Origin: Candidatus Acidiflorens stordalenmirensis
Lineage (GTDB): Bacteria; Acidobacteriota; Terriglobia; Terriglobales; Acidobacteriaceae
Direction: 5' to 3'
Assembly: GCA_003139995.1 (NCBI GenBank)
Contig: PLIC01000067.1
Coordinates: forward strand, 36,784-84,895
DNA: 48,112 nucleotides
In this document: one piece after another, positions 1 through 48,112 of the stretch
How positions within the stretch are numbered: the stretch's first letter is position 1
Layout: each line of letters opens with the position of its first letter
Program-made: the position numbers and the translations under genes
The notes under the pieces: model-generated
Seen by the model: the letters and a program-made list of their open reading frames with translations, nothing else
What the model was told of the DNA's origin: nothing
Database searches by the model: none

Positions 1-261
1 CGTGAAGCCCGCGAAGAAACGGGATTGCTGGTCGAGCCGGGTGAGATGCTGGGCGTGTATGAGCGCGTGATCCGAGACGATGAGCGACGGGTGCGATATC
101 ACTACGTGTTGATTGATTTCCTGTGTCGTCCAGTTGGCGGCGATCTCAAAGCGGGGAGCGATGCGGCGGATGTTCGCTGGTTCACGCGCGATGAATTGCC
201 AGCGCTCAACTTGGCGCATGACGCGAATGACGTCGTGCGCAAGGGATTGGCGCGGATGTGA
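1..261 (+). CDS. Nudix hydrolase, C-terminal part (gene starts before the window)
   Basis: The frame is open from base 1 to a TGA at 259-261, and the first residues, REAREETGLL, match the second half of the Nudix box (REUxEExGU), where the Glu residues bind the metal for cleaving nucleoside-diphosphate-linked substrates. After it come a beta strand-rich stretch (YHYVLIDFLC) and the ADVRWFTRDELPAL segment that closes many Nudix folds. About 86 residues are present; the N-terminal half of the domain, including the Gly and first Glu of the box, lies outside the window. The substrate cannot be told: ADP-ribose, dGTP-type or other Nudix activities are all possible. The next gene is convergent, on the minus strand. 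Confidence 0.85.
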   Translation, partial: REAREETGLLVEPGEMLGVYERVIRDDERRVRYHYVLIDFLCRPVGGDLKAGSDAADVRWFTRDELPALNLAHDANDVVRKGLARM

Positions 262-312
262 CGCAGACTCCTTCCGGATAGCGAGCGCTTCCCCCCGTAT
301 CAGCCGGCCATC

Positions 313-1440
313 TTAGTCGGCCATTTTGGCCACATGCACTGCGAAGCCGGTCTTGGGCAGCAGCGACGTTAACTCGAATACCTTGAAACCGTCGCCAGTG
401 ATTTCCGTTTGGCGATAGATGCCGGGCTCGGTTTCGGCCGTTTCGTGGCGGCCCTGCAGATCGTCGAGAAATTTCTGTGCGTCTTTGAGGCTGGCTTCCC
501 CGCCTTTGGCACGCGTCACCACAGCTTCGGTGGCATAGGAGCGAATAAGTTTCGGCCAATACTTTTGCAGCAGCTGGGTACTCGCGAAAATATCGGCCCA
601 GACAATTTCTCCGTTCACGGCGACCACGACGCCCACCGCATTCTTATCGCGCAGTTGGCGGATTACGCTTTCGTAGTTGCGCTGCACCGGCTCGGCGACG
701 GCATCCACCTGCTTTTGAACTTCCTTGTTGTCCATAACGCTCGTATAAGAGGTGGTCGCATTCACGGCCGGAGCGGCGCCGGTGACCTCCACGGTCGCCG
801 CCATGGCGCGCTGCGAACTGCGGACGCTGTCCCACACTTGCTGCTGGTCTTTCGCGGCCATCGCCTTGCTGCGCACGACGGGCGCGGCGAGAAGGCCGCC
901 GATGGCACCGCCTGCCGCGCTGCTGAACTCGTACTTACCGTTCGCCGGCACCCAGCGTCCAGGCTCGACGCAGAAGACGCTCAAGTCGACCGGATCGCTC
1001 TCGGCGGGCACGATGCGGTCTTTGGCGATGACGCGGTCCTGCTTGCCGCCAGTAACTATCTCGCCAGCGAGGAGTAACAACGGCCGCTTTGAGTTATTAA
1101 CCAGAACTAGCCGATTGACCTCCGCGTTACGTATGGGATGGATGACTGACGGTTCGCCGGGACGGTGACGGATGAGGCCGCGCGCCTGGCCGGCTTCCGT
1201 CACCACTACGTCGCCGTTGCGCAGGCCTTCATCGAGGGTAAGAAACTCCGCCGTTTCATACGACTTACTGGCAACAACGGGAAAGACAGTCAGATTGCCG
1301 CTGCGAATTGGACTGAGAAGAGAGTAACCGGACGCTGGTGTTCCTTCGCCCGCTTGCAGCAGGCACGGAACCACGACAGCCGCCACTACGATCAGAGCGA
1401 TTCCAGCAACCACAGAGCTAGGACTAATGACCGGCCGCAT
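313..1440 (-). CDS. Exported or membrane-anchored ARPP-1-type (DUF6569-like) domain protein
   Basis: A 375-residue protein. The ATG at 1440 is chosen because GGGAGG lies 8 bases upstream and a hydrophobic stretch (about residues 10-30) follows, which could be a signal peptide or anchor. A longer reading to 1671 would add 77 low-complexity residues without a ribosome site. The part after the anchor (GNLTVFPVV, FLTLDEGLRNGDVVVTE, LLLLAGEIVTGGKQDRVIAKD, VFCVEPGRW) looks like the ARPP-1 domain, named for its association with ADP-ribosylglycohydrolase and rhodanese-phosphatase genes; I place it from memory of the family. No catalytic residues are known to me, so the function is open. It is divergent from the sigma factor gene at 1670, and the 229 bases between must hold both promoters. 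Confidence 0.7.
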   Translation of the reverse strand: MRPVISPSSVVAGIALIVVAAVVVPCLLQAGEGTPASGYSLLSPIRSGNLTVFPVVASKSYETAEFLTLDEGLRNGDVVVTEAGQARGLIRHRPGEPSVIHPIRNAEVNRLVLVNNSKRPLLLLAGEIVTGGKQDRVIAKDRIVPAESDPVDLSVFCVEPGRWVPANGKYEFSSAAGGAIGGLLAAPVVRSKAMAAKDQQQVWDSVRSSQRAMAATVEVTGAAPAVNATTSYTSVMDNKEVQKQVDAVAEPVQRNYESVIRQLRDKNAVGVVVAVNGEIVWADIFASTQLLQKYWPKLIRSYATEAVVTRAKGGEASLKDAQKFLDDLQGRHETAETEPGIYRQTEITGDGFKVFELTSLLPKTGFAVHVAKMAD

Positions 1441-1669
1441 AATTGCGCCTCCCAGCAGTAAAGACACCAGTGAGAACACTGACGCTCCCGCGTGCGCGCG
1501 ATCTTTTGCTTGCGCCGCTGCCCCGGCGCGCCGAGGTAGAGCGTGCCGGGGGACTGAACTGCGGGTTTTCCAGGAGTGCCTTTCTCTGCTCGCTGATTGA
1601 GGAACGCACGATTTATTCTTCCTTGCGTCGAAAAAGTTGCTAGCATCATCTGGGAGATGCCAGAGTGCC

Positions 1670-2608
1670 ATGCCAAGGTCCCCCCAATCCGGCCACGGAG
1701 CAGTAGTCGCTGCGGCCCTGTACGAGCGCAGCGGGGCTGCGGCTTACGGCGTGAGCGCGGAGCAGTTCGCGGCCATCCTCGATGAAGTTCTGCGCAAGTA
1801 TCTTCCTCACAATTCGGCCACCAGTTCGGCCCACGTTTCGGCGGAACAGCAATCCGACTTCTGCGCCGGGCTGCGGTTGGAGGAACTGGCGCTGGCGCGC
1901 GCCTGTGCCGGGGGAAACGAGCGCGCGTGGCAGGACTTCATCGGCCGCTACCGGCAGAAGCTGCTCAGGATGGCGCTGCACATTACGCGCGATGGCGCGC
2001 ATGCCGCGGAGTTGGCCGATTCGCTGTTTGCGGACCTGTATGGCGTGAACGTTCGCAATGAAGTGCGCAGTTCGAAGCTCTTGTCGTACACTGGCCGTGG
2101 TTCGCTAGAGGGCTGGCTGCGCACGGTGATGGCGCAGGAGTTCATCAATCGCTATCGCAAGCAAAAACGCACGGTCAGTCTCGAAGAGCAGACGGAAGAG
2201 GGCGCGCAGTTTAGAGCGGCGGAGCCCGAGCCGGTGCGCGCTTCAGACAAACGGCTGGAGGCGGCCACCGATGAGGCGCTGGCGGAACTTTCGCCAGAGG
2301 ACCGGTTTACGCTGGCGTCTTATTATCTGGATGGGCGGACGCTGGCCGAGATTGCGCGCGCGCTGGGGCTGCACGAATCGAGCGTTAGCCGGCGGCTCGA
2401 TCGGCTCGCAACGGGGCTCCGGAAGCGCATTCTGGCCGGACTGCGAATGCGGGGAATGAGCCACGCCCAGGCTGCGGAAGCGTTGGACACCGACGTGCGT
2501 GACATACGCTTGAATTTGCGCTCGCGTTTGACGCAAGATTCCGGGTCGAAAACGTTCCCTGGGAGAAAGCTTCCGGCACAAGACGCAGGCGACCCTAGCC
2601 ATGACTGA
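1670..2608 (+). CDS. RNA polymerase sigma-70 family (ECF-like) sigma factor
   Basis: 312 residues from the ATG at 1670; a TTG at 1637 would add 11. Sigma region 2 lies at about residues 80-165 (ACAGGNERAWQDFIGRYRQK through GWLRTVMAQEFINRYRKQKR) and region 4 at about 203-255 (ELSPEDRFTLASYYLDGRTL, then helix-turn-helix IARALGLHESSVSRRLDRL). It is longer than a typical ECF factor: about 75 residues precede region 2 and a tail of about 55 residues with a second HTH-like segment (GMSHAQAAEALDTDVRDI) follows region 4. The zinc-finger anti-sigma gene starts 22 bases downstream, so the two are probably cotranscribed and form a switch pair. Which promoters it recognises cannot be read from here. Confidence 0.85.
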   Translation: MPRSPQSGHGAVVAAALYERSGAAAYGVSAEQFAAILDEVLRKYLPHNSATSSAHVSAEQQSDFCAGLRLEELALARACAGGNERAWQDFIGRYRQKLLRMALHITRDGAHAAELADSLFADLYGVNVRNEVRSSKLLSYTGRGSLEGWLRTVMAQEFINRYRKQKRTVSLEEQTEEGAQFRAAEPEPVRASDKRLEAATDEALAELSPEDRFTLASYYLDGRTLAEIARALGLHESSVSRRLDRLATGLRKRILAGLRMRGMSHAQAAEALDTDVRDIRLNLRSRLTQDSGSKTFPGRKLPAQDAGDPSHD

Positions 2609-2629
2609 CGGAAGCGACATACGGAAACA

Positions 2630-3946
2630 ATGACTGAACTACCCAAAATCGTGCATGACCGCCTGCGGGCCGCTTCGACGCAGCGAGCCTTGCTCGAGCG
2701 AGCGCATCCTGATGCCGGTCTGCTGACGGCTTTTGCCGAGCAGGCGCTTTCGGCGGCCGAGCGCGACGGCGTGCTCGAGCACTTGGCGCTCTGCGGAGAT
2801 TGCCGCGAGGCGATCGCTCTGGTGCTTTCGGCTGCGGACATTGTGGCCGTTCCGATTGCGACTGAGACGGAAGCGGTTCGAGCAACAACGATTCCGGCGA
2901 AGGCTGAGAGGTATTCGCCGGCCTCAGCAAAGTTTGTCTGGCCCAGGTTTGCCTGGCCAAGCCTGCGCTGGGCGGCGCTGGCAGCGGGAGTTGCGGTGGT
3001 AGCCACGGTTCTTCTGTTGCGTCCCGGGAAGCTGAACCAGGCGACGCTGCCTTCCGTAAGCCGGCAGGTCGCGACTACTGTCCCGCCAGCTTCCGGCCCG
3101 CAGATCGCATCGCCAATCATATCGTCGCCAACCGGCCAATCAGCAGCTTCGGCTAAAGCTGAAGAAGCCCGGCCAAAGTCGGAGTTACAGTTGTCCAAGA
3201 AACTCAAGGCTGGACGGGTTGTGACGCCGTCGCTTCGGGCGGAGCCCGGAATACTGCTTGCCGGCAACAAGAAGAATTCAGCCCAGGCAGACAAGCTCGC
3301 GGCAACGCCCCCGGCCGGAACCTCAGCGTTCGATGCATCATCCAGTCGAGGAGTGACTGAAACCGTCGAGGTTGCTGGAGCCTCCGCCGCAGTAGCAACA
3401 GAATCTTCCACCGAAAACGGCCTGATGGCGCGGAACGAGACGCCAGCAATTGAAAAGGCAAAGCCGGCGCTGCAGGGGATCGAAGCGAATGAGCAGCAGA
3501 AAACCTTGGCAACCGTTGTCCCCGGACCAGCCAGGTCACAGGCCAGGAATGTGACGTATGCCGCGAAACTGGCATTCCCTGCGAGCCAGACCTTGGCGCG
3601 CAATGTCACCTGGACGATTGCAGATGGTGTCCTGCAACGGTCACTGGACAGCGGCCAGAGCTGGCAAAACGCTTTACGCGCGCATCATCCATTGCTGTGC
3701 TACGCAAGTCGCGGCGAGGATGTCTGGGCCGGCGGGCAGGCGGGCACGCTCTTCCACTCGGCTGACAGCGGCGTAACTTGGACGCAGGTGCAACCTTCCA
3801 TCAAAGCCCAGCGACTTGGCTCCGACGTAACTCACATTGATGTGCACGGCGACGATGTGCGGGGTCCAGCGGAGATCGTAGTTTCCACCAGTAACAACGA
3901 AATCTGGAGCAGTGCGGACGGCGGGAAGACCTGGGAGAAGAAGTGA
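2630..3946 (+). CDS. Zinc-finger anti-sigma factor with a C-terminal BNR/Ycf48-like repeat domain
   Basis: 438 residues. The N-terminal cytoplasmic part carries the anti-sigma zinc motif HxxxCxxC (H51, C55, C58, in HLALCGDCRE), followed by a Pro/Ala-rich link, one membrane helix at about 113-130 (WAALAAGVAVVATVLLL), a long Ser/Ala/Pro-rich spacer, and an outer domain at about 330-438. That outer domain has Asp-box-like repeats (SLDSGQSWQNA, HSADSGVTWTQV, SSADGGKTWEKK) as in BNR and Ycf48 beta-propellers, but only about three blades, too few for a closed propeller alone. By analogy with membrane anti-sigma factors it should hold the upstream sigma factor and release it on an outer signal. The ligand of the repeats is unknown. 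A 428-codon reading on the opposite strand is a shadow. Confidence 0.8.
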   Translation: MTELPKIVHDRLRAASTQRALLERAHPDAGLLTAFAEQALSAAERDGVLEHLALCGDCREAIALVLSAADIVAVPIATETEAVRATTIPAKAERYSPASAKFVWPRFAWPSLRWAALAAGVAVVATVLLLRPGKLNQATLPSVSRQVATTVPPASGPQIASPIISSPTGQSAASAKAEEARPKSELQLSKKLKAGRVVTPSLRAEPGILLAGNKKNSAQADKLAATPPAGTSAFDASSSRGVTETVEVAGASAAVATESSTENGLMARNETPAIEKAKPALQGIEANEQQKTLATVVPGPARSQARNVTYAAKLAFPASQTLARNVTWTIADGVLQRSLDSGQSWQNALRAHHPLLCYASRGEDVWAGGQAGTLFHSADSGVTWTQVQPSIKAQRLGSDVTHIDVHGDDVRGPAEIVVSTSNNEIWSSADGGKTWEKK

Positions 3947-4276
3947 TTTGGCCGCTTCTTGACGTTCTGCCTCGCGGTTGTTTCCCCGGTCGGCGGTTTG
4001 TGGAACAGCCGTAGAACTTTTCATGGTTTTCCATTTTGCTGACAGACAAATAGTATCTATCAACTCCGCGAAGTAACGTTACGTCTGCGCATGACCCGCA
4101 GTACTTATTTACAAGCTTTACATTACGAAAGTGACATTCACGGCGCGGCTGAACGGACATAGGATGAATACGTGGCAGTTCTGGGGGAGGGCTGCCGAAG
4201 ACGTCTTGAGCTTAACCGCTCAGGGCGTCTTTTTATTGCCCGCAACAATTCACTGGCCAAAGAGACTTTCTCAAGC
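3947..4276. other. Intergenic stretch between convergent transcription units
   Basis: No credible coding frame. The stretch is AT-richer than its neighbours around 4040-4130 and ends with a strong plus-strand terminator hairpin. The nearest plus-strand gene ends more than 250 bases before that hairpin and no plus-strand gene follows until 10181. The stretch is therefore either a long 3' untranslated region or holds a small RNA gene. I could not match it to a known riboswitch or RNA family. Confidence 0.5.
4199..4234 (+). terminator. Rho-independent terminator
   Basis: A 13-pair stem (AGACGTCTTGAGC against GCTCAGGGCGTCT, with two G-T pairs) closes a six-base loop and is followed directly by TTTTTAT. 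The T-tract lies on the plus strand only, so the direction is clear. Confidence 0.85.
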
Positions 4277-5195
4277 TTACGTCAGGACGGGGGCAACGAT
4301 GCTCCTGGCGCCAAAAACGGAATCCACCGTGGCTACGATCTGGTCCATGGCTCCGTCGACGTCGAGCGTGAAACGGACGAGGTCCATATCTTGAAGTGCG
4401 GGATGTGTGGCAGCCAGGATTTGCCACGCCGCATCACCGCCGAGTTCAACCGCCATGATCTCGTCATAGCCGTAGCCCAGGTAGCGCACCCGGCACAAGA
4501 GATCGCTCAGGTGAACCAGGCAGGCCAGCGGTCCGGCAGTTGGCAGAAGGCTTACGTCGTGGTGACAGCCAGCGACAGCCACCAACTCCTTTGACAGGCC
4601 CCAATGCTCGCAGAGCATCCACCCGCTCTTGCAATGAGTGAACCCGAGAACCTGCTCTTCAATGACATGGAGGGGGCGCGTGCCGCTCGGCGGCGCGCCG
4701 GAGGCATTCTCGAAAATCCCCGGTACAAAGAACCGAATTCACCAGAAACCCGAGGTCGTGCAGCAGTCCAGCCAGATAAGCTTTTTCGGGCTCTGAATAT
4801 TCGATTTTCTGCGCCATTCTTTGCGTGACGAGTGCGCAGCCGAGCGAATGCCGCCAGAACGCATCCGGCGCGATCACCCACTTATCTTGCGGGATGACCC
4901 GATTCATGCACAAACCGAACAATATCGAACGTACTCTTTCGAGGCCGAGAGCCATGACCGCGGAGCGCACGGTTTCGACCTGGCGGGTTCCGAACAGGGG
5001 AGAATTTGCCATGCGCAGGCATTGCACCGCGATTGCCCCGTCGTAAGAAACGAGTTCCACCACTTTTTCAACTCTGATTTTGTCGGAAGGCAATCGCATC
5101 ATATCGAGGAGCGGCTTCAGGATTGCGGGAGCGGTCGCGATCGAATCCAGCTTCTTGATTTGGGCTTGCAGTTGTGAGTGCAGTTCGGCTTTCAC
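4277..5195 (-). pseudogene. HDOD-domain signalling protein, split by a one-base frameshift
   Basis: Reading starts at ATG 5195, overlapping the cheR stop (ATGA), and gives 178 residues with a clear HDOD domain (SYDGAIAVQCLRMANSPLFG, LLHDLGFLVNS) before an early stop at 4659. The missing half continues in another frame, 4277-4618 and upstream (MLCEHWGLSKELVAVAGCHHD ... HLSDLLCR). Removing one G from the run of five G at 4672-4676 joins the frames: RHAPLHVIEEQVLGFTHCKS then follows smoothly. The restored protein is about 305 residues, normal for this family. HDOD proteins resemble HD-GYP domains but lack phosphodiesterase residues and serve regulatory roles in bacterial signalling. The lesion may be a real mutation, phase variation in a homopolymer, or a sequencing error. 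Confidence 0.75.
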
Positions 5196-6103
5196 CTTTT
5201 GCCTCCACCGGCTTCAGGGCCTGTCGGTTTCCAGTACGCCGTCGTCCCTGGGAAATGGACCAGCCGAAACGAATTGTCCACTTGGAACAGAGATTCGGCC
5301 TGTCCCAGGAAAAGGTAGCCACCGGGCAACAGATTGAAATAAAAATGCTGCGCGACGCGACGCTTCGAAGCTAGGTCGAAGTAGATCAGCACATTGCAGC
5401 AGAAAATGATGTCGACGCTTTTCTGCAACAGCATCTGGGTGTCGTCACTGAGGTTGACGCGATCAAAGCGGATCTGCGCTTTGAGCAAATCGTTGGCCTG
5501 GAGTTTCTTGTCGCCGACATCTTTGAAGTATTTCCTGCGCAGCGCGTCGCTGGTATTGCGCAGGGCATACTCTCCGTAAATGCCGGCGCGGGCGGTTTCG
5601 AGCGAATTATCGTTCAAATCGGTGGCAAGAATGTCCCAGGTCCAACCGGCAAGCAGCTTGCTTTTTTCTTCGAGCAGAAATATGGCCAGCGCGTGGGGCT
5701 CTTCTCCGGTCGAGCAACCGGCGCACCAGAAGCGAAGACGTTTAGGACCGGCAAAATCTTTGACCCGCAGGATCTCGGGAAGAATCACGTTGCGCAGCGC
5801 ATCCAACTGCGCGGGGTGGCGGAACATGTAGGTTTCGCCGATGGTGATTTCGTTCAGCAGCAGGCGCAACTCCGCGGCGCGGTTGGGGCGCGTAGTAAGG
5901 TGTTCCAAATACTCCGAAGGGCTGGCCGCGCCGAGCGCGGCCATCCGGCGCGCGCAGCGTGAAATCAGAGCGTACAGCTTTGTTTCGGAATGATAGATTC
6001 CCGAGGATTGGTAAATCAGGTCGCGAATCTTCAAATACGCCGGGTCGCCCGCGTTTAACTCCGGACTTACGGCAAGCTTCGCTCTTGCGGCTTCGATGGG
6101 CAT
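5192..6103 (-). CDS. cheR: CheR-type protein-glutamate O-methyltransferase
   Basis: 303 residues from ATG 6103; an in-frame ATG at 6178 is possible but adds no conserved sequence. The N-terminal helical CheR domain (about 10-75, KIRDLIYQSSGIYHSETK) is followed by the SAM-binding methyltransferase domain, with LLLNEITIGETYMFRHPAQL, the SAM loop FWCAGCSTGEEPHALAI, and VDIIFCCNVLIYFDLASKRR. CheR proteins methylate glutamates of chemoreceptors using S-adenosylmethionine. No receptor, CheA or CheW gene is nearby. The gene is translationally coupled to the HDOD gene downstream (4-base overlap), which suggests a joint role in a chemosensory or similar pathway rather than a full chemotaxis locus. Confidence 0.9.
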   Translation of the reverse strand: MPIEAARAKLAVSPELNAGDPAYLKIRDLIYQSSGIYHSETKLYALISRCARRMAALGAASPSEYLEHLTTRPNRAAELRLLLNEITIGETYMFRHPAQLDALRNVILPEILRVKDFAGPKRLRFWCAGCSTGEEPHALAIFLLEEKSKLLAGWTWDILATDLNDNSLETARAGIYGEYALRNTSDALRRKYFKDVGDKKLQANDLLKAQIRFDRVNLSDDTQMLLQKSVDIIFCCNVLIYFDLASKRRVAQHFYFNLLPGGYLFLGQAESLFQVDNSFRLVHFPGTTAYWKPTGPEAGGGKR

Positions 6104-6125
6104 CGTTTCGTAAATTCTGAAGTCT

Positions 6126-6302
6126 TCACAGGCGGGCAGCGATGGCGAAGGCCCTCGGCATCGATACCCTGCGCACAACCTCCGGCCCGATTCCGCCCAA
6201 AGGATACTTGCGGTCGGTCAGCTTGCCGCCAACGTTGGCGGCAACGACCAAAAAATCTCTGAAAATGTCGTCGGAATCATTCCTAGCGAATACCGTCTCC
6301 AT
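6126..6302 (-). CDS. Possible small protein of 58 residues upstream of cheR
   Basis: An ATG at 6302 with AAGGG nine bases upstream opens a 58-codon frame ending 22 bases before the cheR start. The product (DSDDIFRDFLVVAANVGGK in the middle) has no recognised domain. It is supported only by its position, the plausible ribosome site and the reading length. It could equally be chance in GC-rich DNA. Confidence 0.25.
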   Translation of the reverse strand: METVFARNDSDDIFRDFLVVAANVGGKLTDRKYPLGGIGPEVVRRVSMPRAFAIAARL

Positions 6303-6827
6303 CGGCGCGGCCCTTCTCTCGCCTGAGCACAGAAGTGCCAGCTGATTTCGAGTGCGGTTCCCTCGCTCAGCCACTCGGTCGCACGGAAAACTTAAGTCCA
6401 ATTAGAAAGCTCTCACGGTGCGGCTCGACGAAACTTGAGATAGAGCATCCTTAGTGCCCAAACGGGCGCGCACCTGGTACCTTCGACCGTCTCCAATGGA
6501 CGGATGCAGCCCTGCGCCTGAACTCGTTGTGCGATTTCTTGCGTGAACTTCAGGAGTGGGCGAAGAATCCGTCGCCCAGAGAAAGGACGGGATGTCCAAT
6601 TCACTCCCGAGCAGGCTGCGGAAGAACTCGGGGTTCTTATCAGGGCATCACTTTGACGATGCCGTACGCCTTTCGAAATCAGATGCCCCTTTAAGGGCTG
6701 GCCGTCAAAATCGACTCTTTCCCAGCCCGCGAGAGGATTTGGGATCTTTCGAAACGACTACGCCCAACGAATCAGGTATTGCCGCCGCTGGGATCGGATA
6801 CTTCCAATCTTCGCCGAATCCGCTGTC
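6303..6827. other. Intergenic stretch with possible gene remnant and a dispersed repeat
   Basis: The part 6413-6604 is open on the minus strand and reads like a decayed protein tail (LLKFTQEIAQRVQAQ, VWALRMLYLKF), but it has no start context and no recognised family. The part 6611-6730 is a copy of the terminal-inverted-repeat element listed separately. The rest shows nothing I can name. Confidence 0.4.
6611..6730. repeat. Dispersed TIR element, copy A (right end decayed)
   Basis: It begins GCAGGCTGCGGAAGAACTCG, continues with the internal GGGCATC...GATGCC and GCCCCTTTAAGGGC palindromes, and ends in a weak inverted end (GACTCTTTCCCAGCCCGC). It matches the copy at 20747-20873 along its length. 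Confidence 0.7.
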
Positions 6828-7379
6828 TTACGCGGAGTAAGAAACATCGTCACTTGCCGCGCCGGGCGCCGTGCTTTCCGCCGTGGAGGCCGCGCCGTTA
6901 AACTTGCTGCCGCGTCGCATGGCGACGATCCCGGTGCGCACCATCTCCAATACACCGTACGGACGCAGAACTTCGAGCAGTCCGTCGATCTTGTCTTCCG
7001 CGCCGGTGATTTCGATGGTCAATGATTCCGGAGAAACGTCGACCACACGCGCCCGAAACACGCTGGCGAGTTCCAGTACATGGGAGCGCGCATCGTGGGT
7101 GGCCGCCACCCGGATCAAGGCCAGGTCTCGGATGATGGCAGGCTGATTGGTGATGTTCTCCACCAGCAGCACATTCACCAGTTTGTATAGATTCGCTTCT
7201 ATGCGGCGGGCCTGGTCGCGGTCGGCGTCGACGGTAATGGTCATGCGCGACACTTCGGGTTTCTCGGTGCGCCCCACCGTGAGCGAATCGATATTGAAGG
7301 CGCGCCGGCGAAACAGCGACGCCACGCGCGTGAGCACACCCGGTTTATTTTCGACGTACACCATGAATGTATTCAGCAT
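6828..7379 (-). CDS. ilvN: Acetolactate synthase, small (regulatory) subunit
   Basis: 183 residues. An N-terminal ACT domain (FMVYVENKPGVLTRVASLFR, then AFNIDSLTVG) binds the feedback inhibitor, classically valine. A second ALS small-subunit domain follows (RDLALIRVAATHDARSHVLE, YGVLEMVRTGIVAMRRG). The last 25 or so residues are Ala/Ser-rich and not conserved. The subunit activates the catalytic subunit and gives feedback control of the first common step of valine, leucine and isoleucine synthesis. It lies 20 bases after ilvB on the same strand, so the two are one operon. Confidence 0.95.
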   Translation of the reverse strand: MLNTFMVYVENKPGVLTRVASLFRRRAFNIDSLTVGRTEKPEVSRMTITVDADRDQARRIEANLYKLVNVLLVENITNQPAIIRDLALIRVAATHDARSHVLELASVFRARVVDVSPESLTIEITGAEDKIDGLLEVLRPYGVLEMVRTGIVAMRRGSKFNGAASTAESTAPGAASDDVSYSA

Positions 7380-7399
7380 ATTTTTCTCATTCGGCTTCT

Positions 7400-9154
7400 T
7401 TATTCGTCGCTGGCAGTCTCGACAATCGGACTCGGCCGCCGAATCATGTCGTGCAGCGCAGCCCCGGCCGCGACCATTGGATAAACGGTATCTTCCTGTT
7501 CAACTTTGAAATTAATCAGCATCGGCCCATCGTGCTGGCGCGCCGATTGGACGGCGGGCACGACTTCGGAACGCTCCGAGACAGTCGCGCTCCGGATGCC
7601 GTAAGCCCCGGCTAACCTTGCGAAGTCCGGATTGAGCAAGGGCGTCGCTTGGTAGTTGCGCTCGTAGAAAAATTCCTGCCACTGCCGCACCATGCCGAGA
7701 TAGCCGTTGTTGATGATGGCGATATGGATCTTCAGATTTTCCTGCACCAGCGTCGCCAGTTCGCACATCGTCATCTGGAATCCGCCATCGCCCGCCACCA
7801 CCCAAACCTCGGCTTCCGGGCAAGCGACTTTGGCGCCGATGGCGGCGGGCAGCGCGAAGCCCATCGTGCCCAATCCGCCGGAAGTAATCAGCGAGCGCGG
7901 ACGCTCATGCTTGTAGTACTGCGCCTCCCACATCTGGTGCTGCCCAACGTCGGTTACGACGATGGCGTTGCCGTCGCGCGTCTGATGCCATAAATCGTTG
8001 ATGACGTGCGCGGCATAGAGATGGCCGCTGTCGGGCAGGTTCTGGATGTCGCGCACGGCGGAATCGCCCTTCAGTCGGTCGATCGAATCCAGCCAGTCAC
8101 TACGATCAATGGATTCAACATGCGGCAATAACTCCAGCAAAACTTCCCGCAAATCGCCGACCAGCGGCACATCGACCTTGACGATCTTGTTGATCTCGGC
8201 GGGATCGATCTCGATGTGAATCTTCTTTGCATTGGGCGCGTAAGTTTTCAAGTTGCCGGTGACGCGGTCGTCGAAGCGCATCCCGAAGGCCAGCAGCAGG
8301 TCGGCCTCCTGGATCGTGTGGTTCACCCAGGCTTCTCCGTGCATGCCCATCATGCCGAGATTGAGCGGGTGCGACGCGGGGAGCGCCCCGAGGCCGAGCA
8401 GCGTGAGCGCGACCGGAATGCCGGCGCGCTCGGCAAAATCGCGCACCTCGCGCATGGCTCCAGAAATGATGATGCCGTGGCCGGCGAGGATCACGGGCCG
8501 CTTCGAATTGTGGATCAACTCCAGCGCCCGCTCATACTCCTGCGGAGCGGGCGAAAGGTCGGGCCGATAACCCGGCAATTGCGGCTTGGCCGCTTCCCAG
8601 TCGAACTCGCACGAACCCTGCTGCGCATCTTTGGTGATATCGACCAGCACCGGACCCGGCCGCCCGGACCGCGCCACATAGAAAGCTTCACGGATCGTGC
8701 GCGCCACTTCGCTCGCGTGAGTAACTAAATAGTTGTGCTTGGTGATCGGGAGAGTCACGCCGGTGATGTCGGTTTCCTGAAACGCGTCCGACCCGATCAG
8801 CTTGCCGCCAACCTGCCCCGTGACGCAGACGATCGGTGAGGAATCGAGCATGGCGGTGGCGATTCCGGTGACCATGTTGGTCGCTCCCGGCCCGGAGGTC
8901 GCGACCGCGACTCCCACCTGTCCACTGGCGCGCGCGAAGCCGTCGGCCATGTGGGTTGCGCCTTGTTCGTGGCGCACCAGCACGTGATGGATCTTGCTGT
9001 GCTTCAGCGCGTCATAGGCGGGCAGAATGGCGCCGCCGGGATAACCGAAGACATGCTTCACGCCTTCCCGTTCCAGGCATTCCCAAAGAATGCCGGCCCC
9101 GGTCATCGTCGTCGTGTTCTTGCTCGTGGTCGACGTGGTTTTATGATCCGTCAT
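7400..9154 (-). CDS. ilvB: Acetolactate synthase, large (catalytic) subunit
   Basis: 584 residues from ATG 9154, preceded by GGGAGG; an in-frame start at 9169 lies upstream of that ribosome site and is rejected. The three domains of thiamine-diphosphate enzymes are present: the N-terminal Pyr domain (VFGYPGGAILPAYDAL, the catalytic Glu in VRHEQGATHMADG), the central FAD-binding domain (PVILAGHGIIISGA, MMGMHGEAWVNHTIQEADLL) and the C-terminal PP domain (VVAGDGGFQMTMCELATL with the ThDP metal motif GDGGF and NNGYLG). The enzyme condenses two pyruvates, or pyruvate and 2-oxobutyrate, in the cytoplasm. Upstream sequence shows an attenuation leader, so expression is probably tied to charged branched-chain tRNAs. 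Confidence 0.97.
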   Translation of the reverse strand: MTDHKTTSTTSKNTTTMTGAGILWECLEREGVKHVFGYPGGAILPAYDALKHSKIHHVLVRHEQGATHMADGFARASGQVGVAVATSGPGATNMVTGIATAMLDSSPIVCVTGQVGGKLIGSDAFQETDITGVTLPITKHNYLVTHASEVARTIREAFYVARSGRPGPVLVDITKDAQQGSCEFDWEAAKPQLPGYRPDLSPAPQEYERALELIHNSKRPVILAGHGIIISGAMREVRDFAERAGIPVALTLLGLGALPASHPLNLGMMGMHGEAWVNHTIQEADLLLAFGMRFDDRVTGNLKTYAPNAKKIHIEIDPAEINKIVKVDVPLVGDLREVLLELLPHVESIDRSDWLDSIDRLKGDSAVRDIQNLPDSGHLYAAHVINDLWHQTRDGNAIVVTDVGQHQMWEAQYYKHERPRSLITSGGLGTMGFALPAAIGAKVACPEAEVWVVAGDGGFQMTMCELATLVQENLKIHIAIINNGYLGMVRQWQEFFYERNYQATPLLNPDFARLAGAYGIRSATVSERSEVVPAVQSARQHDGPMLINFKVEQEDTVYPMVAAGAALHDMIRRPSPIVETASDE

Positions 9155-9191
9155 GAGACCTCCCTGCAATCCTCCTGGTTCGATGTCCCGT

Positions 9192-9232
9192 AAAAAACGA
9201 AACCCACCGTGCCAGCGTTTCTGGCGGGTGGG
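9192..9232 (-). terminator. Attenuator terminator in the ilvBN leader
   Basis: On the minus strand CCCACCCGCCAG pairs with CTGGCACGGTGGG around an AAACG loop (11 pairs with one mismatch and one bulged base), followed by TTTCGTTTTTT. It sits 38 bases before the ilvB start, between promoter and gene, which is where an attenuator is expected. The competing antiterminator pairing was not worked out. Confidence 0.8.
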
Positions 9233-9261
9233 ATTCGGGAGCGCTTACGATTTCTAGTTTC

Positions 9262-9348
9262 TCAGCTCACTCTTTCCCCCGCACCGAGTCGTACACCTAC
9301 CCCCGGGATTTTAATAACAATTCGGCGGAGCCTCTGTCCATTCGTCAC
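9262..9348 (-). CDS. Candidate leader peptide, Ile/Val-rich frame (28 residues)
   Basis: GTG at 9348 opens a 28-residue frame ending 30 bases before the attenuator stem. It contains RRIVIKIPGVGVRL, so codons for Ile, Val and Leu are clustered in the middle. This layout resembles ilvB leader peptides of other bacteria. No clear ribosome site precedes the GTG. It competes with the overlapping Leu-rich frame at 9297-9341; at most one needs to be real. Confidence 0.4.
   Translation of the reverse strand: MTNGQRLRRIVIKIPGVGVRLGAGERVS
9297..9341 (-). CDS. Candidate leader peptide, Leu-Leu-Leu frame (14 residues)
   Basis: ATG at 9341 encodes MDRGSAELLLKSRG and a TAG stop. Codons 8-10 are TTG-TTA-TTA at 9312-9320; TTA is expected to be rare in such GC-rich DNA, and a run of leucine codons before a terminator is the classic control feature of leucine attenuation. 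It uses an ATG start, unlike the overlapping Ile/Val-rich frame. No strong ribosome site is seen. Confidence 0.45.
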   Translation of the reverse strand: MDRGSAELLLKSRG

Positions 9349-9371
9349 GGATGCACCAAAGAGTTCTCGTG

Positions 9372-9401
9372 ATAGTACCCGACCGACCGTCCGGTTGGCA
9401 A
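9372..9401 (-). promoter_or_regulatory. Predicted ilvBN promoter
   Basis: On the minus strand TTGCCA (9401-9396), 18 bases, then TACTAT (9377-9372). The start of transcription would fall near 9365, 15-25 bases before either leader-peptide start and about 210 bases before ilvB, which fits an attenuation leader. Confidence 0.55.
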
Positions 9402-9498
9402 GGGGAAAGTCGGACGGGTCGTGGGTCGACTTCCGTGTGGGCCGTGATTCACGCGCAATCCCGAGAGGCGCCCGGCGCAATACGCGCTCGGACTGGTA

Positions 9499-9693
9499 CT
9501 ACCTAACTCCTTCGGAGTGATCGGCGCAAACATGGGATGTAAATTCTTTGTCGCGTTGCAACTCGAAGTTGCGCATCATTTCATCGAAAGATGCGCCGGT
9601 GGGCGCGCTAGAAGGTTCGAACCGCCAGCCACATTCGGAGCAACCAAAACCCCGAAAACGCTGTTGCTCAATCCATATCAACTTTCGTCTCAT
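9499..9693 (-). CDS. Small zinc-ribbon-like protein, function unknown
   Basis: 64 residues: a basic start (MRRKLIWIEQQRF), CSEC at 18-21, a WRFEPSSAPTGASFDEMMRN middle and a late C-A-D-H (CxxH). The CxxC...CxxH spacing could bind one zinc ion. I recall similar short proteins as hypothetical genes in acidobacterial genomes, but no function. AGAGG precedes the ATG by about 8 bases. It reads toward the ilvBN promoter region and stops about 100 bases before it. Confidence 0.55.
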   Translation of the reverse strand: MRRKLIWIEQQRFRGFGCSECGWRFEPSSAPTGASFDEMMRNFELQRDKEFTSHVCADHSEGVR

Positions 9694-9887
9694 GGCCGCC
9701 TCTGTCGTTGCGCCCCAACGAGTACCCGCTTGCTGTCAGGGAACGCAACGTTCTGGTTCGCCATTAACGGCTCCTTTCGCAGCGGCGCACTGCCTGATTG
9801 CAGCAGAATGCCGTCACCCAGTCTGGGCGTGGCGGAAGATGCATAATTAAGGATGGGCGAAGTTTACATGCGCCAATTTGGATGGTC

Positions 9888-9903
9888 TGTCGGGCATCCT
9901 ACA
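9888..9903. promoter_or_regulatory. Operator-like palindrome, distal copy
   Basis: TGTCGG-GCAT-CCTACA: an inverted repeat with one mismatch. It is the reverse orientation of the perfect copy at 10033-10048; together they share GGGCATCCTACA. Confidence 0.45.
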
Positions 9904-10032
9904 GACATGGAGAAGTCTTGTTCGTGCGAACGTCCGATTTCGGGGGGCCCCCTTTGAAGTGAGCGGAATCGTTTTAAGTGTTGGTCACGTTTCGTGCGTC
10001 GTGATGCTGGCGCGGAGCAGCGATGAAGCCAA

Positions 10033-10048
10033 TGTAGGATGCCCTACA
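10033..10048. promoter_or_regulatory. Operator-like palindrome, proximal copy
   Basis: TGTAGG-ATGC-CCTACA is a perfect 6-4-6 palindrome. Its centre lies about 50 bases before the expected transcription start set by TATAAT at 10081-10086. That position suits a dimeric activator or autoregulator such as the Crp/Fnr protein encoded downstream; the link is inferred from location only. Confidence 0.5.
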
Positions 10049-10080
10049 GAAGCGCCGTGTTGGGGAAACAGTGGATCCTG

Positions 10081-10086
10081 TATAAT
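10081..10086 (+). promoter_or_regulatory. -10 box of the Crp/Fnr gene promoter
   Basis: A consensus TATAAT stands about 95 bases before the regulator start. No good -35 box is present at 16-18 bases (GTGTTG or TTGGGG at best), which is common for activator-dependent promoters. Confidence 0.5.
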
Positions 10087-10180
10087 TTCGCGAGTTAGTG
10101 CGAATAAGCAGAGTTCCCGTTTCGCACACTATGACGAGTGAGTTCATCCCCGCGCCCGGGAGGCTTTTCGGTTCTGGTTC

Positions 10181-10924
10181 ATGGCGAGCAAAGATCTCCA
10201 AGTCGTGCAGTCCGGTGAGCGGACGAATGCCGCAGGGAAGCCAGTCGGCAACAAAATACTTCTATCGGCCTCCGATAGCGACTACAGCTCACTTCGTCCT
10301 CATCTTGAATACGTCAACCTGCCAAACCATCTAGCCATTCACGAGGCGGGTGGAAGGCTGGAATTTGCGTATTTCCCGAACCGAGGTTTGATTTCTCTTG
10401 TAGTTGTAATGAAAGATGGAAAAACCGCCGAAGCTGGCATAGTTGGCAATGAGGGCTTTACAGGAACATCGGCGGCTGTTGGCCTGCGCAGAAGCCCGCT
10501 GCGGGCGGTGGTACAAATCACGGGGGATGGGTTTCGGGTAGAGGTCGGAGCTTTGCAAAACACTTTGGAATCCGCTCCACACCTTCAGTTGATGTTGAGC
10601 CGCTATGCAGTAGTTCAGGGAATGCAGGTTGCACAAACAGCTGCGTGTAATCGGCTGCACGATATTGAGCAGCGCCTTGCGCGGTGGTTGCTAATGACTC
10701 AGGATAGAGTGGATTCAGGGTCGCTGCCCATCACCCATGATTTTCTCGCAACCATGTTAGGGACAGATAGACCTAGCGTGAGCTTGGCAGCTGGTGTTTT
10801 GCAGAGGAAGGATCTCATCGAGTACACCCGCGGCGCAGTGAAGATTGTGAACCGCAAGAAGCTTGAAAGGTCCGCCTGCGAGTGCTACGGGGTTATCCGA
10901 CAGTACGATGGCGAGCTTGGCTGA
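10181..10924 (+). CDS. Crp/Fnr-family transcriptional regulator
   Basis: 247 residues. The N-terminal half is a cyclic-nucleotide-binding-like beta-roll (EFAYFPNRGLISLVVVM, KTAEAGIVGNEGFTG) but lacks the Arg-Ser motif that holds cAMP, so it probably senses something else. A dimer helix (LARWLLMTQDRV) leads into a winged helix of the Crp type at about 185-235 (LPITHDFLATMLGTDRPSVS, VLQRKDLIEYTRGAVKIVNR). No N-terminal cysteines for an Fnr iron-sulfur cluster are visible. The ATG at 10181 has a GGGAGG about 20 bases upstream, too far to be ideal. The adjacent hydrogenase operon is convergent; regulation of it by this protein is possible but unsupported. Confidence 0.85.
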   Translation: MASKDLQVVQSGERTNAAGKPVGNKILLSASDSDYSSLRPHLEYVNLPNHLAIHEAGGRLEFAYFPNRGLISLVVVMKDGKTAEAGIVGNEGFTGTSAAVGLRRSPLRAVVQITGDGFRVEVGALQNTLESAPHLQLMLSRYAVVQGMQVAQTAACNRLHDIEQRLARWLLMTQDRVDSGSLPITHDFLATMLGTDRPSVSLAAGVLQRKDLIEYTRGAVKIVNRKKLERSACECYGVIRQYDGELG

Positions 10925-10976
10925 AATAAGTCCGGAAGTGAAGACTCGCGCGGTTTTTGGGGAACGGCGCGACTGC

Positions 10977-11022
10977 AACAGGCTGCCGGAAAACTCGGGG
11001 TTCGTATCAGGGCATCGCTTCC
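10977..11022. repeat. Dispersed TIR element, copy B (left part only)
   Basis: It starts AACAGGCTGCCGGAAAACTC and runs on through GGGGTTCGTATCAGGGCATC, matching copy A, then loses similarity just before the end of the hydrogenase maturation protease gene. No right end is present. Confidence 0.65.
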
Positions 11023-11053
11023 CTTGCCGATCGCCACTCGCCGAGCAGCCGCA

Positions 11054-11575
11054 CTACGGGACTTGCGCCCTTGCCGCGGCGGCCATCATGTCCCGAATCA
11101 TGCTCAACAACGCCGGCATCGCCGAGCGCGCCTGGGGAGACATTTCCGCGCCTATGGTCAGGCAGTCACCCGCTTCAACCGCGAGGATGATCACTTCTTC
11201 CGCCACCGGGAGACCCAGTTTTCTCCCGAGAGCCAGAGACTCGCACAATCCCACATAGTGAGGCGATCCCCCAGGAACCAACGGAAGCTCGGAATCGCTG
11301 AATTTGTATATCGTGCCCGGGGGCGCGTTGCCGGTCTGCACGGTGTCAACCACAATCAGGCGGCGCACACCCAACACACAATCCAACAGATGGAATCCAC
11401 TTTCCGGCGTGCTGAGAATATCCACGTCTTCGGATGCAAACGGCCGAAGCCGGTCCGCGACCACGCAGCCCAAAGCATCGTCACCCAGCAGTTCGTTGCC
11501 CAGGCACAACACCCGCAGAGCAGGTCCGGCTGCTTCAGTGGACGGTGAATGCGAATCGTCGGTTGCGCTATTCAC
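11054..11575 (-). CDS. Hydrogenase maturation endopeptidase (HyaD/HycI family)
   Basis: About 173 residues from GTG 11575, which has GGAAG eight bases upstream and overlaps the mvhA stop; GTG 11584 is the alternative. The family motifs are present: CLGNELLGDDALGCVVADRL near the N-terminus (the GNxLxxDDxxG motif with nickel-sensing acid), LIVVDTVQTG in the middle, and SPHYVGL with the conserved His. These proteases check for nickel in the [NiFe] hydrogenase large subunit and cut off its C-terminal tail after the last metal ligand. Its place directly after mvhA fits that single substrate. No hyp genes for the rest of the cofactor machinery are in the window. Confidence 0.9.
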   Translation of the reverse strand: MNSATDDSHSPSTEAAGPALRVLCLGNELLGDDALGCVVADRLRPFASEDVDILSTPESGFHLLDCVLGVRRLIVVDTVQTGNAPPGTIYKFSDSELPLVPGGSPHYVGLCESLALGRKLGLPVAEEVIILAVEAGDCLTIGAEMSPQARSAMPALLSMIRDMMAAAARAQVP

Positions 11576-13124
11576 GATGCACACTTCCGTTGAAGTCGCG
11601 CCGCAACGTGGTCAGAGTGTTGCCGCTTTGATTTCGGACCCGCACCAGCAGCGGCATGCTCCCCGGCAGGGAATGGGTTGCGCATCCGTGGCATGGATCG
11701 TAAGCCCGGAAAGCCATTTCGATCTGATTGAGGACGCCTTCGGGGACGTTTGCCCCCGAGATCAGCTTCTTGGCGGCCTTCTCCACGCTCATCGCGATCC
11801 GCGCGGCATTGTTCTGCGTGGCAACGATAAGATTCGCCTTCTCGACCAGGCCATTCTCATCCGTCCAGTAGTGATGGATGAGTGTTCCTCGTGGGGCCTC
11901 CACAATACCGATGCCTTCCTTCGGCGTCTCCGTGGGCAAGACCCGGATGTTGTCGTCGGTCAGTGCGGGGTCCGCGGCGAGCTCTTTCATTCGTTCGGCG
12001 GCGTAAAGTAACTCAACCAGACGCGCCCAGTGGTTGGCGAGCGTGTGATGCACCGGCTTGCCGCCCAGGGTCGAAAAGTAAGCTTCATAAGCCTTTTGCG
12101 CCAGAGGTGTGGCCATCCCGTCGCTGACGTTCAGGCGCGCCATGGGGGCTACGCTGTAAACGCCGCTGTCCTCGCCCTCGGTGAAACCCTTCCAGCCCAC
12201 CGGCTTCAAGTAACAGAACTTTACATAGCTCCAAGGCTCAACATGTTCCGCTATGTTTTCCAGGTATTTGTCCGGGGCGAACTTCTTCCACTCCTTGCCT
12301 CCGGGTGTTACTACACGAAGCGGGCCGTCATAGAAGTTGACTCGGTTCTGATTGTCCACCATTCCCATGTAGTAAGTGCGATGGGTGTAGGCATCGGACA
12401 GAATCAGATTGACATAGCCGGTGTTCTTGAGCACAACGTCTTCGAATAACCGAAGCGTGAACTGAGCGAAATCGACGGCCTCGGCCGCAACTTCTTGAAA
12501 TTGCTTCTGCGCTTCGGATGTTATGTGCTTGGCTACCCCTCCCGGCAAACCGAACACTGGATGCGCGGCCTTTCCGCCAGCCAGCGCCATCAACTCGCGC
12601 AAGCGCCGCCGCATGGCGATCACTTTCTTGCCCGTCTCAATCCCAACTTTCGCGATTACTCCCAGCACATTCCGCTCGGCAGCGGGGGCGTCCGGCCCCA
12701 CCACAAAATCGGGGCCGCCCAGGAAATAGAAATGAAGCGCGTGGTCTTCGACAATGAAGGTGCTGTAGATCAGCTCGCGAATCTTCTTGGCCGCGGGCGG
12801 CGGTTCAACCTTGTAAACGTTGTCGAGAGCTTTGGTCGCCGCCATGTGGTGGGCGGTAGGGCACACCCCGCAGATACGCGAGGTGATCTGCGGCATTTCT
12901 TCGACAGGACGCCCTTGCACGAACTTCTCAAACCCGCGCAGTTCGGGCACTTGGAAGTAGGCTCGCTCGACCGCTCCCGAATCGTCCAGGAAAATGTCGA
13001 TTTTGCCGTGCCCTTCAAGGCGAGTGATGGGATCGATGGTGATGCGGCTGCGCACGAAGACAGTGCTTGTGTCCGCAATTTTTTGGCAAGTATCGGGTGG
13101 TGCTTGTTGGTTCTGGTCGGCCAT
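11568..13124 (-). CDS. mvhA: [NiFe] hydrogenase large subunit, Mvh-type (group 3c-like)
   Basis: 518 residues from ATG 13124, preceded by GAGGTGG. The N-terminal nickel ligands are in RICGVC (C85, C88), after ITIDPITRLEGHGKI. The C-terminal pair is DPCHGCATH (C478, C481, H484). About 34 residues follow the final His and should be removed by the protease encoded next. The protein carries the Ni-Fe(CN)2CO active site that splits or forms H2. Assignment to the cytoplasmic Mvh group rests on the neighbours mvhG, mvhD and hdrABC; sequence alone would also suit F420-type group 3a. Electrons should pass to mvhG, mvhD and then HdrA. Confidence 0.93.
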   Translation of the reverse strand: MADQNQQAPPDTCQKIADTSTVFVRSRITIDPITRLEGHGKIDIFLDDSGAVERAYFQVPELRGFEKFVQGRPVEEMPQITSRICGVCPTAHHMAATKALDNVYKVEPPPAAKKIRELIYSTFIVEDHALHFYFLGGPDFVVGPDAPAAERNVLGVIAKVGIETGKKVIAMRRRLRELMALAGGKAAHPVFGLPGGVAKHITSEAQKQFQEVAAEAVDFAQFTLRLFEDVVLKNTGYVNLILSDAYTHRTYYMGMVDNQNRVNFYDGPLRVVTPGGKEWKKFAPDKYLENIAEHVEPWSYVKFCYLKPVGWKGFTEGEDSGVYSVAPMARLNVSDGMATPLAQKAYEAYFSTLGGKPVHHTLANHWARLVELLYAAERMKELAADPALTDDNIRVLPTETPKEGIGIVEAPRGTLIHHYWTDENGLVEKANLIVATQNNAARIAMSVEKAAKKLISGANVPEGVLNQIEMAFRAYDPCHGCATHSLPGSMPLLVRVRNQSGNTLTTLRRDFNGSVHRE

Positions 13125-13132
13125 AAGCCACC

Positions 13133-14140
13133 TCATCGGGACGGTAACGGAGCTTGCCGGACGCCGGGCTTCTTTCGCCGCAATAACGACCCTGGCAGAC
13201 CGTAACGATAGAAAGTTCCCACTGGGTCGGGGATCGTGCTCAAGACGCGGTCAATCTCTGCCTCGTCTTTACTCTCAACCAAAGACGCCAAACAGGACAG
13301 AATCTTCGCGCCCTGGTCCCTTACCCGGCTGGTTGGGCCATAGCATCCCGAGCAGGGCATGTTTCCCCGGACGCAGAGCGCCTCGCAGCCTGAGCGCGTG
13401 CCCGGCCCCATGCACAGGAGGCCTTGGGCCAACAGGCATTTCTCTTCGTCGACGAGCATCTGCTGCGGACGCTTGAACTCGGTAAAGACCGGCTTCTCCG
13501 GCTTCGTGTCCTTGCGTGGGCACTCGTCGCAGAGAGCGCAGTCCGGGGCGAGCACTGTGCCTTTGACCGGCAGCTCGCTGCCCAACAGGATTTGCACTGC
13601 GGCGAGAAAGGTCTTTGGCGTGGGCGGGCACCCAGGAATGTAGTAATCGACGTCCACCACCTGATCGAGCGAGCGCACCGTCTCGTGGAGAGCGGGGAGT
13701 TCCACACTGTGACCGTTATCCTGGTAATGCGTTTGTGGAAGTGTTCCTTCGGCATTTATCGTGCTTGGCGGATGAACATAGACTTCCTGCATAAGGCTTG
13801 CGCGATCGAACAGATTGGCAAGACCGGGGATGCCGCCGAGATGTGAGCACGCTCCCAAGGCCACAAGCAACTGCGATTTGCTTCTCAACAACCGCGCCAT
13901 GGACTCCTGCTCGGAAGTACGGATAGCTCCGTTCAGAAATGTGGCCGTGATCGAGCCGTCCGCCATGGACTCAACATCCTTGCGCTTGAAGTCCATCGCC
14001 ACCGGCCAAAATACAATGTCCACCTTGGCGACTACATCTAAGATAGCCTCGGCTAAGTCGACCACTGCTTCTTCGCAACCACCGCAGGAAGCGCACCAAT
14101 AGAACGCTACTTTCGGTTTGTCGGGAGATTTGTCGGACAT
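13133..14140 (-). CDS. mvhG: [NiFe] hydrogenase small subunit, Mvh gamma-type
   Basis: 335 residues, starting at ATG 14140 in a TAATG overlap with mvhD. The proximal cluster ligands appear as CASCGGC near residue 16, then GACSHLGG and PGCPPTPK. The C-terminal half is rich in cysteine (CALCDEC, CMGPGTRSGCEALC, MPCSGCYG) and should hold the medial and distal iron-sulfur clusters. No twin-arginine signal is present, so the enzyme is cytoplasmic, as expected for group 3. It relays electrons from the NiFe site in mvhA to mvhD. The family is also described as F420-non-reducing hydrogenase small subunit. Confidence 0.93.
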   Translation of the reverse strand: MSDKSPDKPKVAFYWCASCGGCEEAVVDLAEAILDVVAKVDIVFWPVAMDFKRKDVESMADGSITATFLNGAIRTSEQESMARLLRSKSQLLVALGACSHLGGIPGLANLFDRASLMQEVYVHPPSTINAEGTLPQTHYQDNGHSVELPALHETVRSLDQVVDVDYYIPGCPPTPKTFLAAVQILLGSELPVKGTVLAPDCALCDECPRKDTKPEKPVFTEFKRPQQMLVDEEKCLLAQGLLCMGPGTRSGCEALCVRGNMPCSGCYGPTSRVRDQGAKILSCLASLVESKDEAEIDRVLSTIPDPVGTFYRYGLPGSLLRRKKPGVRQAPLPSR

Positions 14141-14625
14141 TAGACCAGCACCTCCTCGGCGTAGGCATTCTCTAAGTCTTTCAACTCCAGATTAAGCGGT
14201 CCAAGGTCCCGCACCTTTTCCACCATTTGATTGATGGCGGTCCGCACCCTATCCGCCTCTGCGGCCGAAATCCACTCCAGGCGAAAACGGTCTTCCTCGA
14301 TTCCCATTTCCTTGAGCACGCGTTTCAACAGGTGGTACCGCTTAAGTGTCTTGTAATTGCCTTCCTGGTAATGGCAGTCGCCGGGATGGCAGCCGCCAAT
14401 AAAGACGCCGTCGGCGCCGTGCGCAAAAGCGTCCAGGACGAACTGCGGATCCACACGGCCCGAGCACATCAGGCGAACCACGCGCACGTTGGGCGCGTAT
14501 TTCATACGCGAGGTGCCGGCCAAATCCGCCGCCAGATACGTACACCAGTTACAGAAGAACGCCACGATCCGGGGCTCGAATTTTGCCTGGGAAGTCTCGG
14601 ATGCGCTGGGTTGGCGACTAAGCAT
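14140..14625 (-). CDS. mvhD: Hydrogenase delta subunit MvhD/FlpD
   Basis: 161 residues from ATG 14625, which overlaps the end of hdrA and has GAGGGGG 11 bases upstream. Conserved cysteines are in FFCNWCTY, RLMCSGRVD and GCHPGDCHYQEGN, which bind a [2Fe-2S] cluster in the methanogen protein. MvhD is the adaptor that carries electrons from the hydrogenase to HdrA. In methanogens it is sometimes fused to other subunits; here it is a separate small gene placed exactly between hdrA and mvhG, which mirrors its physical role. Confidence 0.93.
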   Translation of the reverse strand: MLSRQPSASETSQAKFEPRIVAFFCNWCTYLAADLAGTSRMKYAPNVRVVRLMCSGRVDPQFVLDAFAHGADGVFIGGCHPGDCHYQEGNYKTLKRYHLLKRVLKEMGIEEDRFRLEWISAAEADRVRTAINQMVEKVRDLGPLNLELKDLENAYAEEVLV

Positions 14626-16627
14626 AGGCCAACACCCCCTCGATTTCTTCAAAGATTTCTTCATCCTCGAAGAAGTTTTGCTTTATCGAACCTGATGGGC
14701 AACCCGCGACACATGTTCCACAGCCTTTGCAGAGTACTTCGTTGATATACGCCTTTTTCTTTTCCTCAATGAAGGCGATGGCTTGATACGGACAGAGTGA
14801 AATGCAGCTCTTACAACCGGAGCACTCCTCTTCCAGGATCGAGGCTGTGTAGGGCTCTAACTCAACCGATTTGGCATCGATCAGGGCCAAAGCTTCGGCA
14901 GCGGCCGCGCCCGCCTGGGCCACGGAATCCGGAATGTCCTTCGGCCCCTGGCACGCGCCCGCGATGTAGACCCCCTCGGTAAATGTGCTGACCGGCGCCA
15001 GCTTGGGATGACGCTCCAGGAACCAGCCTTCAGAAGCGCAACTGATATTGAAAAGCCGGCGCACGTCCTGCGCGTCGGACTGGGGCTCCAGCCCAACCGA
15101 AAGAACGACCATATCGACCGGGATGCGGCGGACAAAACCGGCCAGCGTGTCCTCAGCACGGATTACCAGCTTGCCTTCTTCCGAAGGATGGACAGCCCAG
15201 TCGCTGACCTCGGCAACGCGTCCACGGACAAAGTGCACTCCTTCATCGAGCAGCCGGTCGTAGAATTCCTCGTAACCTTTCCCCGGCGTTCGCATATCGA
15301 TATAGAAATTGAAGACTTCCGCCCCCGTGTGCTCCTTAATAAGGTGGGCGAGTTTCAGCGAATACATGCAGCAAACCTTGGAGCACCAGCGGTTAGTGTT
15401 GGCGTCGCGAGAGCCGATGCAATGGATGATGCCCACCGATGCGGGCTTCTTGCCGTCGCGCAGAATTACCTCGCCTGCAGTTGGGCCCGAAGCGTTGATC
15501 AGCCGCTCCACCTCGAGGGAGGTATAGACATTCGGGTATCGGCCATACCCGCAGTAGGGATTGCGCTCGGGGGCAAAAGTCTTGAAGCCGGTGGCCAGAA
15601 TGATGGCTCCAATTTCTATTTCATCGAAGGTTTCTTTCTGCTTGAAGTCGATCGCCAGGCGGTCCCCACAAGCTTCCACGCAGGTCTTCTTGCACTTACC
15701 CGACTTAAACTCGATGCAGGTATCTCGATCGATCACCACTTTCTGAGGCACAGCCTGTGGGAATGGCAAATAGATCGGTTTTCTCATGCTCAAGCCGAGA
15801 TTGAACTCGTCGGGAGTTTTCCCTTCTTTGTACACACAAGCGGCAATACACTCCTGGCAACCAATGCAGAGATCGTCGATGACGTAACGCGGCTTGTGCT
15901 TGACCTGTGCTTTGTAGTTGCCGACGTATCCGTCAACCTTGACTACCTCGGAGTAAGTCCACAGCTTGATGTTGGGGTGCGAGCCCACCGCTGTCATCTT
16001 CGGCGTGAGGATGCAAGCGGCGCAGTCCAGGGTGGGAAATGTCTTATCGAACATCGCCATGTGGCCGCCGATCGTGGGCTCACGCTCGACCAGGTAAACT
16101 TGCTTGCCGGCTTCCGCCAGCGTCAGAGCCGCGTGGATGCCGGCGATGCCACCGCCCACCACCAACACGCTGGGGTTGATGTCAACTCGTCTCTTCTGCA
16201 ATGGTTTGTGCAAGGCAACACGTTGCACCGCGGCGCGCACCAAGTCCTGGGCTTTCTCCGTTGCCGCTTTTTTGTCTAAGTGGACCCAGGAGACATGCTC
16301 GCGAATGTTGACCATCTGCAACAAGAATGGATTCAGGCCGGCGCGCCCGAGAGCGCGGCGGAAGGTGGCCTCGTGCAACAGCGGCGAACAAGAGGCCACT
16401 ACCACGCGATTCAGTTTGTGATCGGCGATGTCCTGTTCGATCAACGCCTGGCCAGGGTCCGAACACATATACTTGTACTCGCGGGAAACTGCTACCCGCG
16501 GTAAGCTCGCCGCATAACCGGCAAGCGCCTTCACATCCACGGTACCCGCGATATTGGTACCGCAGTGGCAGACATAAAAGCCGACACGCACCGCTTCGGG
16601 ACCTGAGAGCTGTGAAATCTCAGGCAT
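14618..16627 (-). CDS. hdrA: Heterodisulfide reductase subunit A, FAD and iron-sulfur protein
   Basis: 669 residues from ATG 16627, preceded by AAGGAGA; an upstream in-frame start at 16687 lies inside hdrB and is rejected. Order of parts: an N-terminal cysteine domain (FYVCHCGTNIAG, then YMCSDPGQ and VVVASCSP), a thioredoxin-reductase-like FAD domain (VLVVGGGIAGIHAALTL, about 154-170, and DCAACILTPKM), an inserted ferredoxin domain (CIGCQECIAACVYKEG, cysteines at about 254-264) and two C-terminal [4Fe-4S] motifs (CSGCKSCISLCP, CKGCGTCVAGCP). HdrA holds the flavin that splits electron pairs in the HdrABC-MvhADG complex, sending one to ferredoxin and one to HdrB. All cluster motifs appear complete. 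The electron acceptor in this organism is unknown. Confidence 0.95.
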   Translation of the reverse strand: MPEISQLSGPEAVRVGFYVCHCGTNIAGTVDVKALAGYAASLPRVAVSREYKYMCSDPGQALIEQDIADHKLNRVVVASCSPLLHEATFRRALGRAGLNPFLLQMVNIREHVSWVHLDKKAATEKAQDLVRAAVQRVALHKPLQKRRVDINPSVLVVGGGIAGIHAALTLAEAGKQVYLVEREPTIGGHMAMFDKTFPTLDCAACILTPKMTAVGSHPNIKLWTYSEVVKVDGYVGNYKAQVKHKPRYVIDDLCIGCQECIAACVYKEGKTPDEFNLGLSMRKPIYLPFPQAVPQKVVIDRDTCIEFKSGKCKKTCVEACGDRLAIDFKQKETFDEIEIGAIILATGFKTFAPERNPYCGYGRYPNVYTSLEVERLINASGPTAGEVILRDGKKPASVGIIHCIGSRDANTNRWCSKVCCMYSLKLAHLIKEHTGAEVFNFYIDMRTPGKGYEEFYDRLLDEGVHFVRGRVAEVSDWAVHPSEEGKLVIRAEDTLAGFVRRIPVDMVVLSVGLEPQSDAQDVRRLFNISCASEGWFLERHPKLAPVSTFTEGVYIAGACQGPKDIPDSVAQAGAAAAEALALIDAKSVELEPYTASILEEECSGCKSCISLCPYQAIAFIEEKKKAYINEVLCKGCGTCVAGCPSGSIKQNFFEDEEIFEEIEGVLAYA

Positions 16628-17495
16628 ATGCGATCTCCTTTTTGGCGAACACCGGCCTGATGGGCACGAAGCCGCGCTGCAGGCCAATGGTGTCGGCCGG
16701 CGCGCCCAGGGCCAATGCCAGCAGTTGGCTGAAGTACAGGACCGGAACCGCGGTCTGGCGATGGCGTTCCCCCGCTTCCTTTTGGAACGATTCGAGGTTG
16801 AACTGACAGAGTGGACAAACGGTCGTAATCACCTCCGCGCCATTCTTCTGCGCTTCACTTAGTAAGTAGTGAATAAGGTCCAGCCCGACTTCGGGAAGCG
16901 TCCCTTTTTGGCTGCCGCCGCAACAAGTCGTCTTGAGTGGGTAGCGGACCGTCTTTGCCCCACACGCTTCCAGCAGCCGCTCCATCGAGGTCGGGTCGCC
17001 TTGATCGTCGAAAGTGGAGTACGGTCGAACGATCTGGCAACCGTAGTAAGGCGCTATCTTCAGGCCATTGAGCGGCACCTTCACCTTGGCGGCGATGGCC
17101 TCGGGTCCAACGTCGTTGAGCAGAACATCAAGCGGATGGCGCACCTTGACCTTATCGCGATACTTAAGACCAATCGTGTCCAAAGCGCGGTTGACCACCA
17201 GCTTTATGTCCGGGTAGTCGCGGATGTAATGCTGGGTTTTATTGAGCACGAGATAACAGGCGGCGCACGGCGCAATAATCTCGCTGTGGTCGCGCTCCGC
17301 CAGCGCCAGGTTCCTGCTCGCCAGCGCATACGAAGTCAGCTCGTCCACCGACATGTAAGTGGTCGCTCCGCAGCAGTTCCAGTCGTCGATCTCTTCGACC
17401 TCGACATCGAGCAAGCGGAAGGCAGCCAGCAGCGACTCCTCGTAAGCGCGCCCGGTTCCTCGCAGCGAGCAGCCGGGATAGTAAGCGTATTTCAT
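16620..17495 (-). CDS. hdrB: Heterodisulfide reductase subunit B
   Basis: 291 residues. Two cysteine-rich CCG domains are intact: the first with PGCSLRGTG, DWNCCGATTY and CAACYL, the second with YYGCQIVRP, TTCCGGSQKG and CPLCQ. In methanogen HdrB these bind two noncubane [4Fe-4S] clusters that cleave the CoM-S-S-CoB disulfide. CoB and CoM are not expected in this bacterium, so the true disulfide or other acceptor is open. The gene overlaps hdrC by four bases (ATGA) and hdrA by eight, which points to coupled translation. GGAG lies about nine bases before the ATG. Confidence 0.94.
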   Translation of the reverse strand: MKYAYYPGCSLRGTGRAYEESLLAAFRLLDVEVEEIDDWNCCGATTYMSVDELTSYALASRNLALAERDHSEIIAPCAACYLVLNKTQHYIRDYPDIKLVVNRALDTIGLKYRDKVKVRHPLDVLLNDVGPEAIAAKVKVPLNGLKIAPYYGCQIVRPYSTFDDQGDPTSMERLLEACGAKTVRYPLKTTCCGGSQKGTLPEVGLDLIHYLLSEAQKNGAEVITTVCPLCQFNLESFQKEAGERHRQTAVPVLYFSQLLALALGAPADTIGLQRGFVPIRPVFAKKEIAYA

Positions 17496-18082
17496 ATCGC
17501 CAGCTCCTTCCGCGTGGCCGCGACCGAATCCAGCAGCTTTTCAATCTCCGCTCGACGCTGGACTCTTTCTCTCTTCAGGGGCATGCGGCCGGTGCGCAAC
17601 AGCTTGAGGCCGAGCCCGCTCATCCCAAATAGACGCCAAATCGATGTGCGCAGAAAGACTTTGACGATGAGCCAACTCTCGGTAATACGCCCGGAACCAC
17701 GCACCATGTCGGAGAATTGCCTGGCCATCACGGGAATGGCAAACCGGCGCGGATAGCGTTTTTCTTCGATGGCGCGCTGTTTCAAAGCATAGAGCAGGTG
17801 TGTGACATTGATGCTCTTGGGGCAATGCACCATGCAGGCATAGCAGGCGGTGCACAGCCAGATGGAGCTGCTTCCCAGCACCTCTTCCTTGAAGCCCTCT
17901 CGCGAAAGATGCATGAGACGCCGCGGCGTGTAATCCATGTACAGCGAGAGCGGGCATTTTCCGCTGCACAATCCGCATTGCAGGCAATGACGAATTCTTT
18001 CGCCGCCAACCGTGTGGCTGATCCAGCGCACAAATTCCGGGTCGCGGTCCGCTTCAAACTTGATAGTGCGTTTCAGTTCCAT
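17492..18082 (-). CDS. hdrC: Heterodisulfide reductase subunit C
   Basis: 196 residues from ATG 18082; a longer reading to 18151 would run back into the osmC-like gene. Two [4Fe-4S] motifs, CLQCGLCSGKCPLS and CTACYACMVHCPKS, lie in the first half. The C-terminal half is helical and basic (RRFAIPVMARQFSDMVRGSG) without a clear membrane segment, so this is the soluble HdrC rather than a membrane HdrE-linked form. It passes electrons from HdrA to HdrB. The osmC-like gene ends 25 bases upstream on the same strand. Confidence 0.93.
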   Translation of the reverse strand: MELKRTIKFEADRDPEFVRWISHTVGGERIRHCLQCGLCSGKCPLSLYMDYTPRRLMHLSREGFKEEVLGSSSIWLCTACYACMVHCPKSINVTHLLYALKQRAIEEKRYPRRFAIPVMARQFSDMVRGSGRITESWLIVKVFLRTSIWRLFGMSGLGLKLLRTGRMPLKRERVQRRAEIEKLLDSVAATRKELAI

Positions 18083-18107
18083 ACTGAATCTCGTTCCCCC
18101 GCAGGTC

Positions 18108-18554
18108 TCAGACAAAGGCGGGCGCAGCCGCCGAAACCAACTTCGCGTCACACTTAATGTCGATGTTCAAGATGCTGGAAACTGGACACTCGCGGCGAGC
18201 CGATTCCACAGCCTCGTCGAACCGGCCGAGCTCGGAATCGCCGGTGCGCGCGGTGATCTTGAGGTGCGCCCCAACAATTCGCAGTGTCTCGCCGACAAAA
18301 TCCAGAGTCAAAGCGGTGTCGGTTTCAACAAGGAGAGGCCTGATTCCTGCCCTGGCCATTTCCACCGCAACCACTCTGGACATGCTCGAAGCGATAGCAG
18401 CCGCGAGCATTTCGGCGGGCGAAGTACAAGTCGTCAGACCCGTGAGCGACCCAAAATTGTACTTGGAATTGTTCAAAATCCCGCTCGGAGCCGAAATCGC
18501 GCCTTCGCCGGTGTAAGGTCCGTCTTTCCAAATTGCATGTGCTTCGCGCAGCAT
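18108..18554 (-). CDS. OsmC/Ohr-family protein lacking the peroxidatic cysteine
   Basis: 148 residues from ATG 18554, with GGAGG eight bases upstream. The OsmC frame is clear (HAIWKDGPYTGEGAISAPSG, TSPAEMLAAAIASSMS, RRECPVSSIL). In active OsmC proteins the helix reads roughly AAAHAxCF, with the reactive cysteine. Here it reads AAAIASSMS, so the His is Ile and the Cys is Ser (about residue 57), while the second, resolving cysteine in CPVS (about 123) remains. Ordinary hydroperoxide reduction therefore looks unlikely. It is the first gene of the Hdr-Mvh operon, 25 bases before hdrC, which suggests a role linked to thiol, disulfide or sulfur chemistry; that is inference. No convincing promoter was found upstream. 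Confidence 0.8.
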   Translation of the reverse strand: MLREAHAIWKDGPYTGEGAISAPSGILNNSKYNFGSLTGLTTCTSPAEMLAAAIASSMSRVVAVEMARAGIRPLLVETDTALTLDFVGETLRIVGAHLKITARTGDSELGRFDEAVESARRECPVSSILNIDIKCDAKLVSAAAPAFV

Positions 18555-18962
18555 TTGCTACCTCCGATCTTGGGGACCGTTCCGATCCGGTCCAATCCAA
18601 TTGCAACATCGCGGCGGGCGGAGAAAAACCTTTACCTGCCATGGAATAGTATCTTCCAGTGCAGTCCGCCAACTCCCCGGCTACGCCAGCGCCAGACGTG
18701 TCAGGAAAACTCCAGCCGATCGCGACGGCTGATTCGCACTCCTGAACCGCGACGAAACCGGAGAAGCGACATTGCCGGTGATAGTATCGGACTGTCGCAA
18801 TGACCCAAGGATTATCTATTGCTTACATCTAGACTACCCAGAAACGACGCTAACCCTCGTGTTTACCGGCCAATACACCTGCCGAGGATTTCAGTCGCGG
18901 TTGCCTCGTATCAGAGTTAAACTTCTGTAGATAGAGAGTTCCCGTTAAGGCGGGGAGGGTCC
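18555..18962. other. Divergent promoter region of the Hdr-Mvh operon and the TPR regulator
   Basis: 408 bases between genes transcribed away from each other. A TACTAT at 18645-18650 (minus strand) could be a -10 box for the operon, but no -35 box fits it well. A short palindrome (AGCCG-7-CGGCT) lies near 18714. Nothing else stands out. Confidence 0.4.
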
Positions 18963-20705
18963 ATGGTAGGTCCGGAAAACTCGAGTCGTCTCCGCTTTGG
19001 AGGATTCGTAGTCGACCTCGCTACCGGAGAACTCTTCAGCCGCAGCGCAAGAGTCCCCCTCCAAGACAAGCCTTTTCAGATACTTGCGCTCCTGCTGCGG
19101 CGGCCGAAGCAATTGGTGTCGAGAAGCGAGATCATCCGGACGGTTTGGCCGGGTCTTTTCATCGAGGGAGACTTGTGCCTCAATGTGGCCATCCGCAGGT
19201 TGCGCTCTGCCTTGCAGGACGACACGGCCAACCCTCGCTTTGTGGAGACAGTGGGGAGTCACGGATACCGTTTCATCGCGGCGGTGCATGGGGCACCCGC
19301 ATCGGAACCGGCCCCGACCAGCGGAGGCCGTCCCAGACTGGCTGTGTTTCCATTGAAATGCTTGATGGAACTCGAGGCGGATTCCTTGCCTCCGTCAATG
19401 ACCGAACAGGTGATCACTCAGCTGCGGCGGATTGATCCCCCTTTCGTCATCATCACTCCCGAATTCACAACCGAACACTCGCCGAAGGGCAAAAGCACTA
19501 TGACTCTTTGCCGCAAGGTCGCGGCGGATTATGTTCTGGTGGGGGCAATCTCGGGAGCTGGCGGACAAGCGCGAGTCACCGTAAGACTCTTGAACTGTCA
19601 TAGTCAGGCCTGCGTGTGGGCGGAGAGCTACACCATGCCTGCCGACGCCCTGTTTGCCGGCCAAGAGGAAACCAGCCGCAAGATCGCCGCATCCGTGGTG
19701 CGGTCGCTTCCGTTTCCGTTGCACCCTTCGCACTTGCATCTCGTCTTTCCAGCCGCGCACGAAAACTATGTACAGGGATCGCATTTCCTCTCTCGACTCA
19801 CTGAGCTGGCAATTGAGAGAAGCATTCCTCTCTTCCAAGACGCGGTTCGTGAATATCCGCAGTTCGCAATGGCATGGGCCGCGCTGGCGAATGCCCATTG
19901 TGTGCAGGCGCGAATGGGAGTTGTCCCGTCGCGCAAAGCATTTCCTGAACTAAAGTCTTGCGCGGAAAAGGCTTCCGAAATTGAAGATCTGCCGGAGACA
20001 AGAACTGCGCTGGCCTACTACCATCTGCTCTACGAACATGATTGGAGTGCCGCGGAGGCGGCTCTGGTACGCGCTTTGGCGATGGATCCGGGATGCGCGC
20101 CCGCGTTAGGAGCCTATGCTCAACTTCTGGCCATAGCTGGCAAGCATGAAGATGCTGTCGCCATGATGCGGCGCGCTTGCGATTTGGCCCCCTTTTCCGG
20201 TTATACCGCAGTCATGTTGGGATGGGCCTTGTACTACGCCGGGGACTATGAAGCGGCTCTTTCCCAGCTCAAGCATGCCATGGAATTGGACGCCTCGCTC
20301 TGGGTCGGGCGCGTAGGCTTGGGCATGGTCTTGGACCAGATGGGAAGAACAGACGAGGCGATCGCGGAATTCACCCTCGCGGTGGAACATTCCGACAATA
20401 GTGCCCTGACAAGGGCACATCTGGCATACGGCCTGGCCCGCCGGGGCGATAAAGCGGGTGCGGCTGAAATTCTGGATTCGTTGTTGTCTCTGCGGCGAAA
20501 ACATTACTTCAGCGCATATTGGATCGCAGTCATCCACACCGCGCTCGATGACCGTCTGGAAGCCTTGAAGTGGTTGGAGACTGCCAAGGCGGAACACTGC
20601 AGTTGGTTCGTATTCGCGCACGAAGATCCGAAGTTTGCCGTCCTGCGTTCCGATGCCCAGTTCCAACGGCTGATGGAAGAGGGCAGGGTCGTGAGCTCGG
20701 CCTAG
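18963..20705 (+). CDS. Winged-helix (CadC/OmpR-type) regulator with TPR domain
   Basis: 580 residues, ATG preceded by GGGGAGGG. Residues about 10-105 form an OmpR-type winged helix (FVVDLATGELFSRSARVPLQ, VWPGLFIEGDLCLNVAIRRL, ETVGSHGYRFIA). A middle domain at about 120-245 (AVFPLKCL, KVAADYVLVGAISGAGGQAR, CVWAESYTMPADALFAGQEE) resembles the segment seen between DNA-binding or kinase domains and TPRs in related proteins. The rest is a chain of TPR repeats (AWAALANAHCVQARMG, PGCAPALGAYAQLLAIAGKH, WVGRVGLGMVLDQMGRTDEA). No receiver domain and no membrane helix is visible. It is divergent from the Hdr-Mvh operon and could control it, but such regulators are numerous in these genomes and the target is not shown. 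Confidence 0.8.
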   Translation: MVGPENSSRLRFGGFVVDLATGELFSRSARVPLQDKPFQILALLLRRPKQLVSRSEIIRTVWPGLFIEGDLCLNVAIRRLRSALQDDTANPRFVETVGSHGYRFIAAVHGAPASEPAPTSGGRPRLAVFPLKCLMELEADSLPPSMTEQVITQLRRIDPPFVIITPEFTTEHSPKGKSTMTLCRKVAADYVLVGAISGAGGQARVTVRLLNCHSQACVWAESYTMPADALFAGQEETSRKIAASVVRSLPFPLHPSHLHLVFPAAHENYVQGSHFLSRLTELAIERSIPLFQDAVREYPQFAMAWAALANAHCVQARMGVVPSRKAFPELKSCAEKASEIEDLPETRTALAYYHLLYEHDWSAAEAALVRALAMDPGCAPALGAYAQLLAIAGKHEDAVAMMRRACDLAPFSGYTAVMLGWALYYAGDYEAALSQLKHAMELDASLWVGRVGLGMVLDQMGRTDEAIAEFTLAVEHSDNSALTRAHLAYGLARRGDKAGAAEILDSLLSLRRKHYFSAYWIAVIHTALDDRLEALKWLETAKAEHCSWFVFAHEDPKFAVLRSDAQFQRLMEEGRVVSSA

Positions 20706-20746
20706 CAGTTCGTGGCGCAAGTACGGTTCGTCTCAGGGAACACCTT

Positions 20747-20873
20747 CAGAGGCTGCGGAAAACTCGGGTTTCGAATTGGGGCAGCGCTTTAGCGATGCCG
20801 TAAGTTCTTCGAAATCGGACGCCCCTTTAGGAGCCCGGCGTCGAAAGCCGCTTTTTCCGCAGCCGCCTGCTAA
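20747..20873. repeat. Dispersed TIR element, copy C
   Basis: It begins GAGGCTGCGGAAAACTCGGG and ends CTTTTTCCGCAGCCGCCTGC plus TAA, with internal CGCTTTAGCG and GCCCCTTTAGGAGC palindromes. Its right end supplies the stop codon (TAG on the minus strand, 20870-20872) of the tricorn-like protease gene. Confidence 0.8.
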
Positions 20874-23800
20874 ATCCCCGGCCCTGCCGGGTATGCCGGC
20901 AAATCTGGAGGCGCCGCCGGCAGTTTATTGGGATTGGCCTTGATCTGCTCCATCAGTATCTCGACCGCTTTTTCCAGTTGCGGATCTTGTCCCTTCACCA
21001 CCAGGTCGGGGGGATTATCCACCACCACATCCGGTTGCACTCCGCGGTTCTCGACCAGCCACTTGCTGTCTAGCCCATACAGAGAGAATTCCGGGCGCGT
21101 GATGTAGCCGCCATCCATGAGCGGCATCTCCCCGCGAATGCCGCGCACTCCGCCCCAGGTCCGCTCGCCGATGAGTGGCCCCAGCTTGTACTGCTTGAAG
21201 AAGTAGCTGAAGAAATCTCCATCGGACGCGGCGTAGTGATTGGTCACGCAAACCATGTATCCGTGGAAGACTCTGTCCGGAATCGTGTTCGGCTCCCAGT
21301 TGCGCGCCGACTCCATCCCCCCTAGCACTCGCCGCAGCCGCTCAAAAATAACCTGGTCCACGAAGCCGCCGCCGTTGTAGCGCACGTCGAAGACGATGCC
21401 TTCCTTGCGAATCTGCGGGAAGTACTGCTTGACGAACTCGTTGAGTCCTACGTCTTCCATATCGGGCAGGTAGACATAGCCGATGCGTCCGCCACTGGCC
21501 GCGTCCACCTTCTTGCGGTTGGTCTCGATCATGTTTAGCTCGCGCAAGTTGTACTCGTCCGCAATCGGCTTCACCACCACCTTGCGGGCGCCGTCCGCCG
21601 AGGGTTTGGCGTTAACGGTGAGCGTGACCACCTCATTCGCCGTGTTCACCAGCATTTCGTCAGGAGTCTGCGGACTGCGCAGCGTGCGCCCGTTGATCGC
21701 CACCAGATAATCGCCTTCTTTGACATTGACGCCCGGCTCGGTCAAGGGAGACCGGGTGTGCGCGTCCCAGTTCTCGCCGGTGAAGATTTTCTTGATTCGG
21801 TACATGCCGCTGGCCGGGTCGGCTTCAGAGTCCGCTCCCAGCAATCCGACGTTCACCGGGTGCAGGTCCGGGAAATCGCCGCCGCCCACATAAGTATGCG
21901 AATTCGATAACTCCCCGATCATCTCGCCCATGATGTAAGTCAGCGAATAACGATCGGCGACGTACGGCAGTAACTGAGCATATTTGTCCTTGGTCTTCTG
22001 CCAATCCACTCCATTCATCGAGGCCTCAAAAAAATAATCGCGTTCCTGCCGCCAGACCTCGTTGAACATTTCCTTCCATTCCTGCGGAGGATCGACTTCA
22101 ACTCGCATACCGCTCAAGTTGAGCGCGCCATCTCCCACCTTGTGGGGCGCGTCCGGGGGTTTGGCATCGATAATCCCAATCCGGTTCTCGCCCTCGCCCT
22201 CGGCCCGGTACAACAGCTTCGAGCCGTCCTTGGAAAGCGCGAAACGATCTGCGCCATCCAACAGCACTTTGTCTTTATGTTCTTTCAGGTCGTAGGCATG
22301 GATCGCCGAGGTTTCTCCGGCGAGTGGTCCCGACAGCCCCTGAATCGGCGCAGTCGAGTAGTAGATCGCGTCTTTCGAAGCGTCCAAGCCGTGAATCACC
22401 GCCGGTGGAACGGTCAGCGCCACAATCCGGTTCTGGATGCCTTCCAGATCGATCTTAAAGACTTTCGGAGGCTCCTTGGTCTCGGTTTGCGCGGCCTTCT
22501 CTTCGGTCTTTTGTTCTTTCTTGTTTGGCGGTTGCTTCACGTTCTTGCTCGACTCGGGCGCCGGCGCGGCCGCCGCTGGCTCTTCGCTCTTCACCTTTAC
22601 CTCGTCGCTCAAGGCCGGAAATGGCGAAGGCTCGTCCGGCGTCAACGTGACCATATAGACACGGGTCGTTTTCGGATTCGCAAACTCGAAGTCGATGTTA
22701 CCCAGCACTTCGTTGTAGTCGCGGTCGGATAGGAAGTATAAGTATCGCTTGTCGGGATCGAACAGCGCGCCGTAACTATTGTTAAGAGTTGAAGTCACGG
22801 GCGTGATCTTCCGGTCGGCTAAGCCGTACAAGTAAACCACCGAATAGCTGGACTCTAGACTCTTATCGTAAGCCAGCCACTTACTATCTGGTGACCAGTT
22901 GTAACTCGTAATCTCGCCGTACTTGCCGCGATCCACTTCGATTGGCTTTTTCTCTTTGATGTCGATATACCATAGTTTCAGGTCCTTGTCGGCCCAGGCG
23001 ATTTTCGAGCTGTCTGGGGACCAGGCCGGCTGGAACATGAAGCCCTTGTGTCCGCTGGTGATCTGCTCTTCGGCGGCCAGTCCGTCTTGCGGGGCGATGT
23101 AGATCTCATCCTCACCGCTGCGGTCTGAAACGTAGGCGATCCATTGCCCATTCGGCGACCACGCCACATGTTGCTCGCGAACGCCAGCAGAATGCGTCAG
23201 ATTGCGGATGCTTCCATCCTTCGCCGGAACGGTGAAGACTTCTCCGCGCGCCGCGAACACGGCTCGCTTTCCGTCGGGCGCGATGTCGAAGTCGGTGATT
23301 TGCCGGCTCGCGCTCACCCAGTGCTTCATGGCCTGGTCACGCTCGCCGTCCACGTGGATGGTCAGTTTTTTCGGCTGCCGGGTCTGCAGGTCGAATGTGT
23401 ACAGGTAACCGCCATTCTCAAAAATAATCGCATCGGGACCAAGGCTCGGCCACATGACGTCGAATTCGTCGAACTTAGTAAGTTGCTCGACCTGCTTGCT
23501 GTCCTGGTCATAGCTGTAGAGATTGAGCCGGTGTTCGGGCCCGCGATCGGAAGTGAAATAAATCGTGTTTCCATGCCACATCGGAAACGTGTCGGTGTAA
23601 TCCGTGTGCGGGACGACCTGATCGACGACATTATTCTTGATATCGTAAATCGTGATGTCCTGCGCCAAGCCGCCGGTGTAGCGTTTCCACTGCCGGAAAT
23701 TGCGGAAAATCCGGTTGTAAGCGACCTTTGTGCCGTCCGCTGAGAACGAAAGCAGGCCGCCCTCATCCATAGCCATGGGTTGAGGCAGTCCGCCTTCGAT

Positions 23801-24277
23801 GCTCACCGTATGTGGACGTTTGGTCCAGCCATTCGAAGCGTCGCGGCGCGAAAGGAAGACGATGCTCTTACTGTCCGGCGTCCAGCCAATAACCTGGTTG
23901 AGCACACCCATGCGGTCGTTGAGTTGCTGCGGCTGTCCCTGGTAGAAGGTCAACTGCTTTGGTTGACCGCCCTCGGACGGCATGACATAGACGTTAAAGT
24001 TGCCATCGTACTGGCCCGTGAATGCCAGCCACTTTCCATCCGGCGAAAACTTCGGAAATAGTTCCCGCCCAGGATGCGAAGTGATGCGGCGGGCCGCGCC
24101 TCCCGAGCTTGACGCCAGCCATAGATCGCCACCATACATGAATGCAATTTTGTCTTTATATATGTCGGGGAAACGCAGCAAGCGGCCTTCTTGCGCTTCC
24201 TGCGCGGCCGTCAGGCAGGCACAGCCCAGAACTACAAAAATGACCACGAACGCGAAAAAACGTCGAGCAGAAATCAT
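20870..24277 (-). CDS. Tricorn-like S41 family protease
   Basis: 1135 residues, ATG preceded by GAGGA. An N-terminal hydrophobic segment (FFAFVVIFVVLGCACLTAAQ) marks export; the cysteines there could allow lipidation. Residues about 30-540 are TolB/WD40-like propeller repeats (RELFPKFSPDGKWLAFTGQY, SGHKGFMFQPAWSPDSSKIA). A charged linker rich in Lys, Glu and Pro follows (about 570-610). The C-terminal part holds the tricorn core with LSNSHTYVGGGD (the Ser-His pair), a PDZ-like domain (GVNVKEGDYLVAINGRTLRS) and the nucleophile segment NHYAASDGDFFSYFFKQYKL with RTWGGVRGI. Tricorn proteases cut peptides into short fragments. The protein is likely periplasmic. The stop codon lies inside a dispersed repeat. 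Confidence 0.9.
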   Translation of the reverse strand: MISARRFFAFVVIFVVLGCACLTAAQEAQEGRLLRFPDIYKDKIAFMYGGDLWLASSSGGAARRITSHPGRELFPKFSPDGKWLAFTGQYDGNFNVYVMPSEGGQPKQLTFYQGQPQQLNDRMGVLNQVIGWTPDSKSIVFLSRRDASNGWTKRPHTVSIEGGLPQPMAMDEGGLLSFSADGTKVAYNRIFRNFRQWKRYTGGLAQDITIYDIKNNVVDQVVPHTDYTDTFPMWHGNTIYFTSDRGPEHRLNLYSYDQDSKQVEQLTKFDEFDVMWPSLGPDAIIFENGGYLYTFDLQTRQPKKLTIHVDGERDQAMKHWVSASRQITDFDIAPDGKRAVFAARGEVFTVPAKDGSIRNLTHSAGVREQHVAWSPNGQWIAYVSDRSGEDEIYIAPQDGLAAEEQITSGHKGFMFQPAWSPDSSKIAWADKDLKLWYIDIKEKKPIEVDRGKYGEITSYNWSPDSKWLAYDKSLESSYSVVYLYGLADRKITPVTSTLNNSYGALFDPDKRYLYFLSDRDYNEVLGNIDFEFANPKTTRVYMVTLTPDEPSPFPALSDEVKVKSEEPAAAAPAPESSKNVKQPPNKKEQKTEEKAAQTETKEPPKVFKIDLEGIQNRIVALTVPPAVIHGLDASKDAIYYSTAPIQGLSGPLAGETSAIHAYDLKEHKDKVLLDGADRFALSKDGSKLLYRAEGEGENRIGIIDAKPPDAPHKVGDGALNLSGMRVEVDPPQEWKEMFNEVWRQERDYFFEASMNGVDWQKTKDKYAQLLPYVADRYSLTYIMGEMIGELSNSHTYVGGGDFPDLHPVNVGLLGADSEADPASGMYRIKKIFTGENWDAHTRSPLTEPGVNVKEGDYLVAINGRTLRSPQTPDEMLVNTANEVVTLTVNAKPSADGARKVVVKPIADEYNLRELNMIETNRKKVDAASGGRIGYVYLPDMEDVGLNEFVKQYFPQIRKEGIVFDVRYNGGGFVDQVIFERLRRVLGGMESARNWEPNTIPDRVFHGYMVCVTNHYAASDGDFFSYFFKQYKLGPLIGERTWGGVRGIRGEMPLMDGGYITRPEFSLYGLDSKWLVENRGVQPDVVVDNPPDLVVKGQDPQLEKAVEILMEQIKANPNKLPAAPPDLPAYPAGPGI

Positions 24278-24387
24278 GAGAGATCCTCTTGGAAGATTTG
24301 GTTGCGGGAATGATTAGCGGAATGGGAACCATTTCGACAAGCGGATTGTACCAGCTTGCACGCTGCCGCTCGAACGTTAATTGTGTT

Positions 24388-26802
24388 TCAAGGGCCCTGC
24401 GTACTACCTGCCGCTCGCACCGCCTCCTGGCAATCGGTCGCGGCGATCAACACTTTGTCAAACGCTGTATCTGTGCGGAGTTTTGCAAGCAGGGGATCGG
24501 AAAGCAGATTCTCGTGCGCGCAATAGTTCTGTTGGACCGCGCTCTGCAGCAAATGGAGGGCCGCTTGTTTCTTGCCACAGTACGCGAAGATTGCTCCTTC
24601 GTAATACCACGTCTCCGGATCGGGATCGGTGGGTAGATTGGTTTCCGCTTCGCGCGCGATCCGGTCCAGGTCTTCGGCTGGCCGCAACTGCAGGCAAGAC
24701 TCCAGCAGATCGCGGTGATAGATCGGCGCGCTCGGCATGTGCTTCACGGCCTCGCGTGCTTCCGTAATCTTCCCCTCGCGCAGAAGAATGGATGGCATCG
24801 CATACGCCGCCCACTCCGAACCGGCGTCCAGACGGACAAAATCCACGGCCCGTTCGGTCTTACCCAACTCCATGAACGCCCACGCGCAGGAACGAAAAGT
24901 GTAGTTACCGGGATCGAGCGCCAGGGCAGTGTTGCATTCACTCGTCGATTGCTCCAGCATCCCGGCATAACGATAGACATAGCCCATCACGAAATGGGCG
25001 TGGGCACTCTCCGGACGGCGCTTGACCAGCGCCTGCGCCGCCTGGTATGCCTTGCCGAGTTCGCCTCGCTCAACCCGGTTGGTGATCACCTGTCCTGCGG
25101 CAACAATCCGATTCGGATCAAGCTCTATGGCGCGTTCGCACGCTTGGTTGGAGCGCTGGAACATCCGCTCGCCACCATCGGAATAGCTCGCGTCAAAGTA
25201 GCAACGCAAGCCCAGCTGTTCCCATGCAGGCGCGTAGGTAGGATCCACGGCGACCACATGCTCGAGAACCGCGATCGCATCCTTGTTCGGCCCCGCGTCA
25301 TGAGGCAACGCGAGGCTGTGCAGGTAGAGATCGTAGGCCTCCGCGTTTTTTGGGTGCGTGCCGGTATCGAGAAAATCGCCGGCCGCTCCGAGCGCCGGCA
25401 GTAACCCTTGACGTATCTGGGCGGCGATCTGTGCTTGCAATGCGATCAGGTCCTGAGCGGGCGCCGTCACGTTCGTCTGCCACAAAAGACGGTCGCCCTC
25501 CACCTGGATCGCTTCGAGCGTAATCAGAAGGCTGTCGCCTTGCTTCAGGAAGTGTCCAGTAAGAACGTTGGCGACGCGCGCTTCCCGGCCCGCCCGCTGC
25601 GGATCGACGTCGTTGCCGACAAACTTTCGCGTGATTGCGGATGGACGAACGTCAAGCGTCCGGGTGTAGGTGAGCGTGTTGGCGATTTCGTCGGCCAGCG
25701 CGAAGCGAAGAAACTCCACGCTGATGTCGCCATTCATATTCTGCAACGGCAGCACCGCAATGGTGTTCTTCGGCGCGCCACCCGCCATCTTACGCTGTTT
25801 GAGCCACCACGCTCCGACCGCGGCCAAAACGGTGAGCAACAGCGCGCTGACTCCCAGCAGAAGATATGTAGAAAATTTGCTCGAGGACGACTGAAACGTA
25901 CTCGTGGCCAGCCGATACGGCAAGGCTGGCCGCCGCGCCCCGGTCTTGGTTAACCCCGTTTCCGTTTCCTTCCTCAACGACTGGAGATCGCCCTTCATCG
26001 CCAGCGCGTTCGGATAGCGATGTCCCCGGTCTTTTTCCATGGCCCGGCCAATGATGCCTTCCAGATCCGGGGGGAGCCCGGGGTTGAGACGACGAGGAGA
26101 AACCGGCTTCTGGTTCAGGACCGCGTCCAGCGTGGTAATCACGTTGCCAGTAGCAAAAGGCTTCTTACCGGTCGCCATTTCGTAAAGCACGACTCCGAGC
26201 GAGAACAGATCGCTCCGCGGATCCAGTTCTTCGCCGCGCGCCTGCTCCGGAGACATGTAAACCGCAGTTCCCGGAATCACGCCCACCGCGGTCATCGAGT
26301 CTTCCATCGCGGCCTCGCTCGATCCCGGTTCGCGCGCCGACTTGGCCAATCCGAAATCGAGGATTTTTGTCTGACCGTTCTGCCCCACAAAAATATTGGC
26401 CGGCTTGATGTCGCGATGAATGATCCCCTTGGTGTGCGAAGCCGCCAAAGCATCCGCCACCTGGATACCGATGTCGAGAATCTCTTCGACTTCCATCGGC
26501 TTTCCTCGTATCCGCTCCTTCAGGCTCACTCCTTCCAGCTTCTCCATCACAATGAAGGGATGCCCGCCGTTGTCTTCGATGTCGTGGATGGTGCATATGC
26601 CGGGATGGTTCAACTGGGAAGCGGCGCGGGCTTCGCGCACGAACCGGTCGAGCGACTTGCGGTCGTGGACCATCTCCTCGGGAATGAACTTGAGGGCGAC
26701 GTGACGGGCCAGGCGTGTGTCTTCCGCCTCATACACTACGCCCATGCCACCACCACCAAGCTTTCCCAGGATGTGATAGTGGGAGACTGTCTGGCCGATC
26801 AT
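24388..26802 (-). CDS. Membrane-anchored Ser/Thr protein kinase with TPR sensor domain
   Basis: 804 residues. The kinase domain (about 8-275) is complete: glycine loop [11 protein letters not shown], Lys38 in VALKFIP, Glu57 in FVREARAAS, the catalytic loop HRDIKPANI (about 129-137), DFG at 149-151, and [10 protein letters not shown]. One membrane helix follows at about 317-337 ([20 protein letters not shown]). The outer part has a domain starting [20 protein letters not shown], like that in the winged-helix regulator upstream, then TPR repeats ([40 protein letters not shown]). This is the common PknB-type receptor layout of Acidobacteria. Substrates are unknown. It lies 110 bases upstream of the tricorn gene on the same strand. 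Confidence 0.92.
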
Positions 26803-27190
26803 TCCGGAGGCCTCAATGCCGCCGCCGTAATGTTAGGCCGCTGGCGAAGCGCGGGTCAACCCGCTGGCGAAATAGAACCCCAACGTTCTTCGCAACCCTG
26901 TGCGCGGACGCATGAGAGCTTGCCTCGACCCGGTCGCTGGGCGTAGGCTTTCCTTGCCTGAGGTGGGCTTCTAAATCCGGCGCCAGCCTGCTAAAGCACC
27001 TAGCTCCGTTTGCCGATTCTTCAAGACGTATCTCCGGATACACGGGGCCAGTCTATTGCCAGCTCTCCTCAAGCGACCCCTCTGCCTTATGATGGTTGGT
27101 TCAAGTTGGATGGGTTATTGACCTGCCACAGGGGTGTGAATGGGCGGAGGTTTGCTGTCTGGCGCAGCGGAGGTCGGAGGCTCAAGACTT
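26803..27190. other. Divergent promoter region of the kinase and cyclase genes
   Basis: 388 bases without a gene. It contains a hairpin GCGGGTCAACCCGC near 26861, which could act as an operator or terminator fragment, and CAGCCTGCTAAA at 26988-26999, which matches the right end of the dispersed TIR element but has no partner. No clear -35/-10 pair was found. Confidence 0.35.
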
Positions 27191-28144
27191 ATGCAGTCCT
27201 TGGTTGTCGATGATTCCGCTGTCTACCGCAAATTGATCGGCGATCATTTGCGAAGCTGGGATTTTGGTGTCATCCTCGCGGAGAGCGGCTCCGAGGCTTG
27301 GCGAATCCTGGAGCAGCCGGATGCTCCCAAGCTCGTTCTGCTCGATTGGGTGCTGCCCGATTTAGATGGCATTGAGCTTTGCCAACGCATCCGCCAAGTT
27401 GGATCGTCCGGTCCATATGTCTACGTCATCCTGCTGACCAGCAAAGAGGGCCGCCATAACATGCTCGAGGCCATGCAAGCAGGAGCCGACGACTATCTGG
27501 CCAAGCCCTTTGATGAGCTGGAATTAAAGGCGCGCCTGTTGGTCGGCAAGCGGATTCTTGACCTGCAGGACGAACTGGTTTCCGCCCGCGAGTCCATGCG
27601 CCACGCCGCCACCCACGACAGCCTTACCGGATTGCTGAATCGCGGAGAGATTCTCAACATGCTTCAGCGAGAATTGGAGCGCGCGCGCCGCGATCGCAAG
27701 CCCGTGGGAGTGGTTCTTGGCGACATCGACCATTTCAAGAACGTGAACGACTCCCTCGGCCATCTTTTTGGCGATGAGGCGCTCCGCGAAATCGGCCGGC
27801 GGCTGCGCAGCCAACTCCGCGTCTACGACGGTGTTGGCCGGTATGGCGGAGAAGAATTTCTTATGGTTCTGCCCAACTGCGATTTGCCTACCGCCCTGTC
27901 GCGCGCGAATGAGCTGCGCAACATCGTTGCCAATACACCCGTGTTTTGTTCCGGCGCGGAGAGACCCATCACCATGAGTATGGGAGTCGCCGTCTCTGAT
28001 CGCGATGGAAAAAACGAAGTGGAAATGTTGTTGAATCAGGCTGACGCCGGCCTTTATGTGGCCAAGGAGAAAGGCCGGAACCGAACCGAGCACCTCACCC
28101 GTACGGCCAAGAAAACGGCGACTGGGCGCGCCCGCAAAAGCTAG
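27191..28144 (+). CDS. Response regulator diguanylate cyclase (REC-GGDEF)
   Basis: 317 residues from ATG 27191, with GGAGG upstream; an ATG at 27140 would add 17 residues without homology. The receiver domain (1-120) has the acid pair VVDDS (D7, D8), phospho-acceptor Asp52 in LVLLDWVLPDLDG and Lys105 in KPFDE. The GGDEF domain (about 135-300) has the signature GRYGGEEF (GGEEF at 219-223) and an RxxD inhibitory site (R210-D213) five residues before it, so it should make cyclic di-GMP and be product-inhibited. GDIDHFKNVNDSLGH carries the metal-binding Asp. A partner histidine kinase is not adjacent. Confidence 0.93.
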   Translation: MQSLVVDDSAVYRKLIGDHLRSWDFGVILAESGSEAWRILEQPDAPKLVLLDWVLPDLDGIELCQRIRQVGSSGPYVYVILLTSKEGRHNMLEAMQAGADDYLAKPFDELELKARLLVGKRILDLQDELVSARESMRHAATHDSLTGLLNRGEILNMLQRELERARRDRKPVGVVLGDIDHFKNVNDSLGHLFGDEALREIGRRLRSQLRVYDGVGRYGGEEFLMVLPNCDLPTALSRANELRNIVANTPVFCSGAERPITMSMGVAVSDRDGKNEVEMLLNQADAGLYVAKEKGRNRTEHLTRTAKKTATGRARKS

Positions 28145-28250
28145 AAAATCGGTACTCCACCGGCCAGATTGGGTACCGCGATAGTGGCAGCCTTTTCTGG
28201 AGGACGTAAGTTCCGCCCAGCGTCCGAACTGGCTGCAAGCCATTGCCCCC

Positions 28251-29345
28251 TTGTTCCCCGACCTTCCAACCCGCATCAAGCGGTGCGCGCGCGACACCGG
28301 ATTCGATCTCTGCGGCATTGCTCCAGTCCGCGACTTCGGCGAGTTGCGCGTCTTTCCCCCATGGATCGCGCATGGGAAACACGGCGAAATGAAATATATG
28401 CAGGCGCGCGATGAGACCGGAGAACTCAAGCGCGCATCGCTGGCCCGGGTCGCTCCCTGGGCGCGCAGTGTGGTCGTGTGCGCCATCAACTACAACACCG
28501 CGCATCCGTACTCGACCCAGGCACAGACGCAAGAGACAAGCCGCGGCTGGATTTCGCGCTACGCCTGGTCCCGTGAGGATTACCACGACGCCGTAATGCG
28601 CCGCCTGCAAAAAATCGAAGACGAGTTGCGCCGACTACTCGACGCGACTGGCAACAGGCCGCTGGCAACCGGCAACTGTCTCCAGCTGCGTTCCTATGTC
28701 GACACCGGCCCGCTCATCGAGCGCGTGTACGCCAAATACGCCGGCATTGGGTGGATCGGCAAGAACACTTGCATCATCAACCAGCAGCTTGGATCGTGGC
28801 TGTTTCTGGGCGTCATCCTTACCTCACTTGAGCTAACGGCCGGCCTTCCTGCGCCGGACCGTTGCGGGACTTGCACGCGCTGCATCACCGCCTGTCCAAC
28901 GCGGGCGATCGTTGCGCCAGGCAAACTCGACGCCCGGCTGTGCATCTCCTATCTGACTATTGAAAAGCGGGGCGAGATTCCGAACGAGTTGCGCTCGGGC
29001 ATGGGGCGGCACGTCTTCGGATGCGACATCTGTCAGGACGTTTGCCCGTGGAACCGCAAGGCGCCGGCGACGTCCGCAGCGGAGTTCGAACCGCGGGAAG
29101 TGCTGGTTAATCCCGCTCTTGATTGGTTAGCCGAAATGCGACAAGAAGAATTCCGGGTAGTGTTTCGCGGATCTCCCGTCCAGCGCGCAAAGCTTTCCGG
29201 CCTGCGGCGCAATGCGGTGATTGCAATGGGAAACAGCGGCGATAAAAAATTCGTGCCGACGCTGAAGAAACTCTGCGAGGATTCGGACCCCGTGGTCGCG
29301 GAACACGCGCGCTGGGCGCTGGCGAGACTCAGTCAAGAATCCTAA
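28251..29345 (+). CDS. queG: Epoxyqueuosine reductase
   Basis: 364 residues from TTG 28251; the frame is open further upstream but offers no better start after the GGAGG at 28199, so the N-terminus is uncertain. Family motifs: FDLCGIAPV, the YVDTGPLIERVYAKYAGIGW core, two [4Fe-4S] motifs CGTCTRCITACP and CDICQDVCPWN, and a C-terminal HEAT-like repeat (PVVAEHARWALARL). The enzyme uses cobalamin and iron-sulfur clusters to reduce epoxyqueuosine to queuosine in the wobble position of tRNAs for Tyr, His, Asn and Asp. A short repeat-encoded insertion, ATGNRPLATGNCLQL, lies between KIEDELRRLLD and RSYVDTGP. Confidence 0.93.
   Translation: MFPDLPTRIKRCARDTGFDLCGIAPVRDFGELRVFPPWIAHGKHGEMKYMQARDETGELKRASLARVAPWARSVVVCAINYNTAHPYSTQAQTQETSRGWISRYAWSREDYHDAVMRRLQKIEDELRRLLDATGNRPLATGNCLQLRSYVDTGPLIERVYAKYAGIGWIGKNTCIINQQLGSWLFLGVILTSLELTAGLPAPDRCGTCTRCITACPTRAIVAPGKLDARLCISYLTIEKRGEIPNELRSGMGRHVFGCDICQDVCPWNRKAPATSAAEFEPREVLVNPALDWLAEMRQEEFRVVFRGSPVQRAKLSGLRRNAVIAMGNSGDKKFVPTLKKLCEDSDPVVAEHARWALARLSQES
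28643..28678. repeat. Heptamer-repeat tract inside queG
   Basis: Read on the minus strand the tract divides into 7-base units AGTTGCC, GGTTGCC, AGCGGCC, TGTTGCC, AGTCGCG. It adds a near-repeated peptide (ATGNRPLATGN) to QueG, at a place where other family members have a shorter loop. Confidence 0.55.
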
Positions 29346-29380
29346 ACCGTACCCAGCGCCCAGTACTCAGTAAGACCAGC

Positions 29381-29527
29381 TAACAGGCTGCAGAAAAACT
29401 CGATGTTGCAATTGATTTTGGGTGGCGCAGCGCTTCAGCGCTGCGGTACTTGCATTATTTTGACTGCGGCTTCAGCCGCTGACGTCACACTTTACAGTCC
29501 GCAGCGAGTTTCTTAGCAGCCTGCTAA
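29381..29527. repeat. Dispersed TIR element, copy D
   Basis: Left end TAACAGGCTGCAGAAAAACT, right end GCGAGTTTCTTAGCAGCCTG then CTAA. Internal palindromes GCAGCGCTTCAGCGCTGC and GCGGCTTCAGCCGC are perfect. The middle differs from copies A and C, so this is a second subtype. Confidence 0.75.
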
Positions 29528-29620
29528 AGGCCGCGGAAGCTATTTTGTTTCGTATCAGGGTATCGCTTTAGCGATCCCGAGGAATTTCCAAAATAGACGC
29601 CCCTTTAGGGGCTGCATAGG
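29522..29620. repeat. Dispersed TIR element, copy E, next to copy D
   Basis: It follows directly on copy D, sharing TGCTAA, and holds TTTCGTATCAGGGTATCGCT, ATCGCTTTAGCGAT and GCCCCTTTAGGGGC, as in copies A to C. Its right edge abuts AGGAGG, the ribosome site of the SDR gene. Confidence 0.65.
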
Positions 29621-29628
29621 AGGACCCC

Positions 29629-30495
29629 ATGTTCCAGAAAGATCTGCTTCACAACAAGCGCATCCTCATCACCGGCGGCGGCACCGGCTTGGGCAAAGCT
29701 ACAGCCCAGCGGTTTCTGGAACTCGGCGCGGAAGTTTATGTCTGCGGGCGGCGGCAGGAAGTTCTCGCGGCGACCGGGCAGGAGCTGCGCGAGCGCATGG
29801 GCGGCAAAATCCACTCCCGTCCCTGCGATGTGTGCGACGCAGCGGCTGTCGAAGATATGATCGAATTCATCTGGGCCGAAGGTCCGCTCGATGTGCTCAT
29901 GAACAATGCGGCCGGAAATTTCCTGGCGCGCACGGAACAACTTTCGCTGGGAGCGTTTCAGTCGGTGATTGGCATTGTCCTGATGGGCACGCTGCACACG
30001 ACGATGGCTTGCGGACGGCGCTGGCTTGCGGCGGGGCGCGGAGGCGTGGTGCTGAACGTGACCACCACCTACACCACGACGGGGTCGGCGTATGTAGTGC
30101 CATCGGCGGTGGCGAAGGCCGGCGTGCAGGCGCTGACACGAAGCCTGGCCGTCGAGTGGGGCAATCGCGGAATTCGGATGAACGCGATCGCGCCAGGGCC
30201 GATTCCGACCGAGGGTGCGTTCTCCCGTCTGCTGCCGCGTCCGGAACTGGAGGAGGCGGCGAAGAAACGAAATCCTCTGGGACGATTTGGAACGATGGAG
30301 GAGTTTGCCAACCTGGCCGCATTTTTGATTAGCGATGGCGCAGGGTATGTAAATGGAGAAGTCGTGACCATGGATGGCGGCGAGTGGCTGCAAGGGGCGG
30401 GCGAGTTCACGGCCCTGGGACGGGAGCTGACGGAGAAGGAGTGGGAGATGATGAAACCGAAACAAACACCAAAGAAGAGTGCGCCGAAAACGTAA
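29629..30495 (+). CDS. SDR-family 2,4-dienoyl-CoA reductase-like oxidoreductase
   Basis: 288 residues, ATG with AGGAGG eight bases upstream. The NADP(H) loop is TGGGTGLGKA (about 16-25), with CGRRQE downstream and NNAAGNFL. The active-site region is not the usual YxxxK: Ser stands in the Tyr position (VVPSAVAKAG) and a Tyr lies earlier in NVTTTYTTTGSA. This arrangement matches mitochondrial DECR1-type 2,4-dienoyl-CoA reductases, as do PGPIPTEGAFSRL and GRFGTMEEFANLAAFL. The likely role is reduction of 2,4-dienoyl-CoA during breakdown of unsaturated fatty acids. It stands alone, without other beta-oxidation genes. Confidence 0.85.
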   Translation: MFQKDLLHNKRILITGGGTGLGKATAQRFLELGAEVYVCGRRQEVLAATGQELRERMGGKIHSRPCDVCDAAAVEDMIEFIWAEGPLDVLMNNAAGNFLARTEQLSLGAFQSVIGIVLMGTLHTTMACGRRWLAAGRGGVVLNVTTTYTTTGSAYVVPSAVAKAGVQALTRSLAVEWGNRGIRMNAIAPGPIPTEGAFSRLLPRPELEEAAKKRNPLGRFGTMEEFANLAAFLISDGAGYVNGEVVTMDGGEWLQGAGEFTALGRELTEKEWEMMKPKQTPKKSAPKT

Positions 30496-30544
30496 CGCAG
30501 GGACAATATGCCGCGGGCTTGTAGGATGGGATCAAATACTCTGC

Positions 30545-30587
30545 AAAAACGAAAGCGCCCGGACTCCGCTTAGAGTCACCGGACGCT
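30545..30587 (-). terminator. Rho-independent terminator downstream of tRNA-Arg
   Basis: On the minus strand AGCGTCCGGTGACTC pairs with GAGTCCGGGCGCT around TAAGC (one bulge of two bases), followed by TTCGTTTTTG. It lies about 100 bases after the tRNA 3' end. Confidence 0.7.
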
Positions 30588-30685
30588 CGTCGAACAGCCC
30601 TCCCCCGAAGTCTGCTCACCACCTACTCTACGTTCTGACCGTCGCCGGGGGAATAGCACGAAGGGGGGAGTCCTATAGCACAATC

Positions 30686-30762
30686 TGGTAGGCCCGGCAG
30701 GAATCGAACCTGCAACCCTCGGATTAGAAATCCGATGCTCTTTCCATTTGAGCTACGGGCCC
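30686..30762 (-). tRNA. tRNA-Arg (anticodon UCU)
   Basis: The minus strand folds into a standard cloverleaf: acceptor GGGCCCG with CGGGCCT (G-U at the first pair), D arm GCTCAAATGGAAAGAGC, anticodon stem CGGAT/ATCCG around TTTCTAA with anticodon TCT, and T arm GCAGG-TTCGATT-CCTGC. The discriminator A is followed by an encoded CCA (30686-30688). It reads AGA and probably AGG codons, which should be rare in this genome. Confidence 0.97.
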
Positions 30763-30788
30763 TCGCCAAAACGGGATTCTGTCTACCG

Positions 30789-30841
30789 ATTATAGGGGAA
30801 GTGCGCGGAGCGTAGGTTGTAGAGAGTGATCCGGCGCGCAG
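30789..30841 (-). promoter_or_regulatory. tRNA-Arg promoter with a 28-bp block shared with 32793-32820
   Basis: TATAAT on the minus strand (30794-30789) would start transcription about 20 bases before the tRNA. No consensus -35 box is seen. The block at 30814-30841, which contains GGATCACTCTCTACAACCT on the minus strand, is identical in all 28 positions to the one before the membrane-protein gene. Confidence 0.7.
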
Positions 30842-30860
30842 ATTCCGGCTTGACCCGGCT

Positions 30861-31008
30861 TAACAGGCTGCGGAAAAACTTTGATTCGAGCGGGTCTTGG
30901 GAAGGGCATGCGTTTGCTCCTGCCGTTGAGTCGTTGAAAATGTCTCCGCGCTTCAGCGCCCGAGGTGTGCTTCTCGCGCACTGGGCGAGTTTTTCCGCAG
31001 CCTGCTAA
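30861..31008. repeat. Dispersed TIR element, copy F (best ends)
   Basis: Left end TTAACAGGCTGCGGAAAAAC, right end GAGTTTTTCCGCAGCCTGCT followed by AA: the two ends are near-perfect inverted repeats of about 20 bases. The core includes CGCGCTTCAGCGC. No open frame of note lies inside. Confidence 0.85.
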
Positions 31009-31041
31009 TCCGTGCCCTCGCTCCGGATCGAATCATTGCCC

Positions 31042-32751
31042 TCACTGCGACGGCCGTAGCGGACGCACGCAGTACGGTGTCCCCGCAATCTGTTCCCAGC
31101 CGAGTGTTCTTGGCGGACAAGGTGGACATGAAGTTACCACCAGTTTTGCTCGGGCGCGGGCAAAGGTGTCATACACCTGTTGTTGCGCTTCGTCGGAAGC
31201 GTCCCAGAAGTCTTTGGAGCCGTGGTTCGTATCCATGATCTCAGCGACGATGCGCAGTTTCCCCAAGCGGGCCCAATACGCGGATGCGCCATCCCCGATG
31301 ACCGCGACTTTGTCCCCGGGTTGAGCCCCCATGCGCCGAAGCTCTTTGGCGGCAACGACGTCCTGCCAGGTCGAGACCGGACCGCTCCCGGCGATCGCAA
31401 GATGGTTGGTGACGACGCGAACCGTGTAGTCGGCCGTGCCCAGCGCCATCACTAGAAACACCGCGAAAGTCACGTAGGCGCCAGCCTTTTGAACTTCCGG
31501 ACGAAGCCGCACCGCCGCCATCAATGTAAGGAACAACACCAGAACAAAGCCCCCCAGATGACGATCGTGTTCAAGAAGAGGAAGGTAGATGCCCAGGCCG
31601 GCAATCGACATCGCGATGAGTGGCCACAACTCACGCAAGCCGGCCAGCCACAACTGTCCACTGAGCAGCGCCAGGACGATGATTCCGGCGACCAGCTCCG
31701 GCCGGCCACGAAACAAGAGTCGTGCCTCGCTCGGCACTGTGCTCGCAAGCACTTCCATTTGAGGTTTCAGTTTGAAATGCCCTTGCAGCCCCTCATTCCA
31801 ATAGGACGGGTCGGCCCACGGCGGATAGGTGGCGGCGACTGGACCGTCGAACTCAAAGAGCGGAGGATGCCGCAGCAGTTGGCGCGTAGGATGAACCGCG
31901 GTTCCACTGCCCGGGACTTGTTCTTCTCCTTGCCAGTTTCTCCAAAACGTTCGCGGAGACACAAACCACGCATAGTTCAGCTTCCCCGAATCGCCAAACG
32001 TGAACCGGCCCTTCTGATGAGACAGCAAGAAGATCAATGGAGCGGAGGCGCACAGAAAGGCCAGAGCGGCTGCCGCCATTCCGCGTCCCCAGCCTGGTGT
32101 AGAGCGCTTCCATAAATAGCCTGCGGCGAGAGTCACAAAGCCCAGTGGGAACAATATTGCTTTTGTCCAATATCCAATGGCGAGGATTAGGCCAAACAAC
32201 ACGAACTTCCAAATTGTGCCGTCCTGCCGGAGGCGCAACAGCATCCCCGCCGTCAGGCAAACGCAAGCCAACACGGCTAGATCCGGCGTGACCTCAAACA
32301 TCCTTTCCACTTCCAAAGCAGTCCAGAGAAATATTGAATATGCCAGGGTCACCAGCGCCCACGCCGGCAAGCCCTCGCTGTCATTTCGATTTGCGTCAGC
32401 AGGTCGTTCACTAGCGAACGCGAGCATTGGGTGCAACAGGAAGCGAAAAGCGAACAATGCGACGACAAAAAATCCAAAGTTGACCAGGTGAACCAGAGGA
32501 AATTCCCACCTCGGTGAAGGCTTCGCTGCTCCCAGTACGAGCCCGACTGTCCAGGGGTACAAAGGACTCCAATATGCGTTCACGGCGTTCGCCCAATCGT
32601 GACGAAAGAACGAGTCGCCCACATCCAGGTAAGACATGCCGTCCCGATTCATCGCGTAGCGGCCAAGCCACGCGTGCAAGAGCCCAAGAGCGAGGCTCGC
32701 AAACATGAGAATACGTTCCAGCGGAAACCGTGGGAAAAGACGATTTGGCAT
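31042..32751 (-). CDS. Polytopic membrane protein, glycosyltransferase family 39/ArnT-like
   Basis: 569 residues from ATG 32751; the longer start at 32769 lies within the -10 box and is rejected. About ten or more hydrophobic segments are spread along residues 12-440 (LMFASLALGLLHAWLG, WEFPLVHLVNFGFFVVALFA, LVAGIIVLALLSGQLWLAGL). The first loop, MNRDGMSYLDVGDSFFRHDW, has the acidic residue pattern of GT-C transferases that use lipid-linked sugars. The C-terminal 130 residues form a soluble domain. Donor and acceptor are unknown and the family call is tentative; a general membrane protein of unknown role cannot be excluded. The gene has its own promoter and an almost leaderless start. Confidence 0.6.
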   Translation of the reverse strand: MPNRLFPRFPLERILMFASLALGLLHAWLGRYAMNRDGMSYLDVGDSFFRHDWANAVNAYWSPLYPWTVGLVLGAAKPSPRWEFPLVHLVNFGFFVVALFAFRFLLHPMLAFASERPADANRNDSEGLPAWALVTLAYSIFLWTALEVERMFEVTPDLAVLACVCLTAGMLLRLRQDGTIWKFVLFGLILAIGYWTKAILFPLGFVTLAAGYLWKRSTPGWGRGMAAAALAFLCASAPLIFLLSHQKGRFTFGDSGKLNYAWFVSPRTFWRNWQGEEQVPGSGTAVHPTRQLLRHPPLFEFDGPVAATYPPWADPSYWNEGLQGHFKLKPQMEVLASTVPSEARLLFRGRPELVAGIIVLALLSGQLWLAGLRELWPLIAMSIAGLGIYLPLLEHDRHLGGFVLVLFLTLMAAVRLRPEVQKAGAYVTFAVFLVMALGTADYTVRVVTNHLAIAGSGPVSTWQDVVAAKELRRMGAQPGDKVAVIGDGASAYWARLGKLRIVAEIMDTNHGSKDFWDASDEAQQQVYDTFARARAKLVVTSCPPCPPRTLGWEQIAGTPYCVRPLRPSQ

Positions 32752-32768
32752 CGGGAAGGTCCAGCCCA

Positions 32769-32820
32769 ATTATAGGAGAAGGGCGCAGGCGCAGGTTGTA
32801 GAGAGTGATCCGGCGCGCAG
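32769..32820 (-). promoter_or_regulatory. Promoter of the membrane-protein gene, copy of the tRNA-Arg promoter
   Basis: TATAAT on the minus strand (32774-32769) lies 18 bases before the ATG at 32751, so the mRNA leader would be about 10 bases. The upstream block at 32793-32820 is identical to 30814-30841, and the bases between block and -10 box are also similar (19 versus 20 bases long). Confidence 0.65.
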
Positions 32821-32846
32821 GTGTGGACCCAGCCTTCTCCCGATCG

Positions 32847-32878
32847 AATAAAAAGCCCGCTCCCACAGGGAACGGGCT
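32847..32878 (-). terminator. Rho-independent terminator of the small secreted protein gene
   Basis: On the minus strand AGCCCGTTCCC pairs with GGGAGCGGGCT across a short loop and is followed by TTTTTATT. It ends 34 bases after the stop codon at 32912. Confidence 0.85.
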
Positions 32879-32911
32879 CCTGAACAAGACAAATTTGCGG
32901 GAGTAGTTTGT

Positions 32912-33160
32912 CTAATCTTTCAGCGGGACCATGATCTGATCGCCACGGCAAAAAGTTGCAACCTTCAATAGGACGCCTTGCGCCTGCGGCATGGTCATCA
33001 CCGGTCCGTAACAATACACGGCGTGCCCGGTTGCGGCGAAGTACCATTGCCCTCCCTTCCTCTTTGCCGGTTGCTGGCTGGGGGTCGGGGAGGGCTGGGC
33101 CGGTGGCGCCAACTTGGGGACGGGAAGAGACAGAACTAACGCTAGGGCCAGGGCTTTCAT
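32912..33160 (-). CDS. Small secreted protein, function unknown
   Basis: 82 residues from ATG 33160; the in-frame start at 33190 would put charged residues before the signal peptide. MKALALALVLSLPVPKLA looks like a signal sequence, followed by a Pro/Ser/Gln/Lys-rich link and a compact end with two cysteines (AVYCYGPV and ATFCRGDQIMVPL) that could form a disulfide. A strong terminator follows, so it is probably expressed as a single gene. No family recognised. Confidence 0.6.
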   Translation of the reverse strand: MKALALALVLSLPVPKLAPPAQPSPTPSQQPAKRKGGQWYFAATGHAVYCYGPVMTMPQAQGVLLKVATFCRGDQIMVPLKD

Positions 33161-33293
33161 GATTGGGTCTCGCTTGCATCGCGGCCCCACAGAAGGCCGC
33201 GTTTCACAGAACCGTTTTTCTCTTTCTCTTTAAGACTCTCTTTAAAACCGGAATCGCTTTCGCTGATCCGTGCTACTCACACCAGTTCGACCG

Positions 33294-33779
33294 CTAGACC
33301 ACTCCAGTGGAGCGTCGCACATCCTCTAAATCCACGGCCGGCTTTTCGGGAACTACCTTTATGGCGCTGCCCGGCTTACTGGGTCGTTTTGTTCCTTTGT
33401 CCGATCCCTTTGCCCCGAATGCAGGACTGCCGGGATCCGCGCCTTTCTGGCCCGCCTGTACCGACGCTTTGTCTTGGGGCCGCTTGCTGTCGTCTCGGGC
33501 CAGCTTGCCTTTCAGCGCGGCCAGTTGGGTGCTGTCCTTCAACATCTCGCGGATTAAATTACGCTGCGATTCGATGGTCTTGCCCTGCTCGAAAACCAGC
33601 ACGGTCAGAATGGCGTAGGAGACGATGAACAAAATCACCAGCAGCGGCAGCATGGCCGTCCGCTCCGTTGCCTTTCGATGAGCGATGCACTCAGCGCTGT
33701 AAACGACGGTCAAGTCCGCCCCCAAGCTCGCCCCATACACTCGGGGCTTCATGAAGGAATAGTGCACCCGTGCAACCAT
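33294..33779 (-). CDS. Single-pass membrane protein with coiled-coil and charged tail, function unknown
   Basis: 161 residues from ATG 33779; ATG 33752 (MKPRVYGA) is an alternative and neither has a clear ribosome site. One membrane helix, MLPLLVILFIVSYAILTVLV, at about 43-62, is followed by a short helical stretch likely to coil (EQGKTIESQRNLIREMLKDS) and a tail rich in Lys, Asp, Gly and Pro. The tail resembles a flexible spacer. No enzyme motif is visible. It stands alone between two small secreted protein genes. Confidence 0.55.
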   Translation of the reverse strand: MVARVHYSFMKPRVYGASLGADLTVVYSAECIAHRKATERTAMLPLLVILFIVSYAILTVLVFEQGKTIESQRNLIREMLKDSTQLAALKGKLARDDSKRPQDKASVQAGQKGADPGSPAFGAKGSDKGTKRPSKPGSAIKVVPEKPAVDLEDVRRSTGVV

Positions 33780-34081
33780 ATGAAAGCGTGAGTCTAAGTG
33801 TCTGTCGCAAATGGAGTTAGTTAGCGGAAACGGGATCGGGCTGAATCGGCGGGTGCAAGCGTCTGCACTTTATGAGTAACGGTCCCAGCATTACCAAGGT
33901 AAGCTCACCGATGTGCAATCGCCGCGAAAGGCGCGCCGGCGAAGGCTTTTGGACATGTGCGTGGCCGCAGAGCTGGTGGAGTGCCGGGCGTCTCCGCCCG
34001 GCTGGACCCTTCGACTTCGCTCAGGGCAAGCTCGTGGGACGCCCGTCTTGCCACTCTATGGCTCATCACGCGGTCACGGTG
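33780..34081. other. Intergenic stretch with a palindromic repeat
   Basis: 302 bases. The part 33978-34056 is a palindromic dispersed repeat listed separately. The part 33780-33970 shows no gene and no signal I can name. Confidence 0.4.
33978..34056. repeat. Palindromic dispersed repeat of another family
   Basis: The ends GGAGTGCCGGGCGTC and GACGCCCGTCTTGCCACTC are imperfect inverted repeats; inside is GCCGGGCGTCTCCGCCCGGC, a hairpin, and TTCGACTTCGCTCAGGGC. Sequences like this recur widely in acidobacterial genomes as I remember them; only one copy is in the window. Confidence 0.5.
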
Positions 34082-34585
34082 CTAATCCGCTTTCACGACC
34101 ACATAGTTTCGCCCGGCGTACAACCGGTACCGAGCGCCGTCTTTTTCCAGCTCCAAGGGAACCGGATGTTTCAGCCGATCGTCGTTCTGACTGGCGATCG
34201 AGAACACGTCCGTTCCCGCCACGTTCATCACGATGAACTTGCCATCCTTGAAACCGAATCCATAGGCTCCCGGGTCGAGCGTAGCCCCGTCAAAGCTGAG
34301 CTTGGTTTCGGCAATGAGGAAGCCCTGGTATTTCTCCGCGATTGCGGTGGAATACCCCGAGGTATCCACCAGCCCCGCCAGCACCATCCTGCCAGCGGAG
34401 TTCTTCAAGCCGGCCGTATTCCGCAGTTGCACGGACGCGCTCTGGCCAGCGAAGAAAAACGAGTTTGGAGCGGCCTTCTTCACTTGATCGCCCGTGAGAA
34501 TTTGCGCGCCCGCCTGCGCCAACGCGAGCGCCAACAGCACAACCAGCCACATCGGCTTGCAATTGCATTTCAGATTTCCGTTCAT
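34082..34585 (-). CDS. Secreted protein of 167 residues, function unknown
   Basis: ATG with GGAGG eight bases upstream. After a short basic start containing two cysteines, residues about 12-27 (MWLVVLLALALAQAGA) form a signal peptide ending at AGAQ. The mature part is predicted to be mostly beta strands (FFFAGQSASVQLRNTAGLK, PGAYGFGFKDGKFIVMNVAG, RYRLYAGRNYVVVKAD). No cysteine and no catalytic motif remains in it. I do not recognise the family. Confidence 0.65.
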   Translation of the reverse strand: MNGNLKCNCKPMWLVVLLALALAQAGAQILTGDQVKKAAPNSFFFAGQSASVQLRNTAGLKNSAGRMVLAGLVDTSGYSTAIAEKYQGFLIAETKLSFDGATLDPGAYGFGFKDGKFIVMNVAGTDVFSIASQNDDRLKHPVPLELEKDGARYRLYAGRNYVVVKAD

Positions 34586-34627
34586 AGAGGATCCTCCTTC
34601 AGACTTTTGAATTCACTCCTGTCGTAG

Positions 34628-34755
34628 AGCGTGTTTCGTGAATCGCTTCTGGGTAGGGCACGGCTTCAGCCGTGCCGTTTAGGGCCGATAAAAATGCGGG
34701 CTTTAGCCCCCGAGGGACATGCCTTCCTAGCTGAAGGGCATTTATGAAACACTCC
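34628..34755. repeat. Palindromic dispersed repeat with GTGTTTC ends
   Basis: Ends GCGTGTTTCGTGAA and TTTATGAAACACTCC are inverted repeats. The core has GGGCACGGCTTCAGCCGTGCC-type and GGGCTTTAGCCCC mini-palindromes, the same CTTCAG/CTTTAG-centred hairpins as in the TIR elements, but the ends differ. Confidence 0.55.
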
Positions 34756-34871
34756 CCAGTGAGGCCGTCATCGTACATGATTCGCCATGTTCTGCGCCAA
34801 CTGCGGGACTAAATTCGTTTGACCGCAACATTCGGATAGTCCGCGCGGCGCGACTTCCCTATGTTACCTGC

Positions 34872-36029
34872 ATGGCCGCCAATGCGATACTTTCACAAGA
34901 AGAAGCGATGAAGCGAACCTCACAACGAGCGCTGGAGCAAATTGAAGGCCGCCGCTGGCAAGCCGTCGTCGATCGCGACGGTTCACTCGACGGCACGTTC
35001 GTCTTCGGCGTTTCGAGCACCGGCATCTTCTGCCGTCCCTCATGTCCCGCGAAGCGCCCGCGCCGCGAGAACGTCAGCTTTTTCGATCATCCGCTCCAAG
35101 CCGAGCAAGCCGGCTATCGCGCCTGCCTGCGCTGCCGTCCGAAGGCGGTGGACGGAAATCCGCAATCCGCGCTGGTCCGCGCGATTTGCCGTTACATTGA
35201 ACAGCACATCGTCGACCAACATATAGAAGACCGCCTGACGCTCAGCCTCCTGGCCAAAGAATTCCGCCGCAGTCCCTTCCACTTGCAGCGGACTTTCAAG
35301 TCCGTGCTCGGCGTGTCGCCGAAGGCCTACATGGACGCATGCCGCCTCCGGCAAGTGAAACAAAATTTACAGGCTGGCCACTCCGTCACCGCCGCGCTCT
35401 ATGCCGCCGGATACGGCTCCAGCAGCCGTCTCTACGAGCGCACGGCCGCGCAACTTGGCATGACTCCGGAGAAGTACCGCCGCGGCGCTGTGGCCGCCGT
35501 CGTTCGCTATACCATTGTTGGTTCTAAATTCGTCCACTACACCATCGCCGGCTCGCCCCTCGGACGCATGTTGATCGCCGCCACCGACAAAGGCATCTGC
35601 GCCATTCAGTTCGCCGACTCCGATCAGGAGCTTCAACAAGGCCTGATGCGCGAGTTCCCCTTCGCCACTCGCCGCCGCGACGACGAAGCCATGTCCGAGT
35701 GGCGAGAGAACCTAACCCGCCTAATCGAAGGACAAGAGCCCAATCCCTCGCTTCCGCTCGACATTCGTGCCACCGCATTTCAACGCCGAGTCTGGGAAGC
35801 TCTGCAAAAAATTCCCCGAGGAGAAACGCGCTCCTACGGCGCCGTAGCCAAGAAAATCGGCATGCCAAAAGCCACGCGAGCCATAGCCCGAGCCTGCGCC
35901 ACCAACCCCGTAGCCGTAGCAATCCCCTGCCACCGCGTAGTCCGCCAGGATGGCGAACTAGGTGGCTATCGTTGGGGCGTAGAGCGCAAAGAGCAGTTGC
36001 TCGCGCTGGAGAAACAGGCCGGATCTTAG
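34872..36029 (+). CDS. ada: Bifunctional Ada: DNA-repair methyltransferase and transcriptional regulator
   Basis: 385 residues from ATG 34872. ATG 34908 would give 373 residues and place the first zinc cysteine closer to its usual position, so it may be the true start. The N-terminal zinc domain has FCRPSCPAKR and CLRC (C54, C58, C85, C88), the first of which accepts methyl groups from phosphotriesters. An AraC-type helix-turn-helix region lies at about 100-195 (LSLLAKEFRRSPFHLQRTFK, ALYAAGYGSSSRLYERTAAQ). The C-terminal O6-methylguanine transferase domain has RATAFQRRVWEALQKIPRGE and the acceptor PCHRVV. Methylated Ada activates its own and related promoters. All key residues are present. 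Confidence 0.95.
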   Translation: MAANAILSQEEAMKRTSQRALEQIEGRRWQAVVDRDGSLDGTFVFGVSSTGIFCRPSCPAKRPRRENVSFFDHPLQAEQAGYRACLRCRPKAVDGNPQSALVRAICRYIEQHIVDQHIEDRLTLSLLAKEFRRSPFHLQRTFKSVLGVSPKAYMDACRLRQVKQNLQAGHSVTAALYAAGYGSSSRLYERTAAQLGMTPEKYRRGAVAAVVRYTIVGSKFVHYTIAGSPLGRMLIAATDKGICAIQFADSDQELQQGLMREFPFATRRRDDEAMSEWRENLTRLIEGQEPNPSLPLDIRATAFQRRVWEALQKIPRGETRSYGAVAKKIGMPKATRAIARACATNPVAVAIPCHRVVRQDGELGGYRWGVERKEQLLALEKQAGS

Positions 36030-36088
36030 AGCGTTGCCGGCGAAATCGCGATGTTTCAACAGCTATCCTGGAGCAGCCTCTTTCAGGT

Positions 36089-37039
36089 CTAAGACAGAAA
36101 CTGCAGCGACTTGGCGATCAGTTCCTCGGTTCCCTTGTAAGGGTCGCCGGAGTTGTCGTACTCCATCGAAAGGTAGCCGCGGAATCCGGTCCTCTTGAGG
36201 ATTGCGAAAACATACGCCAGGTCCACCTGCACGTTGGCCCCTTCCTCGGTTGCCTCCGATTGTTTGACATGACAGATGCCGTAGGCGTGGTTGAACATGG
36301 CCTCGACCCCGGCATAGGCATCTTCGGGAGCCTTATGCATCAGTGAGTTTCCGAAATCAGGCAGGCCACGCAACCACGGACTGTTCACCTTTTCAATCAG
36401 CTTCACCAGAAAGACCGGGTCTTCGGTGACTCCGTCGTCGTTTTCCAGATGGACGACGACGTTGCGTGTGGCAGCGTGTTCCACGATCCGTAGGAGTGTG
36501 TCAGTAGACCGGTCGAGATTGGGTGGTTGGTTATCCGCCGAGGCGATGTGTGTGCGGATGCTGGGAGAGCCGAGGACGGCGGCGGCATCAATCCACTGCT
36601 TGTTGTCGGCCACGGCCCGCTCGCGCTCGGCACGGTCGGCGGCGTAGAAGCTGTACCGTCCATCGAACGCGATGTCGACGACCACAGATTTTGCCCTGTC
36701 GAGTGCCGTGCGGAAATCGTCCAGATACTTCGGTTCGAGCGACCGGAAATGACTGCTCCAGGGTTCGATCTTGTTGATGTTGAACCGGGACTTTACGTGC
36801 GCGGCGAATTCGGTGAGCTCCATTTTTGGCGCAGTAGGGTTGGCCGAAGCGCTCACATCCTCTGGTGGAAGAATAAAGTCGCGAAAGGGGTAAGAGGCCA
36901 CGGCCAGGCGCTCGCGCGGGTTGGCGGGAAAGGCGATGTGCGGTTGAGTCGGATACGCTGTGGCGTCCAAAGAAGATAGCAACGCACCAGCGGTCAGCAT
37001 TACGGATTGAGACAGGAATTGTCGCCGCGTTTTCATCAT
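36089..37039 (-). CDS. Tat-exported sugar phosphate isomerase/epimerase-like TIM-barrel protein
   Basis: About 316 residues from ATG 37039 (ATG 37036 is adjacent). MKTRRQFLSQSVMLTAGALL is a twin-arginine signal. The mature part fits the AP-endonuclease-2/xylose isomerase-like barrel: VDIAFDGRYSF, SIRTHIAS, VVVHLENDDGVTEDP, GLPDFGNSLMH and GYLSMEYDNSGDPYKGTEEL give the strand-end Glu, Asp and His residues that bind a metal. Substrate unknown; exported members of this kind are frequent in Acidobacteria and Planctomycetes. It lies 120 bases downstream of ftsW on the same strand, where murG would normally be. Confidence 0.75.
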   Translation of the reverse strand: MMKTRRQFLSQSVMLTAGALLSSLDATAYPTQPHIAFPANPRERLAVASYPFRDFILPPEDVSASANPTAPKMELTEFAAHVKSRFNINKIEPWSSHFRSLEPKYLDDFRTALDRAKSVVVDIAFDGRYSFYAADRAERERAVADNKQWIDAAAVLGSPSIRTHIASADNQPPNLDRSTDTLLRIVEHAATRNVVVHLENDDGVTEDPVFLVKLIEKVNSPWLRGLPDFGNSLMHKAPEDAYAGVEAMFNHAYGICHVKQSEATEEGANVQVDLAYVFAILKRTGFRGYLSMEYDNSGDPYKGTEELIAKSLQFLS

Positions 37040-37123
37040 GTGCCTCACTCGCACTCGATGTTGTATCAGACTGGAATTTCCTCTGACGTCGGAAACGGAA
37101 CCATTCTATAGCGCGGGTGCCCC

Positions 37124-37148
37124 ACTCATCGCGTTCCTTGAGATGAGT
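37124..37148. repeat. Hairpin downstream of ftsW
   Basis: ACTCATC, 11 bases, GATGAGT, next to GGGTGCCCC. There is no T-tract, so a terminator role is doubtful. It lies at the point where the dcw gene order breaks off. Confidence 0.4.
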
Positions 37149-37158
37149 AGGATGTCGT

Positions 37159-38250
37159 CTACTCCGCCTGCTTCGTGATATTCAACAGCACGCCAACGCA
37201 CATCAGCGTCACGAATAGCGACGAGCCTCCATAGGAAACGAACGGCAGCGGAATCCCTTTCGTCGGCATCAGGCCCAGCACAACGCTGATGTTGATGAAA
37301 GCCTGCAGCACGATCATGCTGGTGATTCCGACGGCCAGAAAACGGCCGAAGTTATCCTGCGTGCGCAACGCCGCGCGTATTCCGCGCCATAGGAAGATCG
37401 CAAATAAAATGATGACGGCGAGCGCTCCGACTAGCCCCAGCTCTTCGGCGGTGACCGCAAAAATAAAATCCGTGTGCGGTTCGGGGAGATAAAACAATTT
37501 CTGCTTCCCTTCCATCAATCCAAGTCCGGTTACACCGCCAGTCGAGACTGCGATCAGCGACTGGATAATGTGAAAGCCAAACCCCTTCGGATCGGCGTAG
37601 GGATTGAGGAAGGCCAGGATGCGGTCCTTCCTGTACGCCACGTGAAAAATCAGGAAATAAAGCGGCACGAGCGCGGCCGCAAAAGCGTATCCGAAGTAGC
37701 GCAGGCGGACGCCAGCGATGAACAGCACGCAAGCGGCAATGCCCGCGCAGGCAATGGCGGTGCCGAGGTCGGGCTGAAAAACAATCAGTCCGATAAAAAC
37801 CACGGTGGGCGCCACGGCGGGAATCAGCGTATTGCGCCAGTCGTCCATGGCGTTGGTTTTGTTTTCGAGAAACCATGCGAGAAACAGGATGAGCGCGGGC
37901 TTGGCCAGTTCCGAAGGCTGCAACGAAACCGGGCCCACGTGAAACCAGCGGTGCGTGCCGTGGGCGCGATCAAGAAAAAAAACGGAGATGAGCAGCAGCG
38001 TGGTAAGGCCGAGAAACGAGAAGACCAGCGCCGGATGTTGCAGGCGCTTGTAGTCCACCTTCATAGCGAGCATCATCACGGCGAGCCCCGCGACGGCCCA
38101 TACCAGTTGCTTCAGCAGGAATTCGTAGGCCGAGCCGAACCGCTCCTTGGCCATCACAGCCGAGGCGCTGAAGATCATGACCAGTCCGACAAAAACCAGG
38201 ATCATGGTCACGGTGAACATCCAGCGATCGACGCTGACCCGCTTAGCCAT
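37159..38250 (-). CDS. ftsW: Lipid II polymerase FtsW (SEDS family)
   Basis: 363 residues with about ten membrane helices. SEDS motifs are present: FSASAVMAKERFG near the start, the RWFHVGPVSLQPSELAKPAL loop, VFQPDLGTA, and the end PLPFVSYGGSSLFVTLMCVG. FtsW polymerises septal glycan from lipid II in the inner membrane, in complex with the FtsI transpeptidase. It closes the dcw run here, 96 bases after murD. RodA is the paralogue to consider, but the position favours FtsW. Confidence 0.93.
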   Translation of the reverse strand: MAKRVSVDRWMFTVTMILVFVGLVMIFSASAVMAKERFGSAYEFLLKQLVWAVAGLAVMMLAMKVDYKRLQHPALVFSFLGLTTLLLISVFFLDRAHGTHRWFHVGPVSLQPSELAKPALILFLAWFLENKTNAMDDWRNTLIPAVAPTVVFIGLIVFQPDLGTAIACAGIAACVLFIAGVRLRYFGYAFAAALVPLYFLIFHVAYRKDRILAFLNPYADPKGFGFHIIQSLIAVSTGGVTGLGLMEGKQKLFYLPEPHTDFIFAVTAEELGLVGALAVIILFAIFLWRGIRAALRTQDNFGRFLAVGITSMIVLQAFINISVVLGLMPTKGIPLPFVSYGGSSLFVTLMCVGVLLNITKQAE

Positions 38251-38346
38251 AGAAGATCATTTCACCACGGAGACGCGGCGACAGGGAGGAGTTTTGTCCG
38301 CGGATTTTGCGGACGGGGATAACTGAGTTGGTTCCAACGCACCAGC

Positions 38347-39717
38347 CTATGTGGGTCTCGACATCACCAGGGAATGCACGACTTCTTTGAATACTCTGCC
38401 GCGGTGTTCGTAGCTCTGAAACTGATCGAAGCTAGCGCAGGCCGGAGCAAGAAGGATAACGTCGCCCGGCACGGCGGATTCGCTGGCTCGTTGGACAGCG
38501 TTCTCCAAAGTTTCCGCATGTTCGATTTCGGCAGCACCCTGAATCTGCGATTCGATCTTGGCGGCCGCGGCCCCAATGGTGTACACGCGCTTCACTCGCT
38601 GCCGCAGCAACTCATGGAGCACGGTGTAGTCGCTGCCCTTATCCTTGCCGCCGAGAATCAGGTGCAGGTGAACGCTCGCCGGGAACGCTTCCAGCGCCTT
38701 GATGGTAGCGTCCACGTTCGTGGCTTTGGAGTCGTTGTAGTAATCCACGCCCGCGACCTTGGCCACGAACTCCAGCCGGTGCTCGACGGCTTTGAAATTC
38801 CGGACGGCCTGGCGGATCTGTTCAGGCTGGCAGCCGGCGAGGATGCCGATAGAAACTCCCGCGAGCACATTTTCCAGGTTGTGCGCGCCTTTCAGCGGCA
38901 CTTCCGCCAGCGGCATGATCTCGCGTTCGCTATGGCCGTCCCGGAAATAGATATGCGCGCTGCGGACAAACGCTCCTTTTTCAATCTCCTTCTTACGGCT
39001 GAACCAGAACAACTGCGCGTGCGTACGGTCCGACAATCCGGCGGTAGTGGGGTCATCGGCGTTGAGGACGGTAAAGTCATCCGGGCGTTGGTTCTCAAAG
39101 ACGCGCGCTTTGGCGTTGACATAATTGTCAAAGGTCTTGTGGCGATCGAGATGGTCGGGCGTGATGTTCAGAATCACCGCGATCCGCGGCCGAAATTCAA
39201 CAATCGTCTCCAGTTGAAAGCTCGACACTTCAAGCACGGTCCAGGTCGCGGGCCCGGCTTGATCCACAAAGCCGATGGCCGGCGTGCCGATATTGCCGCC
39301 AACCAGTGTGGAGAACTTTCCGGCGGCAATAATTTCGCCGGCCAATGAGGTGGTTGTGGTCTTGCCGTTGGCTCCGGTAATGGCGACGATCGAACCGGCC
39401 AGGAATTGCGCGGCGAGTTCGACTTCGCCGATGACCGGCTCTCCCAGGTTGCGCGCCTGCACAAGTTGCGGCGCATCGGCCGGCACACCCGGGCTGACCA
39501 CGATCAAGTCTTGTCCACGAAAGGTGCGGTCGCCGTGGCCACCGGTTTCGATCGTGATCCCATGCTCCAGCAGGAGCAGAATTTCGTTGCGAAGCTCGGT
39601 TTCGGGCTTGGAATCCGACACCGTGACGCGGGCGCCGCGCGACTTCAGAAAAAGAGCCGAGGCCACGCCGGATTTGCCGAGGCCGACGACCAGCACGTGT
39701 TTGTTGTTGAGATCCAT
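38347..39717 (-). CDS. murD: UDP-N-acetylmuramoylalanine-D-glutamate ligase
   Basis: 456 residues from ATG 39717 (an in-frame TTG lies 9 bases upstream). N-terminal nucleotide-binding domain VLVVGLGKSGVASALFL; ATPase loop AITGANGKTTTTSLAGEI; NITPDHLDRH with the metal-binding His; and C-terminal domain VDYYNDSKATNVDATIKALE, LILGGKDKGSDY. The enzyme adds D-glutamate to UDP-MurNAc-L-Ala in the cytoplasm. The gene is separated from mraY by an AT-rich hairpin repeat rather than by the usual short gap. Confidence 0.96.
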   Translation of the reverse strand: MDLNNKHVLVVGLGKSGVASALFLKSRGARVTVSDSKPETELRNEILLLLEHGITIETGGHGDRTFRGQDLIVVSPGVPADAPQLVQARNLGEPVIGEVELAAQFLAGSIVAITGANGKTTTTSLAGEIIAAGKFSTLVGGNIGTPAIGFVDQAGPATWTVLEVSSFQLETIVEFRPRIAVILNITPDHLDRHKTFDNYVNAKARVFENQRPDDFTVLNADDPTTAGLSDRTHAQLFWFSRKKEIEKGAFVRSAHIYFRDGHSEREIMPLAEVPLKGAHNLENVLAGVSIGILAGCQPEQIRQAVRNFKAVEHRLEFVAKVAGVDYYNDSKATNVDATIKALEAFPASVHLHLILGGKDKGSDYTVLHELLRQRVKRVYTIGAAAAKIESQIQGAAEIEHAETLENAVQRASESAVPGDVILLAPACASFDQFQSYEHRGRVFKEVVHSLVMSRPT

Positions 39718-39727
39718 TAAGTTCAAT

Positions 39728-39826
39728 TGGTAATTGGGTAATCTTGTAATTTGGTAATTTGAAACCCCATGCCCAGTGATCTACTGGTTTTCAAATTACC
39801 GAATTACCCGATTACGAAATTACAAA
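39728..39826. repeat. AT-rich octamer-repeat hairpin between mraY and murD
   Basis: The left arm is four 8-base units (TGGTAATT, GGGTAATC, TTGTAATT, TGGTAATT). The right arm (39787-39826) is their inverted copy (AAATTACCGAATTACCCG...). The arms of about 36 bases are separated by about 24 bases and could form a long hairpin. The base composition is far from that of the surrounding genes. Confidence 0.8.
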
Positions 39827-39848
39827 ATTCTCTCGGTTGTGGATTCTC

Positions 39849-40982
39849 TCATCGCAATTTCAATGTTGTCAGTGCAAACAGCGCGAACACCAGCGATGCG
39901 ATCCAGAAACGCACAATCACCTTCGACTCCGACCAGCCTAGCAGTTCGAAGTGATGGTGGATCGGCGCCATCTTGAAAATGCGTTTCTTCCGCAGCTTGT
40001 AGGAACCAACCTGCAAGATCACCGAGAGCGCCTCGATGACAAAGATACCTCCGATGAACGGCAGCAACAGCTCCTGTTTGATCATGACCGCCACGGTGCC
40101 GATCGCGCCGCCCAGCGCCAGCGAGCCAACGTCGCCCATAAACACTTCCGCCGGATGCGCGTTGTACCAGAGAAATCCAATGGCGGAACCGACCATGGCT
40201 CCGCAAAAAATAGTGAGCTCGCCGATCTGCGGCATGCGCTGCAATTCGAGATAGGTGGCAAACGTGGCGTGGCCGCTGACGTAGGTGAGAACCGCTAGCG
40301 CTCCAGCCGCGATCACAGTACAGCCGATGGCGAGCCCGTCAAGGCCGTCGGTAAGATTCACGGCGTTGCTCGATCCGACGATCACAAGCACAACGAAGGC
40401 CACGAACGGCAGGAAAGCCAGCGGCCAGAGTTGGGAATGAACCGCCCATCTCTGGATCACCAGGTCCGGTTGGAACTGCTTGAAGAATGGAACCATCAGC
40501 CTGGTGGAATACTCTCCGCGGTACTGCAAAGCGATCAGTATGATCGCAATCACGACGCTGGCCGCGACCTGAAAGCCCAGCTTGGCGCGTACGGTCAAGC
40601 CGAGATTGCGGCGATGAACGACTTTAAGGTAGTCGTCGGCAAAACCGATCGCACCGAAGGCCAGCGTGGAAAACACGGCGATCCAGACGAACGGATTGCT
40701 CAGGTCGGCCCAGAGCAATGTAGGCACCAGGATGGCGATGGCAATCAGCAAACCACCCATGGTCGGCGTGCCCGCTTTTTTCTGATGCGCCTGCGGACCC
40801 TCTTCGCGGATGTACTGCCCGATCTGGAAATCGAGCAGGCGCCGAATCACGATGGGCCCAACGATCAGCCCGGTGAAAAGCGCGGTGAGGCTGGCGAAGG
40901 CGGTGCGGAAAGTCAGATAACGAAAAATACGGAACGGCGGAAAGTAATGGTAGAGCTTCAGGTAGAGCAGCCAGTAGAGCAA
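39849..40982 (-). CDS. mraY: Phospho-N-acetylmuramoyl-pentapeptide transferase
   Basis: 377 residues from TTG 40982, with GGAGG about six bases upstream. Ten membrane helices are expected. Catalytic and binding motifs are intact: GTPTMGGLLI, FGAIGFADDYLKV (the DDxxK-type aspartates), NAVNLTDGLDGLA, and the end MAPIHHHFELLGWSE. The enzyme moves phospho-MurNAc-pentapeptide from UDP to undecaprenyl phosphate, making lipid I. It follows murF by 14 bases. Confidence 0.96.
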   Translation of the reverse strand: MLYWLLYLKLYHYFPPFRIFRYLTFRTAFASLTALFTGLIVGPIVIRRLLDFQIGQYIREEGPQAHQKKAGTPTMGGLLIAIAILVPTLLWADLSNPFVWIAVFSTLAFGAIGFADDYLKVVHRRNLGLTVRAKLGFQVAASVVIAIILIALQYRGEYSTRLMVPFFKQFQPDLVIQRWAVHSQLWPLAFLPFVAFVVLVIVGSSNAVNLTDGLDGLAIGCTVIAAGALAVLTYVSGHATFATYLELQRMPQIGELTIFCGAMVGSAIGFLWYNAHPAEVFMGDVGSLALGGAIGTVAVMIKQELLLPFIGGIFVIEALSVILQVGSYKLRKKRIFKMAPIHHHFELLGWSESKVIVRFWIASLVFALFALTTLKLR

Positions 40983-40996
40983 TCCGCCTCCGAAAA

Positions 40997-42481
40997 TCAG
41001 TTGCTAGTCGTTGGTCGCTGGTCGTTAGTCGTCGGGCCCTGATGCTTGCTAGTCTGGGCCCCGATCTTCTTTTGCCACGTCTCCAGCGCCTTTTCCAGTT
41101 TGACGCCGCGCGACGCTTTCAGCAATACGACATCGCCTTCGCGAGTCTCGCGCGCGAGCCACTCGCCGGCTTCTTCTGGCGTCGCGACGAATTCCGCATT
41201 CAAGCCCGCTTCGCGAGCCGCTTCCACCATCGGCTTCGCCAAACCCCGCGCGCCAAGCAGGAAGTCTAGTTTGCTTCCGGCCTGAATTCCTGCAATGTAA
41301 CGCCCGCACTCGCGATGCAGTTGCTCGCCGGTGGCACCGAGTTCCAGCATTTCACCGGCGACAACAATCCGGCGCCGGGCGGGCATGGCAGCCAGAGTAT
41401 CGACGGCAGCCATAAGCGCCTTCGGACTTGAATTGTAGCAATCGTAGAGCACGGTGATGTTACCCACTTGGACGACCTGTCCGCGCTTGTCGGCGGGCTG
41501 GAGGGACGGCAGAGCTTCGGCGATCTCCGACGGAGTGATGCCGTGCTCAAGCGCAACCGCAGCCGCGGCGAGCACGTTGTACACGTTGTGCTTGCCCAGC
41601 AACGGACTCCGCACCGGCTGCCGCATTTCGCGGCTGACGAGATCGAAGCGCGTGCCTTCGGATCCAAGGACTTCGATGTTTTCCGCCCGCACATCCGCCG
41701 GAACACCTGCCGTCGGCTTCACGCCGAACAGAATGACCTTGCCCTTGAAGTCGCGGCCGAACTGGCAGACATATTCATCATCGGCATTTAAGACTGCCGT
41801 GCCGCCGTGCGGAAGAGCTTCGATCAGTTCATATTTCGCGCGCGCGATTCCGGCAATGGAGTCGAAGCTCTCCAGATGCACGGGGGCAATGTTGGTGACC
41901 ACGGCCTGGTTCGGCAGCGCGATGCGCGCCAGGGCCGAGATTTCGCCGGGGTGGGACATCCCCATCTCAACCACGGCGAGATCGTATTCCGGCTCGAGAG
42001 TCAGCAGCCCGAGTGGCAGACCAAAATGATTATTGAAATTCCCCTTGGTGCGATGCACGCGGTACTTGACAGCGAGCAAATAGGCCATCGCTTCTTTGGT
42101 GGTGGTCTTGCCCATCGAACCGGTAATGCCGATGGCGGTCTTGCCCCAAATTTTTCGGACCGCCGTCGCCAGCGTCTGCAACGCGACGAGAGTGTCATCG
42201 ACGGCGAGCAGGCTGGCGGGGTTGGAATACCGCGCCAGTTGCCGTTTCTCGACCACCGCGGCAGTCGCGCCTCGGCTCAGCGCCTGCTCGACGAAGTCGT
42301 GGCCGTCGAGGCGTTCGCCCTTGACCGCAAAGAAGAGTTCGCCGGGTTGCACGGTGCGGGAGTCGATGGAATATCCCTGGGCCGTTGCGCGACCTTCGTA
42401 TTGGCCGGCCGCGGCTTGGCCGGTCGGGGCTTGACTGGTCGGAGCAATGAATTCGGCGATGCGGGAGAGAAGAAGTTTCAT
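40997..42481 (-). CDS. murF: UDP-N-acetylmuramoyl-tripeptide-D-alanyl-D-alanine ligase with repeat-encoded tails
   Basis: 494 residues, overlapping murE by four bases (ATGA). ATPase loop IGITGSMGKTTTKEAMAYLL, then AVVEMGMSHPGEI, VLYDCYNSSPKALMAAVDTL and VVAGEMLELG. The enzyme adds D-Ala-D-Ala to the UDP-MurNAc-tripeptide. Two oddities come from repeated DNA. Near the N-terminus, APTSQ-APTGQ-AAAGQ is three 15-base units. At the C-terminus the family's end (LEKALETWQKKIG) is followed by about 19 extra residues ending in GPTTNDQRPTTSN, encoded by a heptamer repeat. The catalytic core is untouched. Confidence 0.96.
   Translation of the reverse strand: MKLLLSRIAEFIAPTSQAPTGQAAAGQYEGRATAQGYSIDSRTVQPGELFFAVKGERLDGHDFVEQALSRGATAAVVEKRQLARYSNPASLLAVDDTLVALQTLATAVRKIWGKTAIGITGSMGKTTTKEAMAYLLAVKYRVHRTKGNFNNHFGLPLGLLTLEPEYDLAVVEMGMSHPGEISALARIALPNQAVVTNIAPVHLESFDSIAGIARAKYELIEALPHGGTAVLNADDEYVCQFGRDFKGKVILFGVKPTAGVPADVRAENIEVLGSEGTRFDLVSREMRQPVRSPLLGKHNVYNVLAAAAVALEHGITPSEIAEALPSLQPADKRGQVVQVGNITVLYDCYNSSPKALMAAVDTLAAMPARRRIVVAGEMLELGATGEQLHRECGRYIAGIQAGSKLDFLLGARGLAKPMVEAAREAGLNAEFVATPEEAGEWLARETREGDVVLLKASRGVKLEKALETWQKKIGAQTSKHQGPTTNDQRPTTSN
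41001..41054. repeat. Heptamer-repeat element at the 3' end of murF
   Basis: Units AGTCGTT, GGTCGCT, GGTCGTT, AGTCGTC in a row, flanked by a direct repeat TTGCTAGTC (41001-41009 and 41046-41054). The block shares a run of about 20 bases with the element in rsmH at 47901-47963. It supplies the last codons and the stop of murF. Confidence 0.75.
42401..42445. repeat. Tandem 15-base repeat in murF
   Basis: Three units, TTGGCCGGCCGCGGC, TTGGCCGGTCGGGGC and TTGACTGGTCGGAGC, keep the frame and encode three pentapeptides of the form A-P-T-x-Q in the variable region before the SIDSRTVQPGELF motif. Confidence 0.75.
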
Positions 42482-44022
42482 ACGATCTTCCCCGTAGTAC
42501 CCGCTTTCGCGGCACTCTTGCAGTCGTAGCCCAAGGCCGTCAGGTTCTCGCGCGCGACGTCCACATCGTCGAACGGAATCGCTCCTTCTTTTGTGGTCTG
42601 CACTTTTTCGTGCCCCTTGCCCGCGAGCAGCACAATGTCGCCGGGGGTTGCCTGTTGCAGAGCGAGAGCGATGGCCTTGCGGCGGTCAGGCTCCATGCAA
42701 TATTTTGCGCCTGACTTCTGCAATCCGGATTTTTGCAAACCAACCACCGCATCGTTCATGATGGCCAGCGGATCTTCCGAGCGCGGGTTGTCGGAAGTAA
42801 GCACGACGAAGTCGCTGCCCTTGCCCGCGGCCTCGCCCATCAGCGGACGCTTGGCGCGGTCGCGATCGCCGCCACATCCGAACAGCGTGATGACCTTGCC
42901 TTTGAGGCCGGCACGGGCGACAAAGTCGCGAGCCAGCGCCATGAGGTTGCGGAGCGCGTCGTCAGTGTGCGCGTAATCGACGACCACGGTGAAAGGCTGG
43001 CCGCAATCCACACGCTCGAAACGACCGGGAACGCTGGCGAGATCGAAGATTCCTTTTGCGATCTCTTCGGCGGAACAACCGCGGGCATATCCGGCGGCGG
43101 AGGCTGCGAGCACGTTGTACACATTCACATTGCCGATCAGCGGAGACCACATGGCGATCTTTCCCGAGGGCGTCACCATTTGAAAACGGGTTCCGCGCGG
43201 CGCGATTTCGACGGACTCGGCATGAAAGTCGCCAGATGTCAGACCGTAGGAGAACACCAGGGCGCTCTTCTTTTTGCAAAGCTTCCAGAGCTGGCGGCCG
43301 TATTCATCGTCAAGGTTAAGAACGGCGGCGCGCGGCGGTTCCGTTCCGCAGCCTTCGAAAAGCACCTGTTTGGCGCGGAAGTACTTTTCCATCGTGCCGT
43401 GGTAATCGAGATGGTCGCGAGTGAGATTCGTGAATACGGCCACATCAAAAGGAATTCCAAAAACGCGCTGCTGCTCCAGCGCGTGCGATGACACTTCCAT
43501 CACCGCTTCGGTGACTCCCTGGCCCAGGCCCTCCGACAAAAGCCGGTTCAACTCCAGCGATTCCGGCGTGGTGTGCGGAGCTGGAAGAATCTTCCCGGCA
43601 ACGTGATATTCGATGGTTCCAACCAGCGCGGTCTTGCGTCCGGCCGCTTGCAATACGGATTCGATCAGGAAGGCGGTCGTGCTTTTTCCATTCGTGCCGG
43701 TGATTCCAGTATTCGCAATTCGCTCGGCGGGACGTTTGTAGAAATTCGCGCTCAGGCGGGCGAGCGCGCGGCGTCCGTGCACGACTTGCGCCCAGGCAAC
43801 CGCGGGGCGCGGCGCTTCGGCCGGCGAATCGGTGACGATGGCAACCGCTCCGGCAGCGATGGCTTGGTTAATGAACCGATTGCCGTCGCTGGTCTCACCT
43901 TTCATAGCGACAAAAACAGTCCCAGGGCGCACCCGTCGGGAATCGTATTCCACGCCGGCGACGGCCGGGTTTCCGCTTTGGGAGAGGACCTCGGCGCCCT
44001 GCAGAAGTTGTTGAAAAGTCAT
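42478..44022 (-). CDS. murE: UDP-MurNAc-L-alanyl-D-glutamate-2,6-diaminopimelate ligase
   Basis: 514 residues. Motifs: GVEYDSRRVRPGTVFVAMKG, ATPase loop GITGTNGKSTTAFLIE, and VMEVSSHALEQQRV. The LTSDNPRSEDP motif (DNPR) marks the meso-diaminopimelate-specific enzyme, so the cell wall is predicted to be of the DAP type. A small 15-base duplication (42710-42739) gives the peptide repeat LQKSG-LQKSG. A TATAAT box lies directly before the start codon, so the gene may also have its own, leaderless transcript. Confidence 0.96.
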   Translation of the reverse strand: MTFQQLLQGAEVLSQSGNPAVAGVEYDSRRVRPGTVFVAMKGETSDGNRFINQAIAAGAVAIVTDSPAEAPRPAVAWAQVVHGRRALARLSANFYKRPAERIANTGITGTNGKSTTAFLIESVLQAAGRKTALVGTIEYHVAGKILPAPHTTPESLELNRLLSEGLGQGVTEAVMEVSSHALEQQRVFGIPFDVAVFTNLTRDHLDYHGTMEKYFRAKQVLFEGCGTEPPRAAVLNLDDEYGRQLWKLCKKKSALVFSYGLTSGDFHAESVEIAPRGTRFQMVTPSGKIAMWSPLIGNVNVYNVLAASAAGYARGCSAEEIAKGIFDLASVPGRFERVDCGQPFTVVVDYAHTDDALRNLMALARDFVARAGLKGKVITLFGCGGDRDRAKRPLMGEAAGKGSDFVVLTSDNPRSEDPLAIMNDAVVGLQKSGLQKSGAKYCMEPDRRKAIALALQQATPGDIVLLAGKGHEKVQTTKEGAIPFDDVDVARENLTALGYDCKSAAKAGTTGKIV

Positions 44023-44030
44023 TGGAGTGA

Positions 44031-44061
44031 TTATAAATAGCCGGATTTCAGCCGGTCGATG
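44031..44061 (-). promoter_or_regulatory. Possible internal promoter before murE
   Basis: On the minus strand TCGACC, about 18 bases, TATAAT (44036-44031), then the ATG at 44022. Transcription would begin within a few bases of the start codon. The -35 box is weak (4 of 6). Confidence 0.35.
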
Positions 44062-44082
44062 TGCCTTAGGCGTAGAGACATT

Positions 44083-46266
44083 TTATCTACCGAAACGGAC
44101 GGTAATGTGTGATCCCGCCGCGACGTGCGCACCGGGCAGGGGCGTTTGTTCGCGGGCGACGCCGCTGCCGACGGCGTCGAGGTCGAGCCCGGCATTCTGC
44201 GCGGCTTCAATCGCAACGCGCAGGTTTTTGCCGAGGAAGGACGGAACTTCGATTCCTCCCTCTTCCACATCGAGAACCACCGTGCCACTGGCCGGCAATT
44301 TCTGTGTGGGTGAATTCTCGGATTGCGTAGCAGGTGAACTCGCAGCCGCTGTCTCCGGGGCGGCCGACGCCGGTTGATCCGCTTCACTTCCGGTCATCGC
44401 CGCGGCAACGACCTGAGCGGCAATTGGGCCGGGCTTGACCGCTGCTGGAATGGCGGGTGTTTCACCGGCTTCGGCTATATCCAGGCTGGCGCCCAAGCGA
44501 TCGGGCGAGCTTTCTTCCAGGCTTGCGTCAGGGACATCGCGGCGAGCCAGCAAAACCTGACGGCTCGGCGGAAGCTGCACGTCATGCGGAACGTGCAAAT
44601 ACTCGAGCGCTTGCTGCGTGATCCGTTGAAACACCGGCGCTGAAACCTGACCTCCCTGGTGCAAGCCGACCGGTGAGTCGAGGATCACGACTACTGCAAT
44701 TTGCGGATCGTTGATGGGCGCGAAGCCGGCAAAAGACGCGACATATTTCGTCTTCGAATATGCGCCGGTGGCCGGATCTACTTTCTGCCCCGTCCCCGTC
44801 TTGCCCGCCGAACTGTAGCCTTCGAGAATCGCTTTGCGTCCGGTGCCGTGGAGCACCACTCCCTGCAGCATCTGCCGCATCTCGGCTGCAGTTAGAGATG
44901 AAATCACCCGCGTCCCCTCGGCAAGCTGGAAGGCGGCGGTTTGCGGGGCATTCTGCGGCTCAATGGTGCCGGCCACGATGCGCGGCGGGACGCGCATGCC
45001 GTCGTTGGCAATCGTCGAGATTAAGGAAACGAGCTGCAGCGGCGAAATGCCAATCTCCTGGCCCATGGAGATCGCGCCAATGGAAACTTTCGACCAGCGT
45101 TCCACCGGTTTCGTCAAGCCACGCGTTTCGCCGGGGAGTTCGATCCCGGTTTGCTGGCCGAATCCGAAAGCGCGGATGTATTTGTAGAAGCGCTCGTCGC
45201 CGAGTCTCAGCGCGACCTTGATGGCGCCGACGTCGCTCGACTCCGCAATAATGTCGGCCACCGAGAGCATGCCGTGCGGTCTGCTGTCGCGGATGCGCAT
45301 ACCGTTGATGACAATCGATCCCATCTGGCAGTCAAACATTTCGTCGGGGCGCGTGATTTTCTCTTCCAGGCCGGCGGAAATAGTCACCATCTTGAAAGTC
45401 GAGCCGGGCTCGTAAACGTCGCTCACGGCGCGGTTTTTCAATGCCTCGTTCTTTATTTCTTTCCGAATATTCGGATTGAACGTGGGCCGGTTGGTGAGCG
45501 CAAGGATCTCGCCGGTGTGAGGATTTTCCACGATCACCGTGCCGGCGATGGCGTGTGTCTCTTCCATCCCGCGATCGAGTTCCCGTTCGGCGATGTACTG
45601 GATGTTCTGATCGATGGTGAGGACGACGTTGTTTCCAGCTTCGGGTTCCTTTTCAACACTGGCAAACCAGCGTTTACGCGCGTCGACGGAAATCATCAGC
45701 TTGCCGGGCTTACCCTGCAGTTGCTGATTGAATTGCCACTCCAGGCCGCTCAGACCCTGATCGTCGGTGCCAACGTACCCCAGAACTTGCGCCGCCAGCT
45801 CCCGCTTTGGATAAAACCGCTTCGGCTCTTTCTGGAAGTGGATGCCTTGCAGATTCAGGGCGCGGATACGCTCAATCACTTCGGCATCGGCTTTCCGCGC
45901 CACCCAGCAAAAGGTCCTGTGGGCGCGGCAGTCGGCGAGCACAACGCGAGGATTGTCTTTCGTGATGCGCGCAATCAGACTGATGGTATTGGCGAGATCG
46001 GGAGCTTCCGAGGGCACCACGAAGGCCGAGTCCACCTGGATGGACATCGCCAGCTCACGCCCCGCGTGATCGTAAATGACGCCGCGTTTCGGAGAGAGAT
46101 CGAAGCTGCGCTGCTGCTGGTGCTGGGCGCGGCGCTCGAAATCGCCATAGCAGAAAATTTGGAGATAGACCAGCCGCACGCAGATTGCGAGCAGCCAGAA
46201 GCAAAGGAATCCAGACAAGGCATAGAGCCTGAATCTTGCGCCGTTCGAAGAGGTACTTGCCGCCAC
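44083..46266 (-). CDS. ftsI: Septal peptidoglycan transpeptidase (penicillin-binding protein) with PASTA domain
   Basis: 727 residues from GTG 46266. One membrane helix near the N-terminus (LYALSGFLCFWLLAICVRLV), a dimerisation domain (RGVIYDHAGRELAMS), then the transpeptidase domain with SxxK in EPGSTFKM and KTG in SAGKTGTGQK. The second motif, normally SxN, reads SSD (IIAESSDVGAIK), so the conserved Asn is Asp. After an Ala/Pro-rich linker (about 590-655) a single PASTA domain closes the protein (IEVPSFLGKNLRVAIEAAQN, GSHITVRFGR). FtsI crosslinks septal peptidoglycan with FtsW. The start codon follows a heptamer hairpin and has no clear ribosome site. Confidence 0.94.
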   Translation of the reverse strand: MAASTSSNGARFRLYALSGFLCFWLLAICVRLVYLQIFCYGDFERRAQHQQQRSFDLSPKRGVIYDHAGRELAMSIQVDSAFVVPSEAPDLANTISLIARITKDNPRVVLADCRAHRTFCWVARKADAEVIERIRALNLQGIHFQKEPKRFYPKRELAAQVLGYVGTDDQGLSGLEWQFNQQLQGKPGKLMISVDARKRWFASVEKEPEAGNNVVLTIDQNIQYIAERELDRGMEETHAIAGTVIVENPHTGEILALTNRPTFNPNIRKEIKNEALKNRAVSDVYEPGSTFKMVTISAGLEEKITRPDEMFDCQMGSIVINGMRIRDSRPHGMLSVADIIAESSDVGAIKVALRLGDERFYKYIRAFGFGQQTGIELPGETRGLTKPVERWSKVSIGAISMGQEIGISPLQLVSLISTIANDGMRVPPRIVAGTIEPQNAPQTAAFQLAEGTRVISSLTAAEMRQMLQGVVLHGTGRKAILEGYSSAGKTGTGQKVDPATGAYSKTKYVASFAGFAPINDPQIAVVVILDSPVGLHQGGQVSAPVFQRITQQALEYLHVPHDVQLPPSRQVLLARRDVPDASLEESSPDRLGASLDIAEAGETPAIPAAVKPGPIAAQVVAAAMTGSEADQPASAAPETAAASSPATQSENSPTQKLPASGTVVLDVEEGGIEVPSFLGKNLRVAIEAAQNAGLDLDAVGSGVAREQTPLPGAHVAAGSHITVRFGR

Positions 46267-46272
46267 GGATTG

Positions 46273-46361
46273 GGTCTCAGGTTTCAGGTCTTAGGTTTCA
46301 GGTCTCAGGTTGGACTCGTGAGCTTTCCACTGAGACCTGGGAACTGAGGCCTGAGGCCTGA
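46273..46361. repeat. Heptamer-repeat hairpin between ftsL and ftsI
   Basis: Left arm, six units: GGTCTCA, GGTTTCA, GGTCTTA, GGTTTCA, GGTCTCA, GGTTGGA (46273-46314). Right arm (46330-46361) is the inverted form, in units such as TCAGGCC and CCAGGTC read on the minus strand. It fills almost the whole gap between the two genes. Confidence 0.85.
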
Positions 46362-46362
46362 T

Positions 46363-46821
46363 TTACTGCGTCGCCACCACCGCGACCGGAGTCACGCTGG
46401 CCATTACTGGCGTGGAGGCATCGCTGACGGCGTCCATGCGAAGCACCTGCCCAGGCTGCGGCGATTGCATGCCGAGCTTGCGCGCCATTACATCAATTCG
46501 CTCCGGATCGCGCAGCGACGCCTCTTCCAGGCGCAAGGCCCGGTTCATTTCCGTAAGACCATCACGCTCGGTCCGCAGCGTCTCGATCTTGTAGCCGTAT
46601 TCGATCGCGCGAAAGTGCTGCAGCGCGTATCCCATGACCAGCAGAAACAAGCAACACAGCGCAAGCCCGAAGTATTTCATCTCGCGCGCGCGGCGCGGGT
46701 CTTCGACCTTCACCAGACGCGAGTTGTCGATGGTCTTGCGGAAATAGATTTCCGGGGTCCCCAGCCAGCAGGACTTGTGCCGGATGGAAAAAGCTGCGCT
46801 TTGCATGGCCACGGCGCTCAT
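46363..46821 (-). CDS. ftsL: Cell division protein FtsL-like
   Basis: 152 residues, ATG with GGAGTGG nine bases upstream. After about 50 cytoplasmic residues there is one membrane helix (YFGLALCCLFLLVMGYAL), a coiled-coil segment (IETLRTERDGLTEMNRALRL) and the ending IDVMARKLGMQSPQPGQV typical of FtsL/DivIC proteins. FtsL links FtsI and FtsW to FtsB and FtsQ in the divisome. The call rests on layout and position between rsmH and ftsI, because FtsL sequences are poorly conserved. Confidence 0.85.
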   Translation of the reverse strand: MSAVAMQSAAFSIRHKSCWLGTPEIYFRKTIDNSRLVKVEDPRRAREMKYFGLALCCLFLLVMGYALQHFRAIEYGYKIETLRTERDGLTEMNRALRLEEASLRDPERIDVMARKLGMQSPQPGQVLRMDAVSDASTPVMASVTPVAVVATQ

Positions 46822-46824
46822 GAT

Positions 46825-47010
46825 TTATGCCACTCCAAGAAATTTGGAATCGTATTCTGCGTTTTTCTGAACGGAAGCGAACCATGTTTCGACGAGCAAT
46901 GGTTCGACGGCCGTTTCTCCGACGATCAAGGCCCCGTCCGACTGCGCTCTCTGTTCCGCGCGCTCGACCGTTGCCATCAGATCTTCAATAAGGGTGCCGG
47001 TGAATGTCAT
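46825..47010 (-). CDS. Small dcw-cluster protein, unknown; probably longer at the N-terminus
   Basis: 61 residues from ATG 47010, ending three bases before ftsL. The frame stays open upstream to about 47200 and reads like real protein (KIWEIAAGILYEQAATLWWS, then a Lys-rich stretch), but it has no ATG, GTG or TTG. An ATG at 47159 in another frame would join it if one G were added to the GGG at 47142-47144, giving a protein of about 111 residues. So the gene may carry a frameshift, or the short form may be true. No family recognised. The place, between rsmH and ftsL, suggests a role in division or in this operon's control, by context only. Confidence 0.5.
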   Translation of the reverse strand: MTFTGTLIEDLMATVERAEQRAQSDGALIVGETAVEPLLVETWFASVQKNAEYDSKFLGVA

Positions 47011-47227
47011 TTCGAATGTTCCAGTTTTTTCTTCTCTGGACGCGGCCTTGTTCTGTTTTTTCTTGGCCGCTCCGGGAAAACTCCACCACAGAGTTGCGGC
47101 CTGCTCGTACAGGATGCCGGCCGCGATTTCCCATATCTTTACCCGGCGCGCCTTACCATCACCGCACCGGGAGCCCGGCAGTTTCTCCGGACAAACTCAA
47201 ACTTGGGTCAACCAAACTTCGTCTCGC

Positions 47228-48112
47228 TCAAATTTTTTCGGCGGCGCGCATCTTGGCACTGCGCGACCGCGGGTTGCGATCGATCTCTTCTTCGCTGGCC
47301 GTCACCGGCTTCTTGGTCAGCAGCCGGTACCAGCCCTGCTTCGCGCCGTCGTGAAGCGCATCCTTGACGATCCTGTCTTCGAGCGAGTGAAAACTGATCG
47401 TCACCAGCCTTCCGCCCGGCTTCAGCACGCGAGGCGCCGCCTCCAGCAGTGCTTTCAGATCGTCCAGCTCACGATTTACGAAGATTCGGAGAGCTTGAAA
47501 GGTTCTTGTCGCCGGATGAATCCGCTCATGTTTCATTGACCGGGCCGCGGCTGATACTACTTCGACAAGTTGCTTTGTCGTGCGTATCGGCCGCGACCGG
47601 ACAATGGCTCTGGCGATTCTCCGCGACCTCCTTTCCTCACCGAATTCGTAAATCACATCGGCCAGCTCGCGCTCGTCGATGTGGTTTACCACTTGTTCGG
47701 CGGTCTCGCCGGACACCGGGTTCATCCGCATGTCCAGCGGTCCTTCCGCCTGAAAACTGAATCCCCGCGCCGAGTCGTTGAGTTGCAGACTGCTCACGCC
47801 CAAGTCCGCCATCATGCCGTCGAGGGATGCGGGAGCGACTCGCTCACCGGCTTCCGCAAACGATCCATGAATCAGCGTGATCTGCGGCCAATCCAACTCC
47901 GGTCGTTGGTCGCTGGTCGTTGGTCGTTCGGCAGCAGCTTCGCTGACGACTAACGACGAACGGCTATTGATTGGCTTTAGCCTTTCGCGGGCCTGTTCCA
48001 GCGCCGCAGGATCCTTATCGAAGCCAATCAAATGTCCCGGTGCGCCGAGGCGTCTTGCGATTTCGTAACTGTGCCCGCCCAAGCCCACTGTGGCATCCAG
48101 ATAAGTTCCGCC
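47228..48112 (-). CDS. rsmH: 16S rRNA (cytosine-1402-N4) methyltransferase, N-terminus outside the window
   Basis: The frame is open to the window edge, so the first residues are missing; GTYLDATVGLGGHSYEIARR is the SAM-binding start of the family. Other motifs: FDKDPAALEQARERL, DGMMADLGVSSLQLNDSARG, ARAIVRSRPIRTTKQLVEVV and VTISFHSLEDRIVKDAL. The enzyme methylates C1402 of 16S rRNA. Between ARERLKP and ITLIHGSF there is an extra stretch of about 28 residues (including SSLVVSEAAAERPTTSDQRP) that family members lack. It is encoded by a heptamer-repeat hairpin, and the enzyme reads through in frame. Confidence 0.95.
   Translation of the reverse strand, partial: GGTYLDATVGLGGHSYEIARRLGAPGHLIGFDKDPAALEQARERLKPINSRSSLVVSEAAAERPTTSDQRPELDWPQITLIHGSFAEAGERVAPASLDGMMADLGVSSLQLNDSARGFSFQAEGPLDMRMNPVSGETAEQVVNHIDERELADVIYEFGEERRSRRIARAIVRSRPIRTTKQLVEVVSAAARSMKHERIHPATRTFQALRIFVNRELDDLKALLEAAPRVLKPGGRLVTISFHSLEDRIVKDALHDGAKQGWYRLLTKKPVTASEEEIDRNPRSRSAKMRAAEKI
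47901..47963. repeat. Heptamer-repeat hairpin inserted in rsmH
   Basis: Left arm GGTCGTT, GGTCGCT, GGTCGTT, GGTCGTT, then CGG; loop region GCAGCAGCTTCGCTG; right arm ACGACTAACGACGAACGG, partly inverted. Same family as the element at the end of murF. Its length and phase leave the rsmH frame open. Confidence 0.8.

Follow-up and report, generated by a model that had tools for sequence, protein, structure and literature searches.

A hairpin with heptamer arms lies in frame in the rsmH gene of the genome under study (G000), and heptamer hairpins form a dispersed, lineage-specific class in this genome and its relatives. The rsmH hairpin is probably (about 0.6) one copy of this class, whose members would be homogenised locally through slippage and template switching and would persist in genes mainly where a protein loop or tail is permissive. 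The window, i.e., the whole stretch of DNA analysed (48,112 nucleotides), belongs to G000, a peat-soil Acidobacteriota MAG of 5.49 Mb in 313 contigs (93% complete); other G numbers denote genomes of relatives, L numbers denote loci. The following features were located at the rsmH end of the window:

47228..48112, − strand: in-window part of rsmH, 16S rRNA (cytosine1402-N4)-methyltransferase (TIGR00006); the gene as called extends to 48190.
47894..47986, − strand: RsmH residues 43–73 of the window translation, facing 2 residues in 1wg8 (for 3tka, query residues 42–72).
47901..47928, + strand: first hairpin arm, four heptamers GGTCGTT/GGTCGCT/GGTCGTT/GGTCGTT (direct reading, Tandem Repeats Finder).
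47929..47944, no strand: spacer between the arms, 16 nt, CGGCAGCAGCTTCGCT.
47945..47964, − strand: second arm, inverted and imperfect; GACGACTAACGACGAACGGC on the + strand, GCCGTTCGTCGTTAGTCGTC on the coding strand.

The called rsmH gene comprises 963 nt (320 residues and a stop codon); its frame is open and its end at 48190 lies beyond the window. The in-window part scored 299.7 bits against the RsmH equivalog TIGR00006 (cut-off 154.3), with a single RsmH match in G000; the frame survives, as originally predicted. The heptamer hairpin predicted inside the gene, GGTCGTT-type units followed by an imperfect inverted arm, was read directly from the DNA. Tandem Repeats Finder gave period 7, 4.0 copies and 90% matches for 47901–47928, which encodes part of AERPTTSDQRP on the − strand and was the sole match in the 48 kb window at lags 5–12 (≥18/21 matches). 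The 75-nt segment 47896–47970 folded as the + strand with z −3.86 (0/200 shuffles as good); for the coding strand the fold was weaker (z −1.98; 8/200). Rfam at the gathering threshold returned a single match for the whole window, one tRNA at 30689–30762, and none at the rsmH hairpin.

On the protein, 31 query residues stand against 2 in solved RsmH 1wg8 and in 3tka, and the "about 28 extra residues" of the original prediction were correct within a few; the three alignments with solved RsmH that were displayed break at query residues 41–55 and restart at 73–96. An AlphaFold2 model of moderate quality (mean pLDDT 66.6; stretch 106–136 also low) placed residues 50–71 (window 47900–47965), without secondary structure, between helix 35–44 and strand 77–82, with pLDDT of about 32 over 51–70. 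In this model, which answers the structural check proposed beforehand, the hairpin and a predicted disordered RsmH loop coincide almost exactly. RsmH is dispensable in E. coli.

A search of the genome for GGTCGTT arrays, proposed together with the original prediction, found them genome-wide: G000 gave 197 matches to GTCGTTGGTCGTTGG at ≤2 mismatches vs 32 for the reversed control. All 24 genomes of the genus matched GTCGTTNGTCGTTNGTCG, from 1 (G022) to 248 (G015) times, the reversed pattern giving 0 to 5 matches. Among 299 genomes drawn from the taxonomic class any match occurred in 34 and more than five matches in 8, the reversed control of the same scan exceeding five matches in at least 15 genomes (up to 31, G243); the 8 genomes all belong to family f1 and represent four genera. 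In G189, G243, G269 and G155 this control word (GCTGNTTGCTGNTTGCTG) is frequent in its own right, with 18 to 31 matches. The GTCGTT unit consists of GTCGTT and one free base, mostly a purine; unit types at other loci include TTCGCTN, AGTTCTC, AGCTCTC and AATTTGT. For GTCGTT arms within 200 nt of each other, the hairpin orientation (+−) was found 19 times, the opposite one (−+) 0 times and the parallel one 4 times.

Array counting by period was carried out on 755 kb (14%) of G000, on contigs picked mainly for GTCGTT matches, so that the array density is biased upward. This sample contained 74 period-7 arrays (Markov control 0); periods 5, 6, 8, 9, 10, 11 and 13 gave 0 to 12 arrays (controls 0 to 2). 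A chance repeat was rejected for the rsmH array on the uniqueness in the lag scan, the fold z-scores and the Markov control of 0.

Many dispersed copies, and several repeat families at the rsmH loop, would also be expected of a non-autonomous palindrome mobilised by a REP-associated (Y1/RAYT) or other transposase, each occupied site being a separate transposition; Y1_Tnp matches were found in 22/24 congeners, and 9 in G000 (RAYT and IS200-type counted together). Over the 24 genomes, however, array density and Y1_Tnp density were uncorrelated (Spearman −0.12, p 0.57), and no period-7 array, GTCGTT pair or palindrome C or E lay within 900 nt of any of 6 Y1 genes (2/9 of those of G000, 4 in relatives). 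G009 and G005 carry 91 array matches each with zero Y1 matches, at 83% and 71% completeness, and the variable copy number of the arrays is unlike a fixed element. The link to a Y1 (REP-type) transposase was rejected on the density comparison and the 0/6 flanked genes, and transposition in general is regarded as unlikely.

With the genes of G000 called by a codon-usage method, 54 of the 74 arrays were intergenic, 14 spanned gene ends and 6 lay within genes, the last vs about 59 expected from the coding fraction of 0.804. The phrase "protein-invading", used beforehand for such repeats, thus fits some arrays but covers a small, tolerated part of them (6/74 in called genes). For non-genic arrays the median distance to the closest stop codon was 13 nt (32/58 within 30 nt). 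This proximity, and a self-complementarity preserved despite sequence change, would suit hairpins under selection as signals at the RNA or DNA level (terminators, attenuators or stabilisers of mRNA 3' ends), the rsmH copy being a translated regulatory hairpin. Against it, convergent spacers were not favoured (arrays 48 tandem, 10 convergent, 10 divergent; spacers 356, 93 and 93), the coding-strand fold at rsmH is weak, as given above, and the congener G020 has rsmH without the insert; selection as signals is somewhat less probable still than transposition.

Arrays other than that of rsmH were located in the window as follows:

39727..39829, no strand: hairpin of 7-8-mer TTGGTAAT units between genes; fold z −6.10 (39724–39832).
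41007..41033, − strand: GTCGTT-type array in the C-terminal tail of MurF, PTTNDQRPTTSN-stop (gene 40997–42481).
46273..46361, no strand: hairpin of GGTCTCA/GGTTTCA units in the spacer between ftsL and the PBP (ftsI-like) gene; fold z −6.95 (46268–46366).

The in-gene arrays of G000 include loops and one tail that are missing from solved homologues. In mtaB (TIGR01579; 388.5 bits, cut-off 357.05) the insert lies between GRDL and LVDLIRAIL; its inverted arms, separated by 89 nt, are perfect over 20 nt and consist of mixed heptamers. MtaB has 52 residues there vs 12 in MiaB 7mjv. The site was empty in five outgroup sequences, and the congeners carried GTCGTT, CAGCTCT, CAGTTCT or CAGCCGT arrays in the loop (12/20 above the strict score; 1/23 rows, G021, left out). 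The mtaB loop (L121; congeners L122–L141) was seen to be a second sink for arrays, G003 and G017 carrying two unit families serially. A Tgt homologue contains CAGCCGT heptamers over 25 residues (about 178–202) vs 3 residues in the best solved chain, and a ThiE homologue has a similar, less clean array. The ThiE homologue (L089:14676–15374) has a second odd stretch, PLRTENQELRTRLL, which looks like a translated GAACTGA-type heptamer. The sixth in-gene array (C73:6743) may be due to chance.

The rsmH loop was compared within the genus (10/30 loci left out) and more widely (12/48 loci left out; G003 represented by a fragment only, the frame of G021 unreliable). GTCGTT arms around a spacer were found in six members of the genus (G000, G015, G005, G016, G001, G002), TTCAGCC- or TGTCAGT-type heptamers in G004, G009, G012, G013 and G017, TTCGGC-like heptamers in G006, the palindrome GACGGGCGAGGACGCCCGTC in G007, G008 and G009, and GCCGGCG(T/A)CTCGCCGGC in G010 and G011; the loop of G020 was almost empty. 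The close relative G015 shares the residues of G000 as repetitive DNA, and not as the non-repetitive DNA that had been named beforehand as evidence against an insertion.

A set of 81 Terriglobales rsmH rows was assembled from the best 80 of 138 named MAG loci and G000; one of the six search peptides (DQRPELDW) falls within the insert, so that the set may favour similar inserts. With repeat types called beyond the 1% level of shuffled loops, a recognised repeat was present in 43/81 rows and absent from 38/81. Five types occurred: GTCGTT arrays (19 rows), other heptamers (12; rows scored GTCGTT excluded), palindrome C (3), palindrome D (4) and repeat E (9), the last being TCCCTCGACT...GCTCGGGATGACA; two types stood together in 4 of the 43 rows. 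The peptides of the loop vary by repeat family (SRSSLVVSE, SLQPSAVSE, GATGVLARP, PSTALSSAIADE). Repeat E was found in frame in RsmH at L190, L199, L206, L211, L216, L223, L228, L230 and L235 and has an inner palindrome; some of the MAGs bearing it are named Ca. Sulfotelmatobacter. Its end word gave 21 matches in the 755 kb of G000, 19 of them intergenic. Palindrome D (GCCGGCGTCTCGCCGGC), present in the rsmH loops of relatives, was absent from the sampled G000 DNA at ≤2 mismatches.

On a tree of RsmH made without the loop, the fewest state changes were 36 overall and 18 for GTCGTT, counts that are rough because 30/78 inner branches were unresolved. With midpoint rooting, the basal clade opposite the array-bearing one had no recognised repeat in 15/15 rows and 15–19 residues at the site. 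An AU test rejected a single clade for the 19 GTCGTT rows, a group defined from the loop itself (p 1.65e-109), and one insertion followed by simple descent was rejected for all 19 on this ground. Between sister rows, L201 had an array and L217 none, L222 had heptamers and L228 repeat E; L211 had only repeat E, which L223 shares but with an array adjoining it, a weakly supported pairing. The claim that a hairpin had entered rsmH stood as regards an extra segment, relatives without the insert existing; a single entry did not, five repeat types occupying the loop, nor did a single repeat element, the heptamer arrays at orthologous sites also differing in sequence between species.

A phase-variation switch, in which gain or loss of one 7-bp unit toggles the frame of rsmH, would use a unit length not divisible by 3, and array length does differ between species. 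The loop segment, however, was free of stops in 81/81 rows, and the clearest sister pair (L188 and L203) differs by 21 bp, i.e., three heptamers, with three substitutions in the loop. The units are moreover imperfect, so that slippage should be lower, and such a switch is very improbable. Equally little credit is given to the extra peptide as an adaptive RsmH binding loop with incidental repeats: it was found in six congeners, but it changes with the repeat family, is missing in near relatives and is predicted by the model to be unstructured. An assembly artefact, for which the MAG origin of the contig and the start of a G018 contig inside the loop might speak, was rejected as practically excluded, since the same in-frame element occurs in other MAG assemblies (L171, L172, L174, L176; three in contigs of 34–314 kb).

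Turnover of the unit sequence was seen at orthologous sites. The murF tail carried heptamer-like tracts in 7/8 genomes, with units such as AGTCGTT, AGCTGTC, AGTGGTT, AGTTCTC and AGTTATC (5/7 arrays passing the strict score); the eighth genome, G004, had no flank match there and was unmatched at 2/4 compared sites. In the ftsL-ftsI spacer, the GGTCTCA hairpin of G000 stands against an AGTTCTC-type one in G015, both arms having changed; in the remaining six genomes the spacer holds, as judged by eye, an unrelated palindrome, GGCGGC...GCCGCC. The site 39727–39829 has a similar hairpin in G015, G008, G002 and G020, and a CACAGAG-built hairpin instead of TTGGTAAT in G001; for such unrelated hairpins at an orthologous site, replacement or new insertion would be easier than drift.

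Distances between units within arrays, lowered because the arrays were picked for internal similarity, were 0.160 (murF), 0.191 (mtaB) and 0.146 (rsmH); between species (best of 14 rotations/strands) they were 0.422, 0.385 and 0.353, and 0.487 for unrelated random arrays. The between-species value exceeded the larger within-array value in 9/10 (murF), 54/66 (mtaB) and 188/231 (rsmH) species pairs. For adjacent arrays of G000 and six relatives, at loci that are not all independent because some are orthologous, the median inverted-arm distance was 0.16 vs 0.46 for shuffled partners; 16/23 pairs, of several unit families, were at ≤0.25, and the remaining 7/23 were not close inverted arms. Because units are closer within an array than between orthologous arrays, and arms mostly match by locus, the pattern shows arrays that look locally homogenised while their sequence drifts. 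A consensus hairpin of 29 pairs, derived from the same five rsmH orthologues on which it was scored (the longer insert of G005 left out, no slid control), had 134/145 cells paired and 5/29 pairs compensatory. A predicted match of the free seventh base between GTCGTT arms failed, with 19 matches observed vs 19.3 expected from shuffled pairings, which counts against simple arm-to-arm copying in this family.

The preferred reading, local homogenisation of a dispersed hairpin class, would proceed in the following steps. Slippage of 7-bp units would change the number of copies; this step fits the 21-bp difference between L188 and L203 and the similarity within arrays. Quasipalindrome correction, in which replication switches template from one hairpin arm to the other at the fork, would keep the arms alike, and new sites may be seeded occasionally by some copying route. 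The comparisons made turned up no empty/occupied pair that bears a target-site signature. Selection would remove most in-gene copies and leave the frame-open ones in permissive surface loops; in RsmH this would be the loop that joins the helix following the GFDKD motif to the subsequent strand. The host protein is not claimed to benefit.

As 7 is not a multiple of 3, all frames of a GTCGTTN strand encode the same seven-residue peptide, VV[GSRC]R[SLW or stop]S[LF], and a stop codon, depending on N, can arise once per 21 nt; judged from the code, this property should ease the entry of such arrays into genes. A more far-reaching reading is put forward tentatively, with rather less confidence than the preferred one: the class may have a disposable sequence and inherit period 7 and self-complementarity, rewriting itself in situ, one arm with the other, as species diverge, and doing so inside conserved proteins; the loop peptides of RsmH and MtaB may have been swapped wholesale several times per genus, and coprime heptamers may be a natural protein-entering repeat.

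Rickettsia palindromic elements (RPE) reportedly occur in protein genes, as described by Ogata in 2000 and 2002 and by Claverie and Ogata in 2003. Their copies have one alignable sequence of roughly fixed length across genes. The present hairpin resembles them as a short palindrome, in frame in a conserved protein gene, tolerated and absent from homologues. It differs in its tandem-heptamer arms, in the mostly intergenic location of its class, in several families sharing one loop and in a unit sequence that changes while period and hairpin persist; in place of the fixed-length shared sequence of RPE, copy number is variable here and there are several unit families. For the Rickettsia elements, PMC6649704 states that repeat identity is lost with time.

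A further likeness is with the heptamer hairpins of the Nostoc trnL P6b region, for which the accessible text (PMC4476775, PMC3488679) describes repeated replacement of heptamer classes: paired arms of degenerate heptamers, variable copy number and a switch of unit class at an orthologous site with the hairpin kept, as in the ftsL-ftsI spacer of G000 and G015. There, as far as that text goes, two classes occupy one site in a group I intron (tRNA-Leu), whereas here many loci and several families are involved, including translated parts of conserved enzymes. The TAACTGA arrays of marine Beggiatoaceae, in or overlapping ORFs, are likewise dispersed heptamers and mostly intergenic; the part of PMC4679880 available describes one heptamer in direct repeats (one indirect), many of them directly upstream of starts, and quotes an older proposal that 7 nt is a possible polymerase-interacting length favouring slippage. 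The GGGAATC-type arrays of Xanthomonas and Nostoc are dispersed, in excess in non-coding DNA, near stops or starts, with four units preferred; they form G-quadruplexes, and the portion of PMC4692102 at hand describes no inverted arms or insertion into protein loops. Coding palindromes of Nematomorpha mitochondria are inverted repeats that are translated and that come and go from species to species, for which template switching was proposed to account for concerted arms; they are perfect and up to 284 bp long, and the available sections of PMC6649704 mention no tandem unit. REP/BIME sequences with RAYT (cf. PMC2817692) share the many dispersed short palindromes in bacterial spacers; the present arrays differ in their heptamer arms and in having no association with the Y1_Tnp genes compared here. 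REP hairpins carry a conserved GTAG-like tetranucleotide at their foot.

The "different kind of protein-invading repeat" suggested by the original prediction was therefore narrowed: heptamers in ORFs (PMC4679880) and switching heptamer hairpins (PMC4476775) appear in the available parts of published papers, and the combination in conserved protein genes was not found in the literature searched. No report of this hairpin class in Acidobacteriota was found among the open-licence papers listed. What appears to be new here is protein-entering palindromes with heptamer arms that turn over, both components being already known separately. The data suggest that short repeats enter proteins and are rewritten inside them, repeatedly. 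The range of protein-entering palindromes, described from an intracellular parasite, would then include soil Acidobacteriota, which are known from MAGs; a second logic, tandem heptamer arms turning over while the hairpin stays, would be added, and loop peptides coded by repeats (ERPTTNDQR and SLQPSAVSE, for example) would be explained. The loops of RsmH and MtaB, which hold different repeats in close relatives, are natural replicate experiments in which the origin of disordered loops in conserved enzymes, and slippage vs template switching in bacteria, would be directly testable.

Two contig breaks were noticed in or around the RsmH loop. The G018 contig mentioned above (C556, L101) starts at query residue 50, and the RsmH matches of G003 stop at residue 34 and restart at 140 on another contig (C1, C51; L102, L103); both breaks are perhaps an effect of the repeats on assembly. 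The tail of the PBP (window 44083–46266, − strand) contains EAGETPAIPAAV, which resembles what is presumably the translation of a common palindrome.
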